From: Daphnia pulex
Taxonomy: Eukaryota > Arthropoda > Branchiopoda > Diplostraca > Daphniidae
Direction of reading: 5' to 3'
DNA: 64,000 nt
NCBI RefSeq assembly: GCF_021134715.1
Contig: NC_060028.1
Coordinates: 10,639,482-10,703,481 of the forward strand
Of the stretch, positions 1-64,000 are shown piece by piece. A program made the position numbers and the translations under genes. Position 1 is the first letter of the stretch, and the number at the start of each line of letters is the position of its first letter. Below the pieces are notes generated by a model. That model saw nothing but the letters and a program-made list of their open reading frames with translations, was not told the origin of the DNA and did no database searches.

Positions 1-554
1 GCGTTTCAAGATTTTCTGAAATGGGCCTGAAAATCGTGAAACGCTGTTTCCTGGCCCTGAAAATGGGCAAAAAGGGGGTTTAATAAAGGAATTTATAGAT
101 TGTGTCTAGAGATCACATAGAAATTTGAAAAAATTCACACAACATGGGGGATATCTAAGCTATATTTACACAAAAATTCACTATTGAAATGTTAATGGTT
201 CACTTACAAATTTACGGTGTGTGAAGACTCATATCAGTAGGGAAAAAGGAAAAATAATGGCTTTGGTAGAGTGTGCTCGACGCGCCACCATACGGCATAG
301 GACGCGCATCGCTTCAAGGGGTTTATAGCCGTTCGTAGTCTTTACCCTCTTAGTCTGTGATAGCACGGAGTTTCACCCTTTAGATTTTTGGCTGCTGTTC
401 GCGATGTCTGATGGCGTTTCCTTGGACGAGATGATGATTTTGGCGAGAAAAATATTGCGTGAGTATATACTTAAAACTGTTTAATTATTCTTTTACTTCT
501 TTTTTAAATGTTTTTTTTTTTTTTGTTTTTTTGTTTTTTTTTTGTTTTTTTCAT
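1..554. other. Left edge, no recognisable gene; long T-rich tract
   Basis: No coding exon can be supported here. A T-rich tract at about 503-550 runs into the acceptor-like site ending at 560 and would serve as its polypyrimidine tract. A GTGAGT donor-like site at about 466 follows a short open stretch. The block from about 475 onward is shared with the second copy near 4712, so it belongs to the duplicated STAG-related locus. Confidence 0.4.
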
Positions 555-561
555 TTACAGG

Positions 562-2502
562 AACCTTCAGGTTCCTAAATTTGCATGACAGACTTTATGA
601 AAAGTAATGTTCTTTCAAGAAAGTCAACAAGGTCCCTTTTTGCTAACCCAATGGCTGCTACCCTTGAATCTCCCTATTTAGCTCCTTACACAGTCCCTCT
701 TGATTTGAGGTATTGCTTTTTGTCGCTACAGTCTTCTTTGAATTTTATTGTCATCCAAATAAATGTTCATTCTGCTTACAGGGTGATCTTTCGCTACTGA
801 TCATGGACTCCATTGGTAAAACTGAAAACCGACGAGAGAATGCTGTAATCCAAGACTGATAAATTGTGTGCTGATTTAAACAAGTTGCGACTGGAGAACC
901 ACCTGCAGGTCGAGGGTCTATGAGAAAGGTAACCAATTAATTATTTTTAATGTGCTTATCATGTAAACATACAACATGTAGAAGTGGAGATTTTCATATG
1001 AATTATTATTACAGATTCCTACCGTCAAAGAAACCAAACAAACCCAAGGTCACCGTGTACGACTTACTGAACATTTCATACCAACTCTTCCTCTGTTACT
1101 CGGGAAATATATGACTGATCCCGAACAAGTTGCAAACCTCTTGTCAATCCCTCAATACCTTAATATGGAAATCTATACTACCTCACGTCAAGAGAAGGTG
1201 AGTTCGTTTGATTTATGATATTGTTTACAAAAGGCTGAGATACTTAACTTCTCACATTACAGAGTCTAGATTCGTTATTGCGCTTGATCCAGAATATAGT
1301 GGAAACTGGAAAGGCACACCACAACAGAAGTGTTGGAAGGCTGCGCTCAAGCGCTGTAAACTCGTGGCTTGCATCGTCTTGCCTGTAAAAGCTGCGGCAG
1401 GTGTTATTAGACACTATGTCAAGTATTACGATGATTACGGTGACATCATTAAGACATTATTGGGAAAAACTCGAAACAGCAACAAAATTACCAGTGCAAA
1501 ATCTATGGTTCTTAGTCTCTCATTGCTGTTTCACGATCTAACAAGGGATGGTGGAAGTCGTATTGATCGGCAGTCAGAAGAATTTCTTAGTGTCAAGGTA
1601 TCAAACAAATTTAAACCTTACTGACAGCATTACTTTTCACGCGAATATTTATAATGAAATAATAATAATTGTAATAAATTTGTCCGTAGGAATTGGCCAA
1701 AAAATTGGCCATATCATTTGGACTCGATACGGTGAAAAATCGCGAAGCTATCACCGCCCTTCATAGAGACGGAATTATTTTTGCCACAAATCCACTCGAG
1801 AATCCAAACAATCAAATTGGCCCTCCTCCTAATTTAGCGTTTCTTGAAATTTGTGGCGAGTTTTCAAACAAACTGTTAAAACAAGACAAAAAGGTGGTTT
1901 TACAGTTTTTGGACCGAATGCTGATCATGGGTAGGATTTCACCTCGTCGAGAATGGGAACCTATCTTGTTCTACCGGAATTCCTTGGTTCATGGCGAAAC
2001 TGATCCACCTCCGCATTCTGTCAGGAGCGCTAACAGACGACGTCGTCGCGATACAGGTATTTTATGGAATTTCTTAGAAGCTTTCTCTTGTGCATAATGG
2101 CAATTTCCAATTATACTTCGTTCTATCATGTACAATTTTCTGTTTGTATTTTCTAAATTGTCGATAGAGTTGGCGTAATTAATTACGTTGTCGTCATATT
2201 CTTTGTTCTTTTGTTTCGTTCCTAAGGTTCATTACCTTAATGTTAATGTGGGACACATTTTTTTTTCACTTAATTGCCATCCTTATAAACCCTACAACAG
2301 AACCTAGTTTTTGGAATATAGCGGGAATTCAGGGTCAAATATGATGAATATTTTCATAGTTGACCGTTGTGTCTCATCTGTTCGTGGTCACCGCATGTAA
2401 TTGATTTACTGACGAGATTTCAATTTGTTCGCAGGTGGAGACGACGGTGAAATCGCTGATAACGATGATGGATCAGATCACGAATTTGCCGAGTGCGGGT
2501 AG
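562..2502 (+). pseudogene. Degenerate cohesin subunit STAG/SA (stromalin) gene copy
   Basis: Stromalins are HEAT-repeat subunits that bind RAD21 in the nuclear cohesin ring. Apparent exons are 782-928, 1015-1197, 1263-1597, 1690-2056 and 2435-2502, all with AG/GT borders. They give STAG landmarks in the right order: a segment ending [20 protein letters not shown] with [47 protein letters not shown] and LLKQDKK, then an acidic tail ending in TAG at 2502. Exon 782-928 has in-frame stops at 857 (TGA), 860 (TAA) and 872 (TGA). In exon 1263-1597 the sequence jumps from the region just after the [10 protein letters not shown] motif to the KYYNDYG region, omitting roughly 200 residues of the vertebrate proteins, and changes frame. 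The exons from 1690 on are clean. Retained introns argue for segmental duplication, not retroposition. A transcribed truncated paralogue using only the 3' exons remains possible. Confidence 0.8.
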
Positions 2503-2789
2503 TATCACCCGGTTTGACTTCAGCATTTGAGTCTTGTGAATGAATGAAGTGAATTCGTAGTAACATAACATGTACGTGTAAAAGTTTCATTTCATTTTTT
2601 GATAAATTTCCAGTGTTAACGCATCTTATCTGCGATGATTCTAGGAAATGTTAGTTTTTATTAACGTTTGGTGAGGTGCTTTGTTATTTATCCTTTTGGC
2701 TACTGAACTGCGACACCTAAATTTCCATTTTAACAATGGATCCTGCTGTTGGATGACGTACGATCGCACTTGTTGGATTCTCTAGGATA

Positions 2790-2795
2790 AATAAA
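2790..2795 (+). terminator. Poly(A) signal after the STAG-like copy
   Basis: AATAAA lies 288 bp after the TAG at 2502. Its survival shows that the duplicated block carried the parent's 3' UTR. Confidence 0.45.
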
Positions 2796-2815
2796 CACGT
2801 ACAGTACAGTTGACA

Positions 2816-3590
2816 GTTGTGACGGTTTTGAATTGATTTCTGTCTCGTTTGTCTGCTAAATTAAAAAACAAGCAAAACATGTTCATTCAAAAAGAAAGAT
2901 TTATCACAGGTTAGGTAAAGTGCAGAATGACAGGAATAAAGCTAAAAGGGTGATACAGGTGATTATTAAAACAATCACATGCCCAGTTCCTATTGTGTGA
3001 GGATCGCATGAGCCTGGAACATGCTGTTGTTGTGAGACAGGGTAGTGTTTCACCATCTGTTGTGATTGATCTTACATTTGCTGTTGCCTTGTAGTATGTA
3101 ACCTAGTAAAATGCCACAGTGAATAGAAACACATTCTGAATAACGGCAGGTTTACCTTACCAACTAGGTGTTTTTCCTTTCAGCAATCCACTGTCCAAGC
3201 ACTCTTGCCTAGGTGCTGAAACGTCGGGAATCACTTGCAGACAAGGTACATGAACGGATATCACCGCCTTAAGTGCCTTTTCTTCAGTGTAGAAGTTGAA
3301 CTGGCGTCTATTATACTATTATCACCTTGAGGATTTCGTCTGTTGTGATGTGTCAGTGGTGGCTTTTTGGTGAAATTTGACAGGGTGAATATTACGTGAG
3401 TATGAAAATTATTTGTTACCTTTGTTTGTTAGTTCTTTCAATTTATTGTCACCGAGCTAGAGCGGACATTGTTTTCATGCTACTTTTTTTAAACGTTTCT
3501 TCTTTCTGACGTTAGACGGCATGGTCTTTGATAATTTTTTACCTGTCAGAATCTTACTTTGCACCTCTCTGAAGAAATTTCTCGCTACTA
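2816..3590. other. Gene-free stretch
   Basis: No open frame or RNA gene is recognised in this AT-rich sequence between the STAG-like copy and the old fold-back element. Confidence 0.4.
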
Positions 3591-4080
3591 CTACAAAGAA
3601 CTTTTTTCTGATAACTGTCAGTTTCTATTTCAGCAACAAAGCTCACTTGTTAGATTTTTAATAATATGTTTTTTTTCTACTTCCGGTTTTCTCATTTTAG
3701 TCAGTAGTTCAGTAAATATTCATTCGACGCACAAAATAACCACATATTCGTGATCCTCGTCAAATTTGTGGTAAAGTTCATGTTTTGTTTTGTACGTTTT
3801 CGTACTTCCGGTTTTGAAAATTTTCCTGAACTATAGTTCAGGAAAATTCTCGATTTTGGCCAAAATCTGGATTTAGTTTAAATTACATCTAATCGACCCC
3901 AAATTTCACGTAGATCACGAATATTTGGTTTATTTGGTCGGCAGCTCAATGGTTGAGGCGCTATCGCTTACTTCCGGTATACTTCCGGAAAATTTGCATA
4001 AAACTAGCAAGTGAGCTTTGTTCTCTGCACAATTCTAAAGACTCCTTGCCAGCTAAAGCAAACAGAAAAGGTCTTTTTGA
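3590..4080. repeat. Old, diverged fold-back (inverted-repeat) element
   Basis: Several nested inverted segments share one centre near 3833. The stretch at 3629-3660 (AACAAAGCTCACTTG) matches the reverse complement at about 3998-4027, and 3738-3772 (ATATTCGTGAT) matches the reverse complement at 3896-3935. The centre is a perfect 30-bp palindrome. ACTTCCGG is repeated at about 3678, 3804, 3969 and 3982. The common centre shows one long hairpin that has since diverged, as in old fold-back or MITE-type elements. The outer limits are approximate, and no transposase is present. Confidence 0.6.
3819..3848. repeat. Perfect 30-bp palindrome
   Basis: The sequence is self-complementary over all 30 bases, centred on CTATAG at 3831-3836, with TTCCTGAA and TTCAGGAA on either side. 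It has no spacer and forms the tip of the larger fold-back element. Confidence 0.9.
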
Positions 4081-4711
4081 TTTACTTTTGTGACTATTGT
4101 GACTATCTAAAGCCGGTCCTTTAGATAGTGAGTTTTGGACGTGTCTAATAGATGGCGTGAAGGAATATTGTGTTGTCAAATGGCTTATGGCGTCTCGTCT
4201 AAATCTAACTTCAGCTACGGCTATTTTCTTCGAAAGTTACAAATGGACACATAGGTTAATTCGAGTAAATTCGTTTGTAAGTTGTCGGTGATGTGTTCTA
4301 TTCCGTGTTCATGTTGGATAACCTTAGTGTTTCTCACCAACTTACAGGAGGAAACGTAGCCTACCGTTGACTATTTTGTTCAACATGTGCCATCGAAATG
4401 ACACAGGTAACTACCAACACTAGCTTTATTACAGTATTGTTGAAAAACATACAATCTTCTCATCTTTTATTAGGATTCATTATAATTATCTGCTGTAAGA
4501 ATTGGACTTGCTAGATCACCAACCCCATCACGGACAAATCTCTTATTCCATCTTCTAGAGAAGCTTGGCTAACTGTTTGGTGGTTTCAAGTGTAAGTTCA
4601 CTTGTCATGTCAAGGAACTTTCTTTGTTGCAGTCTAATATGTATTCAAAGTATTGATCTGCACTCACGTCTATGCTGGTTATAAGACGATTTCAACTGCA
4701 GTATACTGATT

Positions 4712-5150
4712 ACTGTTTAATTATTCTTTTAGATAGTTTATTTTCATAGTTGTCAAGCACATTGATGACACAAATTATTAAAAAGGTGACTTAATTTTCT
4801 TATTTTGTATTTACAGGTTTGAAACTATAGGTTTCTAAATTTGCATGACAGACTTTAAGTAAAGTCATGTTGAAGAAAAAGGACTGACTGACAGTCAACA
4901 ATGTACACTACCTTGTTTGGTAACCTGTTGGCTGCTTCCCTTGAATCTCCCTTTTTACTTTCTTAAGCTTGATTTGAGGTATTGCTTTCTGTCGATCAAA
5001 TATTGTTGAAAAATTATTCTCAAACTAATAAATGTTCATGCTGTCTACAGGGTAACTCCTTCGCTACTTATCATGGACTTCATCCATTGGCGATGCTATA
5101 ATTCAAGAGAATGCTGTCATTCAAGACTGAAAAATTGTGTAGTTGTTAGA
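4712..5150 (+). pseudogene. Second fragment of the STAG-like locus
   Basis: This block repeats about 475-880 in the same orientation, some 4.2 kb downstream. Shared strings include TTTAATTATTCTTTTA (4715 versus about 479), CTAAATTTGCATGACAGACTT (4834 versus 574) and the degenerate STAG exon that reads ENAVIQD followed by TGA (stop at 5128 here, 857 in the first copy). The copies have diverged by substitutions and small indels, and nothing downstream of this exon is repeated. It is non-coding. Confidence 0.7.
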
Positions 5151-5439
5151 TAAAACAAGTGCATGTCTGGGCTCCCTTCTTTCTTTGGCCCCATTTCCCT
5201 AACTAACCACTAACCAGCGCCCGCCGGTGTTCACTCACCCGCTGTGAAACCAGGAGGAGGGGAGGGCTCTGGTCGAACGGGGACTTGGAAGGCGCATGAT
5301 CCGACGAAAACTTTTAGAGGGTCATGAGTCTAACCCGGAAGCCTAGTATGACTAATCGCTCCCCAGTAAAACTTGCCTCGCACTCTTCTCTCCTCTTCTA
5401 TTTCCAGGTAATCTCCCTGGATCTACGCCGACACTGCAT
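5151..5439. other. Gene-free stretch left of the large hairpin
   Basis: This GC-richer segment contains polypyrimidine runs. No gene is recognised. The similarity to the first STAG-like copy has already ended. Confidence 0.35.
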
Positions 5440-5820
5440 GTGCGAGTTTTAGCAAGCAATCCGCCACCCAATTTGACAAAAAGTGATAGTTTGTTTTCAC
5501 GGAAATTTCGTCAGACGGTTACAAAATTTCTAACTCAACAATCTGATGTAGAAATTTGCATCTAGTCTACTGGTGCAAATTGCGATTCTTTAAGCTTGAT
5601 TATTTAGAAGATGTGTTAAAAAACCCACAATTGCTTTTAACACATCACCTAAATTAATCAGGTTTACAGAATCGCAATTTGCATCAGTAGACTATATGCA
5701 AATTTCTACATCAGATTGTTGAATTAGAAATTTTGTAGCCGTCTGACGAAATTTCCGTGAAAACAAACTATCACTTTTTGTCAAATTGGGTGGCGGATTG
5801 CTTGCTAAAAAGCCTCGCAC
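5440..5820. mobile_element. Long hairpin element (fold-back/MITE-like), about 380 bp
   Basis: The left arm (5440-5622) and right arm (5635-5820) are near-perfect reverse complements around a loop of about 12 bp (ACCCACAATTGC region). The arms differ by a few substitutions and small indels; for example TTGCACCAGTAG in the reverse-complemented left arm is TTGCATCAGTAG in the right arm. Both arms have GTGCGAG-like outer ends and carry GCAAGCAATCCGCCACCC. There is no coding capacity, so any movement would need enzymes supplied elsewhere. I could not define a target-site duplication. Confidence 0.8.
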
Positions 5821-5969
5821 AAAAAAAATGTCTCGAACCGGACGCTCTGTTTAATGAATTATTTATTTTGTAAGCGTTCCAGAATAAAAATGAGGTTTAT
5901 ATATTACATAGATGGTTTATTTATTCAACAATAACATTTACATATTATAGATATTTGACATTTGTGGGG

Positions 5970-6070
5970 AAATGGGGTTCAAGAAATGGGTGTTGGTGGA
6001 AGATATGGGGTTTAAGGAATGGATGTTGGTGGATGTTATGGGGTTTAAGGAATAGATGTTGTTATATAGG
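5970..6070 (+). repeat. 33-bp minisatellite, about three copies
   Basis: Three tandem units each begin GGGGTT(T/C)AAG and contain GTTGGTGGA or a decayed form of it. The 33-bp period keeps frame, giving an 11-residue repeat in a short open frame that I do not consider coding. Confidence 0.7.
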
Positions 6071-6254
6071 TAGGTATATGGATGTGATAGACAAAGGATT
6101 TTATGTCAACGTTATTAAAACAAACCACGAAATGAAAATCAATTGCCCCCCTCCCCCCCAATCTCCTCCTCGCTGGTTTCCCAATCGCGAAGGCATGTTT
6201 ATTATTTGTTCAACGTAAAAATTCCCCGTATTACTATTTTTTTCATTCTCAACA

Positions 6255-6458
6255 TATAAACGGTTAACTTCATAGACGCAAATATCAATTAAACAAAATA
6301 CTGGATGTAACTGATGTAGCACAACACCAGCGATTCAGCACCAAGAAACTTTTCTGTTCCTTTTCAACAAATAAACGGTTAACTGCATAGACACAAATAA
6401 CAATTAAAACTGGATGTAACTTTTGTGCACAACACCAGCAGTCCGGCACCAAGGAACA
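6255..6458 (+). repeat. Tandem duplication of about 90-115 bp
   Basis: Copy one (6255-6349) and copy two (6370-6458) share ATAAACGGTTAACT, CTGGATGTAACT and CACAACACCAGC, and both end near GCACCAAG. They are separated by about 20 bp. No coding meaning is seen. Confidence 0.75.
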
Positions 6459-6964
6459 GCAACAGCATAACTCGATGCAAAAAAACTTTCACCAGTATAG
6501 GCTGCAACAACATGCCATATTGGACAGCAACATCACTGCTACGTAAACATAAACCTATGACCAAAATGAAATTAATGTTTGATCAATGGAAATTTTGTAT
6601 AAAATAAAAAAAAAATCACTTCAAATGGAGTTTACCCAAATATTCTATGGCAAAACTATCTGATAACTATAGTTTAAACAAAAATTTACATGAAACTAGA
6701 TTACTCATTTAATTCCTTTGAAATTTGTAGTGCTCTGCAGCGAAACAAAAACATTCTTCTACAGTACCTGCCTATCTTGTTAACCAATTCCCCTTAAACA
6801 ATCCATAACTCAATTTACATATGATCAAAGGAAAGAGCTGTTGACATGATGAAATCCCCAAATGTTAAAATTAAACAATGTAAGCAATTATAATAGTCCA
6901 AGCATGATACTTCCCAAGTTAGAACTTATAATTTTTATCAAATTACCATTTCAAGGAGTCTTCT

Positions 6965-7130
6965 TGCAGTTCTACTAGATGTCCAACATTTCGGCAACCA
7001 CAATGCAGCATGATCCAGCGTCAACTCAGATATGGCTGATCCCAGAAGACTTGAAGCATGCATGGAACTCTCCCACACTCCAGGACAACATCAGCACCAA
7101 AGACTGCATGCAACAGCTCAATTTAATCAC
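6965..7130 (-). pseudogene. Possible ankyrin-repeat relic
   Basis: One minus-strand frame reads VFGADV, then GRVPCMLQ, an in-frame stop, then WIMLHCGCRN-GHLVEL. This resembles the ankyrin pattern (FGADV, GxTPLHxA, GWTPLHxxCRNGHLxxVxLL). The stop and the short length make it a relic at best, and two weak matches could be chance. No start or flanking exon is visible. Confidence 0.25.
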
Positions 7131-8020
7131 ACCTTTCACTGGATGACTGCAACAAAAAATCCATGCGCACATGAGACTGCAACAAAGAAGCGCAGACTTC
7201 ACCTGGCTATTGAAAAACAAAGTTAAGTTACTATCAAGGAACATAATCTCATGTGACATAACAAAACGACAGAAGTATGAAGTTAAACTATACAATCTCT
7301 CAGAATTACCTTGATAAATCTTACAAAGGAATTTGTAGTTGTCAAGTTTTCCAACTTGAAAATAACAAATGTAATCCAAATTTTAAAAAATGATCTTAAC
7401 TCATAATTGCAACAGAGAAGCAAAGGGGTCTACTCTCTTGTCATTAACTAAATCTGTAGCGATCAACTATAATTACTTTAATTGTTCTGAAAGTGACGAA
7501 ACGAGCAAGAGACATTTTGGAAAAAATGGATAGCAGTTTCAACACACCAAGTATGTCAGTAAAAAAACATGGAAAAAACACACCAGAATGAATGAGTAAC
7601 TGTAAGATTGAATAACCTGCAATAATAAAGAATGAGTAACCTTTCCGCTCAGTGTCTTTAGAAGAAATGACATTGGATTTGTCATATTGCCATCTAACGT
7701 TACAGCAAACAAACTTTCGTCTACTGACACTGTTGCCACTAGAGGGCTCTGGTCATGGTTTCAAATCTCTCCAGTCCTGACCGCCCTGGTGATATTTCGT
7801 AATTCGACTATTTTCTAATAAATTTCCTATTCTATGAATTTCTTACTTTGACGAAAACTTCGTTTTAGAAACAAAAAAGGAGGAGGGACTTGGTGTATTT
7901 CGTGTGAAAAAAAATTTTGTGTAAAATTACCCTGGAAAAAGATTTTGAACTCTGAATTAGATATTAAAAAACTTCGGAATAATGGGGAAACCGCATTTGC
8001 CAACTGCCATTAGCGTACAA
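7131..8020. other. Intergenic, upstream of the channel-lectin gene
   Basis: AT-rich sequence with no supported exon. The last part must contain the promoter of the gene starting at 8070. Confidence 0.4.
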
Positions 8021-8027
8021 GAGTGCA

Positions 8028-8033
8028 TATATA
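8028..8033 (+). promoter_or_regulatory. Candidate TATA box for the channel-lectin gene
   Basis: GCATATATAGCAG contains TATATA 42-37 bp before the ATG at 8070. If it is used, the 5' UTR would be only about 10 nt, so an upstream promoter with a 5' UTR intron is an alternative. Confidence 0.3.
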
Positions 8034-8069
8034 GCAGTCCACGAGTTACGAATTTTGAAAGTTGTTGAA

Positions 8070-10970
8070 ATGGCGATTATCCAACGAGAAGCGAAGAAGG
8101 CGACTTGCCATTCGTTAATGCCATTAATTATTCTCGGATATGTAGTGATGATGGTGACTGGTAAACCTATATCATCTTTGACCGGAAGTCGAGATTCCAG
8201 CACTGACGCCGTAATCACAACCCCGACTCACCTGCCATCCGATTCAAATTTCCCCAATGACGATGAGCTTACCCCGGAAGAAAAACAGGATTTAATGAAC
8301 ATCTTATTTCCGTCTTCTCGATCATCGACACCTTTGGCGAATTTAACTTGCAATGACGTACTACGAGTTCAAAAACTATACCCGAGAGTCAGCTTAGAGC
8401 TTCTCGTCGATTTCGTCCTAGAGCTTTTGGAAACCGAATCTTACGATCCTTCCAAAGAATTAACCCTGACTCAACATTGCCCAGCAGACCAAGGAGTGTT
8501 TAACAACATCACCGTGTTTCTCTTAAACAAGAGCATTCTGTTTAACTTGCTCGCACTGTTCATCGTGCTGACTGTCTCCGTGCTGGTAGAATTCTGTGGG
8601 CGGATTTATGACCGGAAGAGATCCCCCATCCATGCGGATCTCGAGTCCGGCTCCAACACGGATGACGAACAGGAAATGAAGCCAAAAGACCAAGGAAAAT
8701 GCTCATGGATCTCAGAAAGGATGTACGGAATCTGGGGTGGCATCCAGCCCAGCCATTTAAAAGGTCACCACGAAACAGACGAGCTCGTTTTGCTCAGTTT
8801 CCAACTCTGTCTCATCGCCATTTTGATCCCATCTTTTTTAATGGTGATAACAGTTCTACTGATTGGGGTCTTCACTACGTGGAATGTGATCCGCACCGGT
8901 GTCTGCTTGTGGGTGGTTTTCGTTTACAGCGTTGTTGTTTTCTACTTTCACGGGTCCCGAAACAAGATGACGATTGCGGGCGAGAGTCAAACAAGCCGAC
9001 GCACGCTATTGATTTCAAGAATCCATCGAGACGACTGCACCGAGAGCTTTCTGCGAAGGCATTTCCAAGACAACAATGGCGATGTTGTAGCTGGAGTAAA
9101 TCTGATTCACAAATTGGACGAACCGTCAAACAGTCTTCCAGCCACAGCGGCTTTCGTGACTTTCGCAACCCGACAACACGCCAAATTGGTCATCAATCAA
9201 CCGAGTAACACAAAAAGTTGGTCGCTGGAATGGGCTCCACCTTCTGCGGATATCGTCTGGGACTTTCTGCACCAAAAGGGAAGCCTCCTTTGCCTACTGA
9301 TCAAGATAATTCAATACTTTTTCATCGTCCTATTACCTCTGGTCGGTTCGACCATCGTCGTGGAATCGTTGAAACTCCTGGTCGAGCACGAAAGCCAATC
9401 TTACTACGTCCTGATTTACTCTAAATCGATCATTACCATTGCTATCTTGATCATCGTCCGAATCAGCCCCATCTTCCAGGTGAACCACCTGAGAAAATCC
9501 AGCAAACACTTGGGCGTTTTCCTGTCTTCGTTCGTCATCATCGTCGTATCAGAAATCGTTTTGCCTATGCTCAACTTTAAAGACATTTGGAATTCAATCA
9601 TCTGGACCCGAACCGACCCGGACGTGGTGAATCACTGGATTCGATTGCAGTGCATATTCCGGCCAGACCTGGGCTCTGAAATGGCCATTTCAGTCATCGA
9701 ATGGACTTTGTTTCGCAGCTGCTTCATTTTACCACGAGTGAAACGATGGGCTACCAAAACATGGCTGCGGTTAATCAAATCACCCAATGCCGAGGATGCC
9801 ATTCCGCGCGAAGAATTCGACATGGGCGAGCGCTACTCCGAACTGGTGGCGCAATTTGTCATCACTTGCGTGGGGTATTTCACCTATCCGCCAATTATCC
9901 CCATCACCGTCCTGTGCTTGGTAGTCGGTTACGTCATCGATCGCTACACGACGGCCCAGACGTTCGAGCCCACCTACTCGGGCGCCAACATCCACCGCTG
10001 GGCCATCATACTCGTTTTGATCATGCTGGTCATCCAGAGTGCTCTATTGTTCTTCAAAAACGTCTTAATGGTCGAAGCCGAAGCGAGTCTCATAGGCGAT
10101 TCGGCCCTGGTGGCTCTATGCGTCGGATTAAATTCACTTCTTTGTATCATTTCCATCGCGGTGCAGTTCCTTCTCTTTCGGCCCCAGCAAACGAGTTACG
10201 AAACAATTCCCGGAGCTGAAGACGAATCGCGAGATTATATTCCGCCAGCGCTCGCCGCCAACTTTAAGAGGACGCAGCACTCAACGCCCGAGACCAGAAC
10301 AAAACGACCAACAAAACGGTCTAACACGCAAAAGGCAATCGGATTATTCGGTGGACTGAAACTCGTCCTGTTCACTTTCGTCGTGCCGATTATCGTCGCC
10401 TGCATTATCGTCGTGATAATCAGATTCACCTATGTACCAAAAGTGGCTTACACTAAGTCGGCGGCCAACGTGAGCCTGACGTTAAATGCCAACTTGAGGA
10501 TGTACACGGGTCGCGTCCCGTTCACGACAATGAAGGAAGTCTGCCAAAAAGAGTCGAGTTGGCTGACGATCGAGTCGAGATGCGACGACATTTTACTGGA
10601 CAATGCCGTGCGTAACAATAGGAGCGCCATTTTCGCCAAAACCAATGAAGAGCAACGATTATTGTGGACGGGCGGGTTCTTTGACCTAACGACTAGCGAT
10701 GAGTGGCAATGGCTCGACGAGAGTGCCAAGACGGAATACGACCATTTTTGCCAGCCTAATGAGACGGAAGCAAACATCGCCAAGGCCAGGGAAAGAAACG
10801 TAACAATGCTGTACATTGTGAAAGATTACCGCGGGGACAAGTTCAGCAAAAACGGCCGCTCTTGTTGGCAAATTTACAATCAAGATCAACTTACCGAAAT
10901 GGGATTCAGCTTCCCAGCTGACAAAACTCCACGGCTGCCGTTCGTCTGCCGAGAATCCCATGTCAAGTGA
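8070..10970 (+). CDS. OSCA/TMEM63 (CSC1-like) channel fused to a C-type-lectin-like domain
   Basis: This is one uninterrupted 966-residue frame. I start it at ATG 8070, because the open frame before it begins with TTG. Family members are plasma-membrane mechanically or osmotically gated cation channels. Residues 1-30 look like a signal peptide. The extracellular N-part carries sequons. A first membrane segment lies near 160-180, followed by two more. The cytosolic domain opens with RTLLIS (about 310) and ends with WAPPSADIVW (about 388). The seven-segment core includes the family-like YPPIIPITVL and ending IDRY. The protein then adds a basic linker, an eleventh or twelfth hydrophobic segment (about 762-785) and about 180 residues with WTGG (866-869), C894, C932 and PFVC ending at C960. 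These are C-type-lectin-fold hallmarks, here with four N-glycosylation sequons. The extra segment would place this domain outside the cell. The canonical calcium motif WND is missing, so sugar binding cannot be assumed. TMEM63 proteins are usually near 800 residues. Confidence 0.85.
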   Translation: MAIIQREAKKATCHSLMPLIILGYVVMMVTGKPISSLTGSRDSSTDAVITTPTHLPSDSNFPNDDELTPEEKQDLMNILFPSSRSSTPLANLTCNDVLRVQKLYPRVSLELLVDFVLELLETESYDPSKELTLTQHCPADQGVFNNITVFLLNKSILFNLLALFIVLTVSVLVEFCGRIYDRKRSPIHADLESGSNTDDEQEMKPKDQGKCSWISERMYGIWGGIQPSHLKGHHETDELVLLSFQLCLIAILIPSFLMVITVLLIGVFTTWNVIRTGVCLWVVFVYSVVVFYFHGSRNKMTIAGESQTSRRTLLISRIHRDDCTESFLRRHFQDNNGDVVAGVNLIHKLDEPSNSLPATAAFVTFATRQHAKLVINQPSNTKSWSLEWAPPSADIVWDFLHQKGSLLCLLIKIIQYFFIVLLPLVGSTIVVESLKLLVEHESQSYYVLIYSKSIITIAILIIVRISPIFQVNHLRKSSKHLGVFLSSFVIIVVSEIVLPMLNFKDIWNSIIWTRTDPDVVNHWIRLQCIFRPDLGSEMAISVIEWTLFRSCFILPRVKRWATKTWLRLIKSPNAEDAIPREEFDMGERYSELVAQFVITCVGYFTYPPIIPITVLCLVVGYVIDRYTTAQTFEPTYSGANIHRWAIILVLIMLVIQSALLFFKNVLMVEAEASLIGDSALVALCVGLNSLLCIISIAVQFLLFRPQQTSYETIPGAEDESRDYIPPALAANFKRTQHSTPETRTKRPTKRSNTQKAIGLFGGLKLVLFTFVVPIIVACIIVVIIRFTYVPKVAYTKSAANVSLTLNANLRMYTGRVPFTTMKEVCQKESSWLTIESRCDDILLDNAVRNNRSAIFAKTNEEQRLLWTGGFFDLTTSDEWQWLDESAKTEYDHFCQPNETEANIAKARERNVTMLYIVKDYRGDKFSKNGRSCWQIYNQDQLTEMGFSFPADKTPRLPFVCRESHVK

Positions 10971-11028
10971 AATTCCCATCGTAGTTTAAACTTTCTGAAA
11001 TGAATAATATAATCATGTCATTTTCGTC

Positions 11029-11038
11029 AATAAATAAA
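11029..11038 (+). terminator. Poly(A) signals of the channel-lectin gene
   Basis: Two overlapping AATAAA hexamers (11029 and 11033) lie 59-68 bp after the TGA at 10968-10970, giving a short 3' UTR. Confidence 0.7.
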
Positions 11039-11039
11039 T

Positions 11040-11639
11040 TTGAATCACATTTAAAGAAAAACAAAAATGTTGTTGTAGTTATTTTTGAATAGCCATTAAC
11101 TTGTGTCGTTTAATAAGTTCACGGTTACCGCAACAAAAAGTTGCGCGGATTAGAACGTAACCTCGGAATAGTTTTGATTTGAAACACGGACGTGTAGTAC
11201 ACAAGTTTGAGGAGTCATTATATCGAAGGGCTCTTTAATGTGTATTGGGTAAAAGTTTCCACGACGTAGAAAGTTGATTACAGAGTGTTCGCGGGAACGG
11301 CATGTCATGTCTTCCCAAAAGTTGCTTTATTGGAACGCGCTGCTGGCGGTAAACAAGGAGGGAGCCACATTAATGGCACACGTTGTTCTCTGTCAATCTT
11401 GGTGTAGAGACAAGACTAACGAGGTTAACCAACTACACACACACACAACTACCCGAGCTGTAATTTGATTGCATGCGAAAAGCACACGCAATATGGCCAT
11501 GCATAAACCAAGCGTCGTGACATAAGGGATTAAGGGGGGACGAAAAGTATTGATGTTGACTAGAAAGATTTAATATTCGACAAGAATGCGCCTAACACGA
11601 TAATGAAACCACCTTGATGGAAAAAAATGTACAATTTTT
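11040..11639. other. Intergenic between convergent genes
   Basis: No exon is recognised. The flanking genes point towards each other, so the segment should hold the ends of both 3' UTRs. Confidence 0.4.
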
Positions 11640-11936
11640 TCACAAGTAAATGATACTCTGAAATCTTGTGGGAATTGCTCCGGGTTTGAGCACCGGACGA
11701 ACGGCGATAGTCGTCTGTTTTCCGTCTACCGTTGACACTCGACTTTTGATGATGGCGTCATCGTCGAAATGGAGGTCGCACACTTTAGATGATTTGGTGA
11801 CGACGGCGTCTATAGGTAGCGCCCTCTTCCAAGCCAAGAGTCGGTTTTCATCTTTCGGGAATGAAAACAAGATCCGATTTTCCATTTCCATCGTTTCAGC
11901 CCGAGTTGTGCAACCGGGCACGAAACAAGCGCACAT
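11640..11936 (-). CDS. Small THAP-domain zinc-finger protein (single exon or first exon)
   Basis: The frame encodes 98 residues that are almost entirely a THAP domain, a C2CH zinc finger that binds DNA and is related to the P-element transposase DNA-binding domain. C4 and C9 (CFVPGC), the FSFPKDE stretch, W35 in LLAWKRAL, and CDLHF (Cys-x2-His) give the zinc ligands and core. The C-terminal GAIPTRF occupies the position of the family's AVPTxF box. THAP proteins normally carry more sequence after this domain; here TGA follows nine residues later. Either the gene is a solitary THAP domain, or this is exon 1 of a longer gene whose donor I could not place. It is convergent with the gene ending at 10970 and in tandem with the fibrinogen-domain gene. 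Confidence 0.75.
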   Translation of the reverse strand: MCACFVPGCTTRAETMEMENRILFSFPKDENRLLAWKRALPIDAVVTKSSKVCDLHFDDDAIIKSRVSTVDGKQTTIAVRPVLKPGAIPTRFQSIIYL

Positions 11937-14900
11937 GATTATGCAATCAGCGACTACCTAAAATAAACAACAGTTTATTTATTATAGATTGTCTTTTCGG
12001 GTTAATAACTTTATGTAAGAGAAATAAATTAAACGAATAAATCACCGATAACTTTAAAGGCGATGCAAAAGCGTCCTCTACTAAGCCCTCTTTGGAAAGG
12101 AATAAAACTTGATAGAGCACTTTTCTACCTGGCCATTGAACGAAACGGATACGTGCGCAGCAATAACTCCGCCCCGGCGATCGCTTTTATAGGCTATATG
12201 TGCTCCAACAGGGAACAAGAGTTGAGAGACACATACAAACTAAACTTTACACCTTGTTCTTTCGCACTAAACGACATTTTTCCACTGCGACAACAGCGAT
12301 ATAGGTTTTCTTTTTTATCACCCCCGCCCGTTTGATTGTCATTCTGGCAGTTTCTTGTGAGACTATTGTGTGTTTGATGATAAGAGTGCTACGTGTTTCT
12401 ACTCGAGTGTCAATGACATGGCAAAAAAAAGAATGAAAAATAAACCAATGTCGTTCGGAGACGTTTTCCAGAAGGTGTTCGTACCTTAAAAATGAGTGTC
12501 AAGAGTAAAAGGAGAACCAAGGGAAGAATAGGAAAGTGGAAGAATGCGCCAAGTCACTTTCACTTTTTGGCTTTTGATCCCCAGAAGATTCGCAGTCGAA
12601 AAATATCAAAGACATTTTTTATTTTTTCTACACACACAAACGACAGCAAAACATCGATCCGCCAATTGTTGTTTGAATTTCCCCCCAAAAAAAGAAATAA
12701 GGATCGACCCAGGTAATATACGTTGTGACATATACTCTGACAGCTGCAGTTTAAACGATTATGTACAATGTGGATTATAGGTTTTTACGGGACAACAAAT
12801 ACACAGCCAAACGTTTTCTATCCAATTCTTTGATATCCTTTCGTTTTTCAATATCTTTAAGAGAAAAGCGGGGAAGGAGGAGGCGAGGACTGGCATTGAT
12901 CAAACAGAGAAGGCCGCAACTAGTCAACAGTGTGTGTGCAGAGTCTCTCTCGCCTACAAACAGTCGGACGGGAGAATGTTCAAGAATGCAATTAGACTAA
13001 AAGAGCTGCCCAGCCTATATAGGGAAGGAGAGAGAGAGGATACTGAACTCGCAAAACTCTCATCGTCGTCGGCCGGGGTCTCATGCGACTTCTCGAGTTG
13101 TTTGAAGATGAAATCGCTCCGTTTTTTCCCCCTCCCATTGTGTTGGAATGAAAAGACGGACTCTACAATCGAAGAAAACTCTCGACTAGTGTGCGACTAC
13201 TACAACATGTATATCCCGGTGGCCCATCGAAACGGCAGGGGGAAAAAATGTCACGACCTACTATACGCGCTGATCGATCTATTCCTTCACGGTCGTCTTT
13301 CATACAGTACCAAAGTCTTTGTCGGAGGGCGATATCATCAAGCGGGATCGTTGATCGCATGCTGGGCGCATATAAGAACCTCCAGACAAGTCGAAACGTT
13401 CTAATCTTCTTGCCCAACTCCGGCCACAGTCCGCGTTATAAATCATCATCATAATAATAGCGCACAGCACAGAGAGACAACCACACACAAACATCATCTC
13501 TCCCTTTCCTAGATATGAATAAAACAAAGTTATAAACACACGATGAGAGATCAAAGTGCGCGATATGAATAGCCAAGCAGCTGACCTTTTTTTCTATTTT
13601 CAATTCCTTTTATTTTGCTGTTATATCTGTTGGCAAAATGATGGCCATGTCAAAAACGCGCTTAGATTGCCCGGGGGGAATTGAGCTGGGTAACATTGCT
13701 GTTGCAGCACGAAAGACATGGCGGTAGAATTCCATTATTATTAATAGAAGAAGAGAAGCTTCGCAACAAGAACACGACGGGCACTCTACTATCCACTCTG
13801 CGTGCAAAAATAAATAACGAACGACCGCCGATGGACGTCGTCCCGTCTCTACACGCAATAATTAATGATCTGGATGAGAGTCTCCGAGGCTCTCTGATCT
13901 TGCACCGGTCGTACAAGACGATTGAAAGAGTCCCCAGCAGCAATAGCAACGAGCGAAATGACTTTCAGATATTTAGGACGCAGCAGCAAATATACAAGTC
14001 CCTTTCTTTGTCGTCGGAACGTGTCGCCATCCCTATAAGAAAAGAGTATTATGTTTGACGGAAAAAAAGATATAATTGAATATTGAATGAGCGCGTGGAC
14101 ACTTGGCGCTCCAAGTTGTAGACGAGTGTGTGCTTACATCACAACAATCGATAACACGACGATGTTCAATTACTTTCCGGAATGCAATACGGCAATGAAA
14201 TGAGAGAGAGAGTCCTTCTCTCTCCCATCCATATATATTTTTTGTTTTGTTGTTTTCATAAGAATTCAGCATACCGGGAGCGACGGAGTATAAATATAGA
14301 CAGGGGGGCCCTTTCCTTGTGACAGCACAGATGTCTGGAATAGTTTTCATATAACCCACTGTGTGTGACTGCTGCTGCTGTCGCTTCCTCATCTTTCGCC
14401 TCTTCATTTTTGTTGTATTTCTGTTTTGTTTCTCTCTCCTTTATCTCTTTCTTATTCTTTCCATCCCTGACAATAATTTATGGAGATAAGACAAAAGAGA
14501 GAGAGACAGAGAGAGGAAGGAAGAAATATTTGGGGAAAATGAAAATCTTACGGATGCCCTTCATCTCCGCTGGGATGGTGGGGAGGAGACACCGAACAAC
14601 GGGAAAACGGAAGGATCTTATACGATAGACGTATAAGACAAAAGACGACGACTCGTCATGAAAATCTGATCAACTGCAACAGCAGTCGCGATGAATGGCA
14701 AAGAGAAAACGTGGGCGAATTTGGGTATCGATCACCAGCCGAGAGCCAAACACGGGCGGGGGATATATTCATTCGGCATGAAATAAAAGGGAAAATTTCA
14801 AAAAGGCAAAAGCCGACGCCATATCTTCCAACGGTCGATCCGATCACACACACAACACACATATCTATATAGTCGATCCGGCATTTGGGATTGCCTATAT

Positions 14901-16605
14901 AAATCCCCACCCGAATAAAGATGCATGTCAAAGAGAAAAGAGCTAGGTATACATATACAACAGTATAAACAGAGCTAGACAGAGATATCAGAGCTCACCA
15001 TGGCGCATTTGCATATCGATGCCAGTCAATCTTGGGAAGAAGCCGATCAAAACATTTCCAGCTCTGTCGGCCGAAATCTTCCAGCCGACTGGATATGAAT
15101 AACACCCTATTTTCTGCCATCGAATAGAGATAGTCACTCTTAGAAATCTATTTGATACAAACTAGAATCCGTGAAAGACATTATTCCTAATAAGACGTTC
15201 AATTGTTAAATCCGCGTGTGCAAAACTTAACCATCTGTATCGCCATTAATAATGCAAGAAGCAGCAAGTCAAGTCACAATGCAGGAAAATGGGGGCGTAT
15301 CTATTGAGAGTTGAAAATCAAGATTGTTAGCTTACCAAAATCCAGAGATAAGTCCAATCAAATAAGGAGAGTAATTCACTAACGTTAACTTCAATTCAAA
15401 AGAATAATATCACTTTTAATTTTTAGCTCGTGCACAGAGTTACACCTCCACACCGGAGCTGTCAAATGAGACGACTGCAAAAATTCGTCTGCTAATTTTT
15501 GTGTTCTAATTCTAAACAAGATGGCCGCTGAACCAATAATTTATTAATTTTCGTAAGAAAAACAATTGCCAATTTTTGCCGATTCAAATAATATTAAATC
15601 TACGTTATGAAAAAATCTAGTTATGTTGTATGTATGTATCTTAAAGGAATAATGTAGGAAAATTTAACAATAGAAAGTTGTTTTTATATCAGCCGTATAT
15701 TTTCATTTCATTCGATTTTTGTCAGTTTTTGCCATCCCAAAAAAACTCAGGTTGGATTTTTTTTATTTTAAGTTTGTTTTAATGTTTTTGTTTGTTTTTC
15801 ATCATCAATGGCGATCAAAGAGAATATATATGTATATAATAGACACACGCGCGCTACAGGGCCCTGCCGTGTCCTGTGAAAGCAGCACGCCAAAATGCCA
15901 GCCAGGGAAAATCAAGAGAGAATTATGAACATGTATATGTATATATATAATCATGGTGACACACACCGTCACACACACGCAATCTACCCAACGAAAACAC
16001 AAACATCGTCCTCTTTCCTTCTCTCCTTTCCTTTCGTAAATGTATATAATTTGATATGTGTTATGCACACTGAAATATTATTATTTTGAAGGAGGGTCAT
16101 GAAAATAATTCCAGGGCGGGAATTTTGAATTGAAAAAAAGAACAAAACACAGCCAATAAAAATAATAAAAAAAAAAAAAAAACGGCGGGAAGATGGCCAA
16201 ATTCAAATCGAGGACAAAATCTTTGAATGGTTGTTTCTTCTTTTTCCTTCAGGCGGGCAGCTCTAAGAACACGTTAGTATAGATACACGCACACATTGAG
16301 AAACAGAAATTTTGTTTTTTGGCCCGAACGCAACACACAATAAGTCGGCCCTTATTTTTCGTTCCCAACCAACACATATATATAGACTAGGGTTATACAT
16401 GTACACATAGTGACGCAATCCAATTCTTTTTCAACCGAAACCAAATCATCCGCCAGATCATCGGTGATATTCCATGAATGTTTTTCTTTGTGCGCCAAAT
16501 CCGTTGGCGTCAGGCGATGATGAAACAGCTGGGGGAGGGGTGTGGGACTGACAACTGAGAAAAACGAGTGGGAATCATAAAATATGGATACAATAAGTTC
16601 ATTTA
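11937..16605. other. Gene-free 4.7 kb between THAP and the fibrinogen-domain gene
   Basis: Short open frames occur on both strands but lack codon bias, splice support or recognisable motifs. AG-rich runs (14196-14222, 14490-14520) and A/T tracts are present. The promoter of the THAP gene and the 3' UTR of the fibrinogen-domain gene must lie at its two ends. Confidence 0.45.
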
Positions 16606-16638
16606 TACACACACACACACACGACTGTGTGTGTGTGG
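16606..16638. repeat. (AC)n-(GT)n hairpin
   Basis: A run of CA dinucleotides is followed directly by GACT and then a run of TG dinucleotides, so the two halves pair into a hairpin. It lies about 150 bp beyond the fibrinogen-domain gene's stop, probably in its 3' UTR or just after it. Confidence 0.75.
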
Positions 16639-16778
16639 GTGGGCGAGATGATGATGAAGTGCACGACGGGATCAACTTGGACTAGGCCTCGGTCCGAGAT
16701 GTTTCGCACGAATGGCGTGGGGCACTTCACGGATGAGATTGAGGGTCTTTCTTTCGATTTGATTTCTTTTTGTCCAGT

Positions 16779-19700
16779 TCAATGAACCGACGGAGTCGAG
16801 TCGACGCTGGCCGTCGCCGTCGTCGTTGCTGGTTGGTTGAAAATTCGCTTGTCCCGCACCTTCATCTCGACTTTGGCCAGGGCGATCCACTCGTTCTCCA
16901 GGCTGTCGTACCAGGTCAATCCCAGGGCGTATTTGCCGTTGATGTTGACGTGCTGACAGTGCGAGTACCACCAGCCGCCCTGGTAGCTGTCGGCGCAGTT
17001 GGTGTTGCTCAGGTCCTGGTCGTTGTCCCGCGTGCTGAACTTCATCGACTGGTGGTAGGAGGCCATGGCGTCCGAGGCGTTGCCCGTGTAGCCGTGGAAC
17101 TGGACCGAGTAGCCCTCGTTCTCGCTGCCCACAACGAAGCTGTCGTACTCGGCCCACCAGTACTGGCCGTAAATGTCCCACAGGTCCACCCGCAGCATCG
17201 TCGTGTTGTCCTCCGTCAGACGGTGGAGGTTGTCGTTGCCCAGCCAGAATTCGCCCATCACAGAGCCGAAACCCGTTTTGTAGGCGGCCCAGTTGCGGTT
17301 GAAATCCTCTTTGCCGTCCGACCGGCGCTGGATGACGGTCCATCCGCCGCCGGAAGTCTCCTGGTCGCAGTAAACTTTGACGACTTCACTGGACTCACGC
17401 GGGAGAATGTAATTGACGCCCGTCGACGACACGTCGCGGCAATCTGAGATTAAACAACAGAAAAATGGGGTTGAATTAATTGTGAAATTAAATTAAATGC
17501 GGAAGAAAATGGGACTCACCGTGAGGTAAATTGTGGGCGAGATTGTTGTACTCGTGTTCCAGATGGGCCAGGCTCTGCTTGAGCGAATCGATCGACTGGG
17601 CAGACTGGATGGACTGCTCAATCTGGGCGAATCTCCAGTTCTGGACCTGCTGTCCGTGGCTCTGATTCATCATGGCCAGCGTGTTGTTGGTGAGTTTGGC
17701 TAGCAAAAGAGCCGAGCGGATCTGATCGGCCTGGACCTGCTCCTGCAGTAGAGTCGTCGTCGCCCTCATCGACTTGACCAGTTCCGACTGCTCGCCCTGA
17801 TCCTCCTTGAGCGTGTGGACGGTGGACGTCAGCTGGCCGTCGTTGTACTCAAGTTTGGCCACTTCACGCTGGAGTTCGCCAATGTTGTCGTCGTAGCGCT
17901 CCTCCAGCCGCTCCATCGCTTCAAAGAGCTGAAGCGTCGACGACTGGACCTGATCGACGCCGGAAACTTTCAGCGTCAGCCGGTCGACGCTCTCGGCCAG
18001 CTTCTTGTTCTGGGCGCTGATTTCGGCCACGTCTTCCGCGTTGCTGCCGGCGCAGTTGCTGGACGGCTGCGACTCGAGCCGCTTCAGGACGGCCCTCAGT
18101 TCCGTTTCCATTTTGTGGACGTTGGACTCGGCGGTGGTCCTCAATTGGCTCAGCAGGACCATCTGTTTCTGCAGGTCGTGCTGTTCGCCGGCCAGCGTCT
18201 TGACCATCTTCCTCAGCGTGTGAACTTGGTGTTTGAGCTCGCTGCGGTGGTGGCGGATCCGGTGGTGCTGGCGGGGCTGGACCGATGTGTCCGTCGCCGT
18301 GGTGGCCATCGTCGACAGTCGGTTCATCTCCTCGTCCGTTTGCTGGACGTCGTCGATGACGGATCGGGTCCTCCTCCGCTGGTTCTTCTTGGTCTTGAGC
18401 ATGTTGACAACGGGCTCTTCGTGCTCACTGTCGGCCATGGCCAGCATCTTGTGGGAGAGTTGCATTTCCAGTCGAATGTCGGCCATCTGTTTGAATCGAA
18501 AAAAAAACATTCCGTTATTATTATTATCAATTTCCTTGCGCAACATAAAAGATGTTTTGATTAGGGCTTTCAAAGTCGGCTGGATTTCCATCCGCATTTT
18601 GCACCCGTCAAAAAATAAAAAATAAACCGTAAGAAAAAAAAAATCACATGAAAGGGAGAACACACATCTCAAAGCTCATCCCCCCCCCTTCACAAAAGCG
18701 TAGTCGGGACGGATCAATCCGAGTGTAAAAGAAAACGCCAGAACCGGAATTTTCTTTCTTTTGGTGAAAAGAGATGCGAGCACCGAGGGTGAGAGAAAGC
18801 CTAGACAACGTGTGCGTCGCTGGAGCGTAACATCTAAAGACGGTAACATCTCATCCGCCATGCGAAACTTGTGCGATCCAGCACCCAACCCAAAAATAAA
18901 AATAAAAGCAGACGACGGCCAACTTATTATCCCACGCAGCTGCTGGAACGCTTATTTTGAGATGGAACTGACGGTTTATTTTGCCAAAAAAATAAAAAGG
19001 GTAGAAGGAAACATTTGGCCAGGGACAACATTTCATTTGTTTAAATGTTTTTATTTCTACCCCTCGGTTCTTTTTTTACGCGCTAGTTTCAAACACGCAT
19101 TAGTTTATCGTCCAGTAATGATGACTTTTGGGACCCATTGCGGTTGTTTTCGAGCTTTTTTTTTGGGATATGACTAACAAGAAAGAAGAATAGACATCAT
19201 GAAAGTTTTTTTTCTTTTCTTTTTGTGCTGATAATAGAGTGTGTAGTTATATATAAGAAAGAACCCCGCGCCAACCAGCAGGCCGGATGTGTTATGGACG
19301 AGCGGAGGGGAGCCGATGGTGGCAATCAAGTTATGGTGGGTTAACATCATATGTTGTTGTAGGAGACGACTTAACTGTATAATATATACCAAGACCATTC
19401 TCAGTTGCCTTTCAGCTATTATATAGCTCTCGGACTAGCATCAAAATTATGATCCGGACGGAAGGATATATATATTTGTCCAGAGTGTAATGTAGAGACT
19501 TACATTTCGGCGACTGGTGGATATACATAAATCAACCGATTCTTTTTTGCTTTATTTCTTTGCAGCTCTAAAAGGCACTTGAAGAGACAAATCTCCGCTA
19601 TTCTATCTCTATGTCTTAACAATCTCGAATGGGGCAAATCCGGCGAGGCCGAAGAGTACACGACGATTGACTCGTCGTGCGGAGGGGGTGGCATTGATTG

Positions 19701-22700
19701 AAAAAGAGGAGCCGTAAAGGTCGTCTAGAGATCGGCTCTAGCTGCTGTCAAAGGCCTTTTTTTCGGCGGTTGTATTATAAATAGCAAATAGGTTCGTGAC
19801 TCTTTTCTTTGAACATCTAACCCGGCCCATCGCCCATCCTCTTTCCGGAGACCGAGTGACCGCGCCCATCCAGTCGGCATGAAAAATCACACCCCGTTTT
19901 TCTTTTTTTTTTCGGCCTCCCAGTCACGAACGGCGAAAGGTTAGCAAAAAAAAGAAAGAGGAAGACATGGCGAATCGACATCTTTAGTCACCGAGAGACG
20001 GCAGACGTTCACCGTGAATGGAAGAATAACTCTGGGCGAATAGATTTACTGCGCAATCATTCGTCGGACGGGGAGGCCAGCGTAGGCGGAAAGCCTCGTT
20101 GACGTAATCATCTGCGTGATCGCTTCTTCTTTTTCTTCTTCCGGAATTCAAAATGACTGCCCGCGTCATTTCACGACTGTCGACATCACAGTCCCGGCGG
20201 TTACCCGAAATTCAATGGATTGGTTCAATCCCATCCAGCCTCACACACAAATGTGTAATAGCATCGAAAATGGGTGGTGGTGGGGATGGGCCAAGTGATA
20301 AGGAAATGCGGCCGACATTAGCGGATCGATCGGCCGTCGCAAGAATTTCTAACCCACCACCAACAACAACAGTGATTCTATTTTGCGTGCCGTTGCATTT
20401 CTTCGGGACACCGAGTCCTCCTCACGGCTCCGAGTATTATTGTGCACTACCACTAGTCTATATAACAACATGCAGCTGGCGGTGATGGCTCCGCGGGGCT
20501 AATAGCTAATCTCCTTTCATCTATTTACCGCCCCACCCACCCGCCCGCTCGATCGATTTCTCTACTCCGCCGAGAAGAGCAGAGTCGCCTAACTCAACCA
20601 AAGTTGATTGGATCAAGTGCAAACTAGCGCCAGAGAGAGAGAGAGATGCCGATGGCGACACAACAGCGACAAATAAACGAAATGGGGAGCAAAGAAATGC
20701 CTTCGAGCGACAACATTATGTTTCGACGGATCGAAATCATAATAACCGCGTGCAGAAAAGAAAAGGCAAATGTTAGAAGATCCAACCCGGCCGCAGGATC
20801 GATAGAGTTAATGAAATGATTGAAAAGATTTTCTTCCCAAACGCGGAAGAACAGACGAGAATTCCGGAGTGTTATTTTCGTTATTCTTCTTTCTCTTCCA
20901 CCCACGACTCGATTCGTTAGACGTTTTGCCCCTCAGGAGGATTCCCAATCAACTGGCTCACCAATCCCGGGCAAATTGAGTCTTGTGTTTCAAACGAGAT
21001 GGCCGCAATAACTGCAAAAATAAGACCCGACCCGACCCAGCTGCTCTGTTGTAGGTGAAATGAAATTCAATTTGGACCCCACGCCGTCGCTAGGGGAAAA
21101 CAAACAGCGACAACAACAATCAGATAAAAAAGAAGAGAACAGAACAGAACAAACATTCTTTATTCTTTTTCTTCGTTCGTTTGTTCGTTTGATGAATTGT
21201 TTCCAATTGAATATCGGGGACCGACTAAATATCTGCGAGCTTTGATGGCGCGTGCGTTTGACATTTTGTCGGGGGAGGTTTGAATCGCGTTCACCGCACG
21301 GACAAAAAAAAAATTGACTGTTAGTGGTGCCGACACAAGCCCTCAAGTCATTTGTTATTGCATTTATTTAATGTGTCGAGGAGGATAAAGACAGTGTGGA
21401 GACTAATGGACTTTACTGGCGCGTCTGTTATGTTACATATTTCTTTCTTCTGCTGTGCGTGTGGATCGTTTTTACGGCTGGTAATGAGCGACATTTGGTG
21501 GTCAATTAACTTCGGCCGAAAATTCGAAAAAAAGGAAATGGCCTCCTCCTCCGCTTCACATATGCGGTCGTCTTATAAACTTTGCTGGCCTTTCAAACGG
21601 AGATGGCCGGGGCATAGTTGTTTCCGGCGGGGTCGAAATTCTATTCGGTAGCTCCCCCCCTCAGGATATAACGAAAAGTCATTCGAAATCAATCGATCAA
21701 TAATAAACCAAGAATAGAGAAATTCCAAACAGACGCCGATATAACTTCCCCGCAAAAATAAATAAAAGAAAAAATATTTTTTTTTTTAGTCAAATCATCC
21801 GGGGTGACCAATCAACTATTTTTTCCAGAGAATGGGGTGAAGGATAAAAAAAAGACCCATCTGTTCACCGGTTTTTTAGAAATAGAAAAAGAAAAAAACA
21901 CATCAGGTAAACTAAAGAAAAAAAAAGTATACTATAGATGCGGGCTTTCTAACTTTGTAAAGAGAGAGGGGAGAGCTAGAGTCTATTGCCCTGAGGGGGC
22001 AGGTGTTGCCTTGGTGTTATTTAGCGGCCCCTTCTTCTTCTTCTTCTTCTTCTTTCATAAAAATTAAACTCGGTTAAGAGAGAAACGAAAAGAAAAGGCA
22101 CCGTGCGCTTGCAAGGTGCTGTGTGTGGGGTTAACCCCCCCCCGGTTCCATCTTCCTACTGACTGTGTAGACCTTCCCGTATGTTACCATGATGATGGAA
22201 AGGAAGAAGAGGGGGGATGGATAGTTGAGGGAAAAATTGAAAAAAAAAATAATAATAATAATAAAGATGAAGCAGAAGAGAGCGGCGGCGTCCAAGAAGA
22301 AAAGAAGTTGTTGTTATGAGCCCCAGCAGCCCAGCTATTGGATTCCACCGGCGACCTTTTCTATCTACCTTGGGATAGACTCTATATAGACACACACACC
22401 TGGACATATGGAAGCTCATCTTTAGGGAGAAACCGTGACAGATGCTTGTCGCGAATGTCAGCCAAAAACAGAATCCAGTGGATGGAGAAGAAGAAGAAAA
22501 CAAGCTCGCGCAAATAATAATAATAAAAGATAAATTCCCTTTTTCGAAGAGTGGCCCAGGAACTCAGCTGTTGACTTTGTCGAAAAGCCGAAACTCGCTT
22601 CAATAAACAAATAACAAGCTACACAAGAGGGGAGGCAAAAATTGTTGTTGTCGAAAGGTTACTGAATGTTATAAAAGTGAACAACTGCCATCGTCGCTAT

Positions 22701-24751
22701 AAATAAAAAAAAAACTGTCGTATGTCTATGTGTGTGTCTGATTCTATCTATCGCATAATGAGGCTGGCGGAACAGGGAACGTGCTCCGGGAGTTGTTGCC
22801 GATCGACCGACTTTTCTGCCGCATTATCGACACCACCACCACCACCACCACCCACTGTAATAGATAGAGACACACCCAGCAGCAGCAGTACCGCCGACAC
22901 TCTCCCCTTTTCTTTTTTCCTGTCTATACACGCATCCTTTCATCCAATAACCAACCCACTTGGCACAGCAGCAGAGAGCCCTAACGTGAGCCAGCACAGA
23001 TCGAGTCTATGCGACGAACGCGTGTGTACACGGCGCATTGCATCACCTTTTTCTGCGTGCCCTCCGAACAACACGTAATATTCCGATTCCGAGACTCTCT
23101 CCCCGCTCCCACACGAATGATTTGGATTTTTAAAAGAAAAACTTTTCAAATAAAAAAAGCGCGGGATTTTTAAAAAATAAAAGTAAAAAACTGTCACGTG
23201 AACTTTAGACGATAAAAGATGACCACCACTTTTTTTTTAGCTGGACGACCTTTTTCCGGCTACAGTTCAGAGTAATCGAGATAAATAGTAGGTCAACTTA
23301 TACCTGAAATGTTATTGGCTAAAGGAGGGGGGAAAACTTTTTGGCGGATACGCGGATGGTGCCGTCTTATATACAGTGAAGCCATGCGAAACATAAAAAC
23401 AAAAAAAAAAATAAGTCAAATCGTACAAGTTGCTGTTTTTTTTTTCTTCTTTCCCTTCAACTTCAACTTTTTCCCTTCCGTCTCTAGCAGCAACGTCAAT
23501 AAAAACAAAGTCCAGGTCTCTGCACCCCACCAAGAAGGAAAGAAAGAAAGACAAAAGTGAAGCCTTGTATATATTAGACAGCAGCGCGCTGCCTACTACT
23601 ACTGGAAATACATACGTATATAGATTTCCCTTTTTTTACGACCGGGCTAGATGAAAAAATGATAAAAATATTTCGGTGGGAAAAAGACATGATGCTGTAA
23701 AAGAAAGACGGTGTGTGCGCGCATGAAGTTATATGATGATACACCTACGAACAAATTCGACTCGCTTCTGTACATCTAATTTATCTTTGCGCTGTTGGGA
23801 AACCGGGCGGCGGCGGACAACTAAACAAAAAAGATGGACTAGAAGCCTTCGGCCTTGTCCACTCGTTTGTTCCGGTTCTACACACACTACACTACGGCGG
23901 ATGGATGGGATGGGATGCTGGATAAAGATGTGAAATCTCATAACTTACGTTGTTCTCGAGCCGCTCCAATTGGGCCGCGTTGAGTTGCTGGTGATGGTCG
24001 AGCCGTTGGACGTCGTCGTCGACTTGCTGGATCGATTGATTGATCTGCTGGCGGTAAGCCGCCTCGTCGGCCACCTGGGCCTGCAGCACTGTGACGTCGA
24101 AGCGGGTCAGCTGGAGCTGGCCGGCCGTCTCCTGCTGCTGCTGCAACTGCCTCGACACGTTGACGGAGCGATTCAGATCGAGGATTTCGCCCTTCATCTC
24201 GGCCAGCGACGACTGGAGCCAGTGCAGCGTCTTCTGCTCGTTCTCCGACGACGTCGCCGTAGGCTCGGCCGTGACGTCGTTCCGTCCCGACGACGCCGAC
24301 GACGCTGTCGTCGCTTCCTTGACGTGTTCCATGTCACGTCTGCCGGAAATCAATCAATCAATTTAGTTGTTGGACAAGGTTAGTTATGTTATATTTTAAA
24401 AAGCTTCCGGATGGATCACAGACGGAATGGATTCAATGCAACTCACCTGAGAGAGTCAATTTCGGCCCGTAATTCGCCAATCACCGAGGCGTAGTGAATG
24501 TCGCGCAGTTTGGTGGCCAGCAGCTCTTCCAGCGCCCGGTTGGTTTCGGCCATTTGCTTGGAGAGTTCGCCGAGTCGGAGGCCTTCGGCCCGGAGCAGAA
24601 CGGCTCCGTCCAATCCCGAACTGGAGGTCGTTAACAACATGTCCGTAGTGGAGGTCGTCGTTGTCGCCGCAGGATCGACTTGTGATCGGCAGACGGAAAC
24701 GGCCAACAGCAGAACCAGGAGACACTTGAACTTTGCCATCGTGGCCATCAT
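16779..24751 (-). CDS. Secreted coiled-coil protein with fibrinogen-related domain (Scabrous-like)
   Basis: Four exons join in frame: 24447-24751, 23949-24339, 17520-18486 and 16779-17443, all with GT-AG borders, giving 775 residues. Residues 1-23 are a signal peptide. Heptad-rich, Gln/Leu-rich coiled coil fills much of 60-540. RRRTR at 269-273 is a possible furin site and RHHRIRHHR-type basic sequence follows. The fibrinogen-related domain runs from C556 to about 755 with paired cysteines C556/C580 and C704/C717, the calcium-site DND at 694-696, GGWWYSHC and NINGKY. A Thr/Ala/Ser tail ends the protein. Such domains mediate extracellular recognition; with an N-terminal coiled coil the proteins oligomerise. 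Length and layout match Drosophila Scabrous, a secreted Notch-pathway modulator of about 774 residues, but angiopoietin- or tachylectin-like proteins share the architecture. Orthology is inferred, not shown. ATG 24751, 24748 and 24739 are all possible starts. Confidence 0.88.
22031..22054. repeat. (CTT)n microsatellite
   Basis: About eight tandem CTT units within the long intron. Confidence 0.9.
22831..22852. repeat. (CCA)n microsatellite
   Basis: About seven tandem CAC units within the long intron. Confidence 0.9.
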
Positions 24752-25091
24752 CTCTTCTTCTTAACTTCTTATTGAAACAACAACAACAACACCGAAGAAC
24801 AACCGAAAAACCAAAATTCAAATTTCACATGAACCGCAAATTCACCGCAAAAAGTTTTTTTTTTCAAATCAGACCAATAAACTTTAACCAAACAAATAAT
24901 TTTTTGGAAATAACTTGCTCAAAAAATTGAAAGGGGAATATGATAAGGAGCTAGGAGGTGCGTACATGTAGTTCACTGTCAGGAGCTCGGAACTCGACTG
25001 GCTTCGGTTGGACCGGGTGGCTACCGTTTTGTCTCTTTTTCCTCCCTCTCTCTCTCTTCGGTTTGGCTCCTCCCCTTTTTCCATCGGGGTA

Positions 25092-25111
25092 GTAGTAGCT
25101 ACTACTACACC
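25092..25111. repeat. Perfect 20-bp palindrome of GTA units
   Basis: GTAGTAGTAGCTACTACTAC reads the same on both strands, centred on AGCT. It lies about 350 bp upstream of the fibrinogen-domain gene's start codon. Confidence 0.8.
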
Positions 25112-25348
25112 CGGGTAAAAAAAAAAAAAGTGGGTACTAGAGCCGAGAGAGCGCGTTCACCTGATGGCACGCGCTTATTTACGCCTCCGCCTTCTTCTTC
25201 TTCTTCTTCTTAAAACATGTGGAGAGACTCTGATGTCGGTGTGTGTCACTGCTGGATGGCTATCGCCGATTTCCATCAACGGAATAGATATATAATACAA
25301 GGCCCTCTCACTCACACATTCGGGATAGTTTGAGTGAGTACCTTGGCT

Positions 25349-25364
25349 GGCAGCTGCAGCTGCC
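25349..25364. promoter_or_regulatory. Palindromic double E-box upstream of the fibrinogen-domain gene
   Basis: GGCAGCTGCAGCTGCC is a perfect palindrome containing two abutting CAGCTG E-boxes, about 0.6 kb upstream of the start codon at 24751. CAGCTG is a preferred site for class A/proneural bHLH dimers. Whether it lies in the promoter, a 5' UTR or a first intron is unknown. Confidence 0.4.
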
Positions 25365-25369
25365 GATAG

Positions 25370-25397
25370 CACACACCCACACACACACACACACACA
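25370..25397. repeat. (AC)n microsatellite
   Basis: An AC dinucleotide run with one CC interruption, directly after the double E-box. Confidence 0.9.
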
Positions 25398-27684
25398 GCA
25401 CACTCGCCCGTCTTTCGACATTTACAGAGACCTCCCATCAAACATCCTCATCGTCTAAGCTATACAACATCTCCCAAACTACACACAGAATATATCTAGT
25501 GGCTGGATGTTATACAATATCGAGCCAGGACTCCCGAGACGACCGAAAAGCAATACACTACACCCACCCAAACTCTTTGCCGCTGTCAACTTACCATCAC
25601 AACTAACCCAATCTAATAGTTACATATATATACAGTCAAGTTGCCAATGCCAAATTCTATACACACCCCAACGTCACATTTACACAGGATAACAAAAAAA
25701 AACCAATCTAGTTCGTGAGCATGTTATTCGGTTGTGACCGAAGAAAAACGATTTTACTTTTTTATTTTTATTTGGCGACAGACTAGGTACACATCATAGT
25801 CATTCAATTGTCTGGGAATGTGTCTTTGACATTGTTTTTTTTATTTTGATCATTTCTTCTTTTTGTGTGGGGACGAGCACACACATTAGTATGAAGGAAC
25901 ACGACCGCTCACACTCTCAATCCAAGACCCCCCCCCCCTTTATACATATAAGCTTATCTGGATATAATAAGGCCTAGCTCAGCTCTAAAGGGTTCCATAC
26001 AACGGATTGAGCGTTTGCCGAGCTTTGGCAACGTTAAGCGGTCGGGGGTCACAATTTGGGAGCAGTGAATATTTTGTTAGTTATAAGCTAGAGTATATTT
26101 CTGGTGATATTTTTCTACTACCCCCAGCAAAAGTCAGTAAGGGGGTGTAGTAGCTCTTGTTCGTTCGTTTCTTAATTTTTTCTTTTTTTTTCGTGGGGGG
26201 GATTTTTTGGGGGAACATTCTGACACGACAGCAGAAGCCATCGGTAGAAAAAAGGGGGGTCCTTCTATGTATGAGTTACTCCCTCCACTTTACCATCAGT
26301 ATAAAGGTGAAAAAGGCAAAGGTGAGTTTTTGGGGGGGTTTGGTGGCTTTTTTCGTCCAATTATAATAAAGGAGCGCGCGGGTGGCAGCAGGTTATGCAG
26401 GGGTCTAGGAGCCCCAACAGAAGGGGGTCGGATCCTCATGTGACAGCTGCTCTATACGCCGTAGCCAGCCCAACTATCGTCCTTCTCTCTCCTTATTTTA
26501 TCTCCAGCACAAGCAAACCTTCTGCCATTATTATTCACCATCCTATATGTTCACTATCCACCACGCATGTTATTTTTTCCTCCAGGAAAAATTTAAAAGG
26601 AGCTATATTTCCCCTTTCGTTTTGTCTGTTGCTATAGAACCCCGTGTGTAATGGTGGTCTTGAATATATAAGTCTTTCTTTTGTTTTTTGACTTTACTTT
26701 TCCCGCTCAACGGTTTGTTATCGGCCAGGGAGTCCAGGTGGATGTCGTCTCCGTAGTGATAACCGGTTGTGTTCTCTCTTCTCCCATCTTAAGACTTTTT
26801 TTCTTTTTTCTTTTTTTCGAATCTGTTTCTTGGACGGAAATGGAGAAGAAAGCACGAGCAGCACACACACACAGCCCCAACGTTGCACCTGCCCCGACTC
26901 AATCCGCTGCGGGTCAATAACGTCGTCTGGATGTATATATAATAAGAAATGATTTGAGCTTATATGGAAGTATAGTATAGACTACTGACAGGGATTTCTC
27001 AAAAACCCACCGCTAGTCTACAACTATATATAAAACTCTAGACGACTATCAATTTTGAAAATTGGATGCCAGGTGCGTTCCTGGCCCAGAAATAAAAAAT
27101 TAATTTCGTCTTCCCAGGGACGGAGATGACAAGGTAAAAAGTTGCCGAATTAAAACGAACGGCAAAGAGAGTGGCAAGTTGGTGTGTGCGCGCTCGCCAG
27201 CCGGGAGAAAGTTGAGTGTCGAATGTGTCGAAAATGAAAAACTTTTTTAAGGGCCTAACGAACACGGAATGAATTTTCTCGCCAAAGTCTTTCGGTACGC
27301 GTCTAGAAAATTTTAGTACTTGTTGAAACGCAAGTTGTCATATCAATTCGACTCAAAAATACGACATTTCAGAATATTATTGTATAACTTGGAAAGCTAT
27401 CAAAGTTAGAGTTGGAGAGTCTGTTGAACAAAAATTTCTCTTTGAAAGAGGAGCTAAGATTTGACGACTTTTTAATGGGCAACGCAACGGACGGATGTCG
27501 TTACAATTGAAAATGCATTTCCAGTCAGAGCGGCGGATGAGAAGAGCCAGTTCAGGGGAAGAAAAACGCTCAAACAAACCATCAACCTCCTCCAGTTAAA
27601 TGAGGAGAAGATAAATGGTTATCACGCCATCGCCCAGGAGATAACAAAGGTCAACACACACACACACATCACAGGCATTTCCAC

Positions 27685-27800
27685 CAGCTGTGCATACACA
27701 AGGCGAAAATAAAAATGTAGAAAGAGCCGCTGTGCAGAATGTTCAATATTTACCTGGGCCAGATTGGAAAGCTATAACAGCTGATGGAGCTCCCCAGCTG
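27685..27800. promoter_or_regulatory. Cluster of three CAGCTG E-boxes
   Basis: CAGCTG occurs at 27685, 27778 and 27795, three times in 116 bp, against an expectation of about one per 4 kb in random DNA. It is about 3 kb upstream of the fibrinogen-domain gene and is a candidate bHLH-responsive element. Confidence 0.3.
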
Positions 27801-30800
27801 TAGTACACTTTCTCTCCCTACGATCTGCTCCAGTTTTTCGCCAAACTGCGGGTCAAGGGTCGATCTCATTTTCGGCACTACCAAAAATTTATTTTTAGTG
27901 CGGTGGTCCCCACTTCCGTACAAAGTTGAGGCCATTGATAAAAAATCCTGACAATGAAAAAATAAGAAATCCCCCACACAAAATTGAATGTATAGCTTGT
28001 TACTATACTATACGGAATTGTAACCAGCCCTCGACAAATAATACCCTTTATTATATTTTCCCTGCGGTTCAAAGGGGTTAGTATATTCTTCTACTATACG
28101 TACTATCCGGGCCAGTGTGTGTGTGTCACATGGTCGCCTATTGTTCTGACTCGACCTGATGGTTCGCCCGTCCAACCATCTGCCCTTGTGGTTGACCTGC
28201 CCTCGTGCTGTCTATACTCTCTCTCCGACAGATATATCCAGCGCTTATTTATTTACAGGGATGTGTGTGTGTGTAGACTGTGCGGTACAGACTAGACACA
28301 ATGCGCACGAACGGTCGCTACGCTACAGCCCCCACCAAAACAAGAAACACGACGACTCGGATTGCAACTGCACATGCAGTTTTTCTCTCTCGATATATCT
28401 ATATCTCTTCTTCTTCTCCTTCTTTTGTCGGAAGGAGCGGCTATTCCAGCTCGCTGGATCGATCCGGGAGAGTCTTTTATTTCTTTTATTTGTTTTTTGT
28501 TTTGTTTCACGCTGTCTAGTCACCGGTATGATTACACACTGGCATGCTTGTGGGGAATCTTTTAACCCGTGACGTGCATGAAGTATGTGCTGTCTCGAGT
28601 GGTTCATTCTATATCAAGATCTATACACACTTAAACCTTATCTATTTACGCACGGGTTTTAGACGTGTGGTCCAATCAAAGCCGGGCGAGATTCCAGAGA
28701 ACTTGAGACATTTGGGCGTAGGATAATCGATTGATTGGGGGGTAGAAATACAAAGGAAAAAGTCGATTTTCAATTTGATACATTGGTGTAGAGAGAAATG
28801 TACGGGTGAGACAGGGTTATTGCACGGCGTTCGGAAGAGAGATATTTACGGCCTTATATATGTAGACAGCGCAGCCCAGGCACGTGTAGGGCTATTGACA
28901 ATTTGTGCATGTCAATAATCAGCCGCCCTCTATACACTAGTCCGTCACCAACTGCCATGCGCCGTAGAACTATGCCACACAGCTCAGAGAGAAGGAGAGA
29001 GAGAAGATATTTTCGAATAATAGTTGATGATATTGTATTGTCACGTCCCGACATACGATCCATCGACTTTTCTTCCAGATGATTCAGCCGGGCGTGATGA
29101 ACTATTCATAGACGTAACTCGCATGTGACTTGACGATATATATTAGCTATTATGCTGCTGCTGCTGCCTACTGCTACTGCTGTAAAGAGCCGAGCTTCCT
29201 AGCTATTCAACGGTTGCCATGGGTCAATAACGTCGAGACGGTTAGACCAGCTCGACGTTTCACAAATGGCCTGTATGCAACATTAAAGAAGGAACCAACT
29301 GCGCACATTTGGGACGGCCCTACACACTTTCTCAATCTATATACTCTCAATCATCCAAAAGGACATATATTCAAAGAATAAGTGCGGAGGGGCTTACATA
29401 ACGACACGAGTGTATGAGTATGTACATCTGCTAGACTTTGAGGGCAAATAGAACAGCAGCAATGTGCGATGCTAGCTGTGGAAATCATTTTAAGTAAAGG
29501 GTCTGTGCTGGATATACACAACAACCATTACATGTGTGTGCTAGCCGACTAGAGAGCTGCAATGGACGTCTAGCGGTTTTTGTACAAATATCTATCCAGA
29601 GCAAATATACAAGATGGAAAGGAAAAAAAAAGGTTCTGGGGTCGTTTTATTTGGTTTGAGGACCACCAACAGAACGACATGGATCCGAACAAGAAAAGTC
29701 CCGACTTGTTATACATAGAGGGATAGAAAAAGTTCAAATCTATAGACAGGCCTCTGTGAATGGTATAATATCGAACAAGGAAAAAAAGTGGGGGGGAACA
29801 AGCCTTCCATTGCAGCCTGGCCAAAAGATATCGAACGACATATATATCGAACGACAATCTAGTGGACATTGCAGCTATAAATATCGTATTCTTCTTCTTT
29901 CTTTTTCTGGGCTTGGCAGCATCGACATCTCATAAATGTCGATATAGAGACTTGGTTGGGGCCCCTTTTGATATCTCAAACCGTCCCGTCGTCTGTGAAT
30001 CCAACAGTTTCCGCCCATTCAGTTTTGCACACAAGAGACGATCTAGAACGACTCGTGTTGCAGCAGACCCCCAGAAAGCTTCTACTAGCCTCCCTCGTTC
30101 GAGTCATTCATATTCATTCAGATGACGATACAATGGGAGGTTGTACACCCCCTCCAACCTTCTTTTTGCCTTGCCCAACTATTTTCTGATGTCATTTTCG
30201 ATCGTCCGTACAGAAAAGAGAAAAATATTTATGGCCCCCAGGTTTTTGTTAGAGAGACCCTTTAGTTTGTATTGCGTATACACTAGATCCTTCCCCCCCG
30301 TTTGAGCTATTTATCAGTGTGTACAGTATGACCCAACCAAAGGAAGAAGAAGTTCTTTTTGAGACTGGGAGAAACTCGGGAGGGGTCCATTTGTGGTTCT
30401 CGTTTTCTCTCTTGTATTCAAACATCTATCCATCGGGAGGACAGCATTCTTTTCGACTGGCGTTTGACGATGGAAGTCGCCTAGACCATGGAAGAAAAAC
30501 CCGCCTCCTCCATTTTTTCCCTTTTTGGCTTCAGAAAAACTAAAATAAAAAGTTTCGAAGCGCCCAAGTACACGTCGGCGAATAGATGCATGTATATATA
30601 CGTCCTTATTCTTCTCCACTGAACTGGAACGAAATTGAAGAAACGGCCCTCGAGAGTGTATGTGTACATTTTTAGATTCCATATTCCGCCTACCCACTCT
30701 TGGAAACTTTTGTTATTTTCCATCGGCGTGTCCGCCCTTCTCCATCCCTTTTTCTTCTTGAAATCGAATCCATAGAAAAAAAATTAGAACGAAAAGTTAA

Positions 30801-33800
30801 AAAAGAAATAAGAAAGAAATTTGTGCGTTGAGCGACACGGTCAGAGAGCACCAAGTTAACAACAAAAAATGTTCTTTTTTTGGGTGAATCAATTTCTCGG
30901 AAATAAATTGCGCAGTCGAGATAATAAAAGGGGGGCCAGCAGAAGCGAAAAAAAGAAGTTGATTGTTATTCATATTTTTTCCCTTGTCGGCGACACTAAC
31001 TTTTTCTACCCTCTCCACTTCAATAGAGTCCAGCTTTTTCAAATTCGATCCAGACTTTATTATTTACTGTATCAAAAATTTAATAGACACGCTCCCCTAT
31101 TCCATTTTTCAGAGGGGCTTCTTCTCTATTCGACGAATAAAAAAATATGAGACGGTCATAAACGACAGGAAAGAAATAGAAGATAAAAGGTTTTATTCCG
31201 CTCGTCTCTATTTCTTGACTTGCCAAGTCGACTGGCCGAGTCGGCAGGTGAGAGCTAAGAGCAGATGAATCTCGTCTAGACAGTCACGTAACAAACAAAC
31301 AACAGCAGAGAAAAAGTAGAAACATTGACGGATGTTTTGGTTGTCCCGGATAACAAATGATAAGAACCTGAAACTTCTTTTCATTCAGATGAATGGCAAT
31401 CCGGAAAAGTGATAATGGGCATCTGTTTTTATCATCATCACTTCCGTCTCTCTTGGAGCTCCAGTTTCGCCGATATTTTTAGTCACGCTTCCCGTCGAGT
31501 AGATTCTCTCACTCGTTACACAAAAGGAGGGACCGAGTACTTTTTGTATCATCCCATCAAGTCAAACCATTTTTTCGCACAGACGAGGGGGCCATAGGAT
31601 GTATAAATAATGATCCATCCTTCACCGCGTTCCTAATAACGTCCAGGTGCTAGAGATACTCGAGAGATGAGAAACTTGGCCATTATCTTTTCTCCACATT
31701 TCATCCGCATTTGCATAGACATTTAGAGACTCGAGACTCCGCGAGACTCGAGTGTTGATGCAGTTCTTGAAAAGTCTCTCACTCGGATATCCATCCAGCA
31801 TGCGAGCTGATGTTTTCAGTCTTAGATATAATTAGAGCCGCGTGTTTTCTTGTTGCCCTCTTCTCATTTTATCTTTCGCGCTTGATTGGAACACACACCC
31901 AAAAGAGAGAAAAAGAAAATAAGAAAGAAAGAAGCCCGTTCTTAATGATGATATTGACAAGGACTGCATCAAAACTTGTCATCTCTCCTCCAGGCCGTCA
32001 ACTCCAGCTCAGACTGTGTGACTCTCTTTCTCGCTAATCATTCCTTCAAGGAAAGAAGAAAACATCCGTCGTTCCGGCGTTGTGGTCCATATAGATTTTG
32101 GGGAGAACACAGGAGAGAGAGAGAGTTGGTTTCCTTCCGGAATAGAAAGGGGGGATAAAAACATATTAATGCGCCGGAATGTTTGCCCTAGCTGACGCAC
32201 ACGACAACGGTGAGACCATAAACGACCGACCGACCGACGACAACGACCTGCTTTATATTCGCCTAGCGGAATATGGTATAGATCAATAAAGCGGCTAAAA
32301 CTCTACTCCTCCTCCTGTAGTACAACTTTTGACTCTGGGCGGTTCCGCTTTTTCTTCTGGACGAATTTTTTTTTTCGTTCGGCAAACTCTGGAAAAAAGG
32401 AAATTCCAGACTAGGGAACCGAACAAATGTTGGCGAGAGCGTGACATCGCCACTTGCTCTCTCGCAAGCAGACGACAAATGAACCAACAAAAGAAAATTG
32501 GCACGATCTTCCGGACTGGGAAAAAGTAAAAAGAACCGGAAGAAAAAAAATTTCTTTTTGTGAAATTGGCGTTTATTTCTTTTTCCCTCCCAATTCCTGA
32601 TCTTGTTAAGTGGCAACTATGAAAAGAAAAAAAAAGTGAGATGCCCAGCACAGCACAGAGTCTTACTAGTAGATGTCTCAAGAGACCCAGAGCTATACAC
32701 TCTAATCCGCAACGTCCGGACTGGACATTTCACGTTGTTGTACATTGCGGAATAATCTCCTACTTCCTCCCCAACGTTATTTTTCGGGTGGGGTTTCGCC
32801 CGTGCCCATTAAGAGGATCACACACACACATTCACACACATTTTCCACCTTTTCTCTCTTTCGGAAAAGGTCAGAGAGTCGTAAATCGTCACGGGGGTGA
32901 CGGATTGTCCTGGACCCCCTTGCGTTTTCATTTCAAAAGTTGATTCGAAAAAACCCGCGCAAAAGTCCGGCACAAGCTCAGGTGCTGTCCAAGTTATCAG
33001 CCCAACCAACGTGGGGGTATACATCCAAAACGCCAGGTGCTGGCACACACAGAAGACGAAAACCGGTTCTCCTGTTTCTCTTCTTGCCACTCGGCAGTCG
33101 CCATATGAGCGATAAGTCGGGCAAAAGGTTTTTTCTTTATCGGTGGTTGAAAATCGACAGTCTAATAGCAGCAGCAGCAGCAGCCGTTAGACACACACAC
33201 ACACGATCGATGGGCTCAAGGGCCTATGGGCGGTCAGGTGTTGTGTGGCCATGTTGAAATAGAACAAGCAGCTGCTGCCGTCCGACAAACCAATCTTCTT
33301 GTATAAACTCTATCGCATTATTTTTATTTCTCCCCCAATGACACACAGAGTGTCCCGATTGAAGCCCATGTGGCGTTGCTGGCCGCCACCTGATATGCGG
33401 GCGTGGTGGCTCTTATAGACTAGACGCTGGTCAAATCCGACAATAAAAAAACCTGCGGGTTTATTACCCACAAAAACACTTTTTGTTTTTTCGAAAAATA
33501 CCCGCATTATTATTTCTAATGTGTTTATTTAACGTGATGTGTCGTGGTGGTGATGGTAGGAAGGATGACGTCATAAATTGCTTGGAAGGAAACATTCCGC
33601 GGGATGGATGGGAAAACTTTTTCTTTTTTCATTCGTGCGCAGATGTCGCCCGACCGAGTGACACATCCGCTTTTTTTTCATCTTTTATCTTTCTTTCTTT
33701 TTAGATTTATGTAAATAAATTGATCAATATTGAACAATGAGCGCAAATGTACAGGCTGCGCATTCAACATGGGCGCCGCGGGATGAAAAACAACCGCAAA

Positions 33801-35561
33801 CAAAAGGGGGAAAATGACGCGCATCACAGCAGCGAGCGGCGAGCGCGTAACGAATAATATGTAGGCCTACATAAAAGACGCGGAGACAATCAAAATAAAT
33901 AATTTGGATCATCATCATTCATCAGTGTGTGTAGGGGGAGAGAGAGAATAAACCCCACCAAACAAAAAAGGGGAGGAAATAAACTCACGGGTCCCCATGT
34001 GAAACTTATACAAGAGGATCATCATTAATATCCCGACACTGTCGTATATGTACATCTGTACACTACGGGATTCTATTTTCTAGAGGCCACGCGCGGACAA
34101 CCCTAGAAAAAAAGGACATTGTCGACCGGGCGGGAACATTTTTCTTGATTTGAAATGATGGGCCAAGTACGTAGTCACGCATCCGGCAGCGGCCGTATCA
34201 AAATAGAGGAGAGCCAAAATCACGACCGAATGTTCAATCAGGGATGTGCTGGGCACCAAGTGGCATGGGAAAATAATAAAAATCCACCGCGCAGTCCGTG
34301 GAGAGCAGCCGGAGGATTGACTGAACTAAAAGGAATGGTCGGAATTACCGGGAAAACCAAAAGTCGACTCGGAAATGGAGAAGGCGGTTAACGAGAAAAC
34401 GGAAACGAAAAATCTAAAAGAGAGAGAAAAAAAAGGAAATTCCGGTCAAACACCATATCCTTCATACTGGGAAAAACAAGTGATTTTATTTTCACTCTCT
34501 TTTTTCGTTTTTTCTCTGTGTGAACTCAACGTTAACCGGCGCCTGATTACGTGTGTGCAATTGAGTCAGTTCCGGAATGGGTTAGACATTTTTTTTTAAC
34601 CTACACGCAGTCTCAGTACTCGGAAAAAAACCTTCCAAATGTCCACGCACAACATCAACTAGGGGGGGAAAACTTTTGTTTGTGTCATCTTATTTTCTGG
34701 TCTAAAGATAATATAAATAAGAGAGTGAGCTTTTTGTCTTTATTGGCTTTTTAGTCTTTCCCCCCTAGTGTAGGGGACTTGTCCAACTTTTTGTAATACC
34801 CTAATCCGGATATATATAATGCAGAGACGGAGGATTTGCCGGTCAGTTCCGGACTTGGAACTTCCGATATTTCGAGTCGAAAATAATTGTTATTGGCCCT
34901 GTGGCGCCAGCAACTTTTTTTTACGATAAAAAGGAGATTGGCTGTCAGCTCAAGTCAATTACACAATATTAGCCACGTAATCCGATGCCCAGCAAACAAG
35001 CTGTATACAGTACACACGACAACCCCTTCATTTTCTCCCTATACGGTCCGCATACATATAACAAAACGTGCGGTTTTACTTTTCCAAACATTGGATATCC
35101 CTGTCTACCAACCCGAAAACACACACTGAGAGCAAGAACAGGTGATGCGGGTGGTGGGCCCCACCCCGAGTCAGTCTCGGGTCCAGATGGGGGCGTTCGA
35201 ACCGGAAGTATCGGATGAGTCCTATAAGGTGATGGGGCGGATGAACAAGTTAAAACCAAACAGACGGCGATGAGCAAGCGCAGCACGAGAGTCAGGGGTG
35301 AGTCGGAGTAACAAGAAAAATGGTTAGGCCAAAGCCACACACACAAAAATAAAAAGGAAATAAGGGGCGGATCATTTGGCGAGAGAGTCGAGTTTACAGA
35401 AAATGAACTGTCACGCGGATCTCCGAATATATATCCAACATACCGGTCAGCTGCTATATACTGCCGGCCATAGTTGAACCCCTCTCTGTTATCTCTGTAC
35501 TAACCGCCATGACTTTGGGGGTTAGATAAAAAGGGCAGCCACACGTTTAACCATTTGACCC

Positions 35562-35667
35562 TGGTGGTGGTGGTGAGTTCGTCTCGTGTTCAAAGTGGGT
35601 GGATCACATGACTTGTGACTCATGACCGAATGTTTGATTACACACCACCACCACCACCACCACCACC
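35562..35667. repeat. Inverted pair of GGT and ACC trinucleotide runs
   Basis: (TGG)n at 35562-35575 and (ACC)n at 35643-35667 are complementary and about 67 bp apart, so a transcript could form a stem. Confidence 0.7.
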
Positions 35668-38600
35668 GAAAAAATAAAAACTTTTTATTTTTCCTTCTCT
35701 CTCCACAACTGCTGCCACGCAAGTTATTATAATACCAGCGTAACTGATGACGAGAAAATTGAGAGGCAGAAATAAAAAGAAAACAGAAAAAATATGGCGC
35801 ACAGCACGCGCCGTGCGTGTTGGGTTCCATCACGAGCATATCAATTGCGCGTCGCTTTTCTCCCCAAACACACACATGAAGAAATAAATAAAAAGAAAAG
35901 ACCATCTGTAATACCGCCAGCAGCAGTCTAAAAACCGAAAGGGAGAAAATCAAATAAATTTCGCGGGAAATGTTGGAAAAAGGAGAGAAAAACAAAAATC
36001 AAATGCGCAAGCAACTGGGGTATAAATGGAAGCGTCTGTTTGGGCTGGAAGATGAAAGAAATCACGGCGCAAACTGTCGACGTCTATAATATCCACGAGA
36101 GAGAAAAAAAGGTCATTACGGATATGGTGGGGTATAAAGTTAACGCTGTTTTTGCGGAGGATGACATGTCTAATATCGCCAAGAGGCTGCTGGCGCTATC
36201 CGTTTGAAGAGTCGAGCAAACAAGACCCGTCAGCTGACGATGTTATCGTTTCTATCTAGCGAGACAGAGAAAAAGACACAAGGAAATTTGAGAGAGTGCA
36301 ACGAATAATGGGAAATGAGACGAAGCAAGGCAACAAGACACAGCACGCTGCTGGGAATGAAAAGAAGAAGAAGAAGCAGCTGCTCTTGTTCCTTGTCTCC
36401 TTTTTTCTTTAAAGAAAATAAAAGACACAAGACCCCGCCAAAGAGACATACAGAGACCTGCTGCCATCACAAGGGAAGAAGAAAACCGTTCCTAATCAAG
36501 TCTTTCCGTCAGCAGCAGGTCCTCCACGGTTGAATTTCTAATTCAAGATTTGTGTATAATACCTTTTGTTAAAACTTAAAAGTATCTGGATTTCAAACGT
36601 TCTACAACTGGGAATCTATCAATCGATGGCTCTCTCGAGATACTGATGCTAATTATTAACAACAATCACAAGAAATCGATCGAATTTTTGGACTCGAATC
36701 TACTTGGGAGGGTGGAGCAGGTTGAACTATTATTTTCCAGGAGACAGTTGGCGAGTGCCAAGGTGGCCAGGGTGTGTAAGGCAGATGTTCATCGAGTCAA
36801 ACTGGCTGTGGCTCCTCATGTCATGTCACTCACTTCATTAAAAACAAAAGAAATAGGGCTGGAACAACAGAAGCCAATGTGCGTGGGGTTTCAAAGCTGC
36901 TGCTCTCTCCCCCATTCTGTCTTTCTGGCAACGGAATTAATTTGGAGAAAAGGAAGAAACAAAAAAAAAAGAGAAAAACCGGAAGACGCGTGCTACTGCT
37001 GGCCCTGGCTTCTGGCTGTCTCGAGACACGTACGTCTACCACGTGGTGTTGTTATTTATAGTGGATGATGTACCACTGAGAGCAAACCCATTGTCTTCAG
37101 CCAGAGCCCCCCAGCGCAAAAGCCTTCAGCCTTCATGCTTAATTGAGGCAATCGCGTTATCTTCTCTACGGAGTGGCTGATGGAAATTTCATTTGGACCA
37201 GGAAGTGCCGGTGTGGCGGCAAGACCCAATTGGTGGACAAAATTCAAGTATAGTGGACAATTTTAAAGCAAAGTTTCACTTTGCTTCAAGTGTTTCAAGT
37301 TCAAATATTTCTGAATTTGATTGTTTGTCTAAAGACAAAGTTGTGGGGTACAAAAACAGGCCTGATCTGCAGTTGTTCTACACGTGAGCTTTTTTATGAA
37401 CTCTGACTGAGAAAAAACAGTAGGATGAAACAGTTTCAGCCAACTGCATGGCCCAGTAATAATCGTACTCCGTAGTCCGCAACGAATTATAATAAACGGC
37501 CACTCAATAGTCAGAAAGGGAAGATAGAAATGAATTTGTCCTACCTTTATGCCTGGGAAATACAGCCAGGCATCTCTACAGTTGCTCCATTCGCAGGAAA
37601 ATTGAATCCACCAGCCGGGATAGGAAAAAGGGAGTCCTCGTGAATACACCCACACTCGCATGGGCGTACACGAGGACATTTAAAGAAAGAGGAATTGAAG
37701 AGATCCTTAACTCGGTCGACACTGGCAGTTTCTCCAATCCACAGGGATGCTGTTTATCTAAATACAAAAATTTCAACAATGAGTTACGAAAAATATTTAC
37801 AGAAACAATAACACAAGGAAAATTTGAAAACAAGACAGTTGTAAACCAGGGGTATACCCACTGAATTGAAGGTTTCCATGAAATACGCTGCATTCATGCA
37901 AGTCATGCATCATTAAAAAATCTGACAGACCCCAGAGACAGATCACATGCAGGTTAATAAAAGTAAGGAAAATTATTACCTAAGGGATGATAGGCTACTG
38001 TGATTGCTGCTGATGACAGGAGTTCATCGGTCAAATCACATGACAAGAGGTCCAGCACAAGCAAACTTTGTTGTTACGATGTCTGGCTCAGACCTCACAT
38101 CTGCACAGAGGAAAAGGTTACATTTTAGTGCAAACAATCTGCCATGCATTGACAAGGGGATCACAAACTTGGAACAAATTTAACTACTCTATTTCATCTC
38201 CCATAGTCATCTCATTTTTATTCAGAATATTTACCCGCCAAACAGCATGGAGAACTTGGAGGGCTGCGACACCAAAATTCACATAACGACGATGACCACA
38301 TTTTTACAATTTTATTTTCGTGCATCCACGTCCAATAATCGTTCCATTTTTCTTTGTAATCTTATTAGTCTCCCTTTCGAAACTTTGTATCATGATCTAT
38401 CTATTAACCAGTTTATAGACCGTGCTTGTATCAAGCTTTGTTGAATTGTAAAACAAGAAAATGGAAGCAGACGACACTAATCGTCTAATTAGCAATACTT
38501 AAGGTATCGATTAGAATTTTCTTAAAAATCGACCTCCCCCCCTAAAATCCAAACCGCAATAAAAGGATAAAAACGGTTTAATCGGATAATCGCCAACGCT

Positions 38601-41119
38601 CAACATCCGCTGAACGGATCGGAATATTTCCACATCAAATTGTTCGTCTCAACTTTGATAAAGCCCACCCACCAGCCACCACAGACAAGATCAAAGTAAA
38701 AGTTTGCACAAAACCCACAAATGGTCCGAAAAACCGGACCTAATAACACCCCCCAGGACCCTCTTGGGGCTTCCAAGAGGGAATAAATGCATCTATTACT
38801 TATACTCCCGATTACACGTAATGTTAATTCAATTCAAAAGAAATGTTTACAGCCATTTTAAGATTTTCAACCTAAATACATCGGAGATAAGACCAAGGTT
38901 CACCACCCGTGTGTGTGTTGAAACGGACTTTTGTTTGCTTGCGCAGAATTTACGACTCATCCGACACTAAATTATGCATCGAGCGAATGTAGGGCGCACA
39001 CGCGGGCATATCCATCCAAACTTTTATTTTATTTTTTTTTTTGCGGTGAGGAGAGGAGAGAAATGGCCTGTCTGATCGGCGGAGGATTGCAAGAGCTGTG
39101 CCGACAAACTATATGGAGAGGCAGCACGCCATCAGAGCAACTATTCAAATGATGAATTACATGTGCAAGGGCACGAATGGCAACACACAGAGAGTGAGAG
39201 AGAGAAACACACACACATCCGAAACTTTGTTTCATCATGGGTAGAGAGAGAGAGGGGGTGATGGCGAGGTCGTCGCCCCACTTTTGGCGTCGCCAAGTTT
39301 TGGCCCAGCTCTAATAGTTTTCCTCTTGGCAGTCTCCTAGTTCGATAGATAGATACGTACACAATACACACACTATACAAAGTTCTCCTAGCAGTTTACA
39401 GGAGCCCCCTCCGAACCAACGACGCAGGGCGGTGCGTCGTTATAACCAAACAAGCCGCAACATTATCTCCCCTCGCTCTGCACGTACTTTGAACTTTTGG
39501 CAAGGCAAATCATTAGAGGCGAATTCAACCAAACTCTAACCCTAACAAACAAAAAAACAAAACAAAATGAAAGGTGTGTAGATACGCAGCCCCGTTATAC
39601 TTTATACTTGTGTGTGTGTCTACGTGCGCAAACCTAACAGAGATGGATGATGATGCCGGAGCTTTTATTAATGAACCCGCAAAATAATTTAAAAATCAGA
39701 GATAAAATATATTCCGTTAACGATCTCCTGTAGCTCAGAAAAATGTTTCTATTCGCAACTTTTATTTCTGTCGGATAAAAGTTTAGATCGGATGTAGAAA
39801 TTCGAAACTTTGTTCCTAACACGAACATTGTTCGAAAATATACGTTGGCTCTCTATCGGTTGTATTTGAATTACCCTGGTGACCTTTTCGCATGTATTGG
39901 GCCGATGCAGATATATTTTGTGCGCTTCGCTTGTTTATGTGTGTCGCAGAGTTGCTGGGCGGTACGTACGAAATAATGGACGGCTCACGCGAGCGTGCAA
40001 AAGAACCAGCCTATAGCGTGACCCTTGAACATTTTTTTGGTCCAAGAAAGAAAAGAACAAACCTGCAAGGGATCCATCCATCCTTGTATACTCTCCCTTG
40101 TCTTTTCTCTCCGCTGTCCTGTTGTATATGTAGGAACCTATATAAACATTTCACGAGGATCTGATTACGATTTGCGAGTGATGTGTGCGTGTTTAGATGG
40201 CATATTCAGGAGGCCTCCCCATCTCTCCTATACATAGTGTATATCAGACAATAGACTAGGCATTCAGGTGTGTACTGTGTACGGCATACAATATGGGCTC
40301 ATCCCCTCTTCCCTATCTATTTTTCCGTTTTCTATTCAACGAAGCGTATTTTACATGAAATATTCAATTGCTACTGTCGCTTCTCTCCCCCTCACACACA
40401 ACCCCAGCTATAGGAATATCAACTGAAATGCGCATAATACACGGTCGCCATCTCTCATAAGGTAATCAACTAATCATTAACAAGCGTGACGCTGCAGGAC
40501 GACGCTGTCGCGTCCGTCACACATGATTATTCCATTGTTATATATTTAGTTTCTCGATCCAGCAGCGTGAAATAAAATTTTAAATAAAAAGGAGAGAGGA
40601 CATGTGTGTGTGGGCGACCACCGAATTTTTTCGTTTGATGCGGCTATTTGATTAATTGAAGTACGGTAGGCAGCACCGCATCATTTTTAGATGAACTGGT
40701 CTACTTCTATCGACAATTGCCGAGCGTATCACGTCATGTTTTTCGAGGGTCCGATGCGAGCAAACAAAGAGAGAAAAATTATACGTTAGTCCCTCCATTG
40801 AAAGTCAAAGCAGCTGTTACCTTTCCAAGTTACCAACACAAAACGATGAGTCGCAGAAAACCACGTTAAAAGACTTTGCCGCCCATCTTTTCCCACCCAA
40901 ATAATTTTGTTTTTCAACCAACCCCCTTGGATTTGAAAATTAAAAAAAAAAGCCACAAAAACACAAGCGCGCGCTTATATTTTTAATATTCCACTTTAGA
41001 AAATGAAAGAAGAAAAAAATAGGATCGACTGAAGATGACACTTTCAGTTTGTTTGTTACGTCCCGCCTCGTTGAGCGTAAAAGATGCCGCCGCTTTTCAA
41101 TTTGAATCTGTTATTCCTT

Positions 41120-41140
41120 GTTATTATTATTATTATTATT
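41120..41140. repeat. (TTA)n microsatellite
   Basis: Seven tandem TTA units in the gene-free region. Confidence 0.9.
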
Positions 41141-44100
41141 GTTAGTTAAAAAAAAGTAAAAAAATCTTGGGAGCTATAAAACTGGAGAATAAGCCGATTT
41201 ATTTGTGTACCAAATCCTACGTGTTGTGTCCCCCCTGTTGGTTTTATATGACTATAGGGTGCACGGAATTTTTTGGTTTTTTCGTCCTCCCCCGCACCCT
41301 CACCTCATTAAAAACACAAAATTTTGATTTCTTTTTACAATCAGAAACGAAAAGAAATCTTTAAAAAAGGCCCCCCTTTTTTTCCACACATAGTCCTGGG
41401 TTATAATATTCTTATCGCCACCGACTGCCATTTTGGTTTAACGATTTCCAACGGCTTTTGCCACCAAAAAAAGCTCCGCACAGTGTTGTATATTAAACAC
41501 ATTTTGTGTGTGTGCTGGTTTTTCCCATTCCAAATTAAAAAAAAAACCATCGCCGACTAAAGGAGCCAATGACTTTGCCCGTGCTTATCAGCTCCTATAA
41601 AGGACGGAGCCACCAGAACCTACAGAAGCAAGTGATTTCCCAACTACATAAGCCCCGGCCACAGAAATTGTACGCCAGAAGCTCGTTTTCTTGTAGAGTT
41701 TTTCTCCCGAAAACTTTGTGTCTATCTCAGACAGTCATTCGTCCTGTGTCTGGCAGCGCTACTCCCTCGTCTAACTACTACACCACAACCATATAAAAAT
41801 GGATTAATATAGGCCAGGCCAGCCCGAACGCGTCACAACCCTATAATATAAAGTTCTCTCTATGCTGAACAGCTAGCAGTAACGGATTTCACGCCACAAT
41901 CACGCACACAAGCCGTAAAAGAGAAAAGATAAGGGACTCTCGTCTTGACTGCCAAGGCTCCTGCCAAAATCCACTTATGTATATCTTATTATATGTCGCA
42001 TAAGGGGGGAAAGACACCCGACGCTAGTTAAGTATATATAAGATGGCCCCCAAAGCCTCATATATATATTAACTTAGTACACAGTCATTAACCTAATGGA
42101 TTTCGTTCGTGTGGATGAGAAATCCCCTTTATTCGAAGGGATCCGTGCGACGTGTGTATACTGGACGTCAATAGTATACGACATTTCAAAATGTCCACTA
42201 AAATTTTCTACTTCCGGGGTCGACAATTTCGCGAATGAAATTTTTTTTAAAGTTAGGGGAATGAATTATGTTTAATTCGATAGAAACAAAAGTTGGCCAA
42301 GATTACGTGATTACATCACTGCCTTGTGAGCTGTCCATTAGAAGAAAAAGAAAAAGAGTTTGTTTTAGATTACGTAATAATAACGAGGCGGATTCGGTTA
42401 CAGCAATCATTCTTATATGTTAGAGCCTATCTATTCCGGCGGCGCGTTCATCCGCTTTATATCGTGCGGTATAGTGAGTGGCTTATAATGTGGCGTGTGT
42501 GCGTGTTTATGTACTTTGGCTGGTATAATTATTGGGCATCGGGAAATTGACAAGAAGCGTTCCCGGGGTTTGAAATTCTCCCGCCAGTAACTGATTTCCC
42601 ATGAAAATCTGTTGGGCGTTCTAATCCGGAATCTGCGCAAAATGTCACCCAACTAAAACAGCATCCGCAAGTTGAAATGAGCATTCACAATTCAAAAGCC
42701 ATTTCCAGATTCTGTCGAGATTGGCTGCAAATTCTGTTAGACTTTGAGTGCAAACTGGGATATGTACGTTATACTATACACAACCTCGCATCATCTGATG
42801 TTTGCACATTTACATATGGAAGGAGGGAAACCCCATGAAACTACAAACGTGACCCCACCCACCTATCTCTATTCTCTTTCAGTGTGTTTGCTTTTGCTCC
42901 TTATGTTATGTGTTTATATAGCTATTGACAAGGAACTACACATATAACCTGATGCCGAGCCACAAGGAGCCCAGGATCCAATGTCCTTGTGGTGAAAAGA
43001 AGCGAAGGAAAAAAAAACTCATCCGGCTCCTGTCACAGAATTCCCCCCTCCGCAATAGAAGAGAGCTGGAAAGAAACACGATTCTCAACAAATACCATAA
43101 GTCCGCGACAGCTCAAAAGGAGGAAATGAAAAGAAGAAGAAACTAAAGAAAAAAGAGGAAACAGATAAAATAGAAAAAGGGCAAAAAACTTTGAAGAAAT
43201 AATACAAATAGAAGGAGAAAAAAAATTTTTTTTTTCTCTTTGGCAAATAGGGCAGGAAATGTTCAGAACCTTTTTTAGATGTTGAACAAGACCCGAGTAG
43301 TACAAGCCCCATAACAATAGGTGTTGAAAAAAAGGCAACCAAGTTCAAGGAATCAGCACCGCACATACATTTCTGGGTTGTTTAACAGGCAAAAAGGGGG
43401 CGAGCGATAAAATAGCTAACACACACATACAAAAAGGAAGTGGCGTAATAGAATGTGTGCCGTGGGCCACCCAAGGCAAGACCAAAAAATAAAAACGGCC
43501 ATTGTTCGACACGGTGTGAAAGTTCCGTAACTTGAAATGCGCCGTAATACGAGATGATGTTTCTTTTAATAAAAAATTAGATTTGATTCATTCAAACAGA
43601 ATCGACACCCGGTGTCTGAAAATACGAATGAAACTCTATACTCTGCATCTACTTGAATATGTAAATAATCTACACGCTGCGAAATTTAACCGATTCCGGT
43701 GAGATGGAGAAGCGGAAAGCGTTGGATATATAAATCTCATTAGAGAGTAAACGTGTCGCATCTCAGCATCAAAGGCAAGCAGCAGCACTTTGCGCTTTCA
43801 CTTTCCCACCTTTTTGGGGTAGGGCGAGTCATGGCGTCGTCAATTGAATTCGGGTCCATCCCACACGGCGTCTCTAATACCAACGTCCGCTCCCATTTGA
43901 TCAAGTGATGAATTCAGTTATCTCAGTCATAATGCCGCTATTTAAAAGAAAAATATAAACGCCAGCAGCTGCTAGGAGGAAGAAAAATCGAGAAAGTAAC
44001 TCGACCGCGCAAAATCGTCGAGTGGCGTGGAATCTTGAACCTAAAAGGCTCGACAGTTTGTCTTTCTCATTCATTTTTGACGAGATATATCAAGACGGCG

Positions 44101-45560
44101 TAGGCGTTAGAGTTAAAAGACTGGCCTACATTTCTTCGAGAAGACCGTGAAAGGCTGAAACTTTCGCCCAATTTTTATTATCATCGCTATGCAGTGGTAA
44201 TACAAGAATTTGAGAAAAATAAGAAAGGGGGGCTGGTCAAGATGTAGGTGACTGTCATTGACCACTGCTCCGCCCACCTCTTTCCCAGTCACTATCTTAT
44301 TCGATTCAATTTTATTAACCAAAAAGATGCCTAGACCTTTTTTTCTGGTGTCGAAAGTGGGAAGAAAAAAAGGTTGTGGCCTATGAAAAGTGGTCAGCAT
44401 GACAACAGGGGTCCCCCCCCCCTTTTCTATTTGATTCATTCATTCCCTGTTATACAAAAATAGCCCGCCGTTATAATGTCTATCCAGCTAGAGAGAGAGA
44501 GATGGATGTAGAATATCACACATCACTTCCCAGCGTTATTTTCAAAAGAAATAAAAGAAAAAAAGGTCCACGTATATGTTTGAAATTCGACAATAGGAAG
44601 CCATTTGAAAAGAGAAAAATACAGAGGGGAATGTGTGCAAAAGAATTTGCTGTCAGCAGAGCAGCGGCATGACAAAAGCATTTGAAAGTTTTTCTTTCCA
44701 TTTTCTTATTTTTTGGGAGGGAGTACTACATTTCATGATAGAATTCGAGTTGAACCAAAAGTGAATTCCGAACACGGGTTGAAAATGAAAATAACAAAAA
44801 TGTGTTACATTTTTACGCCTTTTGGGACCGAACAAGAGTGCCAAATGGTATACGAATTACGTGTTATATATAGCCTTTCTATTATATAAGAAACATAACA
44901 ACTACCCCAGACAAAAGTTGGGATGGGAAAGTAGGGATGGTGTGAAGGAATAATGATCGGATCTTAATAATAAAAAAGAAATGGGGACGGAACGTTCCCG
45001 CCTCTGCCACTCCAAATGGCAGGATCGAGGGCTCTTGTGAGTACCTCGTCGGTAATCGACTATTGAAACGGGACAAAAGCAAAACTCTCTTTTTTCTTGC
45101 CCTGCTGGGCCACGTAAAAGAAGCGAATGGCGCGGATCGAGTGTGATGGCCCTTTGCGCCATCACACAATCAGCTGGATTATATTCGATTTACGGGAGTC
45201 ACGGCTCGGACTCTTCTTCTCGTCGGGAATGAGAAAAAATAACGATCTCCTTTTTATTTTGTATCCGTCCCCCCCTCCGTTCGTGACGTCAACAAGCTTT
45301 TCAATCAGTTTCTAAATGTAAAGCGAAAAGCACCGGGGCCCCATTTTCAATTTGGTTGAGGCACAAACGCGAGTTAATGCTCCGGTCGCTTTATATAGAT
45401 CTATCGGGAGTCTGGGATCTGCTGCTGGGATCCCCCTTTGAAAGGCGAAATAAATCAAATATGCAGCAGGCATACCAGCATGGGGGCAGACTCCGGATCC
45501 TATATTCGATCGCCAGGAACGGCCGAGAGTCTCGGCATCAAATGACATCAAGGCAAAGGC

Positions 45561-45578
45561 GAAGAAGAAGAAGAAGAG
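45561..45578. repeat. (GAA)n microsatellite
   Basis: Six tandem GAA units in the gene-free region. Confidence 0.9.
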
Positions 45579-48500
45579 GGACGAAATAACCAAGTGAAAT
45601 TGTATGGATACCTCTTTACAATATTCTATCACGACTATACCATTGACTGCAGAAAATTGATAGCTGCACACACGCGTACGTGTGAGAGGGGGGTATTACA
45701 ATTATGGGTGGGAAAACTGGTGACGAAAGGATCTATTCTTTTCGTCGGAAGAGCCAGAGCCGAGTGTATTATAGGCGCAGAAGAAAGGCTTCTTCTTCCT
45801 ACTATACTAATCTACGGTAGACTCCCACTACTATAGAGACTTGGTGATGGTTCGAATGCGCCAACTTTTCAAACCTTCCCTCCTGGCCTGTTGTCCACTC
45901 TGTTTCTTGACGTCTAATCGGCTTACAAAGTCGCCATGTTCTTCTTATAAGGCCCCTCTCTCTTTAGATGGGTATAGAAAACTTGCTGCTCAAATCCGCT
46001 CATACACAACAAAAATTAAGGAGCCAGAATAAAAAAAAAGTAGGAGCGAGAGAGAGTGAGTGAGAGAATAAGGAGAGTTTTGAAGCCGGAACGGGTGGTT
46101 CGGCTAATGGTTTTAAACTGGCCGCCTCCATTTGTTGGACAGCAGAAAGATGGCGCCTTGACAATAGGGTGTTTGATACTACAAAGAGAGTGGGGAGTAT
46201 TATACGATCTAGAAAAGAGCTAGTGGAAAAAGAGGAAAGGAAGTTGGATAATAAAATGGAGAAAAAATGGGAAAATTGAATTGATCGAAATCTCCACCCC
46301 AGCACCAACGGATTATTCATTTTGATACGGATACAATATTATATCGTCAAGAATATACGTTGATCCTTCCATGACGCAACATCCGGCTTCCACAGAGACG
46401 TTCTATTTTATTTTTCAAATGTTTGGTAACAGTTTGATTTCCGGCGAGTGCGGATTAAAGGCCAATAAAGAAACTGTGGCAACGGTTATTTTTCCTACAG
46501 TTGACAGCATTTCATTGGCTTGGACACACAGCAAACAAAGTCGGTAACTAAATTCCAATTTACTAAACGGTCGACACGTTTAATCGAAGCCTTACTATAG
46601 CAACCAAAACTGCTGGTCGTCAAGCAGAAAACTCCACCCCAAAAAATCCTTATGTATAAGATAAATAACGAAATACGCCAAGGAAAAAAAAAACAGGAAT
46701 GTTTCCAGCACTCTAGCCAATCGATCCTGTGTACACAGCTAGCGTTCCAACTTTTCAGCCGGACAAGTTTTCGGTTCGTCCGAAATATAAGCCGATTTAA
46801 GTCTGTTTTTCTCCTTTTTCTTGGAAAAAAAAATGAACAGAAAAGTTTGTTTTTGGAACGAAGTCCTTCAGAACAAAATAATCTAATGGAATAAAGAAAC
46901 TGCCAGCGAATTTCAGGGAAATGAATAACCAAACTTAAACTTTGACGAATTTTTTTTGTTTTTTGTTTTTCAACTTTTCTTATTCAGCTCCACTGATTCG
47001 TTGCTCCTGTGCCGAGCTGATTAAGAGAAAAAGACATGGGTCGTCAGTCGGTGAGGGGTGGTTTGAGGGCAGCCAAAGCGTAAGGCGGGCGTCGTCCTGC
47101 GGGCGCCAAAGAGGAGTTGGAAGTGGGAGCGATGTTGCGTTTCTCATGTCAACCCGTTTGGAGCTGACGCAGAATGATATCCCAATGGGATCTGGATGGT
47201 CGAGTCATCAGTCTTCTAAAATGAGATACGACGAGAGACGAAGGAGCCCTAGAGAGAGGGGGGACAACATCACCCAGCAAAAAAAAAAAGGATCCTGTAG
47301 GAGTCGTCGTCGGACCCTTTTACACGCGTATAGTATATGTATATACACATCTATTCAAGCCGGATGCAATATTCATGACGCGGAAACATCGGCCGTCCGT
47401 TCCGGACCCGATATAACGAGCACGGGTTGGTCCCTTAAGGATTCCTTAAGGATGTACCCCCCCCCCCTACCCAATATACTATAAAAATATAGATCTACGT
47501 ATGCACGAAATCCACAGGCCCTGCTATAAAATCTAGCCGAGAGAGAGAAAAAGAAATAGACAAGACTGACGGAGGGGGGAATATAAGCGCGGAGCCGGTG
47601 GGCATTCATGAATAAAGCACGTCGTTGCACTGCTGCACTGTTCTGACGAACGGTGAACTACGTATATATAGTGTATACATATTACACGGGGAAAGCCGAT
47701 GAGGCCTTACCGGGGCATAGAGCACAGGATCTTTTAGATAATTCAACAAAACAGAACTAACTTTTTTGTTTTGGTTCTCCTTATTTTCAGATGTTTTTCT
47801 CCTAATCTTCTTAGAACCAAGTTCAATTTTTCGGGACGTACTGGGGGGATTGGAGACCCAAGGAGTGGCAAGCATAAGGACCCTAATCCCGTCACGGAAA
47901 AAAAAACAATAGGGAGCTAAACAAAATTTCACTAGATGCACCCACCGGATGTGGTTTTGATTTCATATTAGTTTGAATATTCATGTGGCAGCAGCTCGCT
48001 AACAAATTCACGTCGGAGAAATGAACAAAATAAATCCTTGTGGAAAGTTATAAGGGGAAGACGCAAGGAGCCGAAAACACATCATCAGACCAGATTGGAT
48101 GAATGTGATGTATCAAATCCTCGATGACAGGGCGGAGGGTATTACAGATGCACATATTAGATTATTAGCCTACAGCGGGAATGACGTTAAAGGCCTATTA
48201 AATTAAATGAGGTAGTGAATTAAAAACAATAAATCCTCGTTCGTATTGAGCAAGTATATTCTTTTCCTTTCCCAATTTGAATTCTGTTTTGATTCAAAGG
48301 TTTTTTGTTGGTATTTTAAAAAAGTTTTGTAGAAAGTGCTGCCATCTAGCCGTCGGGTATTCTACCAAGTGTAAGGGACGAGTGATTGTGTTCCAAGGTT
48401 TTTTCAAACAAGAAAGAAAAATAGGTTAAGATATTATGACGGCAATAAATTACATCGTCGTCCTCTTGAAATGAGATTTTTTTTTTTAAAATTTCCAATT

Positions 48501-51105
48501 AAATGAGCAACGATGTGAATGTTAAGTTTTGAAAGTATGTCGCATTTAGTCATGTATGAAAACGAGTTTGATCCGCCCGAGATTAGACTCTCTCGAGCTT
48601 TTTGCTGACAGCAATATTTCAAATCAATTTCAAAAGCGTCCTTGACGTTTATAACCAAACTTTGATTAAAAAATCGCGAATGTAAATCTCTTTAACGTCA
48701 AAAAGAAAAAGAAAACAATTTCAGCAAAGCGGCAAATCATTCAATTCAATATCACCATCCGGCTGGTTGCAATTGACGTCACACCCGGACCCTCTCTCGA
48801 CTCTTGGGTGTTTTGTTAATATTCATCACGTTCAATAATTCATTTTCCTTCCCTCCCCATTTGAGTCGTCGTCTTTTTTGGCGAAAAGATGCAAAAGCAA
48901 AAGAGTCAAAAGAGTCACATCGCGTTCCTCGGTGCTATCCAATACCCAACGACCCGCGCGAGTGCCAGTCAGACCCCCGAAATAAAAATAAAAATACAAA
49001 TGTTTTTTTTTCTTCCCCCTTCGTGAATTCCTGGCAAGACGTAAAGGCAAATTTGCATGACAACTACCATAGCCCGACACAAGAGAATTGCAGAAGAAAA
49101 TTCAAGGTTGAATTCTTCCTGGACGCCTACCTACGGTATAGACGTATTATACAATATACACATAGTATAGAAAAACGTATATAATAACAAGTCCTTTCTT
49201 CCGCTTTGTGAACGTACTTTTGGGTTTGGCGTATTATTCCTTGGCGCTTATTTCTTGTTACAAACTTATTTCTAGGAAAAAGAAAGACAAACAAAAAAAC
49301 ATTTATGAGAATCATGTCAAAACTTTTACACCGGCTGTCAGCACTATACGACCCGCTTGCCGGCGTTTCAAGTACACCGGTCTTATCTCGCCAAAAAATT
49401 TTAACTTTAACCAACACACAAAAAAAAGAATAAGCGGAGATTATATTCAAGAGATTGCAACAAGTTTTCTTCCTTTCCAAGAAATGCGGCGTGTAATTCA
49501 TTGTCCTAAAGTTCTTCTTCTTCTTCCTCTCATTTTCCAACGGGAGAAATTATCACCATTATATTAGTAAATTACACGGAGAGCGAGGGAGAGAAAAAAA
49601 CCCGCATAAATATGACGCAGTTGGCGGAGCATTTCGTTCGCAATGGCGCGGGAAGGAAACCCGAATCCAACATTCACGACACATAGCCCAACGGCTAAGC
49701 CCAACACACAAAAAAGAATAAGATATACGAAAATTGTTGGCTGGCTTTGTGAGACTGGGCTGCTGACAGGTAATACATTATTAGTAGTATAGGATGTCGC
49801 CCCTGGTTGCGCATCTCCCCCTCATCCATTCGAACCTAAACGCTGCTGACGATGACGCCATCGTGAGTAATGTAAATACCCGCCATCGCCGTAAATCTTT
49901 GAAAAGAAAATGAATCGATTCGACGTCAAAATTTCACGACTGTCGAGTCCAACCTGGGAACTATACACACAAAAGTCCGCGCTACACATAGTAGTAGAGC
50001 TCGATCCATTTTGTCTGTGCAGTGACATTGGCTCTATGGCGGTCGTAAATCAAACGCCAGAAATATCCAATAATCAACATGTCACTTCATTTTTCGCTCT
50101 GGTGCGAAATTGTTACGACCGACCAAAACCAAACTCTGCGCCAAACGTCCCTGACAAATCCAATCACCGATTTGATGGGATGATAAAGTAGATCCTAGAG
50201 GACTCTCTCTTCCACCTGCGCGCGGGCAAGTAACAAAACAAAATAAAATAAAAGACAGTCGATCAAAAAAGATAGAGAGAGAGAAGATGACATGGCGGCG
50301 TGCCTATTGCCTATACCGCCATTCTTTTAATACTGATTGAAGTCTCAAGGTTTGAGGTGTGTTTGTGCCTGGCAAAGCTGTTTGTCTGAACGACCCACAC
50401 ACAGACACTCAGGTATGTAAGTTGAGTTGTTCAATTCCTCCTCTCTCCCGTCCTTGCTGTAAAAGAAAAAGAAATAAAAAGATAGAGAGAAGCTATTCCT
50501 GATCTTCGACTGATGACGAGTGATTGAACGAATTGCAATGACATTCAGTAAAATTTGAGCAACGTCACGCTGTAGTAGACTCCCGACTTCCAAGAGACGG
50601 TCCCATTCATCGCTGGTTTCTCTTCTCTGGGCTCTGGGATTCCATTAAAGACAATCGTACTAGTCTCCCGAAATAGTTTGACCTTTAAAGAAAAATAAAA
50701 GAACGCCTTCTCTCTTGTCTATTGAATGGAAAATTTTCTGAAATAAGAGCAGCAGCACGGCAGAGTTTGTATCCCCTTTTATCTCACGTTGACATAATGT
50801 TGCATTGTAGTATAGTTGATCTGGTGTTTAATAGCATATCTGCAGCATTGTTACCGTTATATAAGGGCTCGTTTATCAACATCGACCGCAAATATTGCAG
50901 ATGTCATGATTGGGGAAATTTACATAAAGGCGCAATGTGAACCACGGGGATCTTTTTTGAAAAGAAAGGTGGGGACGATCGAGAGAAAATGATCGTTTTC
51001 TCAGGAAAAAACAACCCACTTCTTCTTCTTCTTCTTTAATTCTACCACGCCCTTACGTCACAACTTTTACAATTTTTTTTTATTTCAAAATTTTTTCTTT
51101 TTAGA

Positions 51106-51144
51106 TATTAATTTTATTAGCGTCGGCGAGCGGCGTCGAATAGG
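51106..51144 (+). promoter_or_regulatory. Putative spliced 5' UTR segment of the Ser/Thr-rich gene
   Basis: A T-rich tract ending CTTTTTAG at about 51105 is a good 3' splice site 40 bp before the start codon. The coding exon therefore probably begins with UTR spliced from an upstream, unlocated exon in the gene-free region. Confidence 0.4.
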
Positions 51145-54100
51145 ATGATGAAACTCGGCTGGATCAACGTAACCTTTAAGCCCCATCTTCTTTCTCTCAC
51201 GATTGCATTGGCTGTTGTCTGCTGCTCAGCTGGTAAGAATGAAACTTGTTTGGTGGATGCACACACTTTAACGTATACAATTCCCGTCTCTTTACGACAT
51301 TGTTAAAAACAAAAAGGAAGAGGTTAAAGCATCGGCTTTTACGAGTGCGTAAAACAGAGCCCTCTTTCACAGTTAGAGTATCTCCGCTCTTTTTTGTTTT
51401 ATTTTTTAACATTCCTTTTGTTCTCATTCGCTTGATTCCACGAGCTCGTACGTGAAATTATGTCGATGATACGTTGTGTCGACCAAATTGGCCCCAATAG
51501 TTTGCAGTGCATCTAATCACTTTAACAAGTCATTAAATGTTTAAGCCAAAAAAGAAAAGAAACTCAGAGTCAAAGTTGTAATTTCTAAAAAAAGGGATAC
51601 AAGATTACGCCCAGGTTTCTTTTATTTTTTATTATTTTTCCCAATCAATTTAAACAATTAAACAATCTCTCGCCAAAAAAGAAAAAAAACTTTTCCTCGT
51701 CTTCGCAATTAATTCGTGATTAGTTACACCGGCCATTTTTGTTTTGTTTTCTACAGTCCCCCCATTGTCTCGTTTTCACGTTCGCCCATCGGAGAATTTC
51801 AATGTCAACTAATAAAACGCGAAAATGTTGTTACGATAAAAAGATCTTTCGTGGTGGTAAGCTAATTTATTCCGGCGCTCTTGTGTATAAAAAAGCGTAT
51901 CCACTCGAGAGAGTTTGGCAATGACGATCAATGCTAATTTTATTTGATTGTAAAATTCAAAAATATGCGGCAGAGATCGACACAGCCACACCCTTAGAGC
52001 GTTTTTCACATCAAATCGACCTTAGCAACCATTCATCGGAATGTCAATGCAACTGATGGCCAGTCTATAAACACAATCGGTATGCATTACAATGTCGAGC
52101 GGGGGTCTCTATCTTAATATTCTAATGCCAAAACTAACCAGGAAATTCAGAATAATGACTCGTTTTCATGTGTTTTGGCTTTCTTTTTCCAGGAAATGAA
52201 GGAACCGACAACAAGACGACGCTACCCTTCAATAGCAGTTCACTCCATCATCACACGCTCAACGGATCATCGCCTACTACCTTAGCCATGGCCGATTTTG
52301 GTCATTTGAATATGAATCAAAGCCGCGATGAAAAGATACACAATTTGAGAGCAGAAAATCAAGGTGAATCAATCAGAAAAGTCAGTCCATTTAAGGACAA
52401 CAAACAGTCGACGTTATTTTTTAAAAACTAAACTTGTCTCTAGTCCCAACTTTTAAAAATTATACAATCACCACTAACCATCCTACCACATCCAGAGTTC
52501 TCAGCACGCGTTCTCGATCGCTGTCCAATCATTCGACTGTTGCCAACGCCACCATTTCGCCAATTAAAGGTACCACAACCACCCGAGAAAGAAAGAAAAG
52601 ATTCACACGAAAAAAATAAGCGCAGTGGATCAATAATTGAAATCAGGTTGAAGTAATTTTGTTGTTGCTTAAACCCATTTTTTATTATGTTGGGAACCAG
52701 GAAATTCCTCTACAAATCCTTGGCTCACACGGAAACCTTCCACTCACGCGGAAACCCTAAATGTTACCAACAAACGCGAAATCGGAATCAATCCCGAGTC
52801 TACTGCTGGCTATCGTGAAATTACAATTGAACCTGCAGCAGACCAGTTTCACCCAAGAAACGGTTCATCAAGTACAACCTCACCTTTGGATTGGAATTCC
52901 ACCAACACTACTACTCGGACGAATAGAAGCACGGAAGGTAAAAGTCGATCTTATATATGTAACATGCAAATTATCCAACGCCATGACCTTAAACCTTTTG
53001 GGTGGGAAATTTCAAATATGTAAAGGAACGAATATGTTCGACTGGAACCATCCTTCATCCAGACTGTCTACCACAACTGAATCAGTAATGATTATTTTAT
53101 TTTTATTTTAAAAGACAAAATATGTTTTTAGTAATAAAATACTAAAAACTCTTTTAAAAAGAGATAAGAAAAACACAACAAAATTTATGGGACTCGGTAT
53201 GCTGGCGCTCGTTCGACTCGGACTTGTTTTTCCATATTATAATTTAGGTTTGGGGATTTCCATTCCATAACAGCACGGACCGTAGCAGCGGGACCTTCAA
53301 CTCGTCAACGTCAAGCAAAACTACTACTACTACTACTCCTCGTCTGTCGTCGCTATGGCGTAATACCACGTCTACCAGACCGTCGGCTAAAAAGTTCCTT
53401 ACCGGCACGCCTAACCAGTAAATGGTTTTACAAAGATATTTCAAGATCACGAGAGAGAGAGAGGCATCCAATTTCACCTTTTTTCTTTTTTTTTAATTTT
53501 TGAACGTTGCGCAGATTCTCATCAAAGTCTGAACGAGGAGAACCTTGGAATAATAGCGAGACCCATGGGCAAAATCATTTCAATTCGATCGTCAACGTCC
53601 GCGTAGATTCAAGCGCCGAGACCTTGGAGAAAATTATTCGTCTAGAAGCGGCGGTTAGTAATTTCAAAACACCAAGGCAAATTAGCCTGTTCAAATAATA
53701 AGCGCGTGTCACGTTTGTTGTTACACGATAAAAGATCGCCAGGAAAATGGACGACATGGAGAAAATGGCTAGAGCCATGGCGGGAGATTTGAAATCGAGA
53801 TTGAACCGACTGGAAGCCACTCTGCTCAACAATCTCGAATCGCGGCGATCGAGGGCGGCCGATGAGATGAAGCAACACCTTGAATCCGTGATCGACGTTA
53901 AAAGTCAAACACTGCGCACCGAATTGAAAAATTTCAAATGCGCTCACCACCAGGATGTTGCGGACGCCGGGACCGTTCACGCCCAGACAACTAACGAGCC
54001 GATCGAGCTCAAGATTGGACAATTGAGAGATTCGCTACATACGCATCAACCTCCCATGGAAATGCAAAGAAATTCGGATGTAAAATCGAGTCTGGCCGAG

Positions 54101-54285
54101 TGGCGAGGTGAGTAACCTTTTTAGAGCTCTTTCTTTTTCTTCCCCTTTCGTGTTTATTTTTTGAAATTTTTGAATTTGTATTCACAGCAAAGCGCACAAA
54201 GTTGATGGAGAGATGGGAAAGTAACTTTCAAAGAGGCTCCCAGAGGAAATCGACATCTAAAAGATCTACTCGCAACCTGTCGTAA
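51145..54285 (+). CDS. Secreted Ser/Thr-rich, coiled-coil protein of unknown family
   Basis: Nine exons join in frame: 51145-51232, 52193-52363, 52444-52569, 52701-52937, 53026-53084, 53248-53417, 53515-53653, 53735-54107 and 54188-54285, giving 486 residues. Exon 1 encodes a signal peptide (hydrophobic LLSLTIALAVV). Residues 30-285 are rich in Ser, Thr and Asn with about a dozen N-glycosylation sequons, suggesting a heavily glycosylated, unstructured extracellular stalk; exon 6 carries an (ACT)n run encoding Thr. Residues about 318-395 form a heptad-like coiled coil (EKIIRLEAA, then KMDDMEKMARAM and KSRLNRLEATLL). The C-terminus is basic. I recognise no named domain. The acceptor of exon 5 (GTAAAG, no pyrimidine tract) is weak, though phase requires an exon there. 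Exons 2 to 4 are all symmetric phase 1-1. The gene is head-to-head, at 26 kb, with the fibrinogen-domain gene. Confidence 0.65.
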
Positions 54286-54404
54286 AGTAAAAATTCGTAC
54301 CTTTTTATTTTATTTCTCCCGTTTTTTTACGTGTTACTTGTGCGTGTGTGATGGGTTTGCGCCATTTGGGCCGTTTAAGATGTAATATAAATATCGTTTC
54401 GAAA

Positions 54405-54410
54405 AATAAA
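54405..54410 (+). terminator. Poly(A) signal of the Ser/Thr-rich gene
   Basis: AATAAA 120 bp after the TAA at 54283-54285; no earlier AATAAA is seen after that stop. Confidence 0.6.
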
Positions 54411-57400
54411 AAGATTCCTCTTGCGCTACTCCTTGCTTGCTTGCCGACTCGTTTAAAGTTATATTAGTCATGCAATCTTAGACGATTCAAGATGCGAAAC
54501 GAGTTGAGTGAAACATTCCTATATACATTAGCTGTGGCCTATTCTGTATAATATGCACGCTTTGCTGCTCCACTAGGCAGCTGGCGAATGTGTAATCTCT
54601 CCCGTTTAGACACGGGCACACCAGCCGAGCGAGGAAAGAAAAGCCTTTTTTTCCCCATCAGCTAAAACACATAGAAGCCGGAGCTGTGTGACACCTGCGC
54701 AAGTGTCTCGGGTAACGGTCTTCTCGTCTATGAAATACAAAAGTTCTCTTGTATTAATTCTCTTGTTGCTGGACTGCTGGCCATGTGGAGTATTTTGGGT
54801 TGAGGGAGGAAAATGAGCGAGACATTTGTCTGAGCTGCTACTGCAACAGTTGCTATTACGATGCGGTCTATAGAATTAGAAAAAGAAAAGCGGATAAAAA
54901 TCGTAGCCTTTTGGGTGTGTGTATTTTATTATCACACAATTTCTTTTTCGTTGGTTCGTTCGTTTTTTCTTGTTGGTGTAAGTTGGGCTTTCGCCAAAGG
55001 CGCAATGGCGCGACTAAAAGCCATCAACAAATCGTCCGTCTCGCCCAAACAACAGGCATTGAAAATAGTATAGCAGCCGGCCCTCAGCGGTACGTTGGGC
55101 AACCCAAGGATTTCATTTCTGAAACCACTTCATAAAATGCAACTAACGTCTAATAATAAGACAACAACAACAACCCAAAAAAGACTTTCAAAAAACCCGA
55201 AACCAGACAACAGAAAAGAGTGAAGACATTGAGACGATCCGCACGATCAAGTAGTTGCTGATTGGACAATTAATACGGTATTTTTAACGCCACAAATCAC
55301 GAGCCAGAGAGAAAAAAGAACCAAAATCCATACCAGTCGCCTTTTACTGGCAAAGGGTTTTCCATCGATGAATCGATGCAGCAATGCGGAAAAACGTAAC
55401 GGTTCATTCCTCGACTGCAGTACTGCCAAGTTGTTCAATAAATTCTTTGCCGGGAATCAAACGGATGAATCAAGTGAAAACAAAAGAACCCCCCAAAAAA
55501 GTATTACGGCCCAGTTAGATTAAGTAGAACACATTAAGTCGACACACAAAAGATTTTTTAACCAGTATTTATCGGGGTTTTGTGTGTGTATACACACACA
55601 TACATGCACATGCCGAGGAATGCAGCAATGACTCTCTCTGGTACCTCTATACGAAGCCGACAAAATGTTATTATTCAGTTTTAAGGTCACGCACGCTCAG
55701 GTTCGAGAGCTGCTACAGAGAATTTTACACGGAATTCGACGGAATGCTAACACAACTTTCTCTGGCTGAAATTGTTTTACACTATCACTAAATAGCCGAC
55801 GAATTCCAGCGAATAAAAATGTCGAATTTTTTGTTGGTTTCGTTTCAATTTGAATTATCGATAAATTAGAAAGAACTCGTGATTTTCGTCAGGGCCATCT
55901 TTACTATCGTGAAATAATCAAGAAAAAATCTACGATCTCTGACCTCCTAAACTGGAAAAATAAAAAAGGACTAGCTCGTGTCACCATTTGACGATTTGGC
56001 GTTCGTTCGAACGCGGCGAAAAATCCTGTTTGACTCGCTCCGCGTTATTCTTGAACACCTCGCGCCGTCCCGAAAATACAACCGGGTAGTATCTAGTAAA
56101 AGAAAAATAAAAAGGAAATAACCGGTCCCTTGTAATTATATTGCATTCGCTTGGTTGCCGTTAAGAGTCCACTTAGAACTGATTGCGCAAACAGGTTCCG
56201 ACGGCACGACACACGCACGCGGGATTTCGATAGTAAAATGGAAGAACAGCTGAGATGCATCAGCGTTAAAAAAAGAACTAGACGAGACGTGTGTGTGTGT
56301 ATATAAAAAAAGAGCCCCATTCCCCGACAACATTTTTGGCTTATAAAAAGAAACGTGTGTGTGTGTCTAGTCAAATAGTTTTGTCATTAGTTCATTCTTT
56401 TCCTTACGGACTAGAAAAGAGATAACGAGTTGGGTCGTACAAGACATTTCAAGAATGGTTATGGTGACTTAATCTAAGAAAAGTCATCTTCCCAATAAGA
56501 CGGAGTAGTAGGGACGACCAGAAAAGAAAAGAGGAAATTCTTTGACAGGATAAGGACAATCGGATCACGTTATCCGGAATTAATGAATAAATTGAAAGAG
56601 AACAGGTTGAATATCAACACAAACAAACCGAAACGCCGAAATACGAAGAAAAACTAGCACAGAAACCCAATCGGGATTTGTATCTGTAACCTGGTAACCT
56701 TTTCTATTCTCCCGAAGAGAACCAAATAAAAGCGACCAACAACAATAATAATTTTTGCAAACCTGCTACGTGGGCAGGCGAAAATGTATTGCAGTAGTGA
56801 GGCGAATGTTTTTTTTTCTTTTTCTTTCCTTTTTTTCTAGTACGGCACATTACAACATTATGAGAAAGTTCACCTCTCTACATCATCACCAGCTCAAACT
56901 CAATCACTAGAACATTGTGTTTCATCTTCCTCTTTGTTTTATATGCATAAAAAGGTATTAAAAAGCAAAAATCGTGACCGACGACGACGGGCAAAAAAGT
57001 GGGGGGGGAGCATTCTGCCTTTTAAAACAGAAACTTGAATGGCGGGGATCCAAACAGAAAAGGAAAAAAAAGGCACAACAACAACAAGTGTGTAAGGGTG
57101 AGAAGGGTGGCATAGGAAAAAAAAAGATGGGAAAATATAGCGATACCTTAAAGCGATATGTGACGCAGCATGGGGTCAGATTAAAAGTGGCGATAAAAGA
57201 AAAAAAAAACTTTTCCTTCCTTTTGGAGGCTATTGAGTTTCCAACATCCAAAAACAAGTGTTTTTTCTCAACATATACAGGGAAGAAGAAGACGAAAAAA
57301 ATTTCTTGTTCACACAGATAATCTTTCCCGCGCTATGAGGAAGTCGAGAAATTCATTTTTTTTACACGCCAATTTACGAGATTTTTTTGTTGTTTCGGTT

Positions 57401-57693
57401 TTTCTAGGGCGGACGGGACCAGAGAAAACAACAAAAAAAGAGATTGTCAAATTGTTGAGATTGTCAGTTAGCAGGCGCAATTAGACAAAAAAGAAATCGG
57501 TTTTGCAAACGAATAGGAAGTCTATCAGACTCACGAGAGAGAAAAAACAAACAAAAGGGAAACGGATAAACGGGGGCGGATATAAAAATGAAATAAAAAC
57601 CGAGATGTTGTGGGTGTGTGTAGGTGTGTGTGATGGCGAGTAACGCAGACGGATGCAGATCATGATGGATACAAACGAGCGCGTTGGTGTTCA
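54411..57693. other. Intergenic between convergent genes
   Basis: No supported exon. It contains a CA/GT palindrome at 55581-55600 and homopurine stretches. It should include the 3' UTR of the ASPP gene at its right end. Confidence 0.45.
55581..55600. repeat. Perfect (TG)n-(CA)n palindrome
   Basis: TGTGTGTGTATACACACACA is self-complementary over 20 bp with no spacer. Confidence 0.9.
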
Positions 57694-60600
57694 TCATTCT
57701 TCCGATTCCTTACGCTTCATCCGAGGGTAAAGCTAAAATAAAAACGGACGGTTTTCATTTTGATTTGCCAATCGGAAACAAGAGAGGTCAGATGAAAAAT
57801 GGGACTTACCCCGAGTAAATTGCGAGGCACGTAACCCTCGTGATCGTTGAGACGGGACCACCACCATTCGCGTTCGTAGTCGTCGCCCTTCCGCAACACG
57901 ACGAGCTCGTCTCCCATCCGGAAAGTCAACTCATCCGTGTTCTGCGCCTCGTAGTCGTAAACGGCCGACACTCGACCGCCGTTCAAAATGCCCAGTTTCT
58001 CCTGGATGCCTGGAAAAAATATAAAACCCCCCGTTGTAGTATGAGAAAAACCAATCACCGCTACAAGCAACCGAAAACAAGTTGTTTTCCTTACTGTAAA
58101 GATATTCCGAACATCCATCGAAGCCTTCTTCATCCTCCTCGCACTTTTCGGCGGCCGTCTCTTGATCGCTGAGCGTGGCCGCGAAAATACAAGCGCCGTG
58201 CTCTACCAGGAACTTCACCATGGCCAAATTGTTGCACGAGGCGGCGCAGTGCAAAGGCGTCCTACATTTTGTTGTTTTGTTTTTCGCCACAAGAAAAAGT
58301 AAGAATCAATCAATCAATCATTTGGCGGTTAACAGAAGCCAATAAACATGTTTCCTTTTCTCTTCTCTCTCTTGCTTACCATCCATCACTGTCTTGGGCG
58401 TTGACGTCACAACCAAGCTCGACGAGGAAGCGCACGATTTCTAAATGACCGGCGCATATGGCGTTGTGAAGCGCTGTAATTCCTTCGTCATTGGCAGCAC
58501 TGGGATTAGACACCTACGATCAAAAAAAAGTTTAAAAATAAACGGCCAGTTTTCATGTGTGTTTTCTAATTCCAATTTTTCACGGGTTCATCTCGTTTGT
58601 AACGTGGGAACTAACATACCTCTAAGGCCGTCTTCTTAACGAGCTCCAGTTCGCCTTCCAACGAAGCATCCAGCAGCAAAGCCAAGGGATCGAAACTGAC
58701 TCGCCGAGACTTTCGCAAAGCGTCGGCTGTACCGCTCTTCAAATTACCCTTGCGCAATCGACGGGCAACGCCTTCCAACGGTGGTGAGGGATCATGGGTG
58801 TCTGTCATTAGCGCGGCCGCTCCTTGATCAGCCCCCAAGTCGTCGTCGTAGTTGGACGTAGTCGGATGTTGTTGTTGTTGATGCCCGGCTGCCATGGGAG
58901 ATTCGCCCGATTGATCGGGAAATGCCGCCACCCTTTCGTCTCCTTGATCTATTTGCGGATGAGACGTTGGTGATTCATCCTGCAGCATCCGCTCATCCTC
59001 TTGATCCATCGTCTCTTCCTTCGTCATCTCGCCCAGGAATTCTGGCGGTTGAGATGGTGGCGGAGGTGGCAGAGGAGGTGGCGGAGGTGGAATTACATGT
59101 TTCTTCAGCGTTAAAGGTTTCGGTTTGAGGGGAAGCTCCGCTTTGGCCAGCAAATAGTCCACACTCTTCTCATCCTGAAATGCACATCAATAAATTTAAA
59201 GAAATCGCTCCACTTCCCAAGCTCCAAGAAAATCGGTGGCGGTGAGAAAAGAAACTTACAGAAGAGGGTTGGGGGGATGCGTCGATGGATGAATCTTTGT
59301 CGGGATTTTGCCTGGGAGGCAAAAGTGGTTTGTAATTCACGGCGGGTTTTGGCGGGAGTGCGGGCTTTTCGGCCACCTGCGGCGGGACCGAGGCCACTTT
59401 CAGACTCTTCATCATCGTCGGCGACCCTCTCTTGTTGTTATTGTTGTTATTATTGTTGTTGTGAAAGTTCATGGGGACGAAACGGGTGTTGTAGGGCAGC
59501 GTCTGATATTTGGGGTCGTTCTTGCTGAAATCCGTCACGTCATCGTCGCGCTGGTCACTAATGTTCGACTGTTGTGACTGTTGTTGTTGTTGCTGCTGAC
59601 GATTGAACGGCTCGATGGCCGCCACTTGCGACACGGAATTCTTCACCGGCCTCTGCTGCTGCTGCTGGGACAGAACCTTGTTATTCTTCTGTGACGCATC
59701 ACTGAGTTGGTTGGCCAGCTGCTGATTGAGCATCTTCTTCCGCTGGAGTCGCTCCCGAAGTTCATTAATTCGAATTTCCATGTCGCCAACGTTTTCACGA
59801 TTCTCCAACAGCCTGGCCTTCTTTTCCTTCAGATCGGCCGCCTTTTGTTCGTTCAGCTTATTCCGATACTGTTTTTCACCAAACGGCAAAAATAAATAAA
59901 CACGGGTATTAAAATAAAAGATTTTTTGCCAGAGGGCGGATCGAAATGGAGGGGGGGAAGTAGTCAAAATAAAAAAATAACAATACCATCAGCTCGGCTC
60001 GGAGACGTTCAAGGTGAAGCTGAACAAAGTAAGCTTTGCTTCCCGGATGAGCCTGGGCGTGGTGAGCCTGAGCGCTGAACTGTTCCAACTGCCGCGTTAG
60101 ATCCTCCACCTGGGCCGCCGCCATACTCAGTTCCTTCTCCTTCTCGTTGAAGAGCGCTCGAATCGACGTCAAGTCGGCAGCTGTGGCGAGAAGGTAGTCC
60201 GAAAGAAAGAAAAATATTCAAAAGAGTTACGATCATCATCAAAAGGAGGCGATCATAACGACGATAAGAAAATATTTTTTTTTTGCGCGCCAGTCTCTTA
60301 CAGAGTGATCCGTTGGTGATCCGCTGTTGGTCGACCTGGCCCCGCAGTGCGCGCAGCTTGCGCAATTTGGCCTCCTGGGCTTCGACTCTCTCGCGCAATT
60401 TGCGAACTCGCTCCGCCTCGCTGCTGGTGGCACTAGCGTCATTGACGGCCTGGACCCCCTCCTGCACCTGTTTAAACATGTACGCAGATTGGACAATGAA
60501 CCACAACGAGAACAAGGCGAAAATGCGACTCGCAATCGCAGCAGCACAGCGTATATATATATATAATCACTATTGAACAGTTATAAGAGCACAAGCGGGA

Positions 60601-61094
60601 CAGTCGCGGGTCTTTCTCCCAGGAGCTACTGCCACCCCGGCAATTAAAAAAGAAAGGCTCCTTTTCGTGACCGACTGCAATCATCCGTGATTGTGCATTC
60701 TTCTTTTAGAAGACAATTGGCCAAGGCAATTAAACACGTGAAAATACACATAACTGTTGAATACAATTCTCCAGCTGCGAGCTGCTACTTTCTCCATCAA
60801 ACTGTTGTTTTTCTTTTCTAGTTTTTAAAGAGCGACATTGCAAACAATGAGAAGGCCAAAACCATTTAGTTACGACATACCCAAACACACACACACGGAA
60901 ATCAAAAGAATTGTTTTTCTTGAGTTTCTTTCTAGGCAATAATTTTTTTTTTTTTTTCAAAAATTTGTTGTAAGTTTCTTTACCTGTCGTAAACGATGCT
61001 CGCGGGCTGCAATCAGCCGGGCTTGAGTGTCCAACTGCTGCTGCTGCCTGGCGGCCAAGGCCTGCAATTCACTGGTGGTCGGCTCGCCTCTCAT
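57694..61094 (-). CDS. ASPP/PPP1R13-family apoptosis and junction regulator
   Basis: Nine coding exons join in frame: 60984-61094, 60302-60467, 59987-60180, 59260-59868, 58620-59174, 58380-58513, 58095-58261, 57810-58009 and 57694-57732, giving 724 residues. ASPP proteins bind p53-family factors, PP1 and RASSF partners at junctions and in the nucleus. In order: a coiled coil (residues 8-200, with [13 protein letters not shown] as in ASPP2), Gln/Asn-rich and proline-rich linkers ([12 protein letters not shown] near 388-400), the PP1-docking RVSF at 518-521, then [15 protein letters not shown], ankyrin repeats ([24 protein letters not shown]) and an SH3 domain ending [23 protein letters not shown]. 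The ankyrin-SH3 half is very close to the vertebrate proteins. The family's N-terminal ubiquitin-like domain is absent from this model. The start at ATG 61094 is the first in frame after an in-frame TGA, so this looks like a short form. Confidence 0.92.
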
Positions 61095-61203
61095 TTTTTG
61101 ACTCGGTTGTTCCGTCGTTTTTGTTTTTGTTCACCCCACCAATGAAATGAAAAAAATCCTCTTTCACTCGACAAACTGAGCTGAGCTTTAGCTTCCGGGC
61201 ATC
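61095..61203 (-). promoter_or_regulatory. 5' UTR part of the first ASPP coding exon, with upstream ORF
   Basis: Read on the minus strand, TTTAG precedes GATGCCC at 61203, a usable 3' splice site, so the exon probably begins here and its first 109 bp are untranslated. It contains a four-codon upstream ORF, ATG-CCC-GGA-AGC-TAA, at 61202-61188, directly after the splice site. An in-frame TGA separates this region from the main ATG. Confidence 0.45.
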
Positions 61204-63680
61204 CTAAATTTATTGAAAGGGCAAACAGACAGACAAAACAGTCAATACATGTTGATTAAAAAAAAAAAAACTACCGCATAGTTGTGACACAACAACCCCA
61301 CCGCAGACAACTTTCCCGAAAAATCGTGTTTGAAAGGAATGGAAAGCTTTCGCAGTCAAAAATACATACGAACGATGTGCGGTTATCGGATTCTTTATGA
61401 GAAGAAGAAGGAAGAAGAAAAAAAAAACAAGTGTCACGGCGCGGTTATAACCTGGCGTGAGAGAAGCTTTAAAGAATAAAAAAGCTCTACTCCGCCTAGA
61501 AAGGGATGGTTAACCTACTGCCCTAGGTGAAATAAAGAAAAAGAAGACCCGGATTTCTTGAATTCTCTCCTTCCAAAACGGCCGTCCAATTTGCATCGAC
61601 ACAACACGCTACGACCGCGTTCTCCTTCTGATCGATTCCCCCATTCCTTTTTCCCCTAGCTCACCCACCTCTTAGCTAACTACGTTTAACCACAGCCCCC
61701 TCTTTTCCATCATAAATAAGATTAAGTCTTGAGCGAAAAAAAAAACGACATTTCTGTTTGCATTATGAATAAACAAAGTCGACAGAGAAGAAGAATCAAC
61801 ACAGGGGAGTAGAAAAAAGGTAAAAGAAAATGAAGGACGCTAAGGGTCAGTTCATGTCCCGCGGACATCCTACTTCTATTTTAACGGGCCGAGAGTGTAT
61901 ATAGTGCCTTACGCCTTGTGTGTGTTACACATGTTCCTACATCTTTTTGGCGCCCAAAGGTAAAGCTCACAGCACCATTCAGACTCGTGCGTATGGAAAA
62001 CAAAAAGGAATTCAGATTACACACACCGAGTATCGAGTAACAAAATAACGAATAACTTATTGCACACAGCATGCCAAGTATTTAAGGTGACGCCCAGAAA
62101 AGAATTTTTCGACGTACCAAACGACAGACAAACAGCTCAGCAAAATGGCCAATCAACCTGCTGCTAGCTGGTGGACAAGTGGGGGAGAGAATAACACGAG
62201 ATCGAACGGCAGCTTTTGAAAATAGACTCAACAATGGAGACTTTGCTTTTGTGTTTGATCTAGAATAGAATAGCAAAGCAAAATCAAAAGAGTTGAACGG
62301 CTCGCTGGTGCATTCCACCACCATCACCAACCGAATGGTGGGTGTTTGAAAAACTAGACGACCAGAATAAAGTAGAGGTAGGCGTGAGAGGGAGGGAGGA
62401 GGCCCGAGGGGATTGAAATTCCATAAAGTTAGCAGGCTTAATGAATAAAGAAATTGGCACGTTTTTTTTTTTTTTTAATTTTTACGACAGATATTCTTTT
62501 CTCACGATCTAAAAGGAAAACCCGACATTTTAAATTCCCAACAACGTGTAGTCCAGCAATTTCTTTCAAGCCCCCGAAACGTTGGGTACTAGCCCCAACT
62601 CCACAACACAGAGATTAAAAATGGCCGGAATTGACAGTGTGTTGAACGCTAAATACGTACACGAGAACTGAGAGATTTCCAACGTGACGCTGCTTCAAAG
62701 ATCAGTGTACAACTGATGGATATTTCCTTCCTATTTCCGGTTTCTCTCGCTCGAACAATCACCACAAATCTCTATGTGCACTCACACACAAACACACAAC
62801 ACAACACTCTCTCTCTGACGATCACACAAGCGATGCACTTGCTGGCTTTGACCGAGAGCGTAGACAAACTGCAGGTTTTCGACGAATAAACCAGCAAAAT
62901 GGAAGGTAAAATGTGGGAGGGGAGAAATGCCGAGCCCCTCAGGAGGGGAAACTCTTCAGCCATCTAGCGTTCAGCATTGCCAACCAAAAAACAAAAGAAG
63001 TGGTTTGAAAAAACGAAATGAATACCTGTTTGAAAAAGAAAAACGACAACGAGACACATTAATAACTTTCTTTTCTTTCTTTATTATTCAAATTTCGCGA
63101 AGAAAAATGCCTTGACCGATCAACCCTCTGACAAAATCAACAGCACTTGATGTGTGGGATACATAATGCCTCGTTTTTAATTAAAAAAAAAGGTTAGACA
63201 TGGATGTTGGAAAACGCTACCGTTGAAATAGCAAACAGGAAGAACATCAAGTGTGTGTGTGGAAGGGATGGGATAAAGAAAAGATAAGCCAATGACGTCG
63301 TCCCGACTTAATAGGACATTTCCCCACCAGTACTTTTGGACACACATTTTCTTTTTTCCAATTCATTTAAACAGGAGGAGTTGAGACGGAAAATATAATA
63401 TACACAAGGCACCTAGGAGCTCATCTATATCAATCGATAGATCATCATTGTATATACGTTTGGGATAAAACTTGGAAACTGATTATATTTTGCAGACTAA
63501 ATGGCTTTCGACTTCTGTTTTGTCCTACAGCCGAAAACACACTCGAAGAATATATATATATAAATTGTGTAGATGTATACAAAAGCAAAAGAAAAATAAA
63601 CATAAGAGATGAAAAATTGTCGCAATGGCAAGGCTGTGTACTCCTGTATCGTCACGATGGAAAGGCGCAATAATTACGCC
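61204..63680. other. Upstream region or first intron of the ASPP gene
   Basis: No exon resembling the family's N-terminal domain was found on the minus strand. The stretch must hold the ASPP transcription start, because the next gene on the same strand ends at 63731. A TATA-like CTATATAC on the minus strand near 61895 is one weak promoter candidate. Confidence 0.4.
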
Positions 63681-63686
63681 TTTATT
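63681..63686 (-). terminator. Poly(A) signal of the right-edge gene
   Basis: The minus strand reads AATAAA here, 45 bp after the TAG at 63731-63733. Confidence 0.5.
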
Positions 63687-63730
63687 TTTGTTGTTGTTTT
63701 CCCTTTGGGTTTGTTTATCTCCAACCAAAT

Positions 63731-63984
63731 CTAACTGATGGTAGCACTGGTGGAGTTGAAAAGGGCCGACGACCGTTTCACCCGCGAGCCTTGATTGTTC
63801 TGCTGGTGGCGTTTCTCGTCGCTAGAGTCTCCAGTATCGATGCCCGAGTCCTCTTCTCCCACACCGCTGGAGGAGGAGGAGGTGGTGGTAACGGAAGATG
63901 AAGAGGAAGACACCGGACTCGACTCGACTATTTCCTTGAGTACTTCGGTGACGTGAGTGAAGAAGTCTGGAACGCCTTCATAGC
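63731..63984 (-). CDS. Last coding exon of an unidentified gene (partial, runs off the window)
   Basis: A TTTCTCAG splice acceptor ends at 63985, and the frame then runs 84 residues to TAG at 63731. It begins YEGVPDFFTHVTEVLKEIV, which looks like a folded, amphipathic end of a domain. A Ser/Thr-rich, acidic tail follows with DSGIDTGDSSDE, a segment like casein-kinase and beta-TrCP-type phospho-sites, and then basic residues. The phase implies that one nucleotide of the first codon comes from the preceding exon, outside the window. I do not recognise the family. Confidence 0.6.
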
Positions 63985-64000
63985 CTGAGAAAAAAAGCAA

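Follow-up and report, generated by a model that had tools for sequence, protein, structure and literature searches.

A single open reading frame in the Daphnia pulex window (the whole stretch of 64,000 nucleotides that was analysed, on contig C12 of the searched assembly of 133,188,837 bases in 13 contigs) was found to join an OSCA/TMEM63-type channel core to a C-type-lectin-like domain. The sequence itself shows that the frame is continuous, to which family each half belongs, that a segment of the cytosolic IL2 domain is missing and that the gate residues are changed. We give about an even chance to the reading that this 12-helix fusion, made from a single message, acts as a TMEM63-type conductance that is tethered by its lectin and gated in an altered way. 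The features are, in order of position:

8028..8033, + strand: TATATA, promoter-like by its position only, 42 bases 5′ of the ATG
8070..10970, + strand: single frame, intronless in the genome, encoding the channel-lectin fusion of 966 aa (ATG at 8070, stop at 10968–10970)
8070..8162, + strand: hydrophobic N-terminus, residues 1–31, signal-peptide-like or signal anchor (hydropathy only)
8169..8528, + strand: predicted extracellular N-terminal region, residues 34–153, with sequons at 91, 146 and 153
8532..8612, + strand: TM0, residues 155–181 (hydropathy, global alignment)
8808..8942, + strand: TM1 and TM2, residues 247–291 (hydropathy, global alignment)
8961..9269, + strand: shortened cytosolic PHM7_cyt/IL2 domain, residues 298–400 (profile, alignment); by position, the lost part is probably beam and hook
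9273..10193, + strand: TM3–TM10 core, residues 402–708 (PDB matches, alignment, hydropathy)
9678..9692, + strand: TM6 gate positions E537, M538 and S541, replacing F542, F543 and Y546 of TMEM63C (phmmer alignment)
10194..10337, + strand: predicted cytosolic tail or linker, residues 709–756, with a basic end
10338..10424, + strand: extra membrane segment TM11, residues 757–785 (hydropathy 3.35; six K/R on the N side, one on the C side)
10467..10967, + strand: C-type-lectin-like domain, residues 800–966 (C825, C894, C932, C960 and WTGG invariant in four of four copies)
11029..11038, + strand: two overlapping AATAAA poly(A) signals (11029, 11033), by motif, downstream of the gene

The original prediction of one open frame joining channel and lectin was confirmed: the frame runs through 966 codons without a stop, which has a chance probability of about 4e-21 at the given base composition, and the other two forward frames contain 59 and 26 stops. 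No N was found in the stretch 7500–11300, and at the sequence level the fusion is genuine and continuous in the assembly. From the frame and the flanking signals we infer a single message; a scan of 7900–8100 for sigma-70 promoters, made with a tool designed for bacteria, found none. We consider it very improbable that the two halves belong to two messages, that an in-frame intron is spliced from the linker or that misassembly has juxtaposed the halves. The fusion is known from one assembly and a single ATTAAA occurs inside the gene, at 10127, but AATAAA is absent from 8070–10970, and a simple pattern search of 10151–10700 found a donor-like site at 10470 but none that resembled an acceptor. 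Besides, there is no in-frame Met from residue 668 to 810 (the nearest are 667 and 811), so that a separate membrane-anchored lectin would have no ATG of its own. In a codon model for which residues 721–810 were excluded from training (the remaining blocks being the training set and not an independent test), the held-out block 721–750 scored −0.10 in frame compared to −0.03 and −0.16 in the other frames; it is silent on coding, and this lack of a codon signal in the linker fits a split gene. The two following blocks favour coding, with scores of +0.33 in frame compared to −0.28 and −0.62 for block 751–780, which holds most of TM11, and of +0.08 compared to −0.93 and −0.24 for the block up to 810; the clear held-out signal of block 751–780 in particular argues against separate messages.

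By homology over the transmembrane region, the channel half of the protein is an OSCA/TMEM63-type core, as had been predicted. The Pfam profile PHM7_cyt exceeded its cut-off (32.1 vs 27 bits), and all 16 PDB sequences found by phmmer at E ≤ 1 carry the name TMEM63 or OSCA. TMEM63C (8k0b) ranked first (E 4.2e-12, residues 383–725), with the TM1–TM2 stretch of the alignment not significant, and TMEM63-like matches from the same genome covered residues 373–725. Among the three profiles proposed for residues 150–740, PHM7_cyt was the one recovered; RSN1_TM and RSN1_7TM were not in the Pfam results at E ≤ 10, and RSN1_7TM reached 16.4 bits in separate scoring (cut-off 28.7). Since three other TMEM63-like proteins of the genome (L002, L003 and L006) likewise fell under the RSN1_TM and RSN1_7TM cut-offs or were not listed, this miss does not single out the fusion protein. 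As the significant channel matches taken together span residues 350–746 only, TM0–TM2 (150–300) are placed by hydropathy and by aligning the whole protein to its paralogues. The two methods yield the helix order expected for TM0–TM10, but TM6 lies below the threshold (1.16) and TM7 and TM8 do not separate, so that the count of eleven helices is tentative. The TM6 value was 1.17 in L002 and 1.43 in TMEM63C, with a maximum of 1.73; being low in all seven sequences compared, it is by itself no sign of decay.

L002, L003 and L006 are, like the fusion, single-frame TMEM63-type genes (735, 762 and 762 aa, with the start codons chosen by the tool). In the 7TM part they are 49–58% identical to each other and 24, 24 and 18% identical, respectively, to the fusion protein. 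An exon-split gene on contig C2 (21% identity to the fusion protein in the same part) resembles ordinary TMEM63, and other TMEM63-like copies, partial or broken, were found on C4 and C5. In a FastTree phylogeny of seven sequences, for which the C2 sequence was a composite picked by eye, the fusion protein has the longest branch (1.48 substitutions per site) and falls between the intronless paralogues and the ordinary TMEM63 sequences. C528, F530, P532, G535 and the DR at 624–625 are common to the fusion protein and all three intronless paralogues. None of these three full-length genes carries a lectin, and neither does the last frame read for the C2 gene, which stops some 54 residues beyond TM10 and may be followed by a further exon. 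A search for a second copy within the window gave only one other tblastn match (31743–31856, − strand, E 2.6), which contains an internal stop. Six stretches from viral contigs fitted a search pattern and none of them encodes a relative, in a tool that may omit records of this genome.

The term complete channel, used in the original prediction, is only partly right for this core. From the first cytosolic strand to the APP motif the fusion protein has 75 residues, compared to 156 in L002, 177 in L003 and 155 in L006, all with a full-length IL2; about 80 residues of the TM2–TM3 cytosolic domain are missing relative to these three paralogues. Judged from its position, the missing piece is probably the beam and hook: PMC13332465 describes, for IL2 of TMEM63B, two long helices (IL2H2 and IL2H3) as a 'beam-like domain' and a palmitoylated hook. 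The C2 gene carries a Cys-rich piece at the corresponding site.

The gate of the core was also found to be altered. In the phmmer alignment to TMEM63C, in which the numbering of PMC10636204 was reproduced, the F/F/Y of the gate reads E/M/S in the fusion protein; the three intronless paralogues all retain the first gate F only, and the C2 gene reads GAFFVNYV (FF..Y). In PMC10636204, alanine at F542, F543 or Y546 increases TMEM63C activity, and in TMEM63B two equivalent gate changes raise the activity and Y572A lowers it. The substitutions in the fusion protein are not alanines. With about 80 IL2 residues and the F/F/Y gate gone, the core falls short of a complete channel of the typical kind, and the predicted mechanical gating is therefore an assumption.

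In the C-terminal part, all of the predicted features were found: WTGG (866–869), C894, C932, PFVC ending at C960 and four sequons (800, 850, 897 and 910). The expected direct match to a lectin profile failed, as a Pfam search with the last 239 residues gave no match at E ≤ 10, Lectin_C included; in the PDB, the final 182 residues came closest to CLEC4A (E 0.32). The C-type-lectin-like fold is supported through the family profile only. Two genes on the same contig, L004 (377 aa, one copy, E 4.8e-10) and L009 (477 aa, two copies, E 5.6e-9), encode domains of the same family with 26–33% identity and the same four Cys, in proteins that differ from the fusion in having no channel core. In each of them, a single frame encodes one hydrophobic helix (located by eye) behind a basic N-terminus, and under the positive-inside rule they are predicted to be type II proteins. 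Lectin_C scored 14.7 bits against L004 (cut-off 22.6; E 0.055), and L009 was not listed. Because two other genes carry related domains, we rejected the idea that non-coding DNA merely happens to read as a lectin here.

An alignment of the four copies keeps 17 columns, including C825, WTGG 866–869, W881, D883, FC 893–894, D919, CW 932–933, Y936 and C960. The profile made from it matched 33 PDB sequences at E ≤ 10, 28 of which are C-type lectin domains by molecule name. Each single match is weak: the best six, all C-type lectins, had E between 0.0074 and 0.047, and none was below 0.001. The remaining five were of other kinds (ubiquitin-type proteins in three cases, one type VI immunity protein and one dehydrogenase). 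By hhalign, the four-copy profile aligned to a profile of Daphnia PF00059 domains (seven from the same genome, picked for coverage from eight taken out of 51 listed rows) with a probability of 84.7 and E 6.7e-6 over 89 columns at 6% identity. Without gap columns the score was 40.3, above all 400 column shuffles (200 of each profile, reaching at most 19.5 and 20.0) and above the reversed profile (9.8). The alignment of the four-copy profile (A2) with profile A1 is no control, because A1 contains the lectin-like domain of the fusion protein itself.

The match to C-type lectins spans the N-terminal two thirds of the domain, and the last third was aligned by eye at FVC only. Canonical C-type lectins have an outer disulfide C1–C4 and an inner pair C2–C3, with a last spacing of about 8 residues. 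The outer pair could be formed by C825 and C960; C894 and C932 are invariant in all four copies, but the last Cys spacing there is 20–28 residues. The predicted fold was thus upheld by the family profile and the shuffle test for the N-terminal two thirds, and with an insert and wider Cys spacing in the last third the domain is best described as C-type-lectin-like with an altered long-loop region. The calcium and sugar motifs of C-type lectins are EPN/QPD and WND. WND is absent, as the original prediction had stated in favour of a protein or non-calcium ligand, but QPN is present at 895–897, near the usual EPN/QPD place, in this copy only. The missing WND alone was rejected as proof of the absence of a calcium site, since QPN leaves such a site possible.

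The added membrane crossing was found as predicted, residues 766–784 within the basic-flanked TM11 being the most hydrophobic stretch of the protein (3.35). As the chain of TMEM63C starts outside the cell and ends inside it (PMC10636204), one more crossing would place the lectin outside. All seven sequons lie in residues 34–154 or 786–966, the parts predicted to be outside, which hold 20 of the 40 Asn (P 0.004, a value to be read as a guide only because the borders of the regions were drawn after the sequence was seen). From the helix order, the basic flank and the sequons we infer a self-consistent topology with the lectin outside. By hydropathy, residues 11–29 are hydrophobic and signal-peptide-like. 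The N-terminal region (residues 1–167) gave no other match in the D. pulex genome at E ≤ 10, and two runs of single-sequence structure prediction (pLDDT 40.7 and 44.6) gave no usable model. The gene appears to have originated by fusion of two intronless genes.

In the working that we propose, an 11-helix OSCA/TMEM63-type core, with its N-terminus outside and its tail inside, would be followed by a short cytosolic tail, a twelfth helix and an extracellular lectin. The lectin-like domain may bind a protein or glycan that belongs to the matrix, to a second cell or to the glycosylated ectodomain at the N-terminus of the same protein; this bond would pull on or reposition TM11 and then, via the 48-residue tail, the pore helices, and the core would open as a cation (or cation/lipid) pathway in which the built-in gate and tension beam are reduced. 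According to PMC13332465, the C-tail of TMEM63B is autoinhibitory, and scrambling becomes constitutive once its LQD motif is deleted. In the fusion protein the 48-residue tail leads into TM11 and the lectin, so that a pull or ligand from outside would by analogy be wired to the part that controls the core in a relative. Since the beam and hook contacted by the TMEM63B tail seem absent, this control cannot work exactly as in TMEM63B. A precedent for a lectin domain that activates a channel is polycystin-1 (PC-1): PMC7728438 reports that PC-1/PC-2 cannot be activated without the C-type lectin domain of PC-1, which may bind TOP-domain glycans, but that the corresponding domain of PC-1L3 has no such activating effect. 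The changes in the gate and TM4 suggest altered gating; the acidic neck residue and the divergence also fit a non-conducting core. A more far-reaching version, in which the force input of a TMEM63-type channel has been exchanged (beam and hook gone, gate residues replaced, a type II lectin-like receptor fused to the tail and gating by a ligand or tether, not by membrane tension), we regard as unlikely.

With 18–24% identity in the 7TM part and the acidic E537 in the gate, conduction is not assured, and the main rival, possible but less probable, is a pseudo-channel receptor in which a non-conducting core serves as 12-helix anchor or scaffold for an adhesion or immune recognition domain. The E/M/S gate, the IL2 domain of 75 residues between landmarks compared to 155–177, the longest branch in the tree and the RSN1_7TM score below cut-off all point to such a receptor. 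However, the frame is intact over 966 codons, the membrane helices are kept, the TM6 hydropathy is about that of L002 and not far under that of TMEM63C, and the residues shared with all three paralogues (C528, F530, P532, G535 and the DR) have been retained.

A constitutive leak or scramblase, in which the lectin-like domain positions the protein and has no role in gating, is quite unlikely. It would agree with the raised activity of TMEM63C when bulky gate residues are changed to alanine (PMC10636204). Besides, single TM4 lysines (L438K in OSCA1.2; W472K and S475K in TMEM63A) are reported in PMC11534332 to cause lipid scrambling with exposed phosphatidylserine, and TM4 of the fusion protein contains K452 and R463, although the exact register of this helix is uncertain and not fixed by the alignment. 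Not every such change acts in this way, as TMEM63A A476K gave no obvious phosphatidylserine exposure in the same source, and a constitutive leak would presumably be costly to the cell.

The lectin-tethered conductance may be compared to several known systems. The polycystin channel fold is unrelated to the TMEM63 fold. Polycystin-1 is alike in being a subunit of a channel complex whose activation is controlled through a C-type lectin domain outside the cell (PMC7728438), and differs in its TRP-type partner and in an N-terminal lectin among many domains. Compared to TMEM63A, TMEM63B, TMEM63C and plant OSCA, the fusion protein is alike in its sequence matches and, presumably, in its helix order and extracellular N-terminus; it differs in the missing IL2 part, the changed gate, an N-terminal ectodomain of about 120 residues, TM11 and the lectin-like domain, and its C-terminus is predicted to be outside, whereas that of TMEM63C lies in the cytosol (PMC10636204). 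TMEM63 also meets a lectin in the case of TMEM63A, reported in PMC4404006 as a partner of a Haemonchus galectin, but there the two are separate host and parasite proteins and the lectin has a galectin fold.

Among the papers listed for TMEM63 with lectin or Daphnia, for CSC1-like proteins with C-type lectin and for fusions of C-type lectin domains with mechanosensitive channels, which include few subscription papers, no such fusion was reported in a title or the opening of an abstract. The protein unites two known elements, a channel family and a fold, and its core has been reshaped. OSCA/TMEM63 channels are thought to sense tension directly from lipids. A natural member without the cytosolic beam and the gate residues but with a lectin-like arm outside would be a test of which parts of the fold serve conduction, tension sensing and control by the tail, and it would show an evolutionary route from a bilayer-sensing channel to a receptor-channel.

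Around the fusion gene, a THAP zinc-finger domain (E 1.4e-13) was found in a 98-aa frame at 11640-11936 (-), approximately 670 bases beyond the gene, and a minisatellite (33-base unit, 2.7 copies, 89% matches) was located at 5972-6061. A Fibrinogen_C domain (E 1e-57) was detected within 16779-18672 (-), which is predicted to encode a fibrinogen-related protein; the domain is adjoined by a long, coiled-coil-looking frame (17488-18672), and the two perhaps constitute one gene.

The relatives found of the lectin-like subfamily were located on contig C12, as is the window. L009:844-2277 (-) is a single-frame membrane protein, predicted by eye to be type II, with two tandem lectin-like domains, both belonging to the subfamily of the fusion protein's lectin-like domain.

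Further TMEM63-like pieces (L035-L038) were present at G000:C5:1978111-1980340 and 1648670-1649137 in the same genome; since two of the four contain an internal stop, they are probably broken or exon-split copies. At G000:C4:348774-360098, a single-frame TMEM63-like gene and two partial copies nearby (L029, L033, L034) were found. The partial copies correspond to the C-terminal 123-124 residues of the neighbouring gene (97-98% identity), and by sequence this cluster is a putative recent local duplication.
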